64,000 nt of DNA from Litoreibacter albidus (GTDB lineage Bacteria; Pseudomonadota; Alphaproteobacteria; Rhodobacterales; Rhodobacteraceae). Position 1 is the first letter of the stretch. Every line of letters begins with the position of its first letter. The stretch lies in assembly GCF_900107015.1 (NCBI RefSeq), contig NZ_FNOI01000006.1, positions 124,001 to 188,000 on the forward strand, written 5' to 3'. The translations under genes were made by a program, and so were the position numbers. Below the pieces are notes generated by a model, which did no database searches, was not told the origin of the DNA, and saw only the letters and a list, made by a program, of their open reading frames with translations. Below, piece by piece: positions 1-64,000 of the stretch.

Positions 1-186
1 CAGCCTGTCACGTTCCTGCAGCTGTTTTGGGCGGTTTTGCTGGGCGCGCTGGTGTTTGACGAGGGCTTTGACAGTTGGGTGATTTTCGGTGGGTTGATCA
101 TCTTGGCGTCGGTCAGCTTCATCACATGGCGCGAGGCCGTCTTGAAGCGCTCCACCACGCCGCCGGTGCCAGCGACGAAGGTTTAA
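1..186 (+). CDS. EamA/DMT-type transporter, C-terminal fragment
   Basis: The window opens inside a reading frame that ends with TAA at 184-186. The 61 visible residues hold a hydrophobic helix with an acidic step typical of the last helices of drug/metabolite transporters (LGALVFDE, then a WVIFGGLIILASVSFITW segment) and a short polar tail. This fits the C-terminal end of an EamA-domain inner-membrane exporter; the substrate cannot be told. Its stop codon overlaps the stop of the opposite-strand gene that follows, so the two genes converge with no spacer. Confidence 0.7.
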   Translation, partial: QPVTFLQLFWAVLLGALVFDEGFDSWVIFGGLIILASVSFITWREAVLKRSTTPPVPATKV

Positions 187-752
187 AACAGAAGTCTGAT
201 GACGACGTAAAACGCGGCGACGCTCGTGCCGCAGGCCAGAAGCATCAATACACCGTTGCGAAATAATAGTGCCAGCCCGATGCACAAGATCGCTGTCATT
301 GGCAACGTGGTGGCCCCCGGCACGACTTCTAAGGGGGGCACCAATATGCAAAGGGCGACGACCAACGTGGCGGCCAGTCGCCGCGCAGGGCCTGAGACCA
401 ATAGGTGCAACCGATGGCCCGATAATGTGCGGTCGAGCCACTCGGCCCACGGGCGCAAGTGCTTTAATGTTTTGGTGAGCTTGCCTTCAGGGATTTGGCG
501 CCGCGCGACGCGGTGTGGCAGCCACAGGTGCGGGTGGCCCATCACAATCTGCGCCGCGAACAGTGCGGTGATCGCAGCAATCGTAGAGGGTACGCCAGGA
601 ACAAATCCAGCGGGCGACATCTCCACAAGGGGTGGAATGATCAGCAGTGGGGCAGTTCCCCGATGCTCCAACATTTCGACGACGTCGCCGACATCGCGAT
701 CCCCGTCCACCTTCTGAAGCCCGTCGATAATATCCGTAACTGTATCAGGCAA
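183..752 (-). CDS. ExoD-family exopolysaccharide synthesis protein
   Basis: A 189-residue membrane protein resembling the ExoD family, first known from Rhizobium exopolysaccharide mutants; its biochemical role is unknown. The N-terminal part has the family-like pattern GTAPLLIIPPLVEMSP, followed by a hydrophobic stretch, a basic region and two or three C-terminal membrane segments (about residues 125-189). The start is a TTG at 752, supported by an AAGGAG ribosome-binding site 8 bases upstream; no ATG is available nearby. It converges on the preceding transporter with overlapping stop codons and is divergent from betI. Confidence 0.8.
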   Translation of the reverse strand: MPDTVTDIIDGLQKVDGDRDVGDVVEMLEHRGTAPLLIIPPLVEMSPAGFVPGVPSTIAAITALFAAQIVMGHPHLWLPHRVARRQIPEGKLTKTLKHLRPWAEWLDRTLSGHRLHLLVSGPARRLAATLVVALCILVPPLEVVPGATTLPMTAILCIGLALLFRNGVLMLLACGTSVAAFYVVIRLLF

Positions 753-813
753 ATGTACCGCTCCTTGAGGGGCTAACGCTTCGTCTTCAACTCTGTTCCA
801 CTGGCTTGCGATA

Positions 814-841
814 TTTTTATTGATTGACGAGTCAATAAAAA
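814..841. promoter_or_regulatory. Probable BetI operator
   Basis: A perfect 10-base inverted repeat, TTTTTATTGA at 814-823 and TCAATAAAAA at 832-841, encloses an inner 14-base palindrome ATTGACGAGTCAAT at 823-836. The inner pattern resembles the BetI box known from the E. coli betT-betI region (a TTGATTG-type half-site facing TCAAT). It lies 18 bases upstream of the betI start, where repressor binding would block transcription of the whole bet operon when choline is absent. The operator role is inferred from similarity and position. Confidence 0.7.
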
Positions 842-858
842 AGCCGCAAGCCTACGCC

Positions 859-1428
859 ATGCCCAAACTCGGAATGGAACCCATCCGCCGCAAGGCCCTC
901 GTCACCGCCGCCATCGCTGAAATAGGCGCGGCGGGATCGCTTGATGTCACCGTCAGCGCCATCTCTAAACGTGCGGGCATGTCGTCGGCGTTGGCGCACC
1001 ACTACTTTGGCAACAAAGACCAGATTTTCCTCGCCGCCATGCGCCACATCTTGGCGGGGTTCGCCGTCGAAGTGCATAGCCGCCTGAGTGTCGCCACAAC
1101 AGCGCGAGACCGCCTGAGCGCGCTGGTTGAGGCAAGTTTTGCGCGGTCTTGTTTTGATCCGGAAGTTATCTCCGCTTGGTTAAACTTCTACGTTAAAGCG
1201 CACAGCAGCGCTGATGCGATGCGGCTGTTGCGGGTCTATCAACGCCGTTTGCGCTCTAACCTGATTTGCGCGCTGCGCCCGTTATCTCAGCACCCCGAAG
1301 CGTTGGCGGACGGGATCGCAGCGATGATTGACGGGCTCTATATCCGCGCAGCCCTTGGTGCGCCGATCTCGCAAGATCCCGTTGCCACCATTCTGGCCTT
1401 CACAGCGCCGCACCTAAAGGACACATGA
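859..1428 (+). CDS. betI: BetI, TetR-family choline-responsive repressor
   Basis: A 189-residue TetR-family regulator. I chose the ATG at 859 because the protein then begins MPKLGMEPIRRKAL, matching the conserved BetI start; the longer frame from 820 would run through the operator palindrome. The helix-turn-helix lies at about residues 28-50 (VTVSAISKRAGMSSALAHHYF) and the rest is the ligand-binding domain. BetI represses the glycine betaine synthesis genes and is released by choline. No strong ribosome-binding site precedes the ATG. It is first in betI-betC-betB-betA and overlaps betC by four bases (ATGA), which suggests coupled translation. Confidence 0.93.
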   Translation: MPKLGMEPIRRKALVTAAIAEIGAAGSLDVTVSAISKRAGMSSALAHHYFGNKDQIFLAAMRHILAGFAVEVHSRLSVATTARDRLSALVEASFARSCFDPEVISAWLNFYVKAHSSADAMRLLRVYQRRLRSNLICALRPLSQHPEALADGIAAMIDGLYIRAALGAPISQDPVATILAFTAPHLKDT

Positions 1429-2936
1429 TGACCCAGCCCAACTTCCTGATCTTCATGGTTGACCAGCTCAACGGCACATTTTTTCCTGACGGCCCTGCTG
1501 AATGGTTGCACGCGCCGAACCTGAAAATGCTGGCGGCAAAGTCCACACGCTTCCAAAACGCCTACACCGCGTCGCCGCTATGCGCGCCGGGGCGGGCCAG
1601 CTTTATGACGGGCCAATTGCCGTCGCGCACGGGGGTCTATGACAACGCGGCAGAATTCGCGTCCTCCATCCCGACCTTCGCGCATCACCTGCGCCGCGCA
1701 GGGTACCAGACGTGCCTGTCGGGCAAGATGCACTTCGTCGGCCCTGACCAGCTGCACGGGTTTGAGGAGCGCCTGACCACCGACATCTATCCCGCCGATT
1801 TTGGTTGGACGCCGGACTACCGCAAACCGGGGGAGCGGATCGAATGGTGGTATCACAACATGGGCTCGGTGACGGGCGCGGGTGTCGCCGAAATCTCCAA
1901 CCAGATGGAATACGACGACGAGGTTGCTTACCACGCGACACGCAAGATTTACGATCTGGCGCGTGGGAACGACGAACGCCCGTGGTGTGTGATGGCCAGC
2001 TTCACACACCCGCATGATCCCTATGTGGCGCGCAAGAAATACTGGGATCTTTATGAGGACTGCGCGCATTTGATGCCCGAGGTTGGCCCGATCCCATATG
2101 AGGAACAGGACGCACATTCCAAGCGCATCCTTGATGCGAATGACCGCGATAACTTCAACATTACCGAAGACCACATCCGTCGTGCCCGACGCGCATATTT
2201 TGCCAATATTTCCTATCTGGACGACAAAATCGGTGAGGTGATGGAGGCATTGGAAGCCACCCGTCAGGACGCCACAATCCTCTTCGTGTCCGATCACGGC
2301 GATATGCTGGGGGAGCGGGGCTTGTGGTTCAAGATGAGCTTCTTCGAGGGCGCGTCACGGGTACCATTCATGGTGTCTTCGCCTGACATGGCAGCGGGGC
2401 TTGTGACGGACCCCGTGTCAAACATCGACTTTTGCCCAACCCTGTGTGACCTTGCGGGGGTGGATATGTCGGAAGTCATGCCGTGGACGGACGGCCAGTC
2501 GCTGGCGCCACTGGGCAAAGGGGCGCGCCGCGACGCGCCTGTTGCCATGGAATACGCGGCGGAGGCCAGCTATGCGCCGCTTGTGTCGCTGCGGTACGGG
2601 CGGTGGAAATTCAACCGCTGTGCGCTGGACCCCGATCAACTTTTCGATCTGGAGGCCGATCCGTTCGAGCTGTCCAACCTCGCCGCAGAGCCAGCGCACG
2701 CAGGTACACTCGCATCGCTGCAAGCCAAAGCCGACGCCCGCTGGGACCTTGACGCCTATGACGCGGCCGTGCGTCACTCTCAAGCGGGGCGTTGGGTCGT
2801 CTATGAGGCATTGCGCAAGGGTGGATACTACCCGTGGGACTACCAGCCTTTGCAAAAAGCGTCAGAGCGCTACATGCGCAATCACATGGACCTCAACACC
2901 CTCGAGGAAAGTCAACGCTTTCCGCGAGGCGAATAA
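1425..2936 (+). CDS. betC: BetC, choline-sulfatase
   Basis: A 503-residue type I sulfatase that hydrolyses choline-O-sulfate to choline and sulfate, feeding the osmoprotectant pathway. The active-site signature C-A-P-G-R starts at Cys53, the residue converted to formylglycine in this family. An N-terminal metal-binding FMVDQLN segment and a later FVSDHGDMLGERG metal site are present, and the C-terminal part has the PWDYQP pattern of choline-sulfatases. No signal peptide is seen, so the enzyme is expected in the cytoplasm. It starts at ATGATG, overlapping the betI stop. Choline-sulfatase inside the bet operon is typical of rhizobia and marine Rhodobacteraceae. Confidence 0.95.
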   Translation: MMTQPNFLIFMVDQLNGTFFPDGPAEWLHAPNLKMLAAKSTRFQNAYTASPLCAPGRASFMTGQLPSRTGVYDNAAEFASSIPTFAHHLRRAGYQTCLSGKMHFVGPDQLHGFEERLTTDIYPADFGWTPDYRKPGERIEWWYHNMGSVTGAGVAEISNQMEYDDEVAYHATRKIYDLARGNDERPWCVMASFTHPHDPYVARKKYWDLYEDCAHLMPEVGPIPYEEQDAHSKRILDANDRDNFNITEDHIRRARRAYFANISYLDDKIGEVMEALEATRQDATILFVSDHGDMLGERGLWFKMSFFEGASRVPFMVSSPDMAAGLVTDPVSNIDFCPTLCDLAGVDMSEVMPWTDGQSLAPLGKGARRDAPVAMEYAAEASYAPLVSLRYGRWKFNRCALDPDQLFDLEADPFELSNLAAEPAHAGTLASLQAKADARWDLDAYDAAVRHSQAGRWVVYEALRKGGYYPWDYQPLQKASERYMRNHMDLNTLEESQRFPRGE

Positions 2937-2975
2937 ACCGATTTTCAGAACATCCCTGCCGGAGCCATAAATCCT

Positions 2976-4430
2976 ATGCAAAACGCACAGCCAACTGCCA
3001 GCCACTTCATCAACGGCGCCTACGTCGAGGATACTGAGGGCGCACCGATAGAGTGCATTTACCCCGCCACAGGCGAGGTGATCGCAACGTTGCACGAAGC
3101 AACCCCCGCGATCGTGGACCAAGCCCTGAGCTCTGCCAAAGCAGGCCAGAAAATCTGGGCCGCGATGACCGGAACGGAGCGGGGCCGCATCCTGCGCCGC
3201 GCAGCTGACATCATGCGAGAGCGGAACCGCGAGCTGTCGGAGCTTGAGACGATGGACACGGGCAAGCCGTTGCAGGAAACGCTGGTCGCCGATGCGACCT
3301 CGGGGGCCGATGCGCTGGAGTACTTTGGTGGTCTGGCCGCGACTTTGACCGGCGAGCATATCCAATTGGGGCAGGACTGGGTCTATACTATCCGCCAACC
3401 TTTGGGGGTTTGCGTGGGAATTGGCGCGTGGAATTACCCTACGCAAATTGCCTGCTGGAAGGGGGCACCGGCGTTAGCTTGTGGCAACTCCATGGTGTTC
3501 AAGCCGTCCGAGACGACGCCGCTTTGCGCATTGAAGGTGGCAGAGATCCTGCACGAGGCGGGGCTCCCCGCAGGTGTCTACAACGTTGTTCAAGGGCGCG
3601 GCGCGGTGGGCGGCTCGCTCGTTATTGATCCGCGGGTCGCTAAGGTGTCGCTGACCGGCTCCGTGCCCACGGGGCGGAAAGTATATGCCGCCGCCGCAGA
3701 GCGGATGAAGCATGTGACAATGGAGTTGGGTGGCAAATCCCCCATGATCGTCTTTGAGGACGCCGACATCGATAATGCGGTGTCCGGCGCGATCCTCGGT
3801 AACTTCTATTCGTCGGGGCAGGTGTGTTCTAACGGCACGCGGGTGTTCGTCCAAAAGGACATCAAGAAGGCGTTCCTGAAGCGATTAAAAGAACGCCTTG
3901 AGGGCGCTATCATGGGCGACCCTATGGATGAGGCGACGAACTTTGGTCCTATGGTATCCGCCGACCAGATGAATCTGGTGCTGGGCTACATCAACAAGGG
4001 CACCGACGAAGGGGCCAAGCTTGTCGCAGGCGGCAAGCTCGCCGATAGGGCAGGGTTCTTTGTGGAGCCTACAGTCTTCAGCGACGTCACCGACGATATG
4101 ACCATCGCACGTGAAGAGATTTTCGGGCCGGTCATGGCAGTGTTCGACTTTGATACCGAAGAAGAAGTCATGGCCCGCGCGAATGACACCGAATTCGGTT
4201 TGGCAGCGGGGGTATTCACGAATGACCTGACCCGCGCGCACCGTGTTGCGGCCGGATTTGAGGCGGGGACGTGCTATATCAACACCTATAATCTTGCGCC
4301 GGTCGAAGCGCCGTTCGGTGGATCCAAAGCGTCGGGCGTTGGGCGGGAGAACTCTAAAGAGGCGATCAACCATTACTCAGAAGTGAAAACCGTCTACGTC
4401 GCCATGACACCTGTTGACGCTCAATTCTAA
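2976..4430 (+). CDS. betB: BetB, betaine aldehyde dehydrogenase
   Basis: A 484-residue NAD(P)-dependent aldehyde dehydrogenase that oxidises betaine aldehyde to glycine betaine, the second step from choline. Visible landmarks are the general base Glu250 in [10 protein letters not shown] and the catalytic Cys284 in [14 protein letters not shown], 34 residues apart as usual for the family, plus the cofactor-site sequence [13 protein letters not shown] and a C-terminal [11 protein letters not shown] motif. Its length is normal. The gene sits 39 bases after betC and is followed by two palindromes before betA. Confidence 0.95.
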
Positions 4431-4438
4431 CAACGGCG

Positions 4439-4484
4439 CCAATTTCTCGGAGAGAAATTGGTTCCAAACTTTCTAGAAAGTTTG
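4439..4484. repeat. Two adjacent palindromes between betB and betA
   Basis: Two hairpin-forming palindromes fill the betB-betA gap. The first, at 4439-4461, has 10-base arms CCAATTTCTC and GAGAAATTGG around three bases. The second, at 4465-4484, is a perfect 20-base palindrome centred on TTCTAGAA. The only ribosome-binding-site-like sequence for betA, GAAAG at 4476-4480, forms one arm of the second palindrome. The pair could be an intergenic repeat element, an operator, or an mRNA structure limiting betA translation; the sequence alone cannot decide. Confidence 0.75.
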
Positions 4485-4488
4485 CCTC

Positions 4489-6156
4489 ATGACATCTAAC
4501 CAAGCTGACTACGTGATTGTTGGGGCCGGCTCTGCTGGCTGTGCTATGGCCTATCGCTTGGCCGAAGCCGGGAGGCGCGTCACGGTTATCGAACATGGCG
4601 GCACGGATTGGGGCCCTTTTATCCAAATGCCGGGCGCATTGAGCTATCCAATGAATATGTCGCGCTACGACTGGGGCTATAAATCCGAACCCGAACCGCA
4701 CCTGAACAACCGAGAACTGGTGACCCCGCGCGGGAAGGTCGTGGGCGGGTCCTCGTCGATCAACGGCATGGTTTACGTGCGCGGGCACGCTGGTGATTTT
4801 GACCATTGGGCGGAGCAAGGAGCGGACGGCTGGTCCTACGCGCATGTTCTGCCCTACTATAAGCGGATGGAGAGTTGGTCCGATGGTGGGCGTGGTGGCG
4901 ACCACGCCTGGCGGGGCAAGGACGGTCCGTTAAATGTGACACGCGGGCCGGGTAAAAACCCGTTGACCAAAGCCTTCATCAAGGCCGGACAACAAGCCGG
5001 TTACCAAGTGACCCCCGACTACAACGGGCAGCAGCAAGAAGGCGTAGGACCGTTCGATGCGACGATCAGGAACGGGCGTCGCTGGTCGGCGGCCAATGCC
5101 TATCTGCGCCCCGCGCTCAAGCGTGAGAACTGCACTCTCATACAAGCGCTGGCCCAGAAGGTTGTCATCAAGGACGGCCGCGCCGTAGGCGTGGAAGTTC
5201 TCCGCAACGGGAAAACCGAGGTGATCAACGCCGGCAAGGAGGTTATTCTGGCCGCGTCTTCGATCAATAGCCCCAAACTATTGATGCTATCGGGCATAGG
5301 CCCCGCGCAACACTTAAAGGATCACGGGATTGACGTTGTCGCCGACCGTCCGGGCGTGGGGCAGAACCTGCAAGACCATCTGGAGATCTATCTGCAAATG
5401 GCGGCGTCTAAACCCGTCAGCCTTTACCGCTACTGGAACATTCCGGGCAAAGGGTGGGTCGGGACGCAGTGGTTGCTGGCAAAGCTTGGCCTTGGTGCGT
5501 CGAACCAGTTCGAATCCGGCGGGTTTATCCGCTCCAAAGCGGGCGTGCGCTACCCTGACATCCAGTTCCACTTTCTGCCAATCGCTGTCCGCTATGACGG
5601 CAAGGCCGCGGCGGAAGGGCATGGCTATCAGGCGCATGTCGGCCCCATGCGCTCCAAGTCACGCGGGCAGGTCACGCTGCGCTCGGCTGATCCGGCGGAT
5701 GCGCCAAAGATCGAGTTCAACTACATGTCCCACCCCGACGATTGGGAAGAGTTTCGCACCTGCGTTCGCCTCACGCGGGAAATCTTCGGGCAGGAGGCAT
5801 TCGCGGAATATTCCCGCCATGAGATCCAGCCTGGCAAGGATGTGGAAACGGATGACCAGATTGACGCCTTTATCGCGGAGCATGCGGAAAGTGCCTATCA
5901 CCCTTGCGGAACGGCGCGCATGGGGCGCGCCAATGACGCGATGGCTGTTGTTGACCCCGCGTGCCGCGTGATCGGCGTCGAAGGTTTGCGGTTGGCAGAT
6001 AGCTCCATTTTTCCGCGGATCACCAACGGCAACCTGAACGCGCCCTCTATCATGGTGGGGGAGAAGGCGGCGGATCATATATTGGGCCGCACGCCGTTGC
6101 CGGCGGACAATTCGGAGCCTTGGATACATCCGAACTGGCGCACGTCGCAGCGTTAG
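4489..6156 (+). CDS. betA: BetA, choline dehydrogenase
   Basis: A 555-residue GMC-family FAD flavoprotein that oxidises choline to betaine aldehyde at the membrane, passing electrons to the respiratory chain. The FAD-binding GAGSAG motif is at residues 12-17, the first GMC signature surrounds [14 protein letters not shown], and the catalytic His471 lies in [10 protein letters not shown], with the paired NGNLNAPS motif about 45 residues on. The start ATG at 4489 follows directly after a palindrome that includes the likely ribosome-binding site. It ends only 11 bases before the stop of the convergent AraC-type gene. Confidence 0.95.
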
Positions 6157-6179
6157 CCACAGCCGTGCTACCGCTGTGG
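6157..6179. terminator. Hairpin at the betA/AraC-type convergent ends
   Basis: A 7-base inverted repeat, CCACAGC at 6157-6163 and GCTGTGG at 6173-6179, spans the junction where the bet operon and the leftward regulator meet. There is no T-run on either side, so intrinsic termination is only a possibility. Confidence 0.3.
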
Positions 6180-7037
6180 AAAACGCCGGTATGCACCGGG
6201 GGAGGCCCCTGTTTCTCGGCGAAACGCGCGGTTGAAGGCGTTTGCGTCTGCATAGCCGGACTGAAACGCGACTTCGATCAAGGGCAGGCGGGTTCGCTCC
6301 AGCATTCTGCACGCGCGGCTGATGCGGCAGCGCCGCACATAACTGATCGGGCTGAGTCCGGTTGCGGTTTTGAAATGCGCGGCAAAAGCGGTTCGCGATT
6401 GTCCGTAAACGCGCGCGAGGCTCTTCACAGTCCAAGGGGAATCTGGTTTGGCGTGAATAATGTCGATTACGCCTTTAAGGCGCGCGGGGGGAGCGAAAGC
6501 TTGAAGCGCCGCACCTTGGCCTGCCGTCCGGCTAAACCAGTTCTGAACAGTATGAAGGCATAGGATTTCGGTAAGTCGGTTCAGCATGGAAAGCTGGGGC
6601 TGTGACTGTTCACCGATCTCCGCCCGCAGCATCTCGACGATCAGGCCCAGCTTATGTGTGCGGCAGTCGTTGCCATTGCGCTCCACAATGACATCAGGAA
6701 GTCGGGACAGCAAGATTGCTGGGGTATCGGCCGAAAATCTGAACTGCCCATGCAGAATATTTGCTTGGGGGGCGCCGTCGTCGGCGTAGCAATACGCCCG
6801 CCCGTCGGGCAATAATGCGATGTCGCCGGCGCACAGATGTAGATCCTTTCGGCTCCCGCCGATACGAAGCAATGTGTCTCCTGACAGAACCAGCACAAAG
6901 CTGGCGCGCTGGGGCGTCGCACTCACGTGGACCTTCCAAGGCGCGTGTAGGGCGTCGCGTGAACAGGATGCACCGCGCACCCGCATCTTATCCAAATGTA
7001 TTTGAATATCTCCACCCATACCCCTTGATCGGCGCAA
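6168..7037 (-). CDS. AraC-family transcriptional regulator with cupin-like sensor domain
   Basis: A 289-residue regulator. The N-terminal half looks like the cupin-type sensing domain of AraC regulators (strand-rich, with GDIALLPDGRAY), and residues about 200-285 form the double helix-turn-helix DNA-binding domain, with conserved features RACRMLERTRLPLIEVAFQSGYADANAFNRAFRRETG and the family-typical closing pattern SPGAYRR. The N-terminal start is uncertain; a methionine at residue 7 is an alternative. It converges on betA and diverges from a small secreted protein gene at 7320, which is a more likely target than the bet genes. The inducer is unknown. Confidence 0.88.
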   Translation of the reverse strand: MRRSRGMGGDIQIHLDKMRVRGASCSRDALHAPWKVHVSATPQRASFVLVLSGDTLLRIGGSRKDLHLCAGDIALLPDGRAYCYADDGAPQANILHGQFRFSADTPAILLSRLPDVIVERNGNDCRTHKLGLIVEMLRAEIGEQSQPQLSMLNRLTEILCLHTVQNWFSRTAGQGAALQAFAPPARLKGVIDIIHAKPDSPWTVKSLARVYGQSRTAFAAHFKTATGLSPISYVRRCRISRACRMLERTRLPLIEVAFQSGYADANAFNRAFRRETGASPGAYRRFPQR

Positions 7038-7319
7038 ATATCATCACGCGCCATACACGTCGCTGCGAGGGAAAACACGTTGGCGAGAGGACATATGCGC
7101 GCCAAAACACATGCACGTGACACCCAACACATTTCCGCGACGCCGGTGCGTGGATTGGACGTGCTGCAAGCAAAACGGGACGTGCGGCACTATCCAGACA
7201 AAGCCTGACGGATAGGGTTGTGGGGCAGGATTTGGGCGTTCGCTTCCGAGCTGACGCTTGGATACGGACCCGCCCTGATCTGCTTTGGGCCAAATTTTAA
7301 TACATCGGAGATAATGACC
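7038..7319. promoter_or_regulatory. Divergent promoter region, AraC-type gene and small secreted protein
   Basis: These 282 bases separate two divergent genes and hold no credible reading frame. An AT-rich part around 7285-7305 precedes a ribosome-binding site (GGAG at 7307-7310) for the gene at 7320. I could not identify convincing sigma-factor boxes or an AraC operator. Confidence 0.45.
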
Positions 7320-7640
7320 ATGAAACTTATTCTTGCAACCACAGCTGCCACGTTGGCCTTTTCGGCCCCGTCGTTTGCCGAGACATCCGCTGCTGAGTTA
7401 TTTGCCATGAGCAACGCTTCTGCAGCCGAGACAATCATCCGCGAAACCTCCATGGGGGATGTGACATCCGCCCGCGTACGCCTAGCACTTGGTAATATGA
7501 GCGCGGCGGAACGCGAGACGTTCTTTGAGGCCGACACCGTGTCGCGTCAGCGTATCCTGAAAGAGGCCAAACTTTTCGGCGATGGCAACAGCGCGGCTGA
7601 AATGGCCTCCGAAGTGATGAAAATCTCTGACGAAAACTGA
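7320..7640 (+). CDS. Small secreted protein of unknown function
   Basis: A 106-residue protein with a clear Sec signal peptide (MKLILATTAATLAFSAPSFA, cleavage expected after Ala20) and a mature part rich in Ala, Glu and Ser, including two similar SAAE-type segments (AETSAAELFAMSNASAAE). There is no cysteine and no recognisable domain. I preferred the ATG at 7320 because GGAG lies 9 bases upstream; the ATG at 7314 would be too close. It is followed after 74 bases by a Tat-exported MsrB-like gene on the same strand, so both may serve periplasmic protein quality, but that is inference from position. Confidence 0.65.
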   Translation: MKLILATTAATLAFSAPSFAETSAAELFAMSNASAAETIIRETSMGDVTSARVRLALGNMSAAERETFFEADTVSRQRILKEAKLFGDGNSAAEMASEVMKISDEN

Positions 7641-7714
7641 TCTGCGCCGGGCGGGGCCTCGCCCATGGAAGCCCCGTTCGACATTTTTTGTCCCAGTAAT
7701 GAAAGAGTTGCTCT

Positions 7715-8251
7715 ATGACCCGCAATCCATCTTCCAGCCTTAGCCGCCGCGCTTTTTTTGCAAGTTCAGGGGCGGCGGCATTGACGGTAGCGAGCGGTCC
7801 CGTTTACGCAAGTGTCGCGGCGGGCAGCGCGTCTGACTATACATATGAGGTGGTCAAATCCGTTGACGACTGGTTGGCCCAACTCGGGGAGCAAAGCTAC
7901 GCTATCATGCGCGAGGGGTTTACCGAGGCCCCTAAATCCAGTCCTTTGTGGGAGGAGACCCGCGCAGGAACTTATCATTGCAAGGGATGCGATCTCTACA
8001 ACTTTGATGCGCGCCTTAAGGTGGTGTTGGAGAAGGGCTGGGTGTTTTTTGATCACGCGCAACCCGATGCGGTGTTAACCGCGATCGATGGTGCGGTTCC
8101 GGAATATGGTGCCATGTCTGAAGACACAGCATTAACAGAGGTACATTGCCGCCGATGCGGCGGCCATCTGGGGCACTTGTTGATCGTCGCGGGCGGTATG
8201 AAACACTGCATTAACGGTGCATCATTGGAGTTCAAACCGGCCTCCGCATAA
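7715..8251 (+). CDS. Tat-exported, divergent methionine-R-sulfoxide reductase (MsrB-like)
   Basis: A 178-residue protein with a twin-arginine signal (SRRAFF, Arg11-Arg12, followed by a hydrophobic stretch), so it should be exported folded to the periplasm. The body has the MsrB zinc ligands as two CxxC pairs (Cys89/Cys92 and Cys145/Cys148) and the catalytic cysteine Cys165 in HCINGASLEF. The usual GWPSF substrate loop reads GWVFF here, so Trp is kept but Pro-Ser is lost; substrate handling may differ from classical MsrB. The expected role is repair of oxidised methionine in exported proteins. Confidence 0.8.
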   Translation: MTRNPSSSLSRRAFFASSGAAALTVASGPVYASVAAGSASDYTYEVVKSVDDWLAQLGEQSYAIMREGFTEAPKSSPLWEETRAGTYHCKGCDLYNFDARLKVVLEKGWVFFDHAQPDAVLTAIDGAVPEYGAMSEDTALTEVHCRRCGGHLGHLLIVAGGMKHCINGASLEFKPASA

Positions 8252-8337
8252 CCTCCCGTAAGGGCGGCTAGAAAAGCCGTGGAACGAAATAAGAACACCT
8301 CTTTCCCTATCTGGTCGTTCGCGTTATCTTGATATCC

Positions 8338-10728
8338 ATGAGCACTTTCAACGATGAAGACGCCTTCGAGGCGGCCGCGGCTCCGCAAGGCGGGTCCCTT
8401 TCCCAACGCGCTATGGGCGCGGCACTTGGCGCACGCGCGGCACCCTATCTGGACGGGTTGAACCCCGCCCAACGGGAGGCGGTGGAGACATTGGATGGCC
8501 CTGTGCTGATGCTTGCGGGCGCGGGCACGGGCAAAACCAAGGCATTGACGGCGCGCATTGCGCATTTGCTCACGACAGGGCGCGCGCGGCCAAACGAAGT
8601 GCTGGCGGTGACCTTCACCAATAAAGCCGCCCGCGAGATGAAGAACCGCGTCGGCACACTTTTGGGCGAAGCGGTGGAGGGGGTGCCGTGGCTCGGCACG
8701 TTCCATTCGATCTGCGTGAAGCAATTGCGCCGCCATGCCGAATTGGTAGGGTTGAAGTCGAATTTCACGATCCTTGATACCGATGACCAGATCAGATTGC
8801 TCAAGCAATTGATCGTGGCGGAGGGCGTGGACGACAAGCGCTGGCCTGCACGGATGCTTGCCGGATTAATCGACAGCTGGAAAAACCGCGCTTGGACACC
8901 GGACGCGTTGCCGGCCTCTGAGGCTGGTGATTACAATAACCTAGGGGGCAAGCTTTACGCCCAGTACCAAGACCGTTTGCGCACACTTAACGCGTGTGAT
9001 TTCGGCGATCTGTTGCTGCATATGGTGACGATCTTTCAAACGCACCCTGACGTGCTGGAGCAGTACCAACGTTGGTTCCGCTATATCATGGTGGACGAAT
9101 ACCAAGATACCAACGTGGCCCAGTACATGTGGCTGCGTCTGCTGGCGGCTTCGCACAAGAATATCTGCTGTGTGGGCGACGATGACCAGTCAATCTATGG
9201 TTGGCGCGGGGCTGAGGTTGGCAACATTCTACGCTTCGAGAAGGACTTCGAGGGCGCTAAAATTGTCAAACTCGAACAAAACTACCGCTCCACCGAGCAC
9301 ATCCTAGGGGCGGCCTCCGGCGTGATTGCTGGCAACACGGGGCGCTTGGGCAAGACGCTGTTTACCGAGGCAAAGGGCGGCGAGAAAGTCCGCCTGATCG
9401 GTCATTGGGACGGCGAGGAAGAGGCGCGTTGGATGGGCGATGAGATCGAAGCCATGCAAACCGGCACCCGCAGGATGGACCCCATCGGGCTGGACCAAAT
9501 CGCCATCCTCGTGCGCGCGTCCCACCAGATGCGCAGTTTTGAGGACCGCTTTCTAAGCATCGGTTTGCCTTACCGTGTCATCGGCGGTCCGCGCTTTTAT
9601 GAGCGGTTGGAGATTCGCGACGCGATGGCCTATTTCCGGCTGATCACCAGCCCCGCCGACGATCTTGCGTTCGAGCGTATTGTGAATACCCCGAAGCGCG
9701 GGCTTGGCGACAAGGCAGTCCAGAAAATCCAGACGATGGCACGTAGCAATGGCGTGTCTTTACGCGACGGCGCGCGGCTGCTGTTGGAGGCCAAAGGCCT
9801 CGGCGGCAAGGGGGCTGTGGAGTTGGCAAAGCTGCTTGATGGTCTTGATCGCTGGAGCGCCAGTGCGCGCAATGACAGCGTGTCCCACATCGAAGTTGCG
9901 GAAATGGCGTTAGAGGAATCCGGTTACACCGAGATGTGGCAGAACGACAAAACGCCAGAGGCCCCGGGCCGCCTTGATAACCTCAAAGAACTGGTCAAAG
10001 CGCTGGAGCAGTTCGAGAATTTGCAAGGGTTCTTGGAGCATATCGCGTTGGTCATGGACAACGACAGCGAGGATGCGACTGAGAAAGTGTCCATCATGAC
10101 GCTGCACGCGGCCAAGGGGCTGGAGTTTCCGGCTGTGTTCCTGCCGGGGTGGGAGGACGGCCTTTTCCCGTCGCAGCGGTCCATGGACGAATCGGGTGTC
10201 AAAGGGCTGGAGGAGGAGCGCCGCCTCGCCTACGTGGGTATCACGCGGGCTGAAAAGCTCTGTACCATCTCTTTTGCAGGAAACCGCCGCGTGTATGGCC
10301 AGTGGCAAAATGCGCTGCCGTCGCGGTTTGTGGATGAGTTACCCGAACGCCATGTCGACGTTCTGACGCCGCCCGGTATCTACGGGCATCAGGCGGGCTC
10401 CGCCAACGACATGCTGGATGCGCTTGGCGGCAGTGACCTGCACGAAGCCGCCGCGAAGGCTAACGTTTACAACTCCCCCGGATGGAGACGTTTGCAAGAA
10501 CGCCAGTCCAGTCGCGGCGCGCCCAAAGCCAGAAACATGACAATCGATGCGCAAGCCGTGTCGGCCTTCACAGTGGGGGAGCGGGTGTTCCACCAGAAAT
10601 TCGGCTATGGCGAAGTCATGGCGGTCGACGGCGATAAGCTGGATGTGTCGTTCGACAAGTCCGGCGATAAGAAAGTCATCGGCAAGTTTCTGGTTGCAGC
10701 GGATAGTGCAGGCGACGTGCCGTTCTAG
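8338..10728 (+). CDS. uvrD: UvrD/PcrA-type superfamily 1 DNA helicase
   Basis: A 796-residue ATP-dependent 3'-5' helicase acting in nucleotide excision repair, mismatch repair and fork maintenance. Motif I (Walker A) is GAGTGKT with Lys66, motif II is VDEYQDTN around Asp253-Glu254, motif III is DDQSIYGWRGAE, and later helicase motifs occur as QNYRST, TLHAAKGLEF and VGITRAEK. Residues about 745-790 form a Tudor-like C-terminal domain (VGERVFHQKFGYGEV), as in PcrA/UvrD. I chose the ATG at 8338; a TTG three codons upstream is possible. Length and order match the family. The next annotated feature downstream is the end of a leftward RNA array. Confidence 0.93.
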   Translation: MSTFNDEDAFEAAAAPQGGSLSQRAMGAALGARAAPYLDGLNPAQREAVETLDGPVLMLAGAGTGKTKALTARIAHLLTTGRARPNEVLAVTFTNKAAREMKNRVGTLLGEAVEGVPWLGTFHSICVKQLRRHAELVGLKSNFTILDTDDQIRLLKQLIVAEGVDDKRWPARMLAGLIDSWKNRAWTPDALPASEAGDYNNLGGKLYAQYQDRLRTLNACDFGDLLLHMVTIFQTHPDVLEQYQRWFRYIMVDEYQDTNVAQYMWLRLLAASHKNICCVGDDDQSIYGWRGAEVGNILRFEKDFEGAKIVKLEQNYRSTEHILGAASGVIAGNTGRLGKTLFTEAKGGEKVRLIGHWDGEEEARWMGDEIEAMQTGTRRMDPIGLDQIAILVRASHQMRSFEDRFLSIGLPYRVIGGPRFYERLEIRDAMAYFRLITSPADDLAFERIVNTPKRGLGDKAVQKIQTMARSNGVSLRDGARLLLEAKGLGGKGAVELAKLLDGLDRWSASARNDSVSHIEVAEMALEESGYTEMWQNDKTPEAPGRLDNLKELVKALEQFENLQGFLEHIALVMDNDSEDATEKVSIMTLHAAKGLEFPAVFLPGWEDGLFPSQRSMDESGVKGLEEERRLAYVGITRAEKLCTISFAGNRRVYGQWQNALPSRFVDELPERHVDVLTPPGIYGHQAGSANDMLDALGGSDLHEAAAKANVYNSPGWRRLQERQSSRGAPKARNMTIDAQAVSAFTVGERVFHQKFGYGEVMAVDGDKLDVSFDKSGDKKVIGKFLVAADSAGDVPF

Positions 10729-10837
10729 GGACCCGCATAGAGACCAGCCACAAAACCTATCTGAATTACGACTGCGCCGTGGGGGCAATCCTGCGGCGCA
10801 ATCGCGTTTGGGCGCTATCTACCTGACCTCCAGACAC

Positions 10838-10873
10838 AAAAAAACGGTGATGCGGGAGGAGGTGCATCACCGT
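10838..10873 (-). terminator. Intrinsic terminator ending the CcsR array
   Basis: The last hairpin of the array has perfect 10-base arms (10844-10853 and 10864-10873) around the GGGAGGAGG core and is followed on the minus strand by a run of seven T (10838-10844). It therefore serves both as the final CcsR unit and as a Rho-independent terminator. Confidence 0.85.
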
Positions 10874-11090
10874 TCTTTGTGCGGCTCGGACCAGGGAGGA
10901 GGAAGGTCGTTGCCGTATGACGGGCCAGCCTCGGGAGGAGGTGAAGCTGGACCGTTTTGCTCAGTATCAACATCTAAGGGAGGAGGAAGATGCTGTACCG
11001 ATTTGGTCAGTGGCGGCCCCTATAAGGGAGGAGGAAGGCGCCGCCACTAAAGCGAATCCCGGCCTAAGGGAGGACAAAAGCCGGGGTCGC
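10838..11090 (-). ncRNA. Array of six CcsR/cuckoo-type hairpin RNAs
   Basis: On the minus strand six hairpins follow one another directly after a DUF1127 gene, each showing CCTCCTCCC (or a shorter form) in the loop. Plus-strand GGGAGGAGG cores lie at 10854-10862, 10894-10902, 10933-10941, 10978-10986 and 11026-11034, with a degenerate GGGAGGA at 11068-11074. Each core has its own complementary flanks, for example TGGCGGC 11011-11017 with GCCGCCA 11040-11046, CCAGC 10925-10929 with GCTGG 10946-10950, and CCCGGC 11058-11063 with GCCGGG 11081-11086. In Rhodobacter sphaeroides the CcsR1-4 RNAs have this motif, follow a DUF1127 gene, are processed from a joint transcript driven by RpoH-type sigma factors and act in the oxidative stress response. 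The loop is complementary to Shine-Dalgarno-like sequences. Confidence 0.9.
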
Positions 11091-11094
11091 AAAC

Positions 11095-11307
11095 TTATTT
11101 GCCGTAAGCCGCCTCATATGCGACGGACTTAAGGTTGCCGCGGCTCATGCCAAGGTCTGCCAGTTCGCGACCGGACAGGGCTTGCAGCTCGTCCAGTGTT
11201 TCGCGGTAGACGCGGTTTTTGGCGTGGCGCTCGGCCAGATCGTTTTTGAATGCAACAAGGCGCTCCAGAAGGGATGGCGCAGTGCTGGTACCAGTTGTAA
11301 AAGCCAT
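11095..11307 (-). CDS. ccaF1: DUF1127 small protein, CcaF1-like
   Basis: A 70-residue protein with the DUF1127 pattern in its second half (TLDELQALSGRELADLGMSRGNLKSVAYEAAYGK), preceded by a predicted amphipathic helix. In Rhodobacter sphaeroides the homologous gene upstream of the CcsR RNAs (RSP_6037) encodes CcaF1, a small RNA-binding protein that influences maturation and turnover of the RNAs encoded behind it. The same arrangement is seen here: the stop codon is followed within a few bases by the first hairpin. DUF1127 genes are numerous, so the symbol rests on the linkage to the array. An RpoH-like promoter lies about 70-95 bases upstream. Confidence 0.85.
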   Translation of the reverse strand: MAFTTGTSTAPSLLERLVAFKNDLAERHAKNRVYRETLDELQALSGRELADLGMSRGNLKSVAYEAAYGK

Positions 11308-11374
11308 ATCGTTACCTTTTTCTCAGCGAGACCTTGTGTCAGCGGTCTGACGTGTTCGTCTCTGTTGACCTCAA

Positions 11375-11401
11375 TTTAGTGAAATGCTGCGTCGCAACAA
11401 G
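11375..11401 (-). promoter_or_regulatory. Candidate RpoH-type promoter of the DUF1127-CcsR unit
   Basis: Read on the minus strand, CTTGTTG (11395-11401) and CACTAAA (11375-11381) are separated by 13 bases. A CTTG-type -35 element with this spacing resembles RpoH-class promoters, and RpoHI/RpoHII are known to drive the homologous unit in Rhodobacter. The -10 match is weak, so the call leans on context. Confidence 0.5.
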
Positions 11402-11644
11402 TCACACGTTTACAATGCCGCTATGCAGCGAATGCATGGCTTAACCCGTTGTTTTGCTTACCTAACGTCAGCAGAATTATGACGTTTTTGTGAACTGCCG
11501 CAGCGCGTATCGCATATCTGCGGGCGGTGCACAGTTATCCATCAGTTTGAAAACATTTTCGCGGGTATGCGCTGTGGGGTTGCCCTTCGTCGCGCAGGCG
11601 CTCACTTAGTTGGTAACGGAAATTGACGACGACAGGATGCCCCG
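11402..11644 (+). other. Gene-free stretch upstream of apbC
   Basis: Together with 11308-11401 this makes a 337-base gap between the leftward DUF1127 gene and apbC. It holds an inverted repeat AACGTCA (11464-11470) and TGACGTT (11480-11486) followed by TTT, which could be a weak terminator or an operator, and a partial DnaA-box-like TTATCCATC near 11536. I find no reading frame that I would support. The apbC promoter must lie here but cannot be pinpointed. Confidence 0.4.
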
Positions 11645-12703
11645 ATGACTGTGACCCGCGAGACGATTCTTGATGCCCTGCGTGTGCTGAAGCTGCCCGA
11701 CGGCGAAGACGTTGTTGCCAAGGACATGGTGCGCGCGCTCACGATTGACGGGGACACCGTGCGCTTCGTCATTGAGGCGGCGCCGGAAATCGCCAAGCAC
11801 CTAGAGCCGCTGCGCGCAGCCGCCCAGCAGATCGTGGAACGAATGGACGGTGTCACCACCGCGTCCGTACTGCTGACCGCGCATTCCGACAAAAAACCGC
11901 CGTCGCTGAAAGTCGGCAAACATCCAGAGCCCCAAGCTGGCCCGTCGAAGCCAAAGGGCGTCGCCCGCATTCTGGCTGTGGCTTCCGGCAAGGGTGGTGT
12001 CGGCAAGTCGACGTTGTCTTCGAACCTAGCTGTGGCGCTGGCCAAGCAAGGCCGCCGTGTGGGCCTGCTGGATGCGGATATTTACGGACCGTCCCAACCG
12101 CGCATGATGGGGGTCAGCAAGCGCCCTGCGTCCCCCGATGGTAAAACGATCATCCCGCTGAAGGCGCATGGCGTCACGATGATGTCCATCGGCCTGATGA
12201 TGGACCCCGACAAAGCCATCGTCTGGCGTGGCCCTATGCTTATGGGCGCGTTGCAGCAGATGCTGGGGCAGGTGGAGTGGGGGGAGCTGGATGTGCTCAT
12301 CGTTGATCTGCCACCGGGCACCGGCGACGTCCAACTGACGCTTTGCACTAAGTCCGAGCTAAGCGGCGCTATCGTGGTCTCCACGCCGCAAGACGTGGCT
12401 TTGCTGGATGCGAAGAAAGCCATTGATATGTTCAACACCTTAAAGACACCGGTCCTCGGGCTCGTGGAAAACATGTCTATGTATATATGCCCGACCTGCG
12501 GGACGGAGGCGCATATCTTCGGCCACGGTGGCGTCAAGGACGAGGCCGCCAAAATGGGGCTGCCGTTCCTTGGTGAAATTCCGCTTGATATAGATGTGCG
12601 CCTGTCCGGCGATAGCGGCACCCCCATCGCGGCGGGGGATGGCCCTGTGGCGCAAGCCTACGCCAAGCTGGCGGAAGGCTTGGTCAAAGGCGGTATGGCT
12701 TGA
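11645..12703 (+). CDS. apbC: ApbC/Mrp-family Fe-S cluster carrier ATPase
   Basis: A 352-residue P-loop NTPase of the Mrp/NBP35 family that carries and transfers Fe-S clusters to apoproteins in the cytosol. Residues 1-85 form the MIP18/DUF59-like N-terminal domain. The deviant Walker A motif SGKGGVGKST, the switch DADIYGPSQPRMMG and the Walker B-like VDLPPGTGDVQLT follow in order. The bridging cluster-binding CxxC pair is in MYICPTCGTEAHIFG. Length and domain order are standard. It stands alone, with no suf or isc gene nearby. Confidence 0.92.
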   Translation: MTVTRETILDALRVLKLPDGEDVVAKDMVRALTIDGDTVRFVIEAAPEIAKHLEPLRAAAQQIVERMDGVTTASVLLTAHSDKKPPSLKVGKHPEPQAGPSKPKGVARILAVASGKGGVGKSTLSSNLAVALAKQGRRVGLLDADIYGPSQPRMMGVSKRPASPDGKTIIPLKAHGVTMMSIGLMMDPDKAIVWRGPMLMGALQQMLGQVEWGELDVLIVDLPPGTGDVQLTLCTKSELSGAIVVSTPQDVALLDAKKAIDMFNTLKTPVLGLVENMSMYICPTCGTEAHIFGHGGVKDEAAKMGLPFLGEIPLDIDVRLSGDSGTPIAAGDGPVAQAYAKLAEGLVKGGMA

Positions 12704-12728
12704 CCGGTCTCTATATATAAGAGTAGGA

Positions 12729-12757
12729 GGCGGCAGGGCAGCAGAATGCCCGCCGCC
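12729..12757 (+). terminator. GC-rich hairpin after apbC
   Basis: GGCGGC-A-GGGC (12729-12739) pairs with GCCCGCCGCC (12748-12757) with one bulged A. A short T-run occurs only 14 bases later (12772-12775), so it is a weak intrinsic terminator candidate for apbC. Confidence 0.35.
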
Positions 12758-12882
12758 CGCAAGGCTCGTCCTTTTGGTGAAATTCTGCATCCAGCACGAT
12801 CACATCTGCAACTGACGCGCAGGGTGATGGCAACGCGGGCTCCATCAAGCCGATTTCGCGTCATCTTGTATAAGGTGATCAA

Positions 12883-13323
12883 ATGACCAACCTAGACCCA
12901 ATGCCTTCGGTCGAAGATCTGAAGGCCCAAGCCAAGCGGTTGCGCACGCAGCTGGCTGTCTTGAATACCCCCGTGTCGCATTCCCAGTCGTTGGAGCTTC
13001 TGGCCCAGCAGATGGGCATGCGCGACTGGAACACGCTACAAGCCCGCGCCTCGGCGCTTTCCAACCACCGCCCGCCTTGGGCGGTCGGGGATTTCGTGCG
13101 GGGCCGCTATCTGGACCAGCCCTGTGCGGGGCGCATCCTGTCGCTGTCAGCTATTGCTGGCGGGCGCTACCGTATGACGCTGCATTTGGACGAGGCCGTG
13201 GATGTCGTGACCTTCGACAGCTTCTCGTCGTTCCGCCAGCGCATCAATGCGACGGTGGACAGTCACGGCGTCAGTGTGGGCAAGCGATCCGACGGGGTCG
13301 CGCATCTGGTGCTCCAACCCTAA
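12883..13323 (+). CDS. Small glyoxalase-related domain protein
   Basis: A 146-residue protein. Residues about 8-55 (SVEDLKAQAKRLRTQLAVLNTPVSHSQSLELLAQQMGMRDWNTLQA) match the short helical 'glyoxalase-related' domain often fused to glyoxalase or toxin-like proteins, in which an S-H-S-Q-x-L-E pattern and a G-x-R-D-W-N-T-L pattern recur. The C-terminal half (residues 65-146) is predicted to be strand-rich and is not recognised. No catalytic role can be assigned. The gene reads toward the dcw cluster but is separated from it by the mraZ leader. Confidence 0.65.
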   Translation: MTNLDPMPSVEDLKAQAKRLRTQLAVLNTPVSHSQSLELLAQQMGMRDWNTLQARASALSNHRPPWAVGDFVRGRYLDQPCAGRILSLSAIAGGRYRMTLHLDEAVDVVTFDSFSSFRQRINATVDSHGVSVGKRSDGVAHLVLQP

Positions 13324-13388
13324 TTCCGCGGGAAATCGCAAACAGAGGCCGTGTGAAGGCAACTTCACGCGGCTTTTGACGTTTTGCC

Positions 13389-13397
13389 TGTGGATAA
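13389..13397 (-). promoter_or_regulatory. Perfect DnaA-box match
   Basis: TGTGGATAA at 13389-13397 is the complement of the consensus DnaA box TTATCCACA. It is a single box in a non-coding stretch just upstream of the dcw promoter region; one box may bind DnaA but does not make an origin. Confidence 0.35.
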
Positions 13398-13441
13398 CTT
13401 GCGCTGCGAATCAAAATCGGCTCAAAAGGCGGTGATTCGGT

Positions 13442-13506
13442 TGGGAATTCATGGGTCGCGCGTGGGATTTCAGGGAAAAACCCAAAAATCATGGGAATTT
13501 ATGGGA
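13442..13506 (+). promoter_or_regulatory. Cluster of MraZ-type TGGG boxes upstream of the dcw leader
   Basis: TGGGA-like units occur at 13442, 13452, 13463, 13472 (AGGGA), 13492 and 13502, so most neighbours are 9-11 bases apart. MraZ proteins bind direct TGGG-type repeats with about one helical turn between them at the promoter of their own operon. The last pair ends just before TTACAG (13512-13517) and TATTTA (13533-13538), a possible -35/-10 set with a short 15-base spacer. The boxes are visible; the binding is inferred. Confidence 0.65.
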
Positions 13507-13620
13507 AAAACTTACAGAAATTTTGCCTACCATATTTAGTGGTCGCTCACGCTCTCGTTACCATTTGAGCTAAAAATAGCCCCGTTCCTACATGTTGAGT
13601 GAGACGACTGGATACTATTT

Positions 13621-13645
13621 CCCATCCTGTCCCGTAAAAACCCAT
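13621..13645 (-). promoter_or_regulatory. Second, inverted cluster of MraZ-type boxes
   Basis: CCCAT, CCCGT and CCCAT start at 13621, 13631 and 13641, exactly 10 bases apart. Read on the minus strand they are ATGGG, ACGGG and ATGGG. This mirrors the plus-strand cluster at 13442-13506 and lies inside the transcribed leader, where bound MraZ could form a loop or a roadblock. Confidence 0.5.
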
Positions 13646-13841
13646 TGATTACCATGTAGTGCCATGGCACAAAGTTCTCATGGTAAAGACGGCAACTAAA
13701 AAACAAGGGGCGGCTAAGAACCCCAAGGCGACCAAAAGGTTTCATACAGGCACCGACTTTATCTAACTACGTTTGGCCCTGCGCGAGCAGACATCCCCCC
13801 AGGTGGCGCGGGTCAAACATCTCCCTGAACGGGAACGAGGG

Positions 13842-13881
13842 CGGCAGGTTGATCAGTGGCAGCAGATCAACTTGCCGTTTT
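13842..13881 (+). terminator. Terminator or attenuator directly upstream of mraZ
   Basis: A 13-base stem (13842-13854 with 13865-13877, one G-T wobble) closes a 10-base loop and is followed by TTTT at 13878-13881. It ends 39 bases before the mraZ start, so the full dcw transcript must read through it. This is the expected 3' end of a UpsM-like RNA. Confidence 0.75.
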
Positions 13882-13920
13882 CCGTTTAAGGGCCGGAATT
13901 GAGAAAGGGTGGCGCGAGAA

Positions 13921-14433
13921 GTGGCACAACGGTTCAGAGGCGAAGGCGTCCACAAGGTGGACAGCAAGGGCAGGGTGTCCATCCCCGCTCTGTTTCGCCG
14001 CGTTCTGGAAGCGTCTGATCCCGACTGGACCGAAGGTCTTAGCCCCAACGTCGTCATCGTATACGGCGGAAAAAATCAAAATTACCTAGAGGCCTACACC
14101 CAAGAGGCCATTCAGGAAGTCGACGACAAGATCGCGCGTTTGCCGCGCGGCTCCAAGCAGCGTCGCGCGCTGGAGCACATCTTCAACTCGCAATCCTTGC
14201 CCACCCAGCCTGATGACACAGGCCGCCTCGTGCTGCCTGCCAAGCTGCGTGAGAAAGTCGGTATCACCAACGAGGCGAAGTTCGTTGCGATGGGCGACAC
14301 CTTCCAGATTTGGGCGCCAGATGCCTTCGATGATCGCAACGCCGATATCGAAGATTGGTTGGACGAGCAGGGCGAGGACTTCGATCCGCTCGAGTTGTTG
14401 GAGATGGCCTCAGAGCCATCTGTTACGGAGTAG
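13921..14433 (+). CDS. mraZ: MraZ, transcriptional regulator of the dcw cluster
   Basis: A 170-residue protein made of two SpoVT/AbrB-like DNA-binding repeats: [25 protein letters not shown] near the N-terminus and [23 protein letters not shown] near residues 90-115. MraZ forms a ring and binds repeats in the promoter of its own operon. I prefer the GTG at 13921, which gives the typical start MAQRFRGE; a GTG at 13909 is also in frame. It ends four bases before rsmH. Confidence 0.9.
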
Positions 14434-14437
14434 GTCC

Positions 14438-15427
14438 ATGTCTGCAAAAGTGCCGCGTGAGACAAACCCTGATGCGCCGCACCTGCCGGTTCTCATTGAT
14501 GCGATCCTAGATCTGGTGACACCGCAAGGCGTGTGGGTCGATGGCACCTTCGGGGCTGGCGGTTATTCGCGCGCTTTCCTTGATAAGGGCGCCAAGGTTA
14601 TCGGCATCGACCGTGACCCTTTGGTGTTCGATATGGCCGCCGATTGGGCGGGCACCTATCCCGATTTGACCTTGAAGCGCGGCACTTTCTCGGAGCTGGA
14701 CACGCTTGCGGGCGATTTGGTCGACGGTGTGGTTCTGGACCTCGGCGTGTCATCCATGCAGCTCGATCAGGCGGAGCGCGGCTTTTCCTTCCTACGCGAC
14801 GGCCCGCTGGATATGCGCATGGGGCAAGACGGGTTAAGCGCCGCTGATCTGGTTAACGACGGGTCAGAAGCCTTGTTGGCCGACATCCTGTTCCAATACG
14901 GCGAAGAACGCGCCTCGCGCCGCATCGCCAAAGCGATCATCGCCGCCCGCCCGATCACCACAACGGCCAAGCTGGTCGAGGTGATTGAGAGTGTCTTGCC
15001 GCAAGGCAATCCCAGTAAAAGCCACCCCGCAACCCGCAGCTTCCAAGCTTTGCGCATCGCGGTGAATGACGAATTTGGCCAGTTAATCAGCGGGTTGGAG
15101 GCGGCAGAACGTGCCCTGAAACCCGGCGGTGAATTGGCCGTTGTGACCTTCCATTCGTTGGAAGACCGCATCGTGAAGAAATATCTGCAAGCCCGCGCTG
15201 GCAAAACCAGCGGCGGGTCGCGTTATGCACCTGAACAACAGGTCGACGCACCAACCTTCGAGTTGATCACCCGCAAAGCGGTGACGGCTGACAAGGACGA
15301 GCTGGCGCTAAACCCGCGCTCGCGCTCGGCCAAGCTCAGGGTAGGGCGGCGCACAGACGCCCCCGCAGCAGACAAAGGACGGGCCGGTTTGGGCCTGCCG
15401 AAACTGACAGGACAGGAGCTACTGTAA
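14438..15427 (+). CDS. rsmH: RsmH, 16S rRNA m4C1402 methyltransferase
   Basis: A 329-residue S-adenosylmethionine-dependent enzyme (also called MraW) that N4-methylates C1402 in the decoding centre of 16S rRNA. The start ATG at 14438 gives [13 protein letters not shown] followed by the SAM-binding [14 protein letters not shown]. Further family landmarks are [28 protein letters not shown] and the C-terminal [13 protein letters not shown]. Its TAA overlaps the ATG of ftsL by one base (TAATG), so the two are probably translationally coupled. Confidence 0.95.
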
Positions 15428-15801
15428 TGCGTGGACTATTTTACACTGTGTCGGCCCTTGCGGTCATGGGCTTGGGATACTGGGCTTACTACGAGAACTA
15501 CGAAACCCAAGAAGCCCTGCGCACGGCGTCCGGCTTGCAACGCGAAATCGGCTCCTCGCGTGAAACCATGTCCGTGCTTGCCGCGGAATGGGCATATCTG
15601 AACCGCCCAGAGCGCCTGCGCGATCTTGCGGATCTGAACTTCCCCGATCTGGAATTGCTGCCGATCACGCCCGACCAGTTCGGCGACGTGGCACAAGTGG
15701 CCTTCCCGCCGCCAGAAGTAGAGTTGAACCTCGACGAGATCAACGGCGCGGTCGATGTGCGCGGCAACTACCTCGCAGAGGACGGAGAGCAATATCCATG
15801 A
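15427..15801 (+). CDS. ftsL: FtsL, divisome bitopic membrane protein
   Basis: A 124-residue protein with one N-terminal membrane segment (residues about 3-21), a short coiled-coil region and the FtsL-typical LAAEWAYLNRPERLRDLA segment at about residues 51-68. FtsL joins FtsB and FtsQ in the periplasm to activate the FtsWI synthase. The acidic C-terminal tail (about 35 residues) is common in alphaproteobacteria. It overlaps rsmH by one base and ftsI by four. Confidence 0.9.
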   Translation: MRGLFYTVSALAVMGLGYWAYYENYETQEALRTASGLQREIGSSRETMSVLAAEWAYLNRPERLRDLADLNFPDLELLPITPDQFGDVAQVAFPPPEVELNLDEINGAVDVRGNYLAEDGEQYP

Positions 15802-17582
15802 TCCGGACCCCGCTGCGCCCCTTGGCGCGAATTCTGCAAGCAAGACAGAAGGGCGAAAACCCAGACCGTATTGAGCGCGAAAACATCCGCGCCCGTCACG
15901 AAGAAATGCGCGACAAGATGCGTCAACGCGCCGAAAGCCGCCTGCTGTTCGTGGGCCTTTTCTTCGTGATCGCCTTCCTCATGATCGGTGGCCGCATGAC
16001 CGAACTGGCCTCCTCCGAGGCCGTGGAGCCGCGTGCTTCCGCCTCCGGCGCAAACATCGTTGCGCAACGCTCCGACATCGTGGACCGTAACGGCCGCGTG
16101 CTGGCGACCAACCTGATTACAAACTCGCTCTACGCCCAGCCGCATCTGATGATCGAGCCTGAACGCGCCGCGAAAGAGCTGGTCGCGATCTTCCCTGATC
16201 TGAATTTGGAACGTTTAAGTAAAGATTTCACTGGGTCTCGTAAGTTCTTGTGGATCAAGAAAAAACTTAGCCCAGAACAGATGCAGGCTGTGCATGACAT
16301 TGGCGATCCCGGCTTGCTGTTCGGGCCACGTGAAATGCGCCTCTACCCGAATGGAAAGCTGGCGGCTCACGTTTTGGGCGGGGCCAGCTTCGGGCGCGAG
16401 GGTGTCCACTCCGCAGAGGTGATCGGCACCGCTGGCGTCGAGAAAGCCTTCGACGACTACCTGCGCGATCCGGCAATGGACGGCGCACCGCTGCGCCTGT
16501 CCCTCGACATGACTATTCAGGCGGCCTCCCGCGAAGTGTTGCAAGGCGGCATGAAGCTGATGAACGCCAAGGGTGCCACAAGCATCCTGATGGACGTCCA
16601 CACAGGGGAGGTCATTTCGATGATCTCTCTGCCGGACTTCGACCCCAACACCCGTCCGAACGGGCTGATCAAGGGCGACCCGTCCGACAGCCCGTTGTTT
16701 AACCGCGCGGTGCAAGGCGTCTACGAACTCGGCTCCACCTTCAAGATTTTCGCAGCGGCCCAAGCATTGGAGCTGGGGCTGGTGAACCCGTCGACCGTGA
16801 TCAACACAAAAGGCCCGATGCAAAAAGGCCGCTTCCGCATTCGCGACTTCCACAACTACGGCCCCGAGCTGAGCGTGACGGATATCATCGTGAAGTCCTC
16901 GAACATCGGCACCGCGCGCATGGCGCTTGATATCGGGGCGAAGCGTCAGCAGGATTTTCTGAGTTCGCTTGGCTTCTTCGCACCCACACCTGTGGAACTG
17001 GTAGAGGCCCCCGGTGCCAAGCCGTTGCTGCCCAAGAAGTGGGCAGATATCCACACTATGACCGTATCTTACGGCCACGGTATGGCCGCCAGCCCGCTGC
17101 ACCTTGCCGCCGCCTATTCAACGATGGTGAACGGCGGTACGTTGGTGAAACCGACCTTGCTGAAGCAAGAGGTCGCAGTTAAAGGCCCGCGCGTCATCTC
17201 GGAGCGCACATCGGCGCAGGCCCGTGACATGCTGCGCGCCGTCGTGGAACGCGGCACCGCGTCCTTCGCGCGTGTTGAGGGATACGAAGTCGGTGGCAAA
17301 ACCGGCACCGCTGACAAGCCAAAGAACAACGGCGGCTATCACAAGGATAAGGTCATCGCGACTTTCGCCTCGGCCTTCCCGATGAGTGACCCGAAATACG
17401 TGCTCATCGTGACGCTGGACGAACCATCGGAAAATTCCGGCAAAAAACCGCGCCGCACCGCCGGCTGGACTGCCGTTCCCGTGGCCGCCGAAATGATCCG
17501 CCGCACCGCCCCCCTTTTGGGCTTGCGGCCAGTGCTGGATCGCGATGAATTAAGCCAAGTCGTAAACACGGCGTCGCAGTAG
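15798..17582 (+). CDS. ftsI: FtsI, septal peptidoglycan transpeptidase (PBP3)
   Basis: A 594-residue class B penicillin-binding protein that crosslinks septal peptidoglycan with FtsW. After a basic cytoplasmic tail of about 48 residues comes one membrane segment (about 49-66), the pedestal domain, and the transpeptidase with the active-site serine in S313-T-F-K316, the S367-S-N369 motif and the K501-T-G-T504 box. The ATG at 15798 overlaps the ftsL stop; a much longer in-frame extension upstream would overlap all of ftsL and is rejected. Confidence 0.95.
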   Translation: MIRTPLRPLARILQARQKGENPDRIERENIRARHEEMRDKMRQRAESRLLFVGLFFVIAFLMIGGRMTELASSEAVEPRASASGANIVAQRSDIVDRNGRVLATNLITNSLYAQPHLMIEPERAAKELVAIFPDLNLERLSKDFTGSRKFLWIKKKLSPEQMQAVHDIGDPGLLFGPREMRLYPNGKLAAHVLGGASFGREGVHSAEVIGTAGVEKAFDDYLRDPAMDGAPLRLSLDMTIQAASREVLQGGMKLMNAKGATSILMDVHTGEVISMISLPDFDPNTRPNGLIKGDPSDSPLFNRAVQGVYELGSTFKIFAAAQALELGLVNPSTVINTKGPMQKGRFRIRDFHNYGPELSVTDIIVKSSNIGTARMALDIGAKRQQDFLSSLGFFAPTPVELVEAPGAKPLLPKKWADIHTMTVSYGHGMAASPLHLAAAYSTMVNGGTLVKPTLLKQEVAVKGPRVISERTSAQARDMLRAVVERGTASFARVEGYEVGGKTGTADKPKNNGGYHKDKVIATFASAFPMSDPKYVLIVTLDEPSENSGKKPRRTAGWTAVPVAAEMIRRTAPLLGLRPVLDRDELSQVVNTASQ

Positions 17583-17621
17583 CCCTTTTAGGCAATCTGG
17601 GGCGGCTACCCAGGGGGCAGT

Positions 17622-19103
17622 ATGGCACGCACACGCGCAAGCTTGAATGAATTGGGGCTGACCGCCCAAGGTGGGGCGGAGGCCGAGGTCACCGGCCTGT
17701 CCGTCGACAGCCGCACGGTGAAGCCGGGCCATTTGTTTGCAGCCTTGCCCGGGACGAATGTGCACGGCGCGGAGTTCATCCAATACGCCCTGCGCATGGA
17801 GGCGGGCGCAATTCTGACAGACCCCGCAGGGGCCGCGATTGCGGAAGAGGAAATCGCAGCCTCCGGCGCGGCGCTGATCGTCACCGAAGACCCGCGCCAA
17901 GCGTTGGCCTATGCCGCTGCTCTTTGGTTCGGCGCACAGCCCGGCAACATGGTGGCGGTGACCGGCACGAACGGCAAAACCTCGGTCGCCAGCTTTACCC
18001 GCCAAATCTGGCTGGAGCTGGGCCTTCAGGCCGTCAACTTTGGCACGGCTGGTGTCGAGGGCGTGTTTACAGCGCCCATGACCCACACCACGCCGGAGCC
18101 GATTACCCTGCACAAGCTGCTCTCCGAGATGGCAGGCCACGGCGTGACCCACGCCGCGATGGAAGCTTCCAGCCACGGGCTGGAACAGCGCCGCCTTGAC
18201 GGGGTGCATCTGATCGCTGCCGCCTTTACAAACTTCACCCAAGACCACCTCGATTACCACGCGACCTTCCACGAATATTTCAACGCCAAGGCGGGCTTGT
18301 TTCGCCGCGTGCTGGAGCAAGACGGCGTCGCGGTGATCAATATGGACGACCCTAAAGGCGTCGACATGGCCGCCATCGCGAACGAGCGCGGGCACCGTCT
18401 GTTGCGTGTTGGCACCTCTGATCACTGTGACCTGCAACTGCTTGGCCAGCGTTTTGACGCCACGGGGCAGGATTTGCGGTTCTCTTTTGCGGGACAGACC
18501 CATCAGGCGCGCCTTGATTTGATCGGGGGCTTTCAGGCCTCCAACGTCATGATCGCCGCCGGTTTGGCGATTGGGGCAGGGGCGAAGCCCGAGGACGTGT
18601 TTCAAACCCTGCCAATGCTGACCACCGTGCGGGGCCGGATGCAAAAGGCCGCGACACGTGCGAACGGGGCTGCCGTGTTCGTCGATTACGCTCACACGCC
18701 CGACGCCCTCGCGACTGCGCTCAAGGCGATGCGCCCGCACGTCATGGGCCGCCTTGTTGTGGTGTTCGGGGCGGGCGGTGACCGCGACAAGGGCAAGCGC
18801 CCGCTGATGGGGGCCGCTGCACGCGACAACGCAGACGTGGTGTTTGTGACGGATGACAACCCGCGCTCCGAAGATCCGGCCTCCATTCGCGCCGCGATCA
18901 TGGACGCCGTGCCAAGCGCCACCGAAGTCGGTGACCGCGCGGAGGCCATCTTGCGCGGCGTTGATGCGCTTGGCGCTGGCGACACGCTGCTGATTGCAGG
19001 CAAGGGGCATGAGACGGGGCAGACCGTCGGCGACGACGTGTTGCCATTTGATGATGTGGAACAGGCCAGCGTCGCGGTGGCCGCGTTGGAGGGCACACTA
19101 TGA
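17622..19103 (+). CDS. murE: MurE, UDP-MurNAc-tripeptide synthetase
   Basis: A 493-residue Mur ligase that adds the third amino acid to UDP-MurNAc-L-Ala-D-Glu in the cytoplasm. The ATP-binding loop is TGTNGKTS with Lys119. The DNPR motif (TDDNPRSEDP) near the C-terminus indicates meso-diaminopimelate as substrate, as expected for a Gram-negative. A GGGGG ribosome-binding site precedes the ATG. It overlaps murF by four bases. Confidence 0.95.
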   Translation: MARTRASLNELGLTAQGGAEAEVTGLSVDSRTVKPGHLFAALPGTNVHGAEFIQYALRMEAGAILTDPAGAAIAEEEIAASGAALIVTEDPRQALAYAAALWFGAQPGNMVAVTGTNGKTSVASFTRQIWLELGLQAVNFGTAGVEGVFTAPMTHTTPEPITLHKLLSEMAGHGVTHAAMEASSHGLEQRRLDGVHLIAAAFTNFTQDHLDYHATFHEYFNAKAGLFRRVLEQDGVAVINMDDPKGVDMAAIANERGHRLLRVGTSDHCDLQLLGQRFDATGQDLRFSFAGQTHQARLDLIGGFQASNVMIAAGLAIGAGAKPEDVFQTLPMLTTVRGRMQKAATRANGAAVFVDYAHTPDALATALKAMRPHVMGRLVVVFGAGGDRDKGKRPLMGAAARDNADVVFVTDDNPRSEDPASIRAAIMDAVPSATEVGDRAEAILRGVDALGAGDTLLIAGKGHETGQTVGDDVLPFDDVEQASVAVAALEGTL

Positions 19104-20506
19104 CACTCTGGACTTCTGAGGAGGCCGTCGCCGCCACAGGCGGCACATCGGCGGTCGCGTGGCAGGCCACTGGCGTCTCCATTGATACGCGTACATTGCA
19201 GGCGGGGGACATGTTTGTGGCCCTCAAGGATGTGCGCGACGGGCATGATTTTGTGGCGCAAGCCTTGGCTGCGGGCGCGGCCTGCGCACTGGTGTCCCGT
19301 ATCCCCGAGGGCGTAGCTGCGGACGCACCTCTGCTGGTCGTTGAGGATGTGTTAACCGGATTGGAAGCGCTCGGACGTGCTGCGCGCGCACGCACGGATG
19401 CGCGCGTTATTGGCGTCACAGGCTCCGTCGGGAAAACCTCCACCAAGGAAATGTTGCGCACTGCGCTGACGGGCCAAGGCGCGGTTCACGCGGCAGAAAA
19501 AAGCTACAACAACCATTGGGGCGTTCCGCTGACATTGGCGCGGATGCCCAAAGATACTGATTTTGCGGTGATCGAGATCGGCATGAACCACGCGGGCGAG
19601 ATCGCGCCGCTGGCCAAAATGGCCCGCCCGCATGTGGCGCTGATTACCATCGTTGCCCCCGCCCATCTGGAAGCCTTCGCCTCCGTCGAAGATATCGCCC
19701 GTGAAAAAGCCGCGATCTTTGAGGGGCTGGAGCAAGGCGGCACCGCCATCATCAACGCCGACCTGCCCACTACCGATTTGTTGCTGTCCAAAGCACCGGC
19801 CAACCGCCAGACGTTTGGCGAAGCCGAAGGCGCCGATTGGCAACTCCTAGAGGCCACATCCGGCGACGCGTCGACCGTTTGCCGCGCCACCCATGACGGC
19901 GCAGCACTGGTGTTCAAACTCGGCGCGCCGGGGCGGCATTTTGCCATGAACGGGTTGGCCTGCCTTGCCGCCGCCACGGCGGCGGGTGCCGATCTGGGCC
20001 GCGCCGCCGTAGAACTCGGCAATTGGGCACCGCCATCGGGGCGCGGCCAACGCCGCTTTATCCACCTTGATGCGCATATGCCGGAGCAGGGAATCGACCT
20101 GTTCGATGACGCCTATAACGCCAACCCTGCTTCCGTAGGGGCAGCTTTGGCCGTGCTCGCCAGCGCCAATCCGCCGGATACCGCTGGCCGTCGGGTGGCG
20201 ATTTTGGGGGATATGAAGGAACTCGGTGCGACCGAGGACGATTTGCATGCAAGCTTCGCCACCCATCCCGCGATGGATGAAATCCAGCAAGTCCATTGCG
20301 TTGGCCCGTTGATGAAGCACCTCTACGATGCGCTGCCATCCTCCAAGCAGGGTCTGTGGGCCGCCACCAGCGCGGAGCTGGCCGCAAGCCCCTTGGCCTT
20401 GGTCAAGGCGGGCGACGTGGTCATGGCAAAGGGGTCTTTGTCCATGAAAATGGCGCTGATCGTTGACGCCATCACAAATTTGGGCCAATCCGTAGCTGGT
20501 AACTAA
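19100..20506 (+). CDS. murF: MurF, D-Ala-D-Ala-adding ligase
   Basis: A 468-residue Mur ligase that attaches D-Ala-D-Ala to the UDP-MurNAc-tripeptide, completing the soluble precursor. The P-loop is TGSVGKTSTK with Lys112; the conserved AEKSYNNHWGVPLTL stretch and the DDAYNANPASV motif are both present. It is four bases overlapped with murE and 15 bases from mraY. Normal length. Confidence 0.95.
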   Translation: MTLWTSEEAVAATGGTSAVAWQATGVSIDTRTLQAGDMFVALKDVRDGHDFVAQALAAGAACALVSRIPEGVAADAPLLVVEDVLTGLEALGRAARARTDARVIGVTGSVGKTSTKEMLRTALTGQGAVHAAEKSYNNHWGVPLTLARMPKDTDFAVIEIGMNHAGEIAPLAKMARPHVALITIVAPAHLEAFASVEDIAREKAAIFEGLEQGGTAIINADLPTTDLLLSKAPANRQTFGEAEGADWQLLEATSGDASTVCRATHDGAALVFKLGAPGRHFAMNGLACLAAATAAGADLGRAAVELGNWAPPSGRGQRRFIHLDAHMPEQGIDLFDDAYNANPASVGAALAVLASANPPDTAGRRVAILGDMKELGATEDDLHASFATHPAMDEIQQVHCVGPLMKHLYDALPSSKQGLWAATSAELAASPLALVKAGDVVMAKGSLSMKMALIVDAITNLGQSVAGN

Positions 20507-20521
20507 CAGGGACACCGCTAC

Positions 20522-21607
20522 ATGTTGTATTGGCTCACCGCATTCTCAGATGGCGGCGATTTCTTTAACCTATTTCGCTACATCACGTTTCGCGCGGGCG
20601 GAGCTTTCTTCACGGCGCTGATCTTCGGCTTCATGTTTGGTCGCCCGTTGATCAACTTGCTCAAGCGCAAGCAGCGCAATGGCCAGCCAATCCGCGATGA
20701 CGGCCCCGAAAGCCACATCCTGACCAAACAGGGCACGCCCACCATGGGCGGCGTGCTGATCCTTGGCGCGTTGATCCTGTCGACATTGCTCTGGGCAAGG
20801 CTCGACAACGGGTTCGTGTGGATCGTGTTGTTCGTCACCGTCGGGTTCGGGGCCATCGGCTTCGTGGACGACTACGCCAAGGTGACATCGAATTCGCACG
20901 CGGGTCTCTCCGCGCGCATCCGTCTGATCATCGGTTTCGCCATTGCTGCCGTGGCGGGGTATTTCGCCACGACCGTCCATCCCGATGCCTTGGTCAACCA
21001 ACTGGCCTTGCCGATCTACAAGGACACGCTGGTTAACCTTGGCTTTATGTTCATCCCGTTTGCGATGTTCGTCATCGTCGGGGCCGCGAATTCCGTGAAC
21101 CTGACCGACGGCCTCGACGGGCTTGCCATTATGCCGGTGATGATCGCCGCCGCGACTTTGGGCGTGATCGCCTATGCCGTGGGCCGCGTTGACTTTACCG
21201 AATACCTTGGCCTGCACTACGTGCCCGGCACCGGCGAATTGCTGATCTTTATGGCCGGCCTCATCGGCGGCGGGCTGGGTTTCTTGTGGTACAACGCGCC
21301 ACCTGCTGCGGTCTTTATGGGCGATACTGGCTCGCTGGCCTTGGGCGGCGCGCTTGGCGCAATTGCCGTTCTGACCAAGCACGAATTGGTCATGGGCATC
21401 GTCGGCGGCCTGTTCGTCGTTGAGACATTGTCGGTGATCATTCAGGTGCTCTACTTCAAGAAAACCGGCAAGCGGGTGTTCCTGATGGCCCCGATCCACC
21501 ATCACTTCGAGAAGAAGGGTTGGGCCGAGCCACAAATCGTGATCCGCTTCTGGATCATTTCGCTGATCCTCGCGATGATCGGCTTGGCAACGCTCAAAGT
21601 TCGTTAA
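20522..21607 (+). CDS. mraY: MraY, phospho-MurNAc-pentapeptide transferase
   Basis: A 361-residue polytopic membrane enzyme that transfers phospho-MurNAc-pentapeptide to undecaprenyl phosphate, giving lipid I. About ten membrane helices are visible. The conserved active-site motifs are D116-D117-[14 protein letters not shown] and the HHHFE loop late in the protein. Start ATG at 20522. The next gene, 15 bases downstream, is not a normal dcw member. Confidence 0.95.
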
Positions 21608-21622
21608 CCTAGGACATCTCTC

Positions 21623-21958
21623 ATGCCCCATGCTGAAATCAAATACTCCGCCGATATGAGCCTCGACACGCAGGCGATGATGGGGCTGATCGAAACCACG
21701 GTCGCCAACCACGACAGCGGCGCGGGCGCGGTGAAATCCCGCGCCTACCGTGTGGAGGATTTTCAAAGCACGCATGTACTGATCACCCTCACGTTGCTGC
21801 CCAAGGCGCACCGCGACGCGGCGTTTATGAATGCGCTTCTGGCGGACCTGACGGCGGGGCTGAAAGCGTTGGTGGACCAGCCCTGCGCCTTCTCGTTGGA
21901 ACTGGCCTTTAACGGGCCATACTACCACACGGACTACCTGCAAGGGGCCGCCACATGA
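21623..21958 (+). CDS. 5-carboxymethyl-2-hydroxymuconate isomerase-like protein (tautomerase superfamily)
   Basis: A 111-residue protein resembling CHMI (HpaF), the tautomerase of the homoprotocatechuate pathway. It begins Met-Pro-His, so removal of Met would expose the N-terminal catalytic proline used by this superfamily; SRAYRVEDF and the length also fit. It sits between mraY and murD, 15 bases after the former and overlapping the latter by ATGA, so it is embedded in the cell-wall operon. GC content equals its neighbours, so it is not an obvious recent arrival. No homoprotocatechuate pathway gene is seen in the window; its role here is unknown. Confidence 0.75.
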
Positions 21959-23358
21959 TCCCCGTCCAAGGCTATTCCGGTGCCACGGTTGCGGTGCTGG
22001 GCCTTGGCCGCTCCGGCCTCTCTGCCGCGCGCGGTTTGCGCGAGGGCGGTGCGAATGTCGTCGTTTGGGACGACAATGAACAGGCCCGCGACGCGGCCAC
22101 AGCCGAGGGTTTCACCACGCGGGAGCTGGCAAAGCAGGGCGCGTTTGACGGCGTGGCGACATTGATCGTCTCCCCCGGTATCCCGCACTTGTATCCCGAG
22201 CCCAACAAGGTCGTGCGCGCCGCATGGGACGCGGGCGTTCCCGTTGATAACGACATCTCGCTGTTCTTCCGCTCTTTTGCGACGCCGGAGTGGGACAACT
22301 TCGAGCGCATGCCCAAAATAATCGCGGTGACAGGCTCGAACGGCAAATCGACCACATCCGCATTGATCCACCACATTCTGGAACACGCCCAACGACCCAC
22401 GCAACTTGGCGGCAACATCGGGCGCGGCGTGCTGGATCTGGATCCCGCAATCGACGGCGAAGTCGTCGTGCTGGAACTGTCGAGTTACCAAACCGACCTT
22501 GCCAGATCGCTGACGCCCGACGTGGGCATTTTCACCAACCTCAGCCCCGACCATCTGGACCGTCACGACGGTCTGGGCGGATACTTCGCGGCCAAACGGC
22601 GACTGTTTTCCGAAGGTGGGCCGGATCGCTGCATCATAGGTGTGGACGAGGACGAGGGGCAGTATCTTGCCAATCAAATGGCCGGAAACGCCGTTGATGA
22701 CCGCGTCATCCGCGTCTCCAGCGGGCGCAAGCTGACGGGGGACGGCTGGACCGTGTTCGCCAAGAAGGGCTTCCTTGCGGAATGGCGCAAGGGCAAGCAA
22801 ATGGCGTCCATCGACCTGCGCACGGTGCCCGGACTTCCAGGCGCGCACAATCACCAAAACGCCTGCGCCGCCTACGCGGCCTGCCGCAGCGTCGGGCTTG
22901 CCCCGCGCGTGATCGAGGCCGCGTTCCACAGTTTCGGCGGCTTGCCGCACCGCTCCCAACGGGTGGGGGAGGCAAACGGCGTGACCTTCGTGAACGACAG
23001 TAAGGCAACCAACGTCGACAGCGCCGCCAAGGCGTTGCAAGCTTTCCAGAACATTCGCTGGATTTGTGGCGGGCTGGAGAAGGAGGGCGGCCTGTCCGCG
23101 CTTTTGCCGCATGTCGGCGGCGTCACTAAGGCCTATGTGATCGGGCGCGAAGCGGCGAATTTCGCGATGCAACTCGGCGATCTGCCCCATGAGGTTTGCA
23201 CCGATATGGCCACCGCCGTCGCCCGCGCTGCGGCGGATGCGGTCAAAGGCGACACGGTGCTTCTGGCCCCCGCCGCCGCAAGTTTCGATCAGTACGACAG
23301 CTTCGAGAAGCGCGGCGATGATTTCATCGCGCAGGTCGCGGCGGTCACTGGCGGCTAG
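21955..23358 (+). CDS. murD: MurD, UDP-MurNAc-L-Ala-D-Glu ligase
   Basis: A 467-residue Mur ligase that adds D-glutamate to UDP-MurNAc-L-Ala. The N-terminal domain begins with a Rossmann-like [17 protein letters not shown], the ATP loop is TGSNGKSTT with Lys131, and [11 protein letters not shown] and NDSKATN are the expected later motifs. Its ATG overlaps the stop of the CHMI-like gene. After murD the cluster is interrupted for about 2.8 kb before ftsW. Confidence 0.95.
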
Positions 23359-23531
23359 GCGGGGGGATACCTTGCGGCGGCGCTCATTGACGGGGCCCGT
23401 CGCACCCGTTAGAAATTTCCTATGATTGCTTAACTCTCTTCCGTTCGACCTGAAAAGGTCTTGGTTTCGTGCCGGAGCTGGCCCTCGCGCCAGTTCTCGG
23501 TACGTTGGTGACTAACGTGAAAAGAGAACTC

Positions 23532-23900
23532 ATGATTTCCTACATTACGATCGGGTCAAACGACCTGACAGCTTCGGCTGCTTTCTTCGACGTGCTATTC
23601 GGGGCGTTGAAAGGCACTCGCGCCTATAGCTTGGATACGATGATCGGCTACAGCTTCGGCCCCGACGCGCCAATGATCATTGTAACCCGCCCGTTTGACG
23701 GCTCGGAGGCGTCCCACGGGAACGGCACCATGATCGCGCTGGCGGCGAAAGACCGTGCGCACGTTGACGCGGTGCATGCGTTGGCCTTGGCCCATGGTGC
23801 CACCGACTGCGGTCCGCCGGGGGAGCGCGGCGCGCGCTTTTACGGCGGCTATTTCCGCGATCCAACAGGCAACAAGTTCAACATCAGCCTGTCGGCATAA
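23532..23900 (+). CDS. VOC (glyoxalase/bleomycin-resistance) superfamily protein
   Basis: A 122-residue single-module VOC protein. Its pattern runs from ITIGSNDLTASAAFFDVLFGALK through RPFDGSEASHGNGTMIALAA to FYGGYFRDPTGNKFNI, the usual beta-alpha-beta-beta-beta layout with the closing DPTGN motif. The ATG at 23532 is supported by AGAG 8 bases upstream. Substrate unknown. It lies in the accessory block between murD and ftsW. Confidence 0.8.
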   Translation: MISYITIGSNDLTASAAFFDVLFGALKGTRAYSLDTMIGYSFGPDAPMIIVTRPFDGSEASHGNGTMIALAAKDRAHVDAVHALALAHGATDCGPPGERGARFYGGYFRDPTGNKFNISLSA

Positions 23901-23907
23901 CATCAGC

Positions 23908-24939
23908 TTAGGGGGCCGCACTGGCCTTGGGCGATAGCATCTCGTACCGCTTGATCATCGGGCGGCACGGGGTAGCGAAGGTGGCGTTTTTGATATCGGC
24001 CTGTGGGTGCGGTCCCATCCTGTTGGCGGACAGCGCGTTGCGCGCCATCGGCCCCAACAGCAGACTTTCGGCACCAGCGCCATTGGCGAACAACACCTGA
24101 TGGTCCTCAAGGAGCAGGTGAATATAGGACATCCGGCGCTTACCCAACGCAAGTCGGGCAGGGATGCGGGGGGCGTCTACCAGATGCTTGGCCTTTACAA
24201 ATCGGTTGCCCAGCAAAAGCCTGTGCTGTTGGGACACCACAAGCGGCGCCGTGTTGCCAAGCGCGCCGGTTGCGATTAGCACTGGCGCGTACTTGCGGTT
24301 CGCCGCCAGCTGCGCCGCGGTGAGCGTCCGACGCCCGACCCATAAAACCGGCTGGACGCCGTTGTCCGCCGTCTGGACCAGATCGCCGGCCCCTATGTCG
24401 TCCACAGCCCTTGGCCCGCTTGGCGTCAGGATCGCGGTCTCGGAGCAGAAGCACACCACATCCCCGCCGCTAAATTCGCTGTAGGCGTAGCTCTGCTCGG
24501 GACTGGCGCCGGGCGTGTATTCGGCAGCCGTCACGGTGTAACTCACGTTCGGGTCTATCGGGCCGCTGAAAATGAAAAAGTCCTGCAGCTGCGCCCCACC
24601 ACCGGGGTCGCCGGAGTCCACCCGCAGTGTAACGCGCCCAACCAGTATCTCCGCGCCGGTCACCGGATGGGTGATGGTCAACACGTCGTCAAGGGATGCA
24701 AGCCCTTGGTCATAGGTGCCGCCACCGCTGTTCGTCAGGCTGCCCGTCTGACGCCCCGCGCCAAAGGTTTCAGCGTGCTGCGCCCCGAAAGAGGCGAAGT
24801 CTGTCTCATCATCGTCGGCGGAGAAGGCCAAATCGGTAAACGGCCCCGTCCCAAGCGAGAACGGACCGCCAACGAAATAAGTGCTCGCGTCGGTTTCCGA
24901 CACAAGTACCGCCTGCGTGCCGGTCAGCTGTGTTGCCAC
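23908..24939 (-). CDS. Hint-domain (Hedgehog/intein-like) protein
   Basis: A 343-residue protein if the GTG at 24939 is used, which has GGGGGA nine bases upstream; a frame starting at 25032 is longer but lacks support. Residues about 1-165 are Gly/Thr/Asp-rich and predicted to be strand-rich, without a signal peptide. Residues about 165-300 form a Hint domain (VVCFCSETAILTPSGPRAVDDIGAGDLVQT, then SQQHRLLLGNRFVKAKHLV). Such proteins are abundant in Rhodobacteraceae, often secreted by type I systems, and their self-processing is not well understood. It is read opposite to the dcw genes. Confidence 0.8.
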   Translation of the reverse strand: MATQLTGTQAVLVSETDASTYFVGGPFSLGTGPFTDLAFSADDDETDFASFGAQHAETFGAGRQTGSLTNSGGGTYDQGLASLDDVLTITHPVTGAEILVGRVTLRVDSGDPGGGAQLQDFFIFSGPIDPNVSYTVTAAEYTPGASPEQSYAYSEFSGGDVVCFCSETAILTPSGPRAVDDIGAGDLVQTADNGVQPVLWVGRRTLTAAQLAANRKYAPVLIATGALGNTAPLVVSQQHRLLLGNRFVKAKHLVDAPRIPARLALGKRRMSYIHLLLEDHQVLFANGAGAESLLLGPMARNALSANRMGPHPQADIKNATFATPCRPMIKRYEMLSPKASAAP

Positions 24940-25204
24940 GTTCGATCCCCCGTTTTCTACATCGGGATTTCGGGCGCAGCCTATGAATTCTGCCTTAAGG
25001 CGAGGCCGGAAACTTCCGGCAATATGTTGCAAATCATCTGGTTTGCGCCTTCACGCGCAAGGGGGGGCATACGGCAGGTTGCGAGGGTCACCGGCGGCGT
25101 CCTCGTCACATCCCCGTGAAAGGGGCGTTTTGCGCACCCGTTTCAGCAGATTTGTGGCACGGTTTGCTGGACGGCGAGGGTGCATTACCTAGGGGGCGGT
25201 TATT

Positions 25205-25417
25205 ATGAAAAGCAAATTACTCGCCTTCGGGCTCGCAGGCACAGTGATTGCGGCGCTGTGTTGTGTCACGCCGTTGCTGCCGATCGTCTTGACGGCGTTG
25301 GGGCTAACGGGGCTGATCGGCGCAGTTTACACTGACACGGTGTTGCTGCCAGTCTTGGCTGGCTTTCTGTTGCTCACCGCGGTCGCGCTATGGCGGTTGC
25401 GCAGGCGGGGCGTTTAA
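25205..25417 (+). CDS. MerF-like small membrane protein
   Basis: A 70-residue protein with two membrane helices (about residues 7-29 and 42-62) and a basic end. The first helix carries ALCCVTPLLPIVL, matching the vicinal cysteine pair of the mercuric ion transporter MerF. The second, C-terminal cysteine pair of classical MerF is missing, and no merR, merA or merP gene is nearby, so mercury transport is unproven. Its stop overlaps that of the convergent DUF6151 gene. Confidence 0.7.
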   Translation: MKSKLLAFGLAGTVIAALCCVTPLLPIVLTALGLTGLIGAVYTDTVLLPVLAGFLLLTAVALWRLRRRGV

Positions 25418-26007
25418 GTGACTTGGCGGTAGGCCGCGTCCCGTTCGGCCTCGCTCAGCACATAGGGTTTCACCACAGACCGCGCGTCATCACCAAAGAA
25501 CGGGTTCTTTTTCCACGACCCCGTGATCCGCGCCTTGAGCAGGTTTCTGATGGTGAACCCCGCAAATCGCAGCAGGCTGCCGTGCGGTTTCGGGACGGGG
25601 GCGGTGGCATGCTCTGGCTTGTATTTGATCGTCACGGGGGGCAGCGCGTCGCGCTCGGTAATATTGGCCGTCATGAACCCCACGAAGGACAGTTTTGGCG
25701 TGCCCATCGTGTTGCAAAGCGCGGTGTTACAGCAGGAGGTGTGCCAGCGATAAAGCCCCTTAGGGGCAAGTTGCAGCACCGCCAACTTGTCCGCGCCCGA
25801 TATTATCCGCACCTGTGAGGGCTGCGTTTGAAACAGATCGGTGCCGCCCGCGAAGTCCAGTACATGCGGCCCTTGCCCAAGGTGCTGCGCGAAGGCCTGA
25901 CAATCTTTGCAGTAGCAGATCGCATGGTTGCAGCTGGCGGCATGGGGATCGTGGATCTCCGCTTGAAACGCGCCGCATTGGCACGCCACAGATAAAGCAC
26001 GGGTCAT
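25414..26007 (-). CDS. DUF6151 / GFA-like zinc-binding protein
   Basis: A 197-residue protein with the ligands of a zinc-binding GFA-type fold: CQCGAFQAEI near the N-terminus, CYCKDCQAF at about residues 31-36, and HTSCCNTALCN further on. The overall pattern matches DUF6151. Start at 26007 is supported by AGGAGG upstream; a longer frame to 26079 has no support. The function is unknown; related GFA proteins bind glutathione adducts. It shares overlapping stop codons with the MerF-like gene. Confidence 0.75.
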   Translation of the reverse strand: MTRALSVACQCGAFQAEIHDPHAASCNHAICYCKDCQAFAQHLGQGPHVLDFAGGTDLFQTQPSQVRIISGADKLAVLQLAPKGLYRWHTSCCNTALCNTMGTPKLSFVGFMTANITERDALPPVTIKYKPEHATAPVPKPHGSLLRFAGFTIRNLLKARITGSWKKNPFFGDDARSVVKPYVLSEAERDAAYRQVT

Positions 26008-26162
26008 GGATCGCCTCCTGTTTGGGTTGCGCACACCATTGCAACCGGCGTTCTCTTGCGCAATTGCAAAACTTGACACTGGATTGCTGGGGCTTTTGCC
26101 GTTAGGATTATGGGATAGATCCGAAAAATCGGACGATTGAGGCAGTTAAGGCGGTAATTCTC

Positions 26163-27332
26163 ATGACTGAGATGGTGTATGGCACCGCTCTGGTGCATCC
26201 AGGCGAGCCAATTCTTCCCAAATGGTGGCGTACTCTAGATCGTTGGTCGATGACCTGCGTGTTCGCATTATTTGCGATTGGGCTTTTGCTGGGGCTGGCC
26301 GCGTCGCCGCCTCTGGCCGAGAAAAACGGCCTCGATCCTTTCCATTACGTGTCGCGTCAGGCGTTCTTTGGCTGCCTCGCGATGGTCACGATGGTGGCGG
26401 TGTCGATGATGTCGACGCTTATGGTCCGGCGCTTGGCCACCTTGTTTTTCTTGGTGACGTTGGTGGCCTTGGTGCTGCTTCCTGTCTTCGGCACGGACTT
26501 CGGTAAGGGTGCGACGCGCTGGTACTCGCTGGGCTTCGCCTCCTTCCAGCCGTCCGAGTTCCTGAAGCCTGTGTTTATCGTCACCTCCGCGTGGCTGATC
26601 GCGGGCGGGCAGGAGATCAACGGCCCCCCCGGTAAATTCTATTCCTTCCTTCTGACGCTGGTCGTCGTGGGCTTTCTGGCAATGCAGCCGGACTTCGGGC
26701 AGGCCTGTCTGGTGCTGTTCGGCTGGGGCGTCGTCTACTTCGTCGCCGGTGCGCCAATGATCTTGCTGGCGGGCATGGCGGGGGCGGTGGTTTTCGCGGG
26801 CCTCACCGCGTATTCCTTGTCCGAGCACTTTGCGCGCCGTATCGACGGTTTCTTGTCCGCAGAGGTCGATCCAACCACCCAACTGGGCTATGCCACAAAC
26901 GCCATCCGCGAAGGCGGCTACTTCGGTGTCGGCGTGGGGGAGGGCTCGGTGAAATGGTCACTCCCCGATGCGCATACCGATTTCATCATCGCCGTGGCGG
27001 CCGAGGAATACGGCCTTGTCATGGTGCTGGCCATCATCACGCTTTACGCGATCTTTTCGGTGCGCTGCCTGCACCGTTTGATGAAGGAACGCGACCCGTT
27101 CATTCGCCTTGCAGGCACTGGCCTTGTCGCCATGTTCGCGATGCAGGCCGTGATCAACATGGGTGTGGCCGTGCGCCTGTTGCCCGCCAAAGGCATGACG
27201 TTGCCCTTCGTTTCTAACGGCGGTTCGTCGTTGATTGCAGGCGGTATTGCGCTAGGCATGCTGCTGGCCTTCACCCGCCAACGCCCACAAGACGAGATGC
27301 GCGATATCCTTCTCAGCCGTAGAGGCCACTGA
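26163..27332 (+). CDS. ftsW: FtsW, septal peptidoglycan glycosyltransferase
   Basis: A 389-residue SEDS-family membrane protein that polymerises lipid II at the septum together with FtsI. About ten membrane helices are seen. Conserved features are [10 protein letters not shown] with FQPSEFLKP, the catalytic-loop region [16 protein letters not shown], and the late [11 protein letters not shown] motif. A perfect TTGACA lies at 26073-26078 upstream but no good -10 follows. Its stop overlaps the murG start (TGATG). Confidence 0.95.
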
Positions 27333-28435
27333 TGTCTGATGCGCCACTTCTGGTGATCGCCGCAGGCGGCACCGGCGGGCATATGTTCCCCGCGCAGGCC
27401 TTGGCCGAGGCCATGCTGGCGCGTGGCTGGCGAGTCAAGCTGTCCACCGATGCGCGCGGCGCGCGCTACACCGGCGGCTTCCCGCATTCTGTTGAGATCG
27501 AGCAGCTGAAATCCGCGACATTCGCGCGGGGCGGAATCGTGGGTAAACTGACTGCGCCGTTCAAGCTTGCCGCAGGTGTGATGTCCGCCATGATGGGCTT
27601 TCGCAAGGATCGCCCAGCCGTGGTCGTGGGCTTCGGCGGCTACCCTAGTTTTCCTGCCATATCGGCGGCGTATCTGATGAAGCTGCCCCGCGCCATTCAC
27701 GAGCAAAACGGCGTACTGGGCCGCGTGAACCAAGTCTTTGCCAAACGCGTCGACGCGGTGGCTTGCGGCACATGGCCCACGGATTTGCCCGACGGTGTGG
27801 AGGGGGTCTTCACCGGAAACCCCGTGCGCGGCGCGGTGTTGGAGCGGGCATCGGCGGGCTACATCTCCCCTGGTGACTACCCGATGAGCATCGTTGTCAT
27901 CGGCGGCTCCCAAGGCGCACGTATCCTGAGCGAGGTTGTGCCCGCCGCAATCGCCGCCTTGCCAGAGCCCATGAAATCCCATCTGCGCGTCGCCCATCAA
28001 GCGCGCGACGAAGACGCTGAGACCGCCGCCGCGACCTATGCGCAGGCGGGCATCGACGCCGAAGTGAAGCCGTTCTTCCAGAACGTGCCTGCTCGTTTCG
28101 CAGAGGCCCAATTGGTGATCTCGCGCGCTGGCGCATCCTCCGTCGCCGATATCTCGGTCATTGGTCGCCCGTCGATCCTTGTCCCATTTGCCGCCGCCAC
28201 GGCTGATCACCAAACCGCCAACGCGCGCGGGTTGGTTGAGGCGGGCGCGGCCATCATGATCCCCGAAAGCCAGCTGACCGCGCAAACCGTGTCGGACAGC
28301 ATCGAAACCATCCTTGGCAACCCCGACGGGGCGCTTCAAATGGTGCATGCGGCCTTGTCCGTGTCGCGCCCTGACGCCACCGAGCGGTTGGTCGAAATTG
28401 TAGAAACTCTCGCAAAGAAGAGCGACGGAAAGTAA
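27332..28435 (+). CDS. murG: MurG, lipid II synthase (GlcNAc transferase)
   Basis: A 367-residue GT28 glycosyltransferase that adds GlcNAc to lipid I at the inner face of the membrane. The N-terminal glycine loop [14 protein letters not shown], the [10 protein letters not shown] segment, [11 protein letters not shown] and the C-terminal nucleotide-binding [23 protein letters not shown] with DHQTANA are all present. It overlaps ftsW by one base and leaves one base before murC. Confidence 0.95.
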
Positions 28436-28436
28436 A

Positions 28437-29849
28437 ATGAACGCATCCGCAACAAAACTCCCGTTAGAACTTGGCGCCATCCACTTTGTGGGCATCGGCG
28501 GCATCGGCATGTCCGGCATCGCAGAGGTGCTGTTGAACCTTGGCTACACCGTCCAAGGCTCCGATATGAAGACCTCTAAGATTACCGACCGGCTGGCAGA
28601 GTTGGGCGCGGAGATATTTGAGGGTCAACGCGCGGAAAATCTGGAAAACGCGGCCGTCGTCGTGATCTCCTCCGCGATCAAGGCGGGCAATGCGGAGCTG
28701 GACGAGGCCCGCCTCAAGGGCCTGCCGGTCGTGCGCCGCGCCGAAATGCTGGCCGAGCTGATGCGCCTGAAGTCAAACATCGCCGTCGCAGGCACCCACG
28801 GCAAGACCACCACCACCACGATGGTCGCGGCCTTGTTGGACGCGGGTGGCATCGACCCCACAGTGATCAACGGCGGCATCATTCACGCATACGGCTCCAA
28901 CGCGCGCGTGGGGCAGGGCGAATGGATGGTCGTCGAGGCGGACGAGTCTGACGGCACGTTCAACCGCCTTCCTGCCACCATCGGCATCGTCACCAATATC
29001 GACCCTGAGCACATGGAGCACTGGGGCGACTTCGACAATCTGCGCCGTGGCTTTCTGGACTTCGTGTCCAACATCCCGTTCTACGGGCTCGCCGTGTGCT
29101 GCACCGATCATCCAGAGGTGCAAACGCTGGTGGGCAAGATCACTGACCGCCGCGTGGTCACCTTTGGCTTCAACGCGCAGGCCGACGTGCGGGCCATCAA
29201 CCTGACGTATAAGGCTGGCGTCGCGCATTTCGACATCGCGCTGCAAAACGACGACATGGTGATCAAGGACTGTAGTCTGCCAATGCCGGGCGATCACAAT
29301 GTCTCCAACGCGCTGAGCGCGGTGGCGGTTGCACGTCACTTGGGCATGAAGGCCGAGGAAATTAGGGCCGCCCTCGCAAGTTTTGGCGGTGTGAACCGCC
29401 GCTTCACCAAAGTCGGCGAAGTCGACGGGGTGACTATCATCGACGATTACGGGCACCATCCCGTTGAAATCGCCGCCGTCCTCAAGGCCGCGCGCCACGC
29501 CACCGAGGGCCGAGTTATTGCTATTCACCAGCCGCACCGCTTCTCGCGGCTGCATTCGCTGTTTGACGATTTCTGTTCCTGCTTCAACGACGCCGATGTG
29601 GTCGGCATCACCGATATCTTCGCCGCAGGCGAAGACCCCATCGAGGGGGCAGGCCGCGATGATCTGGTCTCTGGCCTGTTACGCCACGGTCACCGCCACG
29701 CACGCGCCGTGATGGATGAGGCCGATCTGGTCCGCTTGGTGCGCGAGCAGGCGACAGCCGGTGACATGGTCGTCCTTCTGGGCGCTGGCACAATCAGCGG
29801 CTGGGCTAACAGCCTTCCCGAAAAGCTCGCAAAAGCAGGTGGCAAATGA
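28437..29849 (+). CDS. murC: MurC, UDP-MurNAc-L-alanine ligase
   Basis: A 470-residue Mur ligase that starts peptide assembly by adding L-alanine to UDP-MurNAc. [16 protein letters not shown] is the N-terminal nucleotide-sugar site, [10 protein letters not shown] is the ATP loop with Lys123, and [10 protein letters not shown] with HQPHRFSR are conserved MurC motifs. Normal length, one base after murG. Confidence 0.95.
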
Positions 29850-29904
29850 CCGCCCGCACCGCATCCCAACCCACATGCGCAACGCGTCGCGCGGCGGCGG
29901 TCAC

Positions 29905-30165
29905 ATGAGCCCGTCGCTGATCGCAGCCTTCGTTTGGGTGATCGCCGCGAATGTCGCGGCCATGCTGCCATCCAGCGACAACCTGTGGCGCAGGGCCTAT
30001 GTGCTGATCGCCATCGGCGTGCCGTTGCTGGGCTGGGTGACTTATGAGAACGGCCCATGGGTCGGCCTGATCGCCCTCGCTGCAGGCGTCTCCGTCCTGC
30101 GCTGGCCCGTCCGCTATCTGGGCCGATGGATGAGAAACAAAGCCGTCGGCGAACCGGCGGAGTAG
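29905..30165 (+). CDS. DUF2484 small membrane protein
   Basis: An 86-residue protein with three predicted membrane helices (about residues 4-20, 30-46 and 52-66) and a basic C-terminal tail. It matches the DUF2484 pattern found next to murC and murB in Rhodobacteraceae; no function is known. I chose the ATG at 29905, which gives a start in the first helix; an upstream GTG/ATG set would add only a short charged leader. It is the last gene before the interruption ahead of murB. Confidence 0.8.
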   Translation: MSPSLIAAFVWVIAANVAAMLPSSDNLWRRAYVLIAIGVPLLGWVTYENGPWVGLIALAAGVSVLRWPVRYLGRWMRNKAVGEPAE

Positions 30166-30373
30166 GGTGGGGCGCGTCTGCCGCTTTGAGCAGCACAGTC
30201 TGCTAAATAATTGCGCTTGGAATGTGTTGGGGTGCGAAACTACGCCGCCAGTCGCGTCGGCGTTCAACGGCAGCAGCGCGACCATCTAACCAAATGAGAT
30301 AGAGCTTAGAAAGCACCCACTGCGGGTCCCTATTCCGGCTCGAATTCCCACCTCTATTTGTGCCTGTAACACA

Positions 30374-30401
30374 GTGGCCGGTCTTAAGGCCGGCCACCTT
30401 T
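30374..30401 (+). terminator. Hairpin after DUF2484
   Basis: GTGGCCGG (30374-30381) and CCGGCCAC (30390-30397) form a perfect 8-base stem that can extend by two wobble-containing pairs to a TTAA loop. It is followed by CTTT, a weak T-tract. It could end the murC-DUF2484 transcript before the accessory genes. Confidence 0.45.
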
Positions 30402-30427
30402 AGAGAGCCCACGTATCTCCGCGTGCG

Positions 30428-30805
30428 CTACCCTGTGCCCGTCAAGTCTTCGGCAAGCATCATCGCATTCCCGTCGGGATCATAGAAGGTCGCTGTCTTG
30501 ACCATGCCGTCAACGACGTCAGTTTCGCCGTCAAATTTTACATTGGCCTGTTCCAACTTCTGCCGCGCCGTATCGAGATCGCCGATGCCAAAGACCGGAA
30601 CACAGTTTCCGGGCGCGGGTTTGGTATGTTCGCCCATTCCAATCGTCACGCCGGGTGTGTTGGTTTGAATCTCTGACCAGCCCGCCTCATCTGCGTGGTA
30701 GAGTGTTTCAAACCCGAGTATGCTCTTGTACCAGTCCGCGCTTGCGTGCCGATCTTTGACCGAGAGCGCGATCGTAATGGTGTTTTGCAATGAAATGAGC
30801 GACAT
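30428..30805 (-). CDS. VOC-superfamily (bleomycin-resistance-like) protein
   Basis: A 125-residue VOC protein: NTITIALSVKDRHASADWYKSILGFETLY at the start and ATFYDPDGNAMMLAEDL at the end, as in extradiol-dioxygenase-like and antibiotic-binding members. Its substrate is unknown. It is divergent from an HxlR-type regulator 39 bases away, a pairing in which the regulator commonly controls its neighbour. Confidence 0.82.
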   Translation of the reverse strand: MSLISLQNTITIALSVKDRHASADWYKSILGFETLYHADEAGWSEIQTNTPGVTIGMGEHTKPAPGNCVPVFGIGDLDTARQKLEQANVKFDGETDVVDGMVKTATFYDPDGNAMMLAEDLTGTG

Positions 30806-30844
30806 GATCTTCCCTTTTTGTTAAAAATATGTTAACTATACTTT
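30806..30844. promoter_or_regulatory. Shared VOC/HxlR promoter region
   Basis: This 39-base AT-rich gap separates two divergent start codons. It holds a repeated GTTAA element (30820-30824 and 30831-30835) and TATACT (30837-30842), which would make the HxlR transcript nearly leaderless if used as a -10. It is a plausible operator, but no single palindrome stands out. Confidence 0.45.
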
Positions 30845-31390
30845 ATGGACATTAAGGCACTTGTCAACACCACGTCGAAAGCTTGGGCTATGCCGATTTT
30901 GGCGAACCTGCACGCAGGTGTTGCGGGGCGGCAGGCCCCGCTGCTGGCGGCCACCGGCGCGAGCAGAACCGCTTTCGCGCAAAGCATGGATCACCTGATC
31001 TCGATAGGATTATTGGAACGTAACCCCGGCCACGGGCATCCGCTCCGCCCTGAGTTCCGTCTGACACCGCGTGGGGTTTCTGCGGCAGCTATTGCCCACA
31101 GGATTCAGACAGTTACGGGCGAGGAAGATAGGGACCTGCTCCGCCGCTCATGGACCTTGCCGGTGCTGACGGCCATACACCGACCGAGCCACTTCAACGA
31201 CATCAAGCGAAACTTGCAAACCATTACGGATCGCGCCTTGTCGCAGTCGCTAAAAGCGATGGAAGGCCGAAACTGGGTGCAGCGCCATGTTGATAGCGCC
31301 GCCCGTCCGCCAAGACCCACATATCTTGCCGTAAACACTGGCGAGTTAATAAGTCGCGTCACGGCGAGCGAGGTCCGTTTTCTGGGATAG
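30845..31390 (+). CDS. HxlR-family regulator with two winged-helix domains
   Basis: A 181-residue protein in which the HxlR-type winged helix appears twice. The first copy spans about residues 8-85 (KAWAMPILANLHAG ... FRLTPRGVSAA) and the second about 100-170 (SWTLPVLTAIHRPSHFNDIKRNLQTITDRALSQSLKAME). The N-terminal sensing cysteine of many redox-sensing HxlR proteins is absent. It probably regulates the divergent VOC gene; the inducer is unknown. Confidence 0.75.
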   Translation: MDIKALVNTTSKAWAMPILANLHAGVAGRQAPLLAATGASRTAFAQSMDHLISIGLLERNPGHGHPLRPEFRLTPRGVSAAAIAHRIQTVTGEEDRDLLRRSWTLPVLTAIHRPSHFNDIKRNLQTITDRALSQSLKAMEGRNWVQRHVDSAARPPRPTYLAVNTGELISRVTASEVRFLG

Positions 31391-31482
31391 GAAGCGGTTC
31401 CATGCCCGACGCAGCACCGACACCTTGCATAGACTTCGCAGAAAATCTTCTGAAACCCGCTTCAGCCAAATGTGCGGGGCGC

Positions 31483-32028
31483 TCAGTTCAGGTGTAGTTC
31501 AACCGCGTTCGCCACCGCAAACGGGGTGGCCCAATGGTCATATCCGATCTTGTCGTCAGTTTCGTAAAGGCTGTCCAGAAAGTCCGAAAAGCTGACAGCC
31601 TGTTGAAAGATATGGTTCTCGTTATTCTCCGCGCTCCCCCAAAGCGCGCCGTTTGACTGCCATAGGAATACCGCGCCAAAGTCTTCTGCGCGTAACGAAA
31701 GCAGAAAGATCAAGCCGCCGGGATCCTCTCCGATCAGCAGAAATCCGGTGGGAGCAGCATTGCCGAAAATTTCGCCCTTGGCGTGGGATGCGACATTCTC
31801 CAACCCAAACAACCGGTCGCAAATCGCCTGACGCTCCACGGACCAGCGAACTGTATCAGGCGTGACCTGATCAAACAGGTTGGGATAGGGAAAGCCACCG
31901 TCGTGCCGTGTCAGAAAGGCCTCGTAATCTGGGGGCAGTTGCGCATCTACGCTCACCGCGAAAGCTTCAACACGGGCCGCTTGGTCTGCGGGGATGGGCG
32001 CGCGGCCCTTCTCAGGAGCAATTTTCAT
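31483..32028 (-). CDS. SUKH (SMI1/KNR4) family protein
   Basis: A 181-residue protein with the SUKH pattern LPPDYEAFLTRHDGGFPYPNLF, then FLLIGEDPGGLIFLLSL and a final FSDFLDSLYE. In bacteria SUKH proteins are often immunity proteins paired with polymorphic toxins, but no toxin gene lies beside it. GC content is clearly lower than in the dcw genes (27 of 60 bases G or C in 31561-31620). It is read against the operon direction and lies in the block that separates DUF2484 from murB. Confidence 0.8.
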   Translation of the reverse strand: MKIAPEKGRAPIPADQAARVEAFAVSVDAQLPPDYEAFLTRHDGGFPYPNLFDQVTPDTVRWSVERQAICDRLFGLENVASHAKGEIFGNAAPTGFLLIGEDPGGLIFLLSLRAEDFGAVFLWQSNGALWGSAENNENHIFQQAVSFSDFLDSLYETDDKIGYDHWATPFAVANAVELHLN

Positions 32029-32043
32029 AAACAGTCTCTGGTT

Positions 32044-32118
32044 CTAAAGGGTTCACACGTGTTGCCGCCGCTAATGAGCGAGGGCGCATTCATATGCTCG
32101 ACGGGGTAAACCCTTTAG
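32044..32118. repeat. Inverted repeat upstream of murB
   Basis: CTAAAGGGTT at 32044-32053 and AACCCTTTAG at 32109-32118 are perfect inverted arms 55 bases apart; the match extends to 12 of 13 positions. They flank the promoter side of the SUKH gene and the region before murB. They could be an operator, a hairpin or a remnant of an inserted piece of DNA. Confidence 0.5.
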
Positions 32119-32273
32119 CGCGTCATCATCAATACCGCCAAGCGCCGATGGGTTGCATCGTTTCAACTTAACCCAGCGTATCAAATCCGCAAGCCGAGGG
32201 TGCTGGAGGCCGCAGGCTTTGAAACTCAGCTTTCCCCTTGCCCAAATGGCCCCTCGCATTTAGCACGGAATCC

Positions 32274-33191
32274 ATGACAAATTTCCCCACTCCTCGCGGC
32301 ACTTTGACGCCTGATCGCCCTTTGGCGGACCTCACTTGGCTGCGTGTCGGTGGCCCCGCCATGGCGCTGTTCCAGCCTGCCGACCACGATGATCTGGCCG
32401 CGTTCCTACGCGACCTTGCCCCCGAAATCCCTGTGTTTCCTATGGGTGTCGGCTCCAACCTGATCGTGCGGGATGGCGGGCTGGATGCTGTGGTGATCCG
32501 CTTGGGGCGCGGCTTTAATGGCATCTCTTTTGACGGCACCCGTGTGATTTGCGGTCCAGCGGCGCTCGACGCGCATGTGGCGCGCAAGGCGGCGGACGCG
32601 GGGTTGGACTTGACGTTCCTGCGCACGATCCCCGGTGCGATCGGTGGCGCGGTGCGGATGAATGCGGGCTGCTACGGCTCCTACATCGCGGATGTGTTCG
32701 TTGAGGCCAAGGCCATCACGCGGGACGGCGAAGCGGTGACGCTGACTGCCGAAGATCTGAAATTCGCCTACAGGTCGTCGGAGTTGCCTGACGGTATGGT
32801 GATTGTCGAGGTCGCGCTGGAGGCCACGGCGGGTGACCCCGAAGACCTGCACCAACGCATGACCGACCAATTGGCCAAGCGCGATGCAACCCAGCCCACC
32901 AAGGACCGCACCGCAGGCAGCACCTTTCGCAATCCGGCGGGATTCTCGTCTACAGGCAAGGACGATGACACCCATGAGTTGAAAGCGTGGAAGGTCATTG
33001 AGGATGCGGGCCTGCGCGGCCACACCCTCGGCGGCGCGCAAATGAGCGAAAAGCACCCGAACTTTTTAATCAACACCGGTGGCGCTACGGCAGCGGAGTT
33101 GGAAGATTTGGGCGAGTTGGTGCGGAAAAGGGTTCTCAAACACTCCGGAATAGAGCTACAATGGGAGGTGCTTCGGGTCGGTAAACGCTAA
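32274..33191 (+). CDS. murB: MurB, UDP-N-acetylenolpyruvoylglucosamine reductase
   Basis: A 305-residue FAD enzyme that reduces enolpyruvyl-UDP-GlcNAc to UDP-MurNAc, the sugar used by MurC. The FAD-domain motifs [24 protein letters not shown] and [17 protein letters not shown], and the C-terminal AGSTFRNP with a catalytic glutamate in [13 protein letters not shown] region, fit a type I or II MurB. The ATG at 32274 is preferred over a start 12 codons upstream. Confidence 0.95.
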
Positions 33192-33274
33192 CCTGAGCAG
33201 GCACTAACCAAATATAGTGGGTCAAAAAGACTCCAACACAAAATAAGCTCCGCAAAGGGGCATTTGAGGCGGAT

Positions 33275-34189
33275 ATGTCGAGCAGGACAATTCGCAAAGT
33301 GGTGGTACTAATGGGCGGCCCCTCGGCAGAGAGGGAAGTGTCGCTGTCCTCTGGGCGTGATTGCGCCACCGCGTTGCGTGAAACGGGCTATGATGTGGCA
33401 GAACTGGACGCAGGTCCGGATCTGGCTGCGCGCTTGTCCGAAATTAAGCCGGATGTTGTGTTCAACGCGCTCCACGGTCGCTGGGGTGAAGACGGCTGCG
33501 TGCAAGGTCTGCTCGAATGGATGCGCATCCCCTACACCCATTCGGGTGTGCTGGCCTCCGCCGTGGCGATGGACAAAGAACGCACCAAACAAATTTACCG
33601 CGAGGCCGGATTGCCCGCCGCCTACAGCGTGCTGGCCTCAAAGGCCGACGTGATGGCCGCCCATGTAATCCCCGCACCCTATGTGGTGAAGCCTTATAAT
33701 GAAGGCTCTTCCGTCGGGGTCTATCTGGTCGAGGAAGGCGCAGCCACGCCGCCGCTGCTGTCCGACGACATGCCCGACACCGTGATGGTTGAAACATTCG
33801 CCCCCGGTCGCGAGCTGACCACCTCCGTGGTGGGCGACCGTGCGCTGGTCGTCACGGATATCCTGACGGACGGCTGGTACGACTACGACGCGAAATACGT
33901 CGAAGGCGGGTCGCGCCATGTGGTGCCCGCCGACATCCCCGAAGACATCACAGCGCTCTGCCTCGATTACGCTTTACGCGCGCACAATGCATTGGGATGC
34001 CGCGGCGTGTCGCGTACCGATTTCCGGTGGGACGAAAGCAAAGGCGCCGCAGGGCTGATCTTGCTGGAAACCAACACGCAACCCGGCATGACGCCCACGT
34101 CACTAACGCCAGAGCAGGCGCAGAAGTCGGGCATGTCCATGGCCGAGCTGTGCAAATGGATGGTGGAGGACGCGTCATGCGACCGTTAA
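33275..34189 (+). CDS. ddl: Ddl, D-alanine-D-alanine ligase
   Basis: A 304-residue ATP-grasp ligase that makes the D-Ala-D-Ala used by MurF. VVLMGGPSAEREVSLSSG is the N-terminal signature, KPYNEGSSVGVYLV the ATP-binding stretch, and SRTDFRW with LLETNTQPGMTPTSL the Mg/ATP-binding C-terminal motifs. A GAGGCGG ribosome-binding site precedes the ATG. Its end overlaps ftsQ by 13 bases. Confidence 0.95.
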   Translation: MSSRTIRKVVVLMGGPSAEREVSLSSGRDCATALRETGYDVAELDAGPDLAARLSEIKPDVVFNALHGRWGEDGCVQGLLEWMRIPYTHSGVLASAVAMDKERTKQIYREAGLPAAYSVLASKADVMAAHVIPAPYVVKPYNEGSSVGVYLVEEGAATPPLLSDDMPDTVMVETFAPGRELTTSVVGDRALVVTDILTDGWYDYDAKYVEGGSRHVVPADIPEDITALCLDYALRAHNALGCRGVSRTDFRWDESKGAAGLILLETNTQPGMTPTSLTPEQAQKSGMSMAELCKWMVEDASCDR

Positions 34190-35067
34190 ACCCGTTCAAC
34201 AAACCGCAGCCCAGTAACGACCCTGCGCCCAGCCGTTGGTCCTACCGGATGGAGCGCCTCTGGCTCACGCCGTCTTTCCGCCGCATCGTGCGGGTGGGAA
34301 TGCCAAGCTTTCTGGTGGTGGCGTCGCTGGGGCTGTATTTCTCTAACGCCGACCGCCAGCAGGCGATTGCCGATAAATACACCGAAATTCGCCGTTCTAT
34401 TGAGGAGCGCCCCGAGTTCATGGTCAAGCTGATGGCGATCGACGGGGCCTCCACTGGGCTAAACAGCGCGATCCGTGAAGTGATGCCCGTGGACTTGCCG
34501 ATCTCCAGCTTTGATCTGGATTTGGAGGCCATGCGCAAGCAGGTCGAAAGCCTTGATGCGGTGAAGCGCGTTGATGTGCGGGTGCGCAAGGGCGGCTTGC
34601 TGCAAATCAATGTAGAAGAGCGCGTGCCCGCCGTCGTGTGGCGCGGGCCAGACGGGCTGGAGCTGCTCGACGGTGACGGGCACCGCGTGTCCGCGCTGCA
34701 AACGCGCTCTGCGCGTCCCGACCTGCCGTTCATCGCGGGGGAGGGGGCGAACGCCGCCGTCCCCGAGGCTTTGGCGTTGATCGAGCGCGCTGCCCCGATC
34801 CGCGACCGCATGATAGGTGTGGTGCGCATTTCCGAACGTCGCTGGGATGTGGTTCTTGACCGTGCCCAACGCATCATGTTGCCCCCACGCGACGCCGCCC
34901 GCGCGCTAGACCGTGTGCTGGCCCTGAACGACGCGCAAGACCTGCTGGCGCGCGACGTGACCCATATTGATATCCGTAACCCTGACCGTCCCACACTTAG
35001 AATGTCGTCTGACGCGCTGGCTTTCATGCGCGAAATGCAAGGCATCCAAGTGAAAAACAACCAATAA
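34177..35067 (+). CDS. ftsQ: FtsQ, divisome protein
   Basis: A 296-residue bitopic membrane protein: a basic cytoplasmic tail of about 45 residues, one membrane helix (about 46-62), a POTRA domain (about 80-155, with FDLDLEAMRKQVESLDAVKRVDVRVRKGGLLQINVEER) and a beta domain. FtsQ recruits FtsL/FtsB and controls septal synthesis. I chose the ATG at 34177, inside the ddl end; the longer frame from 33997 lies wholly inside ddl. Confidence 0.92.
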   Translation: MRPLNPFNKPQPSNDPAPSRWSYRMERLWLTPSFRRIVRVGMPSFLVVASLGLYFSNADRQQAIADKYTEIRRSIEERPEFMVKLMAIDGASTGLNSAIREVMPVDLPISSFDLDLEAMRKQVESLDAVKRVDVRVRKGGLLQINVEERVPAVVWRGPDGLELLDGDGHRVSALQTRSARPDLPFIAGEGANAAVPEALALIERAAPIRDRMIGVVRISERRWDVVLDRAQRIMLPPRDAARALDRVLALNDAQDLLARDVTHIDIRNPDRPTLRMSSDALAFMREMQGIQVKNNQ

Positions 35068-35084
35068 CGAGAGACGAGCGTCCC

Positions 35085-36419
35085 ATGACCGATCTGTACC
35101 AATCTCAACGCGCCATGAGAAACAAACGCCAAGCTGCCATGCAGCGGGGGGTTATCGCGGTGCTGGATGTTGGCTCCTCCAAAATCGCCTGTCTGGTGTT
35201 GCGCTTTGATGGTCCTGACAGCTTCCGCGACAGCGACGGCATCGGCTCCATGGCGGGGCAGTCGTCTTTCCGCGTCATCGGGGCCGCGACCACACGGTCG
35301 CGCGGGGTGCGCTTTGGTGAAATCGACGCGATGCACGAGACGGAGCGCGCGATCCGCACCGCCGTGCAAGCCGCGCAAAAGATGGCAGGCGTTCGGGTGG
35401 ATCACGTGATTGCCTGTTTCGCGGGCGCGAAACCGCGCTCCTACGGGTTGGCGGGCAGCGTTGATCTGCACGACGGTGCGGTGACGGACAATTGCGTGGC
35501 GCGGGTTCTGTCCTCCTGCGACGTGCCTGACTATGGCGAGAACCGCGAAATTCTGCACGCGCAGCCCGTGAACTTTGCGGTCGACCACCGCTCCGGCCTC
35601 GCGGACCCGCGTGGGCAGGCTGGCAACTCCTTGTCCGTCGACATGCACATGCTCTCCGTGGACCGCGCACCGATTGAGAACCTGCTGTACTGCATCAAGC
35701 GCTGCGATCTGGAACTGGCAGGCATCGCATCCTCCAGCTACGCCGCTGGCATCTCCTCGCTGGTCGAGGACGAGCAGGAACTGGGCGCGGCTTGCATTGA
35801 CCTTGGCGGCGGCTCCACCGGTATCTCTATCTTCATCAAGAAACACATGATCTATGCGGACACCGTGCGCATGGGCGGCGATCACGTCACCTCCGACATC
35901 TCCCAAGGCCTGCAAGTGCCGATGCCAACGGCGGAGCGGATCAAGACATTCTACGGCGGGGTTCAGGCCACGGGCATGGATGACCGCGATATGATCGACC
36001 TCAGCTCCGACACCGGCGATTGGGAACACGACCGCCGCACCGTCAGCCGCGCCGAGGTTATCGGCGTGATGCGCCCCCGCATGGAAGAAATCCTTGAGGA
36101 GGTCCGCGTTCGTCTCGACGCCGCAGGGTTCGAGCATCTGCCAAGCCAGCGCATTGTGCTGACTGGCGGCGCGTCCCAGCTTCCGGGGCTTGATGGTTTG
36201 GCGTCGCGCATTCTTGGCCAGCAGGTGCGCCTTGGCCGCCCGTTGCGTGTGCAAGGCTTGCCGCAGTCCGTCACGGGGCCTGGCTTTGCGTCGGCTGTGG
36301 GGACATGCCTGTTTGCGGCCCACCCGCAGGACGAGTGGTGGGATTTCGACATCCCCGTGGAGGGCTATCCGGCCCGTTCGCTCAAGCGCGCGGTGAAGTG
36401 GTTCAAAGACAACTGGTAG
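35085..36419 (+). CDS. ftsA: FtsA, actin-like membrane anchor of FtsZ
   Basis: A 444-residue actin-fold ATPase that tethers FtsZ to the membrane and recruits later divisome proteins. ATP-site motifs VLDVGSSKIACLV, CIDLGGGSTGISIF and LTGGASQLPGLDGLASRILG are seen in order, and a C-terminal amphipathic helix (ARSLKRAVKWFKDN) gives membrane binding. Start ATG at 35085, 17 bases after ftsQ. Confidence 0.95.
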   Translation: MTDLYQSQRAMRNKRQAAMQRGVIAVLDVGSSKIACLVLRFDGPDSFRDSDGIGSMAGQSSFRVIGAATTRSRGVRFGEIDAMHETERAIRTAVQAAQKMAGVRVDHVIACFAGAKPRSYGLAGSVDLHDGAVTDNCVARVLSSCDVPDYGENREILHAQPVNFAVDHRSGLADPRGQAGNSLSVDMHMLSVDRAPIENLLYCIKRCDLELAGIASSSYAAGISSLVEDEQELGAACIDLGGGSTGISIFIKKHMIYADTVRMGGDHVTSDISQGLQVPMPTAERIKTFYGGVQATGMDDRDMIDLSSDTGDWEHDRRTVSRAEVIGVMRPRMEEILEEVRVRLDAAGFEHLPSQRIVLTGGASQLPGLDGLASRILGQQVRLGRPLRVQGLPQSVTGPGFASAVGTCLFAAHPQDEWWDFDIPVEGYPARSLKRAVKWFKDNW

Positions 36420-36430
36420 GAAGCGGATAG

Positions 36431-36841
36431 ATGGCACATCGCGGAGCAGGTGGCACAGACGGCGGCGCGGGCAGTTTCCTGCTCGGCTTCGTGATGATGT
36501 GCGCGGGCGGCTACATGCTGCTCAACGGGATCATCGTGCGCCCGCAATTCGGCATGGGCATGGTGGCGTTCCGCCTTGGTGGCCTGCCGGTGACCTCCGG
36601 TATGATCTTGGTGCCGTTCATCTTCGGGGTGGGCATGATCTTTTATAACTCCAAGAACTACCTCGGCTGGGGCTTGGCGGCGGCGTCGCTCATCGGGCTG
36701 GTGTTCGGGGTGATTGCCAACATCAACCTGCAACTGGTCCGCATGAGCGCCTTCGATCTGCTGGTCATCCTGATCCTGTTGGTCGGCGGCATCGGGCTGT
36801 TTTTGCGCTCGTTGAAAGAGAAGAAAGCGGCGCAGCGCTAG
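36431..36841 (+). CDS. Conserved-looking membrane protein between ftsA and ftsZ, unknown function
   Basis: A 136-residue protein with a Gly-rich N-terminus, four predicted membrane helices (about 15-35, 55-72, 78-97 and 104-124) and a basic tail (RSLKEKKAAQR). I recognise no family. It starts 11 bases after ftsA, so it is almost certainly co-transcribed with it, and stands directly before the ftsZ promoter region. Its base composition is like that of its neighbours. The place in the operon suggests a link to division or envelope, which is inference only. Confidence 0.75.
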   Translation: MAHRGAGGTDGGAGSFLLGFVMMCAGGYMLLNGIIVRPQFGMGMVAFRLGGLPVTSGMILVPFIFGVGMIFYNSKNYLGWGLAAASLIGLVFGVIANINLQLVRMSAFDLLVILILLVGGIGLFLRSLKEKKAAQR

Positions 36842-37197
36842 GGGTGACAGCCACGGCGCGTTGCGCTACACTTTACCTATTGCCCGCAAGAGGCAAATCA
36901 GGCCGAGCAGTCGTCCCTGAAAACACAAAGCTGATTCCACGGAAATCACCTGTTTGCAGAGTGTTCCCCTTTTGTCTTGTGCTTACATTCATAGTTTACG
37001 CCATATATCCACATTTAAGCGAAATGCTGCCGACACCAGCGTAAATATTTCCATATTTTGTGGCAAAAATGCCTTTTTCGCGTGACGTCAGGCGAGAGTG
37101 TCGATAGGATTTGCCGAAACGAGGCATAAACATAAGGGTCAGAATGGCCCATTCGTGAAAAGTACACACACCTTATTCTAAGCGGGCGGACCCACTC
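36842..37197 (+). promoter_or_regulatory. ftsZ leader and promoter region
   Basis: A 356-base gene-free gap of lower GC than its surroundings, especially at 36960-37075. It must contain an ftsZ promoter. I see one GANTC site (36932-36936), the CcrM methylation target, and AT-rich stretches, but no complete CtrA box (TTAA-N7-TTAA) and no convincing -35/-10 pair. A reading frame at 36844-37044 is unsupported. The ftsZ ribosome-binding site is weak (GGGCGG). Confidence 0.55.
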
Positions 37198-38802
37198 ATG
37201 ACACTTAATCTTCGGATGCCAGAACAAGCAGATCTCAAACCACGCATCACCGTTTTCGGTGTCGGCGGGGCAGGCGGTAACGCCGTAAACAACATGATCG
37301 AGAAAGAGCTTGATGGTGTCGAGTTCGTCGTCGCCAACACAGACGCACAAGCGCTTCAGCAGGGCAAAGCCCCCGCGAAGATCCAGATGGGTGTGAAAGT
37401 CACCGAAGGTCTGGGTGCTGGCGCACGCGCCACAGTCGGTGCCGCCGCCGCTGAAGAAAGCATCGAAGAAATCGTCGACCACCTCGCTGGCGCTCACATG
37501 TGCTTCATCACTGCCGGTATGGGCGGTGGCACAGGGACAGGCGCCGCGCCAATCATCGCCCAAGCTGCCCGCGAGCTTGGCGTTCTGACTGTGGGTGTTG
37601 TCACCAAGCCGTTCCAGTTCGAGGGCGGCAAGCGCATGAAGCAAGCCGAGGAGGGCGTTGAAGCCCTGCAGAAGGTTGTCGACACGCTGATCATCATTCC
37701 GAACCAGAACCTGTTCCGTCTGGCCAACGAGAAAACGACCTTCACCGAAGCGTTCTCCATGGCCGATGACGTTCTGTATCAAGGTGTTAAAGGCGTCACC
37801 GACCTGATGGTGCGCCCTGGCCTGATCAACCTCGACTTCGCCGACGTGCGCGCCGTGATGGACGAGATGGGCAAAGCCATGATGGGCACCGGCGAGGCTG
37901 AAGGCGAAGATCGCGCCGTTCAAGCCGCCGAGAAAGCCATCGCCAACCCGCTGCTGGACGAAATCTCGCTCCGCGGCGCCAAAGGCGTGCTGATCAACAT
38001 CACCGGCGGTCACGACCTGACGTTGTTCGAACTGGACGAAGCCGCAAACCGCATCCGCGAAGAGGTGGACCCAGAGGCGAACATCATCGTCGGCTCCACG
38101 CTGGACACAACAATGGACGGCAAAATGCGCGTGTCCGTGGTTGCAACAGGGATCGAAGCCTCCGAAGAGCTGCTGGCCCATCCGGTCACGCGCCGGTCCT
38201 TGGCAGCCCCGTTGCAGCTTGACCGCTCCGAGCCAGCACCGCAACCGGTGCAAGAGCAGCCAGCCGCCGCAGCCCCTGCGCCAGCGCCCGCTCCTCAGGC
38301 CGCAGCGCCAAGCTACGCTCAGCAGCAAGCCGCGCCGGAGCCATCCTTGTTCGAGGGCATCGACGAGCCAGAAGCGCTGACCGAAGACGGTCTGCCACAG
38401 CCTGTCTACACCCCTGCGCCAGAGCCTACATACCAACCCGCAGCGCAAGCGGAGCCTGCACAGCCGGTGTTCCAATCGCGCCAGCAGGCCGCAGGCACAC
38501 CAACGCCGGAAGCCATGCAGCGCCTGCGCGCCGCAGTTGGCCGTAACCCTGGCCAAGACCAGCAGCAGATGCAGCAGCACCACGAAGAGGTTGTTGAAAC
38601 CCACGCTGAAAAGCCACGGTTCGGCATCAACTCCCTGATCGGCCGCATGACCGGTGCCGCAGAGGACGAAGGCCGTGCACCAGCGCCGCAGCGTCACCAG
38701 CCACAGGTTGCCTCCGCGCCAGCGCCGAAGCCACAAGCCAAGGCCGACCCAGAGCAGGAAAAGATCGAAATCCCTGCGTTCCTGCGTCGTCAGGCCAACT
38801 AA
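37198..38802 (+). CDS. ftsZ: FtsZ, tubulin-like division GTPase
   Basis: A 534-residue protein that polymerises into the division ring. The GTP-binding signature [11 protein letters not shown] has its glycines at 109-111, and the T7 loop region [11 protein letters not shown] is intact. After the core (about residues 10-325) comes a linker of nearly 200 residues rich in Pro, Ala and Gln, as in alphaproteobacteria, ending in the conserved tail [12 protein letters not shown] that binds FtsA and other partners. A strong terminator follows. Confidence 0.97.
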
Positions 38803-38823
38803 ACAAGCGCTGTCTAGCGTCGT

Positions 38824-38859
38824 AACAAGGCCGGGCATTGCCCGGCCTTGTTCGTTTTT
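38824..38859 (+). terminator. Intrinsic terminator of ftsZ
   Basis: A perfect 13-base stem (38824-38836 with 38840-38852) with an ATT loop is followed by CG and five T. This ends the ftsZ transcript and separates it from lpxC. Confidence 0.92.
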
Positions 38860-39046
38860 AGTCAATGAAATCAAAGCACTTGCCGCGTTGCAGCGTAATG
38901 TTACACAGATGTTGCAAACGGTCATAAAGAGTGAGTTGTGACCGCGCGCCCCAGCACATATTTTAAGGTCAATCCAAACGGCCACTCTGGCCCGACTGGG
39001 AAACTGAAACAGCGAAGCCAACAGACGGCTTTATCGGGGGTCTTGC

Positions 39047-39967
39047 GTGCAAGCCACTTTGACACAGACGATCAGCTTTGACGGCGTAGGCCTGCACTCC
39101 GGTGCGCCTGTCCGCATGGACGTCCACCCCGCAGAGCCGGGTTTCGGCGTTTGGTTCAAGCGTACCGACGTGACCGATGCCGACAACATGGTCCGCGCAA
39201 TCTATTCTGCTGTGGGCGCAAAGCCCCTGTGCAGCGAGCTGACAAACGACGCAGGCGTCGGTGTCTCCACCGTGGAGCACATTATGGCAGCACTCGCAGG
39301 CTGCGGCATCCATAACGCATTGGTTGAACTGGACGGTCCAGAGGTTCCGATCATGGATGGGTGTTCCGCCGACTTCGTGCGCGCCATCGTTGAGACCGGT
39401 GCCCGCAAGCAAGCCGCGCGCCTCTACGCGATTGAGGTTCTGTCGCCGGTGATCGTCGAAGAAAACGGCGCAATGGCCATGCTGACCCCTGCGGGTGGGC
39501 TGGAAATTGATTTCCACATCGAATTCCCCGACGCGGCAATCGGGCGCCAGCACATGGCGCTGGATATGCGCAACGGAACTTTTGTGCGTGAACTGTCCGA
39601 CAGCCGCACCTTCTGCCGCAAGGCAGATATCGACATGATGCATGACAACGGCTTGGCCCTTGGCGGCACTTATAACAACGCAGTTGTCGTAGACGGCGAC
39701 GATGTGCTCAGCCCGGGTGGTTTGCGCCACGCGGACGAGGCTGTGCGCCATAAAATGCTGGACGCTGTGGGCGATCTGGCCTTGGCGGGCGCGCCTATCT
39801 TGGGCCGCTACACGGGTGTCAAAGCAGGTCACGCGATGACCAACAAATTGCTGCGCAAGCTGTTTGCGAACCCGTCTTGTTACCGCATGGTGCCATGCTC
39901 TCCGGAGCAAGCAGCGCGGTTGCCAGGGGTTGGCGTGCGCAAAGCTGATCTCGCCCTCGTCGCATAA
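39047..39967 (+). CDS. lpxC: LpxC, UDP-3-O-acyl-GlcNAc deacetylase
   Basis: A 306-residue zinc amidase that performs the committed step of lipid A synthesis in the cytoplasm. The zinc ligands are His78 (in STVEHIMAAL), His235 and Asp239 (in RHKMLDAVGDLAL), at nearly the same places as in E. coli. GVGLHSGAPV near the N-terminus is typical. The start is a GTG at 39047 with GGGGG upstream. It has its own transcription unit after the ftsZ terminator. Confidence 0.95.
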   Translation: MQATLTQTISFDGVGLHSGAPVRMDVHPAEPGFGVWFKRTDVTDADNMVRAIYSAVGAKPLCSELTNDAGVGVSTVEHIMAALAGCGIHNALVELDGPEVPIMDGCSADFVRAIVETGARKQAARLYAIEVLSPVIVEENGAMAMLTPAGGLEIDFHIEFPDAAIGRQHMALDMRNGTFVRELSDSRTFCRKADIDMMHDNGLALGGTYNNAVVVDGDDVLSPGGLRHADEAVRHKMLDAVGDLALAGAPILGRYTGVKAGHAMTNKLLRKLFANPSCYRMVPCSPEQAARLPGVGVRKADLALVA

Positions 39968-40069
39968 TCGGACATAAAGGCGTTTTGCCCTGCAAAGAGA
40001 TGTGCTAGACCAACGCGAAGAGGCCGTGAACCGGACACCGGGGCGGTCAAGCAAAGAGGTTGGCGGTCA

Positions 40070-40945
40070 ATGGTAGGGCGCAGCAGGTTTATCCTAAGAA
40101 CAGTCACAGCGTTCGCGCTGGTTGCCAGTGTGTCCGCTTGCGGAAACCGTGGCGGCGATGGTCTATTCGCGAATTTTTGGGGCTCCAAAGAGGAAGCGCC
40201 ACTCGAGACCTTCGGTCCCGAACAAATCTACAAGCGGGCCGAATTCCAGCTTGCGGAAAATGACGTCGACGAGGCGATCCGCCTGTTTGGCGAAATCGAA
40301 CGCCTCTATCCCTATTCCGAGTGGGCCAAGCGCGCGCTGATCATGCAGGCTTTCTCATATCACGCCGACCGTGATTATGAGAACTCCCGCGCCAGCGCCC
40401 AGCGGTTCCTCGACTTCTATCCCGCCGACGAGGACGCGCCTTACGCGCAGTACCTCTTGGCCATCAGCTATTACGACCAGATCGACCAAGTGGGCCGCGA
40501 CCAAGGTTTGACCTTCCAAGCGCTGCAAGCCCTGCGCACGGTGATCGAGCGGTATCCAGACAGCGAATACGCCAAGTCCTCGGTGCTAAAGTTTGATCTG
40601 GCCTTCGACCACCTTGCGGCGAAGGAAATGGAAATCGGGCGCTACTACCTCAAGCGCGGCCATTATCCGGCAGCAATCAACCGCTTCCGCGTCGTGGTCG
40701 AGGAATTCCAGACAACCACGCACACGGCAGAAGCCTTGCACCGTTTGGTGGAAGCCTACCTGTCGCTGGGTCTCACCGACGAGGCGCAAACCGCTGCGGC
40801 CATTCTGGGCCACAACTTCCAATCCACAGGTTTCTACCAAGACAGCTACAACCTGCTTCAAGGGCGTGGGCTGGAGCCGGAAGCGGCGGGCAAAGGCTGG
40901 TTGCAGGACATCTACCGTCAGGTAATCCGAGGCAAGTGGCTGTAA
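40070..40945 (+). CDS. bamD: BamD, outer-membrane assembly lipoprotein
   Basis: A 291-residue lipoprotein with a signal peptide and lipobox ending at Cys24 (SVSAC). The mature part is built of TPR-like helices (FGPEQIYKRAEFQLAENDVDEAIRLFGEIERLYPYSEWAKRA and later repeats), as in BamD/ComL, the essential partner of BamA in inserting beta-barrel proteins. It follows lpxC by 102 bases, the usual order in alphaproteobacteria, and is followed by recN. Confidence 0.94.
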   Translation: MVGRSRFILRTVTAFALVASVSACGNRGGDGLFANFWGSKEEAPLETFGPEQIYKRAEFQLAENDVDEAIRLFGEIERLYPYSEWAKRALIMQAFSYHADRDYENSRASAQRFLDFYPADEDAPYAQYLLAISYYDQIDQVGRDQGLTFQALQALRTVIERYPDSEYAKSSVLKFDLAFDHLAAKEMEIGRYYLKRGHYPAAINRFRVVVEEFQTTTHTAEALHRLVEAYLSLGLTDEAQTAAAILGHNFQSTGFYQDSYNLLQGRGLEPEAAGKGWLQDIYRQVIRGKWL

Positions 40946-40983
40946 CAGGCGGCGGGGTCAGCCCCGTCCCACGGGTGGTGTAA

Positions 40984-42627
40984 ATGCTGCGCACGCTTGA
41001 TATCCGCGATATGTTGATCATCGACCGGCTGGAGCTTGAGTTCCAACCGGGTCTCAACGTGCTGACCGGTGAAACCGGTGCGGGTAAGTCTATCTTGTTG
41101 GATTCGTTGGGGTTTGTTCTGGGCTGGCGTGGTCGCGCCGAATTGGTGCGCTCCGGCGCTGAAAAGGGCGAAGTCACCGCGCAGTTCGATCTGCCGTCCG
41201 GCCACCGCGCATGGTCTGTGTTGGAAGACGCAGGGTTTGAGCACGACGGCGAATTGATCCTGCGCCGCACCAACTACCCCGACGGGCGCAAACAAGCCTA
41301 CATCAACGACCGCCGCGCATCGGGCGAGTTGCTGCGCATGCTGTCGGAAACCTTGGTGGAGCTTCACGGCCAGCACGACGACCGTGGCATCCTTAACCCA
41401 AAAGCCCACCGCGAGATGCTCGACAGCTTCGCGGGGCTGGATCTGACGAAAATCGGCACGCTCTGGCAGTCCCTTACGGCGGCCAAGCGCGAATTGAAGC
41501 GGGCCGAGAAGGCCTTGGATGAAATCCGCGCGGAGGAAGAATTCCTGCGCCACGCGGTGTCGGAACTGGACGCCCTTGACCCGCAACCCGGTCAAGAGGC
41601 GGAACTGGACGTGAAGCGCCGCCAGATGCAAGCGGGGGAGCGTATTCGAGACGATATCTCCAAGGCGCTGCAAGCCCTTGGCCTGAACGGCGCGGAGGGC
41701 ATGAGCAACGATGCCGCGCGCTGGCTCGATGGTGTGTCGGATCAGGCCGAAGGCCAGTTGGACGCGCCTTTGGCCGCGTTGGAGCGTGTCGCCAACGACC
41801 TTAATGAGGCGCAGCAGGGCGTCGAAGCCGTGTTGGAGCGTTTGCAATTCGACCCGCAGGAGTTGGAGCAGGTCGAGGAGCAGCTGTTCGCTCTGCGCGG
41901 CCTTGCACGCAAGCACGACGTTCTGGCCGATGATCTGGCGACATTTGCCGAAGGTCTGCGCATTCGCCTTGCCGCGCTGGATGGCGGGGAGGTGGAACTG
42001 GCCGATCTGCGCAAGGCCCTCGCCGAAGCCACAGAGCGCTACCAGACGGAGGCCGACCGCATTACCGCCGCCCGCCAAGCGGCGGCCACCAAGCTTGATA
42101 AAGCAATGGGCGCGGAGCTTGCTCCGCTGAAGATGGAACGCGCGGTGTTCAAAACCGACGTCACCCGCGAGGCTCCAAGCGCGGAAGGGCAGGACGATGT
42201 GTCCTTTACCGTCGCCACCAACCCCGGTGCGCCCTCTGGCCCGCTGAACAAAATCGCATCCGGCGGGGAGCTGTCGCGCTTTTTGCTGGCCCTGAAGGTG
42301 TGCCTCTCCGGCACGACCGAGGGCGTGACCATGATCTTCGACGAAATCGACCGTGGCGTCGGCGGGGCGACGGCAGACGCCGTGGGCCGCAGGCTCAAAT
42401 CGCTGGCCGACGGGGCGCAAGTGCTGGTCGTGACCCACTCGCCGCAAGTGGCCGCCTTGGGCGGGCACCACTGGCGCGTGGAAAAGCAGGTCCGCGACGA
42501 GCAGACGTTCTCCACCGTTATCCCGCTGGACGAGGCCGCGCGGATCACCGAGATCGCTCGCATGGTGTCAGGCGACACCATCACCGACGCGGCCAAAGAT
42601 GCGGCGCGCTCCTTGTTGAAAGTCTAG
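40984..42627 (+). CDS. recN: RecN, DNA repair SMC-like ATPase
   Basis: A 547-residue protein of the SMC/RecF class that holds DNA ends together during double-strand break repair. The Walker A motif is GETGAGKS with Lys35; the middle (about 165-390) is coiled coil; the C-terminal half has the ABC signature ASGGELSRF and Walker B TMIFDEIDRGVGG. Length and order are standard. It follows bamD by 38 bases. Confidence 0.94.
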   Translation: MLRTLDIRDMLIIDRLELEFQPGLNVLTGETGAGKSILLDSLGFVLGWRGRAELVRSGAEKGEVTAQFDLPSGHRAWSVLEDAGFEHDGELILRRTNYPDGRKQAYINDRRASGELLRMLSETLVELHGQHDDRGILNPKAHREMLDSFAGLDLTKIGTLWQSLTAAKRELKRAEKALDEIRAEEEFLRHAVSELDALDPQPGQEAELDVKRRQMQAGERIRDDISKALQALGLNGAEGMSNDAARWLDGVSDQAEGQLDAPLAALERVANDLNEAQQGVEAVLERLQFDPQELEQVEEQLFALRGLARKHDVLADDLATFAEGLRIRLAALDGGEVELADLRKALAEATERYQTEADRITAARQAAATKLDKAMGAELAPLKMERAVFKTDVTREAPSAEGQDDVSFTVATNPGAPSGPLNKIASGGELSRFLLALKVCLSGTTEGVTMIFDEIDRGVGGATADAVGRRLKSLADGAQVLVVTHSPQVAALGGHHWRVEKQVRDEQTFSTVIPLDEAARITEIARMVSGDTITDAAKDAARSLLKV

Positions 42628-42690
42628 CCCTAGACCCGTTCAACCCTTTGTCCTAAGACCGTATGAAACATCGCGACGCGCCGGGGACAT

Positions 42691-44397
42691 ATGGCCGAGC
42701 ACCCACGACAGCACGATCCAGAGCGCGGCTTCCTTCGCGCCCAATTTGACGATGGCATCTGCGCCTTGGTCAATGCGCTGCGGATCATGCGCCAGAAAGG
42801 CCCGTCGCAGCTTCAGTTCTGGTTCATCGCCCTGTTGGTCGGTATCGCGGCTGGTTTGGCGGCGCTGGTATTTCGCAAAGGTATCGCCGCGATCCAAGGC
42901 GTGCTCTACGACGCCAAAGATGTGCGTGCGTTGCAGGAATTTGTCACCGATCTGGAATGGTACTGGATCGTTCTGATCCCCATCGCGGGCGGGTTGCTGA
43001 CAGGCTGGATCCTTCACCGCTTTACCGATGACGGGCGCGTGCGCTCCGTCGCTGACGTGATTGAGGGCTCCGCGCTGCACAACGGGCGGGTGGAAAAACG
43101 CGCCGGTCTGGCCTCCGCTGCGGCGTCGATTATCACGCTGGGCACGGGGGGATCGTCTGGGCGGGAGGGGCCGGTGGTGCACCTTGCCGGCGTTATTTCC
43201 AGTTGGGTCTGCGACCTGATCAAGGCCGACGGCATCACAGGGCGCGACTTGCTGGGCTGCGCGGTCGCCGCAGCGGTCTCCGCGTCGTTCAACGCGCCCA
43301 TAGCGGGGGCGCTGTTCGCGTTGGAGGTGGTGCTGCGTCACTTCGCGGTTCACGCTTTTGCGCCCATTGTTATTGCCTCCGTCGCGGGGACGGTGATCAA
43401 CCGTCTGGCCTTTGGCGACGTCACCGAATTCGCGCTGCCCTTGAACACCACGCTTGATTTTTACGTGGAGCTACCAGCCTTCCTGATGCTCGGGCTGCTC
43501 TGCGGTTTGGTCGCCGTGGCGCTGATGCGGGCGATTTTCTGGGCCGACGACGTCGGCAACCACGTCCAAAGCCTCAGCGGCATGCCGCGCTGGTTGCGCC
43601 CCGCTTTTGCGGGGGCCATGCTGGGCGTTATCGCGCTGTGGTTCCCGCATATCATCGGCGTGGGCTACGGCACCACATCCGCCGCCCTAACCGGAGAGCT
43701 GCTTTTGCATGAGGCGATTATCTTCGCGATGATCAAGGTCGCAGCGGTGGCGATTACCATGGCAGGGCGCATGGGGGGCGGGGTGTTCTCCCCGTCGTTG
43801 ATGGTCGGTGCGCTGACCGGATTGGCGTTCGGCGGCATCGCGACAAGCGTGTTCCCCAACGTGTCTGGCTCCGAGACACTTTATGCGCTTGCTGGCATGG
43901 GGGCCGTTGCGGCGGCGGTGCTGGGCGCGCCGATCTCCACCACGCTGATCGTGTTCGAGCTGACGGGTGACTGGCAAACGGGCCTTGCCGTGATGGTCGC
44001 GGTATCGCTGTCCACCGCGCTGGCCAGCCGTTTGGTCGACCGGTCATTCTTCCTGACCCAGCTGGAGCGGCGCGGCGTGCATTTGGCCGCAGGGCCGCAG
44101 GCCTATCTTTTGTCGATGTTCAGGGTGCGCAACGTGATGCGCGACGCGGACCACGAACGCGCCGCCGCAGAGGAGGACATCTGGAAGATGATAGAGCAGG
44201 GGGTCTATATCGACCCGAACGCCACGCTGGAAGACGCCATGCCCCTGTTCGAGCGCAACAACGATCTGTTTATTCCCGTGGCCACCATGGGCAAGGAGGG
44301 CGAGGCGCCCACCATTCTGGGCGCGCTGTTTCAGGTGGATGCCTTGAAGCAGTACAACCGCGCCTTGGCGGCGACGGCGGCAGAAGAACACTCCTGA
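42691..44397 (+). CDS. ClC-type chloride channel/transporter with C-terminal CBS-like region
   Basis: A 568-residue membrane protein. The ClC core has the signature GSSGREGPVVHLAG, with the external gating glutamate at Glu159. At the position of the inner proton-path glutamate of E. coli ClC-ec1 the sequence reads ALEVV, so a glutamate is at 212 but Val is at 213. Proton coupling may therefore follow another route, or the protein may act as a channel. The last 100 residues resemble one CBS module (YIDPNATLEDAMPLFERNNDLFIPV). Role: chloride or anion homeostasis. Confidence 0.9.
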   Translation: MAEHPRQHDPERGFLRAQFDDGICALVNALRIMRQKGPSQLQFWFIALLVGIAAGLAALVFRKGIAAIQGVLYDAKDVRALQEFVTDLEWYWIVLIPIAGGLLTGWILHRFTDDGRVRSVADVIEGSALHNGRVEKRAGLASAAASIITLGTGGSSGREGPVVHLAGVISSWVCDLIKADGITGRDLLGCAVAAAVSASFNAPIAGALFALEVVLRHFAVHAFAPIVIASVAGTVINRLAFGDVTEFALPLNTTLDFYVELPAFLMLGLLCGLVAVALMRAIFWADDVGNHVQSLSGMPRWLRPAFAGAMLGVIALWFPHIIGVGYGTTSAALTGELLLHEAIIFAMIKVAAVAITMAGRMGGGVFSPSLMVGALTGLAFGGIATSVFPNVSGSETLYALAGMGAVAAAVLGAPISTTLIVFELTGDWQTGLAVMVAVSLSTALASRLVDRSFFLTQLERRGVHLAAGPQAYLLSMFRVRNVMRDADHERAAAEEDIWKMIEQGVYIDPNATLEDAMPLFERNNDLFIPVATMGKEGEAPTILGALFQVDALKQYNRALAATAAEEHS

Positions 44398-44434
44398 CCC
44401 GCCGAAGTGGTGCCGATGCCGTGGGGAGGGGGTG

Positions 44435-44776
44435 TTAGACCTCCTCGACGGTCACTTTGCTGGTGTTGAACGCCAGATGCCCCGCGATGGCCGTCATGTC
44501 CTCGTTCGGGGTCTCGTAGGACCACGCCGCGTCCTTGATGGGGCCGCTTTTGGCTTCCAGTGTGTAATAGCTTGCGTCGCCCTTATGCGGGCAATGGGTG
44601 CTGGTGTCGGTCTTGTCGAAAAACGCCATCGCCAGATCCGCACGCGGCACGTAGAGGACGGGGGTCAGATCGCCCTCCGAGAGTTCGATGACGTTATTGC
44701 TCTCGCCCAAGACGGCTCCGGCTGCACGGATGGAATACTTGCCGGATGCGTTCCGCAATTTGATTTGGTTGGCCAT
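44435..44776 (-). CDS. DUF427 domain protein
   Basis: A 113-residue single-domain protein with the DUF427 pattern: ANQIKLRNASGKYSIRAAGAVLGESNNVIEL, VLYVPRADL, then CPHKGDASYYTL and a closing AWSYETPNEDMTAIAGHLAF. These proteins adopt a small beta fold of unknown function. It is convergent with the ClC gene. Confidence 0.85.
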   Translation of the reverse strand: MANQIKLRNASGKYSIRAAGAVLGESNNVIELSEGDLTPVLYVPRADLAMAFFDKTDTSTHCPHKGDASYYTLEAKSGPIKDAAWSYETPNEDMTAIAGHLAFNTSKVTVEEV

Positions 44777-44858
44777 GGTAAAAAGCCCCTTCTTGAACGG
44801 TCATTTTATGCTGAACGCGGAACATTGCATTTTCATGACGCTTTGGGAAGTCGTGACG

Positions 44859-46622
44859 TCACAGCGCTTTTGTCGCAGCCTCCAGCCAGTCGCGTGCGGG
44901 GCCTTGAATGTCCAGCTTTTGCGCAATTTCCGCGTGGTAGGCGTCAATCCAGCGCCGCTCCAAGGGGGATAGCATATCAACCGCGATCAGGCGGCGGTCA
45001 AAGGGCACAAAGGTCAGCGTCTCAAAGCTAAGCTGGTCGCGGTTGTCCCCCAAGGGCGGCGCCTCTTGCACGACAATCAGGTTCTCGATGCGGATGCCGA
45101 ACGCGCCCTCGCGGTAATAGCCAGGCTCATCCGACAGGATCATGCCGGGTTTCAGCGGCACCTCCGACTGGCGGCTGATACGCGCGGGGCCTTCATGGAC
45201 GCACAGATATGAGCCCACGCCGTGGCCCGTGCCATGATCAAAGTCCAAGCCGTTGCGCCACAAGGGCGCGCGGGCCAGCGCGTCAAGGTCACGGCCAGCG
45301 ACACCGCGCGGAAACCGCGCCATGGCAAGGGCGATCATGCCTTGCAAAACAAGGGTGTAGCACTCGCACTGCTCGCGCGTGGGGGTGCCCATGACAACGG
45401 TACGGGTGATGTCTGTGGTGCCGTCCACATATTGCCCGCCGCTGTCGACAAGTAGCAACTCGCCGTCTTGCACCGCGCGGTTGGTGCTCTCGGTACAGCG
45501 GTAATGCACGATAGCACCGTGCGGTCCGGCACCCGCGATTGTCTCAAAGCTGATGTCGCGCAGGGCGTTGGTGTCACGCCGGAACCCCTCAAGCGCGCTG
45601 ACCACTTCGATTTCCGTGAGTCCGGGCTTTTGGGCATCAAGCCACGCAAGGAACTTTACCATCGCCTGCGCGTCGCGCAGATGGGCGCGGCGGGTGCCGT
45701 CGATTTCCACGGGGTTTTTGCAGGCTTTGGGCAGAACACATGGGTCGTCGATCGCCACAACCTCGGCGGTGATGGTCTGGGACACGATGGCGGGGGCAGA
45801 AGAGGTATCGACGCCCACTTGCCCTTTGAGCGCTGCCAGCGCGGGCAGGAAGGCATCGGGCGCATGAATGCGGATATCCGCGCCCAGATGGTCGCCGATC
45901 TCGTTAAGCTTGGGGGCTGCGATGAACAGATCAACCGTGGCGTCTGCGTGTAGAATTGCAAAGCAATGGGGCACAGGATTGCGCGAAATATCACTGCCAC
46001 GAATGTTCAACAGCCACGCGATGCTGTCGGGCAGGGTCAACACAGCGGCGCTGTGCCCCGCCTCCGCCAGCCCCGCCGCCAAGCGGGCGCGTTTGTCGCC
46101 ATGCGCCTCGCCGCTCAACTCCAGCGGGTGCGCGATGACTTTGCCCATGGGCGGCGCGGGGCGGTCATGCCAGATGCGGTCCACAAGGTTGGGGCTGGGC
46201 ACCAATGTGACGCCGGCTTGGGTGATGGCGTCGACCTCGGCGCTGGTGTGCAGCCACGGGTCATAGGCCATCTTATGGGTCTGGGGCAGGTGTTCTTTCA
46301 ACCACGGGCCGGGCTTGTTGCTGGGCCATGGGACGGGCGTGAACTGGTCTAGTGCGACTTGGGCTTTGACCTGCACGGTGTAGCGCCCGTCGATGAACAC
46401 GCCCGCAACATCGCGCAGCGCGGCGCAAAAGCCAGCCGATCCGGTGAACCCCGTGAGCCACGCCAGACGGTCATCCGCAGGGGCCACATACTCCCCCTGA
46501 TGCGCATCGGCGCGCGGGATCAGGAAACCGTCAAAGCCCTTGTCTGCCATCTCTTGGCGCAGCGCGCGCAGACGCGGCGGGCCTTGCTCGGGGGAAGTGG
46601 TGTCGTCAAAGCGTTGATACAT
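44859..46622 (-). CDS. Xaa-Pro aminopeptidase, M24B family
   Basis: A 587-residue metallopeptidase of the long aminopeptidase P type (as in eukaryotic XPNPEP1), releasing N-terminal residues before proline. Two creatinase-like N-terminal domains precede the C-terminal pita-bread domain, which has the metal ligands in LLVDSGGQYVDGTTDITRTV, DHGTGHGVGSYLCVHEGP and the late IRIENLIVV. No signal peptide is seen. A dispersed hairpin repeat lies between its start and the cobT end. Confidence 0.92.
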   Translation of the reverse strand: MYQRFDDTTSPEQGPPRLRALRQEMADKGFDGFLIPRADAHQGEYVAPADDRLAWLTGFTGSAGFCAALRDVAGVFIDGRYTVQVKAQVALDQFTPVPWPSNKPGPWLKEHLPQTHKMAYDPWLHTSAEVDAITQAGVTLVPSPNLVDRIWHDRPAPPMGKVIAHPLELSGEAHGDKRARLAAGLAEAGHSAAVLTLPDSIAWLLNIRGSDISRNPVPHCFAILHADATVDLFIAAPKLNEIGDHLGADIRIHAPDAFLPALAALKGQVGVDTSSAPAIVSQTITAEVVAIDDPCVLPKACKNPVEIDGTRRAHLRDAQAMVKFLAWLDAQKPGLTEIEVVSALEGFRRDTNALRDISFETIAGAGPHGAIVHYRCTESTNRAVQDGELLLVDSGGQYVDGTTDITRTVVMGTPTREQCECYTLVLQGMIALAMARFPRGVAGRDLDALARAPLWRNGLDFDHGTGHGVGSYLCVHEGPARISRQSEVPLKPGMILSDEPGYYREGAFGIRIENLIVVQEAPPLGDNRDQLSFETLTFVPFDRRLIAVDMLSPLERRWIDAYHAEIAQKLDIQGPARDWLEAATKAL

Positions 46623-46754
46623 GGCAGACCTATGGGGTGGGGCGATCGTGTCGGAAGTTGCGGCAAGGTGCGAAGAATTGGGCAGCGGTGCAAGTCGAAA
46701 GGGCGGGGGTGTGGCGCGTGAGGGATTGCGCCGCGGCTTCGCCGCGTCGCTACG

Positions 46755-46830
46755 CAGGGGAGGCGCTGCCTCCCCTGAACCCCTCCGAGGTATTTGTGAA
46801 GCAATGATGGGTTATGAAGCAATATTGGGG
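46755..46830. repeat. Dispersed hairpin repeat, copy 1
   Basis: A perfect 10-base stem (CAGGGGAGGC 46755-46764, GCCTCCCCTG 46768-46777) with a GCT loop is followed by a 26-base conserved tail (46786-46811, beginning CGAGGTATTT and ending GATGGG). A partial echo of the tail end, TGAAGCAATATTGGGG, sits at 46815-46830. The same arrangement recurs at 63143-63189 with one mismatch in the 26 bases. Confidence 0.75.
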
Positions 46831-46843
46831 AAGGGTCCCGTTT

Positions 46844-48724
46844 CTAGCTGGCGCGTTTGATGCCCATGACGCGGGCACGGGCGCGCGGATCGCTGTCAAA
46901 GAGGGCGGCGAGCTGTTCCGTCATCGCACCGGCCAATTGTTCGACATCGGTAATTGTCACCGCGCGCTCATAGTAGCGCGTGACGTCGTGGCCGATGCCC
47001 ACGGCAATCAGTTCGACGGCTTTGCGTTTTTCCACCATAGCGATCACATCGCGCAGGTGTTTTTCCAAGTAATTCGCGGGGTTGACCGACAATGTTGAAT
47101 CGTCCACCGGCGCGCCGTCAGAGATCACCATCAGGATTTTGCGCGCTTCGGGGCGGCCCGTCATGCGTTTGTGCGCCCATTCCAGCGCCTCCCCGTCGAT
47201 GTTCTCTTTTAACAAGCCTTCCTTCATCATCAGGCCCAAGTTATCGCGCGAGCGGCGCCATGGGGCGTCGGCGGATTTGTAGATGATATGGCGCAAATCG
47301 TTCAGGCGTCCGGGTTGCTGCGAGCGGCCATCGGCGAGCCATTCTTCGCGGCTGAGACCGCCTTTCCACGCGCGAGTGGTGAAGCCCAGAATTTCGGTTT
47401 TGACCTGACAGCGTTCCAACGTGCGCGCCAAGACATCGGCGCAGATCGCGGCGATGGAGATCGGGCGGCCGCGCATCGAGCCGGAGTTGTCGATGAGCAG
47501 CGTCACGCAGGTGTCGCGGAACTCCATGTCTTTTTCTTGCTTGAAGCTGAGCGGGGTGGTCGGGCTGACAACCACGCGCGCCAAGCGGCCCGCATCAAGG
47601 ATGCCTTCCTCAAGGTCGAATTCCCACGAGCGGCTTTGCTGCGCCTGAAGGCGGCGTTGCAGCTTGTTGGCCAGCCGCGACACGGCGCCTTTTAGCGGGT
47701 CAAGCTGCTGGTCGAGGTAGGCGCGCAGGCGTTCCAACTCCGCCGGTTCGGCCAGATCTTCGGCGCGGATCACCTCGTCGTGCTCCGTTGAAAACACCTC
47801 GTAATTCGGGTCCGCGTCGGAATGGGGGGCGGGGGGCGGCGGGTCCATCGGGGCCTCGCCGTCGGGCATTTCTGCCTCCTCGCCCATTTCGGCGTCGGCC
47901 ATGTCATCCAGCTGCACCGTGGCGGAGGCGGCGTCGTCTTGCTGCTCCTGACTTTGCTCGCCGGAGGCGTCTTCGTCCTCCGCGTTGTCTTCGTTCTCGG
48001 GGTTGGAGGTATCGTCTTGTTCTTGGTCCTGCTGGTCTTCGGAGGCCTCGTCTTCCTGATCCTCGTTGATGTCGTCAGGGTCTTCGCCCAGCTGGTCGCC
48101 GTAGCCCAGATCATCAATGATCTGGCGTGCAAATTTGGCGAAACTGGCCTGATCGGACAGCACGTCTTGCAGGTTTTCCAGCGTGCCGCCAGCGGCGCCC
48201 TCGATGAAGTCCTTCCACAGGTTCATCACATTGGCCGCATCGGCGGGCAGCTCGCGGCCGGTGGCCAGTTGGCGGATCATGTAGCCTGCTGCGACGGACA
48301 GCGGCACTTGGCCCGGCTCGGTCACTTGGCCGTAGCCTTTGCGCTCCGCCTCCGCGCCGATTTTGGCGTCGATGTTGCCTGCGGTGCCCGGCATGACGCG
48401 GGCGCCCATGGCTTCGCAGCGCGCGGTTTCCATCGCGTCGTAGAGTTCGCGCGCCATGTTGCCTTGGGGCAAATAGCGGTTGGCGGTGGTCGGGCTGTGG
48501 AAGCGGCGGCGCAACGCGAAGGCGTCCGCCGTGCCGCGGGCCAGCAACACCTCGGCCTTGGTCATGCGCCGCGTGACTTGCGGCAGGCGCACTTGGTCGT
48601 TGGTCATCCCCGGAGGGTCAACGGAGAAGGCGACGCCCAGATCAGGGTCATTGGCGAGGGTTTTGGTGGCCTCAGCCAGCGCCTTTTTGAACGGGTCGGC
48701 GGGGTTGTCGGATGGTTTGCTCAT
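46844..48724 (-). CDS. cobT: CobT, cobaltochelatase subunit
   Basis: A 626-residue subunit of the aerobic CobN-CobS-CobT cobaltochelatase, which inserts cobalt into hydrogenobyrinate a,c-diamide in vitamin B12 synthesis. A long acidic stretch (about residues 210-305, rich in Glu, Asp and Gln) separates the N-terminal helical part from a C-terminal von Willebrand A domain with the MIDAS motif D412-N-S-G-S at 412-416. It overlaps the preceding 113-residue gene by four bases. The catalytic subunit gene cobN is not in the window. Confidence 0.95.
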
Positions 48725-49062
48725 GGCGCTTTATAACCTGGATCTATTTTGACCTCGTGGAGATCTTCCAAGGAGCCATATGCGCCATCCTGAAGATCAA
48801 CATAGTCTTCGGCACCGGAAAGGATTTGGCCCGACTCGTCCACCCAGCAAATTTTGGGCCTGAACGTCTTGCCGTTCAGCTCCACCGCGCAACGATCAAA
48901 GACGCGCGAGACGTCGTGGGTCAGCGCCTCTGCGTCTTCCTCGTCTTGCTCTTTGTCGCCTGTTTTCTGCAACAGGTTCAGCGCCAGAAGCGTCGGAGCG
49001 AAGGTCATCAACATTTCATGGTCCAACTCAACGTCTGTGCCGAGGGTCATTGAAATTTTCAT
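48721..49062 (-). CDS. Small acidic protein between cobS and cobT, unknown function
   Basis: A 113-residue acidic protein from the ATG at 49062, which has GGAG six bases upstream; an upstream TTG is less likely. It has two cysteines (in DRCAVEL and PKICWVDE) and no signal peptide, membrane segment or recognised domain. Its stop overlaps the cobT ATG (ATGA) and its start is 62 bases after cobS, so it is in the cobS-cobT operon. Involvement in cobaltochelatase assembly is a guess from position. Confidence 0.7.
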
Positions 49063-49124
49063 GCGGGTCTCCAAAGGTTCAGGCCCAAACTGTCACCTTG
49101 ACGGCTGGGATGGCTAGTAACGCG

Positions 49125-50111
49125 TCACCCCAAGCTCACACTCGCAGCGCTTTCCGGCAGTTCTTCGTCAAAGCAGCGCTGGTAGAATTCGGCGACTGTT
49201 TCGCGCTCCAACTCATCGCATTTGTTCAGGAACGAAAGGCGGAAGGCGTAGCCTACGTCATTGAAGATCAACGCGTTTTGCGCCCATGCGATGACGGTCC
49301 GTGGCGACATCAGCGTGGACAGATCGCCGTTCATGAAGGCGGTGCGGGTCAGGTCGGCGACGGTGACCATCTGGGAGACCGTCTTGCGGCGCTCCTCGGT
49401 GTTGTAGAACGGGTTCTTGGCCAGCACGATGGCGGCCTCCGCGTCGTGGGACAGGTAGTTCAGCGTGGTGACCAGCGACCAGCGGTCCATCTGGCCTTGG
49501 TTGATTTGCTGCGTGCCGTGGTAGAGCCCCGTGGTGTCGCCCAAGCCAACGGTGTTGGCCGTGGCAAAGATGCGGAAGTTGGGGTGCGGGGTCAGGACTT
49601 TGTTCTGGTCCAGCAACGTCAGCTTGCCGTCGATTTCCAGCACGCGCTGGATCACGAACATAACGTCGGCGCGGCCGGCGTCGTATTCGTCAAACACGAT
49701 CGCGGTCGGGTTGCGCAGCGCCCACGGCAGGATGCCTTCTTGGAATTCGGTGACTTGCACGCCGTCTTTCAGCTTGATGGCGTCCTTGCCGATCAGGTCG
49801 ATGCGGGAGATGTGGCTGTCGAGGTTCACGCGCACGCACGGCCAGTTCAGCCGCGAGGCCACCTGTTCAATGTGCGTGGATTTGCCCGTGCCGTGGTAGC
49901 CTTGGATCATCACGCGGCGGTTGTGGGTGAAGCCTGCCAAGATCGCCAGCGTGGTGTCGCGGTCAAACTTGTAGGTGCTGTCGATTTCTGGAACGCGGTC
50001 GGTGCGGTCAGAGAAGCCTTTGACCTTCATGTCGCTGTCGATCCCGAAAACTTCGCGGACCGAGATGTCCTCAGTGGGTTTCGCGGTCAAATCAATTGTG
50101 TCGTCAGCCAT
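49125..50111 (-). CDS. cobS: CobS, AAA+ subunit of cobaltochelatase
   Basis: A 328-residue AAA+ ATPase that forms the ring with CobT driving cobalt insertion. The Walker A motif is GYHGTGKST with Lys77, Walker B is [11 protein letters not shown], and the sensor region has [16 protein letters not shown]. The N-terminus carries the CobS-typical [16 protein letters not shown]. Normal length. It lies downstream of a J-domain gene, an arrangement frequent in alphaproteobacteria. Confidence 0.96.
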
Positions 50112-50258
50112 ATCTACGTTCCCTCAGAATAACACTCACGGGATGCATCAAATTCTGGGCAAGGGCAAGCACTAGGCCCGACACTGAAATGATTTCGCGA
50201 GGTGGAGGCGGGGGCGTGTTTGACCATCGCCCGCGCCGAAAGTTCTTTGTGCTTTGGA

Positions 50259-50897
50259 TTAGCCCGAGAAGTTGCGGCTGTCTTTCAGCTGGTCCCATGC
50301 CCAGACGACCTGCTGCAACTGCTCCTCATCGGTGCGGTTGCCGCCGTTCATGTCGGGGTGCAGTTCCTTGATCAGCGCCTTGTACTTCTTACGCAGGTCC
50401 GGCTTGCTCATGTGCACGGTGCCTTCCAGAATTTCCAGCGCCTTGCGCTCCATGGCGGGCAGCTTGCGTCCGGCGCCGTTGGGGTTGCGGCCCGGGTTGC
50501 GGGTGGCGTTTTCGCCCAGAACCGCCATCGGGTCGTCCACGCCAAGGCGCGACCACGCGCGCTGCTCCTCGCCCTTTTTCAACGGCTTGGTGGGGCGCTC
50601 CCAGACTTTGTCCGAGGACATCTGGCGCTCCATCTCTTCTTGGGTGTGCGTCTCGAAGAAGTTCCACTTCAGGTTGTACTCGCGCACGTGGGCTTGGCAG
50701 AACCAGTAGAAGTCATCCAGCACGTCGGGCGATTTGGGCGCACGGTATTTGCCCGGCTCTTCGCAGCCAGGGGCTTCGCAGGTGCGTTGGGATGTTTCAA
50801 CGGCACCCGACATCCCACGGCGCCCTTTGGCGCGACGTGCCTTGTCGGTTTTCGCTGAAATATCGAACTCAAATGGATCAAACGGAGGACGCGCCAT
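50259..50897 (-). CDS. J-domain (DnaJ-like) protein
   Basis: A 212-residue protein with a C-terminal J domain carrying the essential HPD (KYKALIKELHPDMNGGN, about residues 168-184). The N-terminal two thirds has a possible metal site (CEAPGCEEPGKY with a later CQAH) and a conserved WERPTKPL region. It should stimulate an Hsp70, perhaps for the adjacent cobaltochelatase subunits; the link rests on position. It is divergent from the BolA-like gene. Confidence 0.9.
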   Translation of the reverse strand: MARPPFDPFEFDISAKTDKARRAKGRRGMSGAVETSQRTCEAPGCEEPGKYRAPKSPDVLDDFYWFCQAHVREYNLKWNFFETHTQEEMERQMSSDKVWERPTKPLKKGEEQRAWSRLGVDDPMAVLGENATRNPGRNPNGAGRKLPAMERKALEILEGTVHMSKPDLRKKYKALIKELHPDMNGGNRTDEEQLQQVVWAWDQLKDSRNFSG

Positions 50898-50972
50898 GAC
50901 TTAACCTTTTAGACTCGGAGAAGACACCTTAGAGTTTTGAGCAGCGAGGTGAAGGGCAGTTTGGAAAAAAAT

Positions 50973-51230
50973 ATGAGCATTACACAAGAGATTGAGAATA
51001 AACTGCGCGAGGCCTTCGCGCCCAGCCGTCTTGAGGTGGTCGATGATAGTGAAAGCCATCGCGGTCACGGCGGCTATCAAGAGGGCGGGGAGAGCCACTT
51101 TAACGTGGCCATCAGCGCGCCGGTTTTTGCGGATATGTCCCGTATCCAGCGCCACCGTGCGGTGCATGCGGCGATTGGGCCCGACCTGATCGGGCGCATT
51201 CACGCGCTGGCTTTGGAGATCTCAGCCTAG
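50973..51230 (+). CDS. BolA-family protein
   Basis: An 85-residue protein with the BolA fold pattern: EIENKLREAFAPSRLEVVDDSESHRGH, then GGESHFNVAISAPVF and the RIQRHRAVHAAIG helix. The conserved histidine in SHFNV-like and the RxxRH segment are used by BolA proteins to bind a [2Fe-2S] cluster with monothiol glutaredoxins. The ATG at 50973 is favoured over a TTG twelve codons upstream. No glutaredoxin gene is beside it. Confidence 0.9.
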   Translation: MSITQEIENKLREAFAPSRLEVVDDSESHRGHGGYQEGGESHFNVAISAPVFADMSRIQRHRAVHAAIGPDLIGRIHALALEISA

Positions 51231-51260
51231 CACAGCAAGGCTGTGGCGCTTTGGCAGGGG

Positions 51261-51710
51261 TTACTGCGCGGCGACATCGCCGGACTTCGGCGTGTCGCCA
51301 GCGGTCTCGTCGGATGCACTGTCGTCGCCCATGAACCCTTCGGACGCGGGGCCGTCGGTGCGGGTGAACACAGGCTCCGGACGGCTGTCGGCCACGGGGC
51401 GCTCCGCGCTTGGGGCGGGCACAACGGGGGCTGCGACCACAGGGGTGGTCACGGTTTCGTGAGCCGCGTCCTCAGAGACGATTTCGCGGCGGAAGACCAG
51501 CAGCGTGTGGTATTTGATCGTCTTGCCGGTCAGCCCTTGGCGTTCCTCGCAGGGCAGGGTTTCCGCGCGCTGGTATTCCCAGCCGTCGGCGGCCATCTCG
51601 TTCATCAGCACGCTGATGGTGTTGGCAAACTTGGCTTCAACGCCTTTGATCTTGCGCACGGACTTGCCTTTGCGCGGCGATGGAACGACTTGGTATTCAT
51701 AATTTGGCAT
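51261..51710 (-). CDS. DUF4177 domain protein
   Basis: A 149-residue protein. Residues 1-75 carry the DUF4177 pattern (MPNYEYQVVPSPRKGKSVRKIKG, then LMNEMAADGWEYQRAETLP and LLVFRRE). The remaining half is low-complexity, rich in Pro, Ala, Thr, Ser and Asp, and looks disordered. GGGGGA lies 8 bases before the ATG. Function unknown. A 475-base stretch without a supported gene lies upstream. Confidence 0.82.
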   Translation of the reverse strand: MPNYEYQVVPSPRKGKSVRKIKGVEAKFANTISVLMNEMAADGWEYQRAETLPCEERQGLTGKTIKYHTLLVFRREIVSEDAAHETVTTPVVAAPVVPAPSAERPVADSRPEPVFTRTDGPASEGFMGDDSASDETAGDTPKSGDVAAQ

Positions 51711-52185
51711 GGCACGTATCCCCCTGCACCGGAAGCCATCCTGTTACAAAAGCCCCGCAGGCGTGTCCAGCGAAAGCCGCCGCGCGCAGGCCGGATCGGC
51801 GGACGGTGGCTTTGCCACTCGCTAACCTCTTGGCGCTAGACCCTGACACCGGTACCGCGCGGCGGGGTGACGCCCTTCGCGATCAAGACACAGGAAACAT
51901 GCGGCAGTCCGTTCGGGCTGCCAAAGTTTCGCGAAACAACGGCCGCTGGCGGGGAAACCCGTCGGGGGAACCGCATGGATCTGCCGTCTGCCTCAGGTGG
52001 CGCCACCCTTTCGCTAATAAGATGCGAGACGCTTCCCCCCGCGATGGCCCAACAGCCGTCAGCGGGTGGGGGTGTTTTATGTGGCATATACCGAAAGATG
52101 GCGTTTCCAAGGTTCAAATACCAGCTAAGCGGGGCGAAGTGATTTTCGGTGTGGTTGCGCAGATGGCGGCTTTCAGGCGCGAGCC
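51711..52185. other. 475-base stretch without a supported gene, rich in palindromes
   Basis: No reading frame here is convincing. Several compact palindromes are: GGCAGTCC 51903-51910 pairing with GGGCTGCC 51915-51922 across a GTTC loop (one wobble), GTTTCGCGAAAC at 51926-51937, and GGTGGCGCCACC at 51996-52007. The part from about 51860 to 52150 keeps open frames on both strands (GTG at 51867 forward, 52189 reverse), neither with a ribosome-binding site. A structured RNA is possible; I could not match it to tmRNA, RNase P, 6S, SRP or a cobalamin riboswitch. Confidence 0.5.
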
Positions 52186-52833
52186 TCACGGATAATCTGG
52201 GTAAGGAACTGTGAGATCAACGTCGGTTAGAAACTTCCTGTAGCCGCGGACAGAGTCTCTAAACTCGTTTACGGTGCCCAGCTCACGATCCTCGTAGGCA
52301 TGAATCGCATTTCGACGGCTTTGGACAAGTTGAAACATCTCTCGATGTGCCTCGTTGAAAAGTTCCTCTTTAACAACAAATTTACGCAGGATATCGAGTG
52401 TTAGCCCATCAGGCTCTTTATGGGTCTTCTTCTTCTTGTCGTAAGCATTCGCATACACGAGCGCCTCAGTGTCCGCCTGAAAATCCGAATAGTAAATTGA
52501 AAAGAAGAGCTTCAGAGTTCCTTCAAGTAGCGCCCCTAGATTAGCCCAAGCCAAGATCAATTCCCCATCGGTCATTGGGTCGCGATCGATCCACAAATGA
52601 AGCGTTTCTGAAAGTGAGACCTGCCAGTCCAAGCGTGATTTGGAGAGCAAGTTTGCAGCATCGTCGGGTGCCCAGCCATGAGCAGAGGTCCAAAAAGCGG
52701 ACAACTTAGCATTTAGTGATATAATTTCTTTAACTACTTCGGCACTATTTTCCGGTAACGCTTCGGCATCATAATTTCCCATTTCGCGAGGACCTTCACT
52801 GCAACCGTGCAGCGCCTGTAAATCATACTTCAC
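52186..52833 (-). CDS. Hypothetical protein with HEPN-like R-x4-H motif
   Basis: A 215-residue, predicted mostly helical protein. It ends with QSRRNAIHAYEDREL, giving R173-x4-H178, the catalytic-type signature of HEPN-domain RNases and RNA-binding proteins; upstream helices have AWANLGALLEGTLKLFF. No other domain is recognised. GC content is well below that of neighbours (30 of 60 bases in 52201-52260 and 27 of 60 in 52381-52440), consistent with acquisition by transfer. No nucleotidyltransferase or antitoxin gene is adjacent. The HEPN assignment is tentative. Confidence 0.6.
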   Translation of the reverse strand: MKYDLQALHGCSEGPREMGNYDAEALPENSAEVVKEIISLNAKLSAFWTSAHGWAPDDAANLLSKSRLDWQVSLSETLHLWIDRDPMTDGELILAWANLGALLEGTLKLFFSIYYSDFQADTEALVYANAYDKKKKTHKEPDGLTLDILRKFVVKEELFNEAHREMFQLVQSRRNAIHAYEDRELGTVNEFRDSVRGYRKFLTDVDLTVPYPDYP

Positions 52834-52876
52834 ATCTCAATGCGGCCATTCGTTCGCATCCGCCCCTTTCGGCTCA

Positions 52877-52911
52877 AAGCGGTCATCTAACGTGCTAGTC
52901 GATGACCGCTT
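52877..52911 (-). terminator. Hairpin downstream of gatB
   Basis: A perfect 11-base stem (AAGCGGTCATC 52877-52887, GATGACCGCTT 52901-52911) with a 13-base loop lies 16 bases beyond the gatB stop. On the minus strand it is followed only by a short T-run, so it is a moderate terminator candidate. Confidence 0.5.
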
Positions 52912-52927
52912 CCTAAACCTCGAAGGA

Positions 52928-54442
52928 TTACCCCCCCAGCTTCTTCGCCACCAGTTCGTTCACCGCTTTCGGGTTGGCCTTGCCGCCTGTGGCTTTCATC
53001 ACCTGACCCACGAACCAGCCAGCCAGCTTGGGGTTGGCTTGCGCCTTTTCCACCTGTGCGGGGTTGGCGGCGATGATCTCGTCCAATGCGGCCTCGATGG
53101 CGCCTGTGTCGGTGACCTGCTTCATGCCGCGGGCTTCCACGATCTCGGCGGGGTCGCCGCCTTCGGTGTAGACGATCTCGAACAGGTCTTTGGCGATCTT
53201 GCCGGAGATCGCATCCGACGCGATCAGGTCGATGATCCCGCCCAGTTGGGCTGGGGAGACGGGGGACTCGGTGATGGCCTTGTCGTCGTCTTTCTTCAGA
53301 CGGCCAAACAGCTCGTTGATCACCCAGTTCGCCGCCATCTTGCCGTCGCGGCCCTTGGCCACTTCTTCAAAATACGCCGCATCCGCCGTGTCCGCCGTCA
53401 GCACGGAGCTGTCGTAATCCGACAGGCCGAAGTCTTCCATGAAACGCAGGCGTTTCTCGTCTGGCAGCTCTGGCAAATGCGCGGCCAGATCGTCGACCCA
53501 CGCTTGTTCAATTTCCAGCGGCAACAGGTCGGGGTCGGGGAAGTAGCGGTAGTCGTGCGCCTCTTCCTTGGACCGCATGGAGCGGGTTTCGCCCTTGTCC
53601 GGATCATAAAGGCGGGTCTCTTGATCGACCTTGCCGCCAGCCTCGACGATGGCGATCTGGCGCTTGGCTTCAACCTCAATCGCCTGCTGGATAAACCGCA
53701 GGGAGTTCATGTTCTTGATCTCGCAGCGCGTCCCCAGATGGGAGAAGTCGCCCGTGGCTTGGTACTTCTCGTACTGACCCGGCGCGCAGATCGACACGTT
53801 CACATCGGCGCGCATGGAGCCGTTTTGCATGTTGCCGTCACACGTCCCCAGATAGCGCATGATCTGGCGCAGCTTGGACACATAGGCGGCGGCCTCTTCG
53901 GGGCCACGAATGTCGGGCATGGAGACGATTTCCATCAGCGCCACGCCTGTGCGGTTCAGGTCCACGAAGGACATCGTCGGGTCCATGTCATGGATGGATT
54001 TGCCCGCGTCCTGCTCTAGGTGGATACGCTCGATGCGCACGGTGCGCGCCACGCCGGACCCTAGCTCGACCAGCACTTCACCTTCGCCCACGATGGGGTG
54101 GTAAAGCTGGGAGATTTGGTAGCCCTGCGGCAAATCGGGGTAGAAGTAGTTTTTGCGGTCGAAGGCGGAATAAAGATTGATCTCGGCCTTCAGCCCCAGC
54201 CCCGTGCGCACGGCCTGTGCGACGCATTCCTCGTTGATCACTGGCAACATGCCCGGCATGCCCGCGTCCACAAAGGCCACGTTGGAGTTCGGCTCCGCGC
54301 CGAATTTGGTCGACGCGCCGGAGAACAGTTTGGCGTTGGAGGACACCTGCGCGTGAACCTCAAGGCCAATCACCAGCTCCCAATCTTGCTTTGCGCCAGC
54401 AATCACTTTGGGCTTCGGGGTCTCATAGGTCAAATCAAGCAT
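52928..54442 (-). CDS. gatB: GatB, subunit B of Asp-tRNA(Asn)/Glu-tRNA(Gln) amidotransferase
   Basis: A 504-residue kinase/transamidase subunit that activates misacylated Glu-tRNA(Gln) or Asp-tRNA(Asn). [21 protein letters not shown] is the N-terminal signature; [33 protein letters not shown] and [11 protein letters not shown] follow; the C-terminal YqeY/GatB domain ends the protein. The ATG at 54442 has GGAG upstream. gatC and gatA are not adjacent, as is common in alphaproteobacteria. Confidence 0.96.
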
Positions 54443-54661
54443 GGGGGATCTCCACTAGGTCGTGCGCGTTCTAGTTAAATTCCAAGCCTGCGGCAAGCAG
54501 ACAAAGGCTTGGGGTGCCGGATTGTTTGCGCGGATTGCGGGGCCGGTTGCGCGCCTTGCCGCTGGCAATCATGTTCATACAGGCGAATTGTTGCGTGATT
54601 GGCGACAGTCTTGGGCGCGGATGGACATATTTGTTGTCAGCTTGGCCATTCTCTGGTCTGG

Positions 54662-55465
54662 ATGATCGCCATGCGCTGCCACGCACTCATATTTGCCGCT
54701 TTGCTTGCGGCAGGGACTGCCTTCGCGCAGGCCCCGACCGTCAGCGCCGCGCCTGCGGCTGTGGCGGCGTCGCTCCCCATAGCCACGCCCAAAACGATCC
54801 GCCCGATCCCGCGCAATGACCACATCCCGCGCGCCCGTTGGGATTTCCGGCCCGAGGGACGGTTGTGGACGCGCACCACGCTACAGGCGCTCAAGGGGCA
54901 CGGCCTGCCGCTGCTGAGCACAGTGCCGCATGACATCGCGGATTGGTGTCCGGCCTATGCCAGCAACGGTTTGGACAAGCGGGCGGCGTTCTGGAACGGG
55001 CTGCTGAGCGCGCTGGCGAAACATGAAAGCACATGGAAGCCCCGCGCCGTGGGCGGGGGCGGTTTGTGGTACGGGCTGACGCAGATTTTGCCGGGGACCG
55101 CGCGCGGCTACAAATGCCGCGTGGGGTCGGGGGAGGCGTTGAAAGACGGCTCCGACAACCTGAGCTGCGCGGTGCGTATTCTGGCCCACACGGTGCCGCG
55201 CGATAACGCGGTGGCGCGCAAGGCGAACGGCCGTTTGGGCGGTGTTGCGGCAGATTGGGGCCCGATGACCAAATCGGGCAAACGCAAGGAAATGGCGGGC
55301 TGGCTGCGCCGCCAGAAATACTGCAAGCCGCTGAGCGCGACCAAGCCGATCCCGCGGCCAAAGCAGATTGTGCAACTGGCCGCTGAACCGCGATCCGTTG
55401 CGAAAAGCCAGCCCCAAAAGCGGCCCGTGGATATCGCGAAAACCCCTGACACAACGGGGCAGTGA
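54662..55465 (+). CDS. Lytic transglycosylase-like SLT-domain protein
   Basis: A 267-residue exported protein: signal peptide (MIAMRCHALIFAALLAAGTAFA), a Pro/Ala-rich stretch, then an SLT-type domain with the probable catalytic Glu122 in LAKHESTWKP followed by GGGGLWYGLTQILPGTARGY. Such enzymes cleave peptidoglycan between MurNAc and GlcNAc. The last 50 residues are basic and Pro/Lys-rich. The ATG at 54662 is used because the longer frame would extend upstream of the signal peptide. Confidence 0.85.
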   Translation: MIAMRCHALIFAALLAAGTAFAQAPTVSAAPAAVAASLPIATPKTIRPIPRNDHIPRARWDFRPEGRLWTRTTLQALKGHGLPLLSTVPHDIADWCPAYASNGLDKRAAFWNGLLSALAKHESTWKPRAVGGGGLWYGLTQILPGTARGYKCRVGSGEALKDGSDNLSCAVRILAHTVPRDNAVARKANGRLGGVAADWGPMTKSGKRKEMAGWLRRQKYCKPLSATKPIPRPKQIVQLAAEPRSVAKSQPQKRPVDIAKTPDTTGQ

Positions 55466-55597
55466 GTTCCGCGACCTGCCGCAAACTTGTATCTATGCCG
55501 TCAGCCCCCCGCGCGTGTCTGGCCTTGCAGTTATGGGATGGATTGTAGACATGGGCACAGCACAAGCTGCTCCCATTCAACTCACAGGACCTGATCT

Positions 55598-55984
55598 ATG
55601 CCAATTATCGAACTCATCGCCGTTCTGGCTGTCTTCCAATACCTCTACTTCGGCTATCTGGTCGGCAAACAGCGCGGCATCAGCGGGCTGAAGGCGCCTG
55701 CAATGACTGGACACGACGGGTTCGAGCGCATGTACCGCGTGCAGATGAACACGCTGGAGCTAATGATCGCCTTTCTGCCCGCGCTGATGCTGGCGGGGCA
55801 ATACTGGCCGGCGGTCGTGGTGGCCCCGATTGGCGCGATTTACTTGGTGGGGCGCATAATCTTCTGTCGCGCCTATGCGACCGATCCATCGACCCGTGGA
55901 CTTGGCTTTATGCTGTCCTTGGGGCCAATCGCCGTGTTGCTGATCATGGCCCTTCTGGGCGCGGTGCTTGCTCTGGTTAACTAG
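55598..55984 (+). CDS. MAPEG-family membrane protein
   Basis: A 128-residue protein with four membrane helices and the MAPEG-like segment FERMYRVQMNTLELMIAFLPALMLA (residues about 42-66), plus VGRIIFCRAYATDPSTRGLGF. MAPEG proteins include membrane glutathione transferases and related enzymes; the substrate is unknown. It ends three bases from the stop of the convergent DMT transporter gene. Confidence 0.88.
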   Translation: MPIIELIAVLAVFQYLYFGYLVGKQRGISGLKAPAMTGHDGFERMYRVQMNTLELMIAFLPALMLAGQYWPAVVVAPIGAIYLVGRIIFCRAYATDPSTRGLGFMLSLGPIAVLLIMALLGAVLALVN

Positions 55985-55987
55985 CGG

Positions 55988-56866
55988 TTAATCCTGCGCG
56001 ACCTGCTTGCCGCGCCACATGATAAATAGCCCCGATAGCACGATCAGGCCGGAGCCTATGATCATCGGGGCGGTCAGGGTCTCGCCAAACACGGCGAGGC
56101 CGATGGCGATGCCGAACAGCAACCGCGTGTAGCGAAACGGCGTCACGGCGGAGACTTCGCCCGTGCGCATCGCCTTCATCAGGCAGGCGTAGGCCGCAAC
56201 GCCCGCGCCGATTGCGCCGAGCAGGTAGAGGCAGGTTTGCGGGTCGGGGGCCACGAAGGCCTGCCCCTGCCAAACCGCGTAAAGGCCGCCGGAAAAGGCC
56301 AACGCCAGAAAGCCGTAAAGTCCAAGGATCGACGTGCTTAACGCGGCGGGGGCGGCGCGGCTCGCAAGATCGCGCCCCGCAAACCCCAGCATCCCGATCA
56401 CTGCCAGAATGGACAGCGCGGAAAAGCTGTCCGCACCGGGCCGGATGATCACCAGCACGCCGATCAGCCCGACGGCAATCGCCAGCCACCTGCGCCAGCC
56501 GACCTGCTCACCAAAGATCAACGCGGCCCCCGCAACCACCACCAGCGGGGTGGCTTGCAGAATAACCGTGGCGGAGGACAACGGTGTTAGCGCAAGGGCC
56601 AGCACGTAGAACAACCGCCCGAAGATCTCGAACACCACGCGGATGCGCATGGGGCGGGAAATGACGTCGGCGGTGTAGAGGCGTTCTTTGGTGATCAGCG
56701 CCACGGCGGCGAAAATCGCCGCGCCGCCCAGCCCGAAGATAACCATCGTCTGGCCCACAGGCAGGACGGTGGCGGCGGCCTTCACAAAGGCGTCCTCCAC
56801 CGCGAAAATTGCCATGGCGGTGACCATCAGCAAGCTGCCGGTCAAGTTTGCGCTGCGGAGGGTCAT
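55988..56866 (-). CDS. DMT-superfamily (EamA) transporter
   Basis: A 292-residue inner-membrane protein with ten predicted helices in two EamA repeats (first about 8-140, second about 152-285). Typical features are VEDAFVKAAATVLPVGQTM and VLGLIGVLVIIRPG at the end of the first repeat, and AVFGETLTAPMIIGSGLIVLSGLFI in the last. The substrate cannot be told. It lies 27 bases downstream of the SDR gene on the same strand. Confidence 0.88.
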   Translation of the reverse strand: MTLRSANLTGSLLMVTAMAIFAVEDAFVKAAATVLPVGQTMVIFGLGGAAIFAAVALITKERLYTADVISRPMRIRVVFEIFGRLFYVLALALTPLSSATVILQATPLVVVAGAALIFGEQVGWRRWLAIAVGLIGVLVIIRPGADSFSALSILAVIGMLGFAGRDLASRAAPAALSTSILGLYGFLALAFSGGLYAVWQGQAFVAPDPQTCLYLLGAIGAGVAAYACLMKAMRTGEVSAVTPFRYTRLLFGIAIGLAVFGETLTAPMIIGSGLIVLSGLFIMWRGKQVAQD

Positions 56867-56893
56867 GGGCTGTCCAGTTCTGACGAAGGGGTG

Positions 56894-57649
56894 TTACCGC
56901 CCGCCAGTCACGTCCAACGTGGTACCTGTGACGTAGCTTGCACCTTCGCCCATCAGAAACAAGATGGCGTGGGCACATTCTTCCGCGTCGCCTGCACGTT
57001 TCATCGGCACCGTGTCCGCCAGATCGTCGCAACGGTCGGGCAGGCCGCCTTTGCCGTGGATTGCGGTCTCGATCAAGCCGGGGCGGATCGCGGTGACGCG
57101 CACACCGTCCGGTGCAACCTCGTCGCTTAAGCCTTTGGTAAAGATGTCCAAACCGGCTTTGGTCGCGGCGTAATCCACATATTGGTTGGCCGACCCCAGT
57201 CGCGCCGCGGCGGAGCTTGTGTTGACGATCACGCCGCCGTCGCCACCAAAGGCGCGCGACATGCGCAGCACGCCTTGTTGCGCCACCAGCATCGCGCCGA
57301 TCAGGTTCACGTCAACCATGCGGCGCAAGCGCTTGTAGGACATCTCCTCCACACGTTGCGGCTGATCCACGATACCCGCGTTGTTGACCAAAGCGTCCAT
57401 CTGCGGGAAGGCGGCGTCAAACTCCTCAAAGATGCGTTCCACATCTTCGGGGTTGGACACGTCACCTTGGAACATGTGGGTGATGGCACCTTCCTGCTCG
57501 CACATCTGGGCGACCAGTTGGGCGCCCTTCAGGTCGCTGTTGTAATGGATGCCCACGTCATAGCCGCTTTTGGAGGCCAGAACGGCAGTCGCCGCCCCGA
57601 TGCCGGAGCTTGCGCCAGTGATCAGAACTGTTTTGGTTTTACGCGCCAT
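56894..57649 (-). CDS. Short-chain dehydrogenase/reductase
   Basis: A 251-residue SDR with the cofactor motif TGASSGIGA near residue 12, NNAG at about 88-91, a serine in NTSSAAARLGS, and the catalytic Y-A-A-T-K motif (about residues 159-163). A C-terminal YVTGTTLDVTGGR matches FabG-like classical SDRs. The substrate is unknown. It is upstream of the DMT transporter on the same strand and may be co-transcribed with it. Confidence 0.92.
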   Translation of the reverse strand: MARKTKTVLITGASSGIGAATAVLASKSGYDVGIHYNSDLKGAQLVAQMCEQEGAITHMFQGDVSNPEDVERIFEEFDAAFPQMDALVNNAGIVDQPQRVEEMSYKRLRRMVDVNLIGAMLVAQQGVLRMSRAFGGDGGVIVNTSSAAARLGSANQYVDYAATKAGLDIFTKGLSDEVAPDGVRVTAIRPGLIETAIHGKGGLPDRCDDLADTVPMKRAGDAEECAHAILFLMGEGASYVTGTTLDVTGGR

Positions 57650-57730
57650 CTTGAGGCTCTTTCTTCAGTAGGTCGGTTTCGCGGGAATTATAGCACGGAG
57701 TGGGGCTTCAAAGGGGCCGAACTATGACTC

Positions 57731-60298
57731 CTATGCGTTCAAAATTCGGGTCACCATTTCCGACAGGTCGCCGCTGAGGTTCGGGGCGGCTTTGATCCGC
57801 TCCAGCGCGTCGCGCATCATGCCTTGGCGGTCGGCGTCGTAACGCGTCCACGTCTCGAAGGCGGTGGACATGCGCGCGGCGGTTTGCGGGTTCTTGGCGT
57901 CCAGCTTGATCAGCCAGTCCGCCAACAGCGCGTAGCCGGAGCCGTCGGGCGAATGGAAACCGGCCGTGTTGCCCGCGAGCGCCCCGAACACTGCGCGGAA
58001 GCGGTTTGGGTTGGTCAGGGTAAAGTCAGGATGCGCGGTCAGCGCTTCGGCCACCGCTGGGGCGGCGTCCAGCTTGGCAAAGCTCACCTGCATGGCGAAC
58101 CATTTGTCGATGACCAAACGATCCTCTTTCCACTGCGCGTAGAAGGCTTTGCTGGCGTCCTCGCCCACTTCGGCGCGCAGCAGCGCACCGAGCGCGGAGA
58201 GTTGCTGGGTCATGTTGTCCGCGCCCTCAAACTGGGTGCGGGCCTGTGCGCCGCCGTCCAGACGGGTCAGCAGCGACAAGGCGACATTGCCCCACGCGCG
58301 TTTGCCAGCGGCGTCCGCGTCGGGGGAGAACGGCCCGTCCACCTGCATCTGCGCGTAGATGCGGGGCAGGGTGTCTTGCATGGCCTGTGCGATGGATTGG
58401 CTGAGCGTTTGGGCGGTCAGGTATATCTTGGTCGGATCCGGCGTCACGCCGCCGTCAAACAGCGCCTGCGCGATGTCGTCGCCGGAGGGTAGGGAGAAGA
58501 CCAGCGCTTTGAACGCTGGGTCCAGCGTGTCGTCGCGGGCGACCGCCAGCAGCGCGTCAAGGTAGGCCTGATCAGGGGCCGCGTCCTCTGTCACCATGCG
58601 GATCATCACGTCGCGCGCCAAGGCGCGGCCTGCTTCCCACTTGTTGAACGGGTCGGTGTCATTGGCCAGCAGGAAGGCGCGGGTCAGGTTGTCTTGGTCT
58701 TGCTGCAAGATGATCGGCGCGGAGAAGCCGCGGTTGATCGACGCGATGGGCAGCGCATCCAGCCCTGTGAAGCGGAAGGCGTGCACGTCATCGGTGACCT
58801 CGCAGATGCGGGTCGCTTGGATTTCCTCGCCCGCCTCGTTCAGTAGCCCCACGGCAATCGGGATGACCTTCGGGTCTTTCACGTCTTGGCCCGGTGTGGG
58901 TGGTGTGTGCTGCGTGAAGGTCAGCGTGTAAGTGCCATCTTTCCAAGCCTCTTTCACCGATACGCGCGGCGTGCCGGCCTGCGTGTACCACAGCTTGAAC
59001 TGCGCAAGGTCGCGGCCTGTGACCTCCTCGAAGCAGGCCTGCCAATCCTCAATGGTGCAGGCTTGGCCGTCGTGGCGGGTGAAGTACAGATCGCACCCTT
59101 TGTAATAGGCGTCGTCGCCGATCAGCGTCTTCAGCATGCCGATGACTTCGGCACCCTTCTCGTAGACCGTGGCGGTGTAGAAGTTGTTAATCTCCACGAA
59201 GCTGGTCGGGCGCACGGGGTGCGCCAGCGGGCCGTTGTCTTCGCGGAACTGGCGCGCGCGCAGGGCAATCACGTCTTCGATGCGCTTCACAGCGGGCGAG
59301 CGCTCGTCAGAGGTGAACTGGCTGTCGCGGTAGACCGTCAGGCCTTCCTTCAGGCATAGCTGGAACCAGTCGCGGCAGGTGATGCGGTTGCCGGTCCAGT
59401 TGTGGAAATACTCATGCGCGATGATGGCTTCGATCCGCTCGAAGTTGGCATCGGTGGAGGTCTCGGGGGAGGCCAGAACGGCGGACGAGTTGAAAATGTT
59501 CAGACCCTTGTTTTCCATCGCCCCCATGTTGAAGTCATCCACGGCGACGATGTTGAACAGGTCCAGATCGTATTCACGCCCGTAAACTTTTTCGTCCCAC
59601 GCCATGCTGCGCTTTAGCGCGTCCATGCCAAAGGCGCATTTGTTCAGGTCACCGGGGCGGACCCAGATGTTCAGCTCTACCTCTTTGCCGGACATGGTGG
59701 TGAAGGTGTCAGGGTGGTTGACCAGATCACCGGCCACCAACGCGAACAGATACGCGGGCTTGGGCCACGGGTCGTGCCACTTGCCGTCGCCAAGGTCGTT
59801 GCCGTTCGACAGTTTCACCGTCTCTTCGCCCTCAATCGTGACAGAGAAGACGGCCATCACGTCGGGGCGGTCCGGATAGTAGGTGATCTTGCGAAAGCCC
59901 TCCGCCTCGCATTGGGTGCAGTACATGCCGTTCGACATATAAAGCCCCTCCAGCGCGGTGTTGGTGGAGGGGCTGATCTCCACCTCTGCCTCGAAGATAA
60001 ACGGCGCATCTGGGGCAATCGCGGTCAAACCTAGGTCCGTGACCTTGGCGTTCGCGTCTTGGCCGTCGATGGTGGCGGAGATCAGTTTCAGCTGTTCGCC
60101 GTGCAGATAAAACGTGCGGTCGGCGGTGTCGGGATTGGGGCGGAAGGCGATGCGCGAGAGCACCCGCGTGGCGGTGGGGTGCAGCTTGAACGTCAGCTCG
60201 ACAGTGTCCACCAGATAGGCGGGCGGGGTGTAATCGCTGAGGAAGATTTCCAAAGGGGCGGCAGGGCTGGCGTCTTTCATGGGGGCTCCGTTCGACAA
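57731..60298 (-). CDS. pepN: PepN, aminopeptidase N (M1 family)
   Basis: An 855-residue zinc aminopeptidase of broad specificity in peptide turnover. The GAMEN substrate motif (NMGAMENKGLN) precedes the zinc site H295-E-Y-F-H299, with the third ligand Glu expected at 318 in LKEGLTVYRD. Length and motif spacing agree with the E. coli enzyme. It is followed by SDR and DMT genes and is divergent from a small membrane protein gene. Confidence 0.96.
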   Translation of the reverse strand: MSNGAPMKDASPAAPLEIFLSDYTPPAYLVDTVELTFKLHPTATRVLSRIAFRPNPDTADRTFYLHGEQLKLISATIDGQDANAKVTDLGLTAIAPDAPFIFEAEVEISPSTNTALEGLYMSNGMYCTQCEAEGFRKITYYPDRPDVMAVFSVTIEGEETVKLSNGNDLGDGKWHDPWPKPAYLFALVAGDLVNHPDTFTTMSGKEVELNIWVRPGDLNKCAFGMDALKRSMAWDEKVYGREYDLDLFNIVAVDDFNMGAMENKGLNIFNSSAVLASPETSTDANFERIEAIIAHEYFHNWTGNRITCRDWFQLCLKEGLTVYRDSQFTSDERSPAVKRIEDVIALRARQFREDNGPLAHPVRPTSFVEINNFYTATVYEKGAEVIGMLKTLIGDDAYYKGCDLYFTRHDGQACTIEDWQACFEEVTGRDLAQFKLWYTQAGTPRVSVKEAWKDGTYTLTFTQHTPPTPGQDVKDPKVIPIAVGLLNEAGEEIQATRICEVTDDVHAFRFTGLDALPIASINRGFSAPIILQQDQDNLTRAFLLANDTDPFNKWEAGRALARDVMIRMVTEDAAPDQAYLDALLAVARDDTLDPAFKALVFSLPSGDDIAQALFDGGVTPDPTKIYLTAQTLSQSIAQAMQDTLPRIYAQMQVDGPFSPDADAAGKRAWGNVALSLLTRLDGGAQARTQFEGADNMTQQLSALGALLRAEVGEDASKAFYAQWKEDRLVIDKWFAMQVSFAKLDAAPAVAEALTAHPDFTLTNPNRFRAVFGALAGNTAGFHSPDGSGYALLADWLIKLDAKNPQTAARMSTAFETWTRYDADRQGMMRDALERIKAAPNLSGDLSEMVTRILNA

Positions 60299-60397
60299 AT
60301 CAGGGAACTAATGTCGCGCGGGCACGTTAGGTCTGTGAAGCGAGGCGCGCAACCGCAATGCGCCGTGATAACTGGAACGTTTAAGAGGAGTGATACT

Positions 60398-60601
60398 ATG
60401 TCCGCCCCCGATACCAACGTCGATAAGCAAGCCCGAGAACACAAGGCGCCGCTGGTCGGCATCGCGGGCGTCCTGACCTTTGCCGGTGCCCTTTTGGTTG
60501 CCCTGATTATTTGGGTCGTGTCCATGGGCGGAGAGCCCGAGGGCGCAGACGTCCAAGTTGACGGTCGCACCGGTCAAGCCTCTGTGGTCGAGACGGAGTA
60601 G
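60398..60601 (+). CDS. Small single-helix membrane protein, unknown
   Basis: A 67-residue protein with one membrane helix (about residues 20-43, VGIAGVLTFAGALLVALIIWVVSMGG), a basic N-terminal tail and an acidic C-terminal end. A strong AGAGGAG ribosome-binding site sits 7 bases before the ATG, and an intrinsic terminator follows 28 bases after the stop, so it forms its own short transcription unit. No family recognised. Confidence 0.75.
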   Translation: MSAPDTNVDKQAREHKAPLVGIAGVLTFAGALLVALIIWVVSMGGEPEGADVQVDGRTGQASVVETE

Positions 60602-60629
60602 CTGCCCCTCCCGCCTCCCACAGCACCTG

Positions 60630-60665
60630 AGGGCTAGCCTGTCACGCACAGGCTGGCCCTTTTTT
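60630..60665 (+). terminator. Intrinsic terminator after the small membrane protein gene
   Basis: AGGGCTAGCCTGT (60630-60642) and ACAGGCTGGCCCT (60648-60660) form a 13-base stem with one mismatch or wobble, followed by six T (60660-60665). A clear Rho-independent terminator. Confidence 0.88.
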
Positions 60666-60739
60666 ATGTCCAAATTCAATTGACACGCGCGGCCATGTGA
60701 CCAAGCTCTGCCCGACGTCCACGGCGGAGCTTGAAGGCC

Positions 60740-60853
60740 ATGCCAAGTCGTAACACCGCAGCCTTCGCCTCGTTCATGTTTCTGCTGTTCTTGGGAACGG
60801 TCTGCTCCGCGATGGGGGCCCTCCTGTTGGGGCGGTGCTATAGGGCGGGCTGA
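60740..60853 (+). CDS. Possible 37-residue membrane peptide
   Basis: A short frame from ATG 60740 to TGA 60851-60853. It encodes a basic start (MPSRNT), one hydrophobic stretch of about 25 residues (AFASFMFLLFLGTVCSAMGALLLG) and a short RCYRAG end. GGAG lies 10 bases upstream. It has no recognised family and lies just before the glcB operator region. It could be a real small protein or chance. Confidence 0.3.
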   Translation: MPSRNTAAFASFMFLLFLGTVCSAMGALLLGRCYRAG

Positions 60854-60883
60854 AATCTGCAGATTGGTAAGGTAATTTTACCA
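60854..60883. promoter_or_regulatory. Palindromes in the glcB promoter region
   Basis: A perfect 12-base palindrome, AATCTGCAGATT at 60854-60865, is joined to TGGTAA (60865-60870) and GGTAATTTTACC (60871-60882), the latter with 5-base arms around TT; TGGTAA also pairs with TTACCA at its end. TGGT...ACCA half-sites are used by GntR/FadR-type regulators, including GlcC of the glycolate system. The regulator is not in the window, so this is a candidate operator only. Confidence 0.5.
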
Positions 60884-60966
60884 TTCTTGTTGCCTATCGG
60901 AAACTTATTTCCTAGATAGCAAATGACAGCATCCGGCAAGCGCCGCCCAGCGAAGGGAATTTCACA

Positions 60967-63123
60967 ATGACGAACGGCACCGCAACACGTGTAGAGAAAC
61001 ATGGCCTACAGGTGGACAGCCTTCTGGCTGACTTTGTCGAAACGCGGGCGTTGCCGGGGACGGGCGTGGCGGCGGATGACTTCTGGAAAGGGTTCTCCGC
61101 GCTTGCGCATGATCTGGGGCCAAAGAACAAATCACTGTTGGAGAAGCGCGAGAGCCTACAAAGCCAGATTGACGCGTGGCACGCGGCGCGGCGCAATCAG
61201 GTGCATGACCACGCGGCCTATAAGGCGTTTCTGACCGAGATCGGATATTTGCTGCCGGAGGGCGGGGACTTCGAGATCGATACCGCCAATGTGGACCCCG
61301 AAATAGCAACGATCGCAGGGCCGCAACTGGTGGTGCCCATCACCAACGCGCGCTACGCGCTGAACGCGGCGAACGCGCGCTGGGGCAGCCTTTACGATGG
61401 CTTCTACGGCACCGACGCCATGGGCACGCCAGCACCGAAAGGCGGCTACGACAAGGGGCGCGGGGCGAGGGTTGTCGCCCGTGCGCGGGTGTTCTTGGAT
61501 GAAGCCTTCGCGCTGGACGGCACCAGCCACGCCGACGCGCGGCGCTACCATGTGCGCGGGGGGGCACTGTTGGTTGATGACATGCCATTGGCGGACCCGT
61601 CGAAATTTGTCGGCTATAAAGGCCACCCCAAAGCGCCAAGCGCGGTGCTGCTGCGCAACAACGGTTTGCATGTGGAACTGGTGTTTGACCGCACCCACGC
61701 GATCGGCAGCCACGACCAAGCGGGCTTGGCCGATGTGCGGATGGAAAGCGCGGTCTCCGCGATTATGGACTGCGAGGATTCGGTGGCCTGCGTTGACGCC
61801 GAGGACAAGGTGCAGGCGTATTCCAACTGGCTGGGGCTGATGCGCGGCGACTTGCAAGAAGAGCTGGAAAAAGGCGGCAAGACCATCACCCGTAAGCTGT
61901 CGAACGATCTGACGTTTACCGCGCCGGATGGCGGCGAATTGGTGGTCAAAGGCCGCGCCTTGATGTTGGTGCGCAATGTGGGGCACCTGATGACCAACCC
62001 CGCCGTGCTGACCCGCGACGGCGGCGAGGTGTTCGAGGGGCTGATGGATGCAATGATCACCACGCTGATCGCCATGCATGACCTGCAAAAATCCGAAGGC
62101 TTGCGCAATTCACACCACGGCTCCGTCTATGTGGTGAAGCCGAAGATGCACGGGCCGGAAGAGGTGGCGTTCACGGATGAGATATTCACCCGCGTTGAGC
62201 GCATCTTGGGCCTGCCTGCCAACACCGTGAAGCTGGGCATCATGGATGAGGAGCGCCGCACGACGGTGAACCTGAAGCAATGTATTTTTGCCGCCAAATC
62301 GCGCGTGGCCTTTATTAACACAGGCTTTCTCGACCGCACGGGCGACGAAATCCACACCTCCATGGAGGCGGGGCCGTTTTCGCGCAAGGACTTCATCAAG
62401 CGCAAGGCGTGGATCGGCGGCTATGAGAACCGCAACGTGGATATCGGGCTGGAGTGCGGCCTGTCGGGTCGCGCACAGATCGGCAAGGGCATGTGGGCCA
62501 TGCCGGATCTGATGGCAGCGATGATCGAGCAAAAGATCGAGCACCCCAAGTCGGGGGCCAACTGCGCATGGGTGCCGTCGCCCACCGCCGCGACGCTGCA
62601 CGCGCTGCATTACCACAAGATTGATGTCTTTGCGGTGCAGGACAAGCTGAAGGCAGGGGGGCGGCGCGCCCATGTCGAGACAATTCTGGACATCCCGTTG
62701 GCGACCTACCGCATGTGGTCCGAAGAGCAGATCATGCGCGAAGTCGAAAACAACGCCCAAGGGATTTTGGGCTATGTGGTGCGCTGGATTGATCAGGGGG
62801 TTGGCTGCTCCAAAGTGCCGGATATGAACAACGTGGGCCTGATGGAAGACCGCGCGACCTGCCGGATTTCGAGCCAAGCCTTGGCCAACTGGCTGCACCA
62901 CGGCGTGGTGTCGGAGGATGCGGTGATGGGGGCGATGCAGAAGATGGCCGCCGTGGTGGATGCACAAAACGCGCAGGACGCGAGCTACACGCCGATGGCG
63001 CCGGGCTTTGACGGGATCGCGTTCCAAGCGTGCTGTGATCTGGTGTTCAAAGGGCGTGTCCAGCCGTCGGGCTACACCGAGCCGGTGCTGCATGCGCGGC
63101 GTTTGGAGCTGAAAGCCAGCTGA
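60967..63123 (+). CDS. glcB: GlcB, malate synthase G
   Basis: A 718-residue enzyme that condenses glyoxylate with acetyl-CoA to malate, in the glyoxylate shunt and glycolate or purine breakdown. GlcB-type landmarks are [72 protein letters not shown] and [19 protein letters not shown]. The length matches the monomeric G form rather than the shorter A form. The next gene encodes a GlcG/HbpS-family protein. Confidence 0.97.
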
Positions 63124-63142
63124 GCGTATGGCGCTGGCCTGC

Positions 63143-63189
63143 GTGGGGCGCTGCCCCACACCCCGAGGTATTTCTGAAGCAATGATGGG
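63143..63189. repeat. Dispersed hairpin repeat, copy 2
   Basis: GTGGGGC (63143-63149) and GCCCCAC (63153-63159) form a 7-base stem with a GCT loop, followed by a 26-base tail (63164-63189) that matches the tail of copy 1 at 46786-46811 in 25 positions. It lies between glcB and the GlcG-type gene. The hairpin stem has different bases from copy 1 but the same loop and layout, which implies that structure is being kept. Confidence 0.75.
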
Positions 63190-63201
63190 AGGCCAGACAG
63201 G

Positions 63202-63630
63202 ATGGCTGGAGTTTCTTTGAACAAGGCGCGCACGATTGTGCGCAAGACGATTGCCAAGGGGCGGGAGTTGGAGTTGAAGCCACTGTCCGTGGTGGTGCTG
63301 GACGCGGGCGGGCACGTGCAAGCGTTCGAGCGCGAGGACGGCGCATCGCCCGGACGGTTCGACATTGCGCGCGGCAAGGCTTACGGCGCGGTGATGCTGG
63401 GCATGTCGGGCACGGCGCAGATGGAGCGCGCCGAGCAACAGGCGTATTTCATGAACGCGGTTAACGGCGTCTTTGGCGGCGCGGTGGTGCCTGTGCCGGG
63501 GGGCGTGCTGCTGCGCGACGCCAAGGGTGCGGTGATCGGCGCTGTGGGCGTGACGGGCGACACATCGGCCAATGACGCGATTGCGGCCACGGCAGGGATC
63601 GAGGCTGCGGGGCTTACGGGCGAGGTTTAA
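63202..63630 (+). CDS. GlcG/HbpS-family protein
   Basis: A 142-residue protein with the GlcG/HbpS pattern: LNKARTIVRKTIAKGRELELKPLSVVVLDAGGHVQAFEREDGA, FDIARGKAYGAVMLGM, then GGVLLRDAKGAVIGAVGVTGDTSANDAIAATAGIEAAGL. Members bind heme or degrade small ligands; the role next to glycolate/glyoxylate genes is not settled. It follows glcB by 78 bases, over the repeat, and may be co-transcribed with it. Confidence 0.9.
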   Translation: MAGVSLNKARTIVRKTIAKGRELELKPLSVVVLDAGGHVQAFEREDGASPGRFDIARGKAYGAVMLGMSGTAQMERAEQQAYFMNAVNGVFGGAVVPVPGGVLLRDAKGAVIGAVGVTGDTSANDAIAATAGIEAAGLTGEV

Positions 63631-63694
63631 GCACAGCTGCCCAAATAACGGGCTGTGCGCCCGCGCGCAGAGGGTCTGTGCGCGGGCGCGTCTA
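63631..63694 (+). terminator. Two GC-rich hairpins after the GlcG-type gene
   Basis: GCACAGC (63631-63637) pairs with GCTGTGC (63652-63658). It is followed by a longer G/C-rich inverted repeat, GCGCCCGCGCGCAGA near 63657-63671 with TGTGCGCGGGCGC near 63677-63689. There is no T-run, so Rho-independent termination is uncertain. Confidence 0.35.
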
Positions 63695-63752
63695 TACCTG
63701 CGGCGCGCCATGGGTTAGATCAGTCAGACTGGTTTAACGGAGTATGAGTGGT

Positions 63753-64000
63753 ATGGCGCGCCCTGTTGTTGGAATTATTGGCAACTCCTATCTGATCAAC
63801 GACACATTTCCCGCCCATGCGGCGGGCAGCATGAATTGCGAGGCGGTGGCACAGGTGTCGCGGGCCTTGCCGGTAATTGTGCCGTCTTGTCCGTCCCTGA
63901 TTGACGTTGATGAATTGATGGCGCGGTGCGACGGCTTTTTGTTCACCGGCGGGCGCCCGAATGTGCACCCAGAGGAATACGGCGAGGCGGAGACCGAGGC
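63753..64000 (+). CDS. Gamma-glutamyl-gamma-aminobutyrate hydrolase-like (class I glutamine amidotransferase, C26), partial
   Basis: The first 82 residues of a protein cut by the window end. It begins MARPVVGIIGNSYLINDTFPAH and has PVIVPSCPSLIDVDELMARCDGFLFTGGRPNVHPEEYGE, the pattern of peptidase C26/PuuD-type hydrolases: an N-terminal sheet strand, then the FTGG-x-DxxP-like loop. The catalytic Cys-His-Glu residues lie beyond the edge. GGAG is 10 bases before the ATG at 63753; an ATG at 63744 is in frame but too close to that site. Confidence 0.8.
   Translation, partial: MARPVVGIIGNSYLINDTFPAHAAGSMNCEAVAQVSRALPVIVPSCPSLIDVDELMARCDGFLFTGGRPNVHPEEYGEAETE

Follow-up and report, generated by a model that had tools for sequence, protein, structure and literature searches.

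Within the window analysed here, a 64,000-nucleotide (64-kb) stretch of the Litoreibacter albidus genome, the minus strand carries from 5' to 3' an open reading frame for a DUF1127 protein (11307-11095) followed by six hairpins, the last of which ends at 10838. The open reading frame is a ccaF1-like gene, and its 70-amino-acid product matches PF06568 with 36.1 bits (cut-off 23.3). Five of the six hairpins present an exact copy of the loop core CCTCCTCCC. The exception is hairpin 1 (11085-11058), whose degenerate core TGTCCTCCC (11076-11068) has two mismatches and lies 18 nt past the DUF1127 stop codon. Exact cores are found in hairpin 2 (11050-11007, core 11034-11026), hairpin 3 (11000-10961, core 10986-10978), hairpin 4 (10955-10920, core 10941-10933), hairpin 5 (10916-10882, core 10902-10894), which has the weakest stem among these, and hairpin 6 (10878-10838, core 10862-10854). 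Hairpin 6 runs into seven T (10844-10838) and is the predicted intrinsic, rho-independent terminator closing the array; a simple terminator scan did not report it because its loop of 10 nt exceeds the range of 3-8 nt accepted by the tool. The cores are evenly spaced (42, 48, 45, 39 and 40 nt), without spacers that would separate them into pairs. All five copies of CCTCCTCCC present in the window are inside the array, as compared with a mean of 0.36 and a maximum of 2 in 100 shuffled sequences. Covariance model searches gave a single Rfam match at gathering score in the window, ar14 (RF02344, 75.7 bits against a gathering score of 58.8), spanning hairpins 4-6; a second ar14 match over hairpins 2-4 (45.6 bits) was under the gathering score. 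These results bear out an earlier note on this DNA, which had described a CcsR- or cuckoo-type array of six hairpins behind a DUF1127 gene, with five full cores, a degenerate unit nearest the gene and a last unit doubling as terminator, and had proposed the covariance model run. NCBIfam gave no useful name for the DUF1127 protein, nor for the phasin-like open reading frame described below. The window also contains an open reading frame that we take to be mraZ-like (13909-14433).

The locus is a ccaF1-CcsR (CIN1) operon, a stress-type small-RNA operon of a published kind. Passages in PMC8625941, PMC8307010 and PMC7866481 describe the R. sphaeroides ccaF1 gene and CcsR1-4 as co-transcribed from an RpoHI/RpoHII promoter, with a terminator at the end and processing by RNase E. 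The window shares with that operon the DUF1127 gene, the downstream hairpins with CCUCCUCCC loops and the 3' terminator; it also has a genus-conserved promoter-like stretch. A DUF1127 homologue was found just upstream of the cores in 20/20 congeneric loci and, in a comparison of 66 loci from 63 genomes, in 56. Of the other ten, several represent the second site of a genome with an array elsewhere. Across the compared loci, the first core commonly lies about 18-25 nt past the DUF1127 stop codon. The window does not show the R. sphaeroides-like arrangement in which spacers separate four units of two hairpins each. Since many loci of the family are evenly spaced, we regard this as a variant of the layout and not as failed membership. 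The terminator also differs: in the window it is the last core hairpin itself, unlike the Cereibacter-type layout. Variable stems and CCUCCUCCC loops are likewise shared with the ar14/NfeR1 (RF02344) and cuckoo families, the cuckoo motif being described in PMC4504443 as two to four hairpins. NfeR1 is presented in PMC10746234 as a stand-alone three-hairpin small RNA with its own sigma-70 promoter, whereas the hairpins of the window form the 3' part of a DUF1127 operon. A simple consensus scan of 10780-11650 found no sigma-70-type site.

Folded singly, hairpins 1-6 gave z-scores of -1.7, -4.6, -4.2, -4.7, -2.3 and -7.3, indicating that the weakest are the first, degenerate hairpin and the fifth. 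When the core was forced to remain unpaired between flanks of 16 nt, all six hairpins enclosed it with 8-15 pairs. Stem sequences vary from unit to unit within the array. Covariation was analysed in a pool of 861 distinct exact-core units from the compared loci. With the core held open, 859 of them enclosed it by at least 6 pairs, as compared with 609 when the flanks were shuffled. Perfect 6-bp stems were formed by 648 units when each was given its best frame, and by 118-136 after the 3' flanks had been swapped among units. In the 229 units with an A preceding the core, the four innermost positions were standard pairs in 93-97% of cases (44-59% after shuffling), with 5-6 pair types at each position. 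In a fixed-frame count over the 556 units with a T flanking the core on both sides, pairs were scarcely, if at all, more frequent than after shuffling, which we ascribe to varying loop length; the best frame per unit combined with the flank-swap control gave a clear excess. The flank-swap and pair-type results indicate that the stems change in concert, and this covariation strongly supports the predicted hairpin fold. The claim that the stems had diverged while loop and fold were kept, which the earlier note had made dependent on covariation in related genomes, is thus upheld over 861 units. An exact core was the criterion for including a unit in this pool, and the invariance of the loop is therefore in part a selection effect.

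The same note had read the six units as an expansion over four units in R. sphaeroides. We reject this reading: the published four counts small RNAs, each of which apparently has two hairpins, and arrays of up to 26 exact cores exist in the family. Cereibacter johrii, C. azotoformans (Luteovulum azotoformans) and C. ovatus each carry eight exact cores, arranged as four pairs with spacers between them (core spacings in C. johrii: 39, 66, 37, 76, 39, 74 and 39 nt), and C. changlensis has twelve, as against the six evenly spaced hairpins and five exact cores of the window. These species are close relatives of R. sphaeroides; R. sphaeroides itself lies outside the compared loci, so that its count is argued through them. 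Together with the two stem-loops of RS0680a (described in PMC3927594), the Cereibacter layout makes it most likely that the four published CcsRs are four hairpin pairs, which corrects the unit count used for operons of the R. sphaeroides type.

A six-hairpin array is in itself ordinary, and six is no unusual number for the family. At least two adjacent exact cores were found in 20/21 congeneric genomes, one genome having eight cores. An adjacent core pair was present in 297 of the 394 genomes drawn across the family, and 99 of the 394 exceeded the four pairs of the window, a count that omits pairs with long spacers and includes stray pairs elsewhere. The comparison of unit number across Rhodobacteraceae that had been called for shows the array to be smaller than most: among 80 named loci, chosen by protein similarity and with C. 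johrii counted twice, the number of exact cores exceeds five in 60, equals five in seven and is lower in thirteen. Four of these thirteen have no exact core, two of the four with less than 450 nt of downstream sequence. The longest arrays were those of genome G185 (L049; 26 exact cores), Loktanella atrilutea (L175; 23) and genome G319 (L077; 20). Array size is therefore very elastic, the examined loci having between two and 26 exact cores. Most of the G185 array is made up of three-unit repeats about 140 nt long, a structure suggestive of recent block amplification. In the congener G004, hairpins 2-4 resemble hairpins 5-7 (ungapped identities of 0.71, 0.63 and 0.71 over 49 nt, core included). 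Window hairpins 3-6 best match G004 hairpins 5-8 (0.86, 0.71, 0.69 and 0.96), and window hairpins 4 and 5 are nearly as close to G004 hairpins 3 and 4 (0.69 and 0.63). This pattern could have arisen by a block duplication followed by loss or by a partial duplication. Several congeners have an exact core at the place of the degenerate hairpin 1, a group of congeners shows similar decay in the first hairpin, and some show decay in the terminator loop. In a class-wide draw of 289 genomes, three tight cores were found in the source genome only; the 285 genomes of other families all gave zero, a weak negative because three further genomes of its own family also gave zero.

Some features of the array collection are recorded here as side observations. 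Groups of two or three cores with no DUF1127 gene found upstream occur at L068, L082, L073, L047 and L250, and some of these genomes also have a main array. In paired arrays such as L161 and L039, some spacers seem by eye to hold a small GC hairpin without CCTCCTCCC, for example around CCGGGTTCAAACCCGG. The two C. johrii loci, L161 and L165, are near-identical copies with few differences on two contigs of one assembly, reflecting either a duplication or an assembly artefact.

Upstream of the ccaF1-like gene, the minus strand carries a putative promoter (11401-11374), made of CTTG (11401-11398), 18 nt and CTAAAT (11379-11374). Similar boxes are found in the genus alignment, and the arrangement resembles an RpoH-type promoter. 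Two palindromes of the type bound by PhaR accompany it. Palindrome 1, CTGCATAGCGG (11428-11418, minus strand), lies 121 nt upstream of the start codon; palindrome 2, TTGCGACGCAG (11397-11387, minus strand), follows at a distance of 31 nt and falls between the putative -35 and -10 boxes. Each matches CTGC-N3-GCAG at 7/8 positions and neither is exact; an exact palindrome is present in 16 of the 20 congeners. Two TGC palindromes 31-32 nt apart, the second between the promoter boxes, were found in 17 of the 20 congeneric upstream regions. PMC12542648 reports that R. sphaeroides PhaR binds CTGCNNNGCAG and that the -35 boxes of S. meliloti phaP1 and phaP2 each lie between two palindromes of this kind.

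We scanned the 300 nt upstream of ccaF1 for CTGC-N3-GCAG with at least 7/8 matching positions. Such a palindrome was present in 20/20 congeneric loci, 34/35 loci of the family sample and 75/80 named loci, as compared with shuffled means of 1.5, 4.2 and 9.6, respectively. Exact palindromes were found in 16, 24 and 56 of these loci (shuffled: 0.1, 0.1 and 0.6). Eleven permuted palindromes gave at most one exact match per set, the best of them reaching 5/20, 7/35 and 21/80 at 7/8. The upstream regions are homologous, so these counts measure conservation and not independent events. Six loci outside the PhaR-negative set fell below 7/8 (L064, L146, L148, L155, L176 and L177); the genome of L064, G062, does encode PhaR.

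The source genome encodes PhaR (PF07879, E-value 2.0e-26; the N-terminal 125 amino acids match PF07879 with 93 bits and PF05233 with 46.4 bits). In this genome the same PhaR-type palindrome also precedes a phasin-like open reading frame located directly upstream of phaR; its match to Pfam Phasin_2 (E-value 0.002, 18.7 bits) is below the cut-off of 24.9. At L229 a form of it matching at 7/8 positions precedes an acetyl-CoA synthetase-like open reading frame (PF00501, PF16177) by about 220 nt. The PhaR DNA-binding domain was found in 20/21 congeneric and 379/394 family genomes. No such domain was found in 15 family genomes. Eight of these carry adjacent cores, and seven of the eight yielded a DUF1127 gene; the eighth, G328, is near complete and PhaR-negative, has cores with no DUF1127 gene found, and so falls outside site scoring. 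In the PhaR-less genomes that are at least 99% complete and kept ccaF1 and cores, the palindrome was below 7/8 in 3/3 cases (best 6/8). It was kept at 7/8 or better in 4/4 genomes that appeared to lack PhaR and are 71-89% complete, and an exact palindrome is present in the congener G011, which is 57% complete and in which no PhaR was found. In such incomplete genomes phaR may merely fall in an assembly gap, and the pattern is therefore consistent with the site decaying once PhaR has truly been lost. A Fisher test of 34/35 for PhaR-positive genomes of the family sample against 0/3 gave p = 0.0005 on the assumption that loci are independent, which they are not. Over three genomes, the co-loss of site and regulator is suggestive rather than proof.

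Taken together, the promoter palindromes suggest control by the carbon-storage regulator PhaR, and we think it probable that the locus is a ccaF1-CcsR operon with loops acting as anti-Shine-Dalgarno seeds and additionally placed under PhaR. The array belongs to a known kind; PhaR control of CcsR transcription is what we propose as a new lead, the palindrome being a testable element that would link a global small-RNA operon to carbon storage. A literature search by title, abstract and term counts returned no paper joining PhaR with DUF1127, CcaF1 or CcsR; the key CcsR papers lay outside that search, which is hence no proof of novelty. A precedent is MmgR of Sinorhizobium meliloti, which passages in PMC12542648 present as a PhaR-repressed small RNA tied to polyhydroxybutyrate (PHB); it is a different RNA, thought to act on phasins.

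The same CcsR operon could instead answer to stress sigma factors only, the palindromes serving another repressor or the divergent mrp gene. We regard this as possible and somewhat improbable. It would be consistent with the divergent position of mrp in 115 of the 142 loci compared, and RpoHI/RpoHII is the only promoter mentioned for the R. sphaeroides operon in the cited literature passages. It accounts poorly for the conservation of the palindrome at 7/8 or better in 25/25 loci with no mrp match in the upstream DNA examined (PhaR-negative set left out), for its absence at that threshold from the three near-complete scorable genomes without PhaR and for the matching palindrome ahead of the phasin-like gene beside phaR.

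Under the preferred reading, in which PhaR is an additional regulator, a single promoter would give a transcript comprising the small DUF1127 protein and six hairpins, the last of which would end transcription. Stress sigma factors would drive this transcription and, by analogy with R. sphaeroides, RNase E aided by the DUF1127 protein would cut the 3' part into small RNAs. Each CCUCCUCCC loop would be an anti-Shine-Dalgarno seed, pairing with purine-rich ribosome-binding sites and lowering translation. The loop copies are probably redundant, so copy number would tune dose, and array size would drift by gain and loss of units and unit blocks. PhaR senses PHB and is displaced from DNA as PHB accumulates. 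PhaR may therefore repress the operon until PHB relieves repression, so that both stored carbon and stress would raise CcsR output. CcsR may in turn restrain pyruvate dehydrogenase, which the R. sphaeroides CcsRs are reported to lower (passages in PMC8625941 and PMC8307010). Extended to most Rhodobacteraceae, the PHB store would set the number of ribosome-binding-site blockers made from CcsR arrays under PhaR; accumulation of PHB would release PhaR, raise CcsR, lower pyruvate dehydrogenase and C1 flux and yield less acetyl-CoA, with stress sigma factors as a second input. We consider the case for this wider loop to be evenly balanced. A PhaR-repressed CcsR that represses pyruvate dehydrogenase would make PhaR look like an activator of that enzyme, and the link may thus bear on the positive effect of PhaR on pyruvate dehydrogenase reported for S. 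meliloti.

Perfect 9-nt targets at ribosome-binding sites were considered as evidence for the action of the loops and rejected on start-codon placement. Fifteen perfect GGGAGGAGG sites were located beyond the array. No ATG opening at least 40 codons follows any of them at a distance of 3-15 nt; in two cases the ATG at this distance opens a shorter frame (28 and 10 codons), and one site precedes a TTG with a 66-amino-acid frame. The 9-mer target is also rarer than its reversed control (20 vs 30), and no perfect target is therefore evident. GGAGGAG-N3-11-ATG is common (61 vs 21 for the reversed control), an excess that ordinary ribosome-binding sites would also give and that is thus no evidence of targeting. 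The array might mainly be a sponge or decoy, its identical loops sequestering a different RNA or some RNA-binding protein instead of each silencing mRNAs, as the earlier note had also raised. The elastic copy number around a fixed loop and the lack of a perfect target at a credible start codon are compatible with such a role, for which this analysis yielded no positive evidence and which we find unlikely: passages in PMC8307010 report flhR mRNA as a target of the R. sphaeroides CcsRs, those in PMC10746234 describe silencing of mRNAs by NfeR1 (ar14 family) through three redundant seeds of this type, and the resemblance of the loop to an anti-Shine-Dalgarno sequence means that imperfect pairing to many ribosome-binding sites could suffice. 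Anti-Shine-Dalgarno pairing thus stands as the likely action of the loops, in line with the earlier suggestion that they act on ribosome-binding-site-like sequences.

We consider it highly improbable that the main role of the hairpins is protection or termination of the DUF1127 mRNA, with the repeats as a non-functional expansion. This view draws on the loop decay tolerated in the first and last hairpins of several congeners and on the last hairpin being the terminator. Against it, stems vary around exact inner loops with strong covariation (loop fixity arising partly from unit selection), and a 9-base loop would hardly be expected to persist in neutral repeats. In the linkers between cores, the short words ATACG, AGATC and AACGG are over-represented and might mark RNase E sites.
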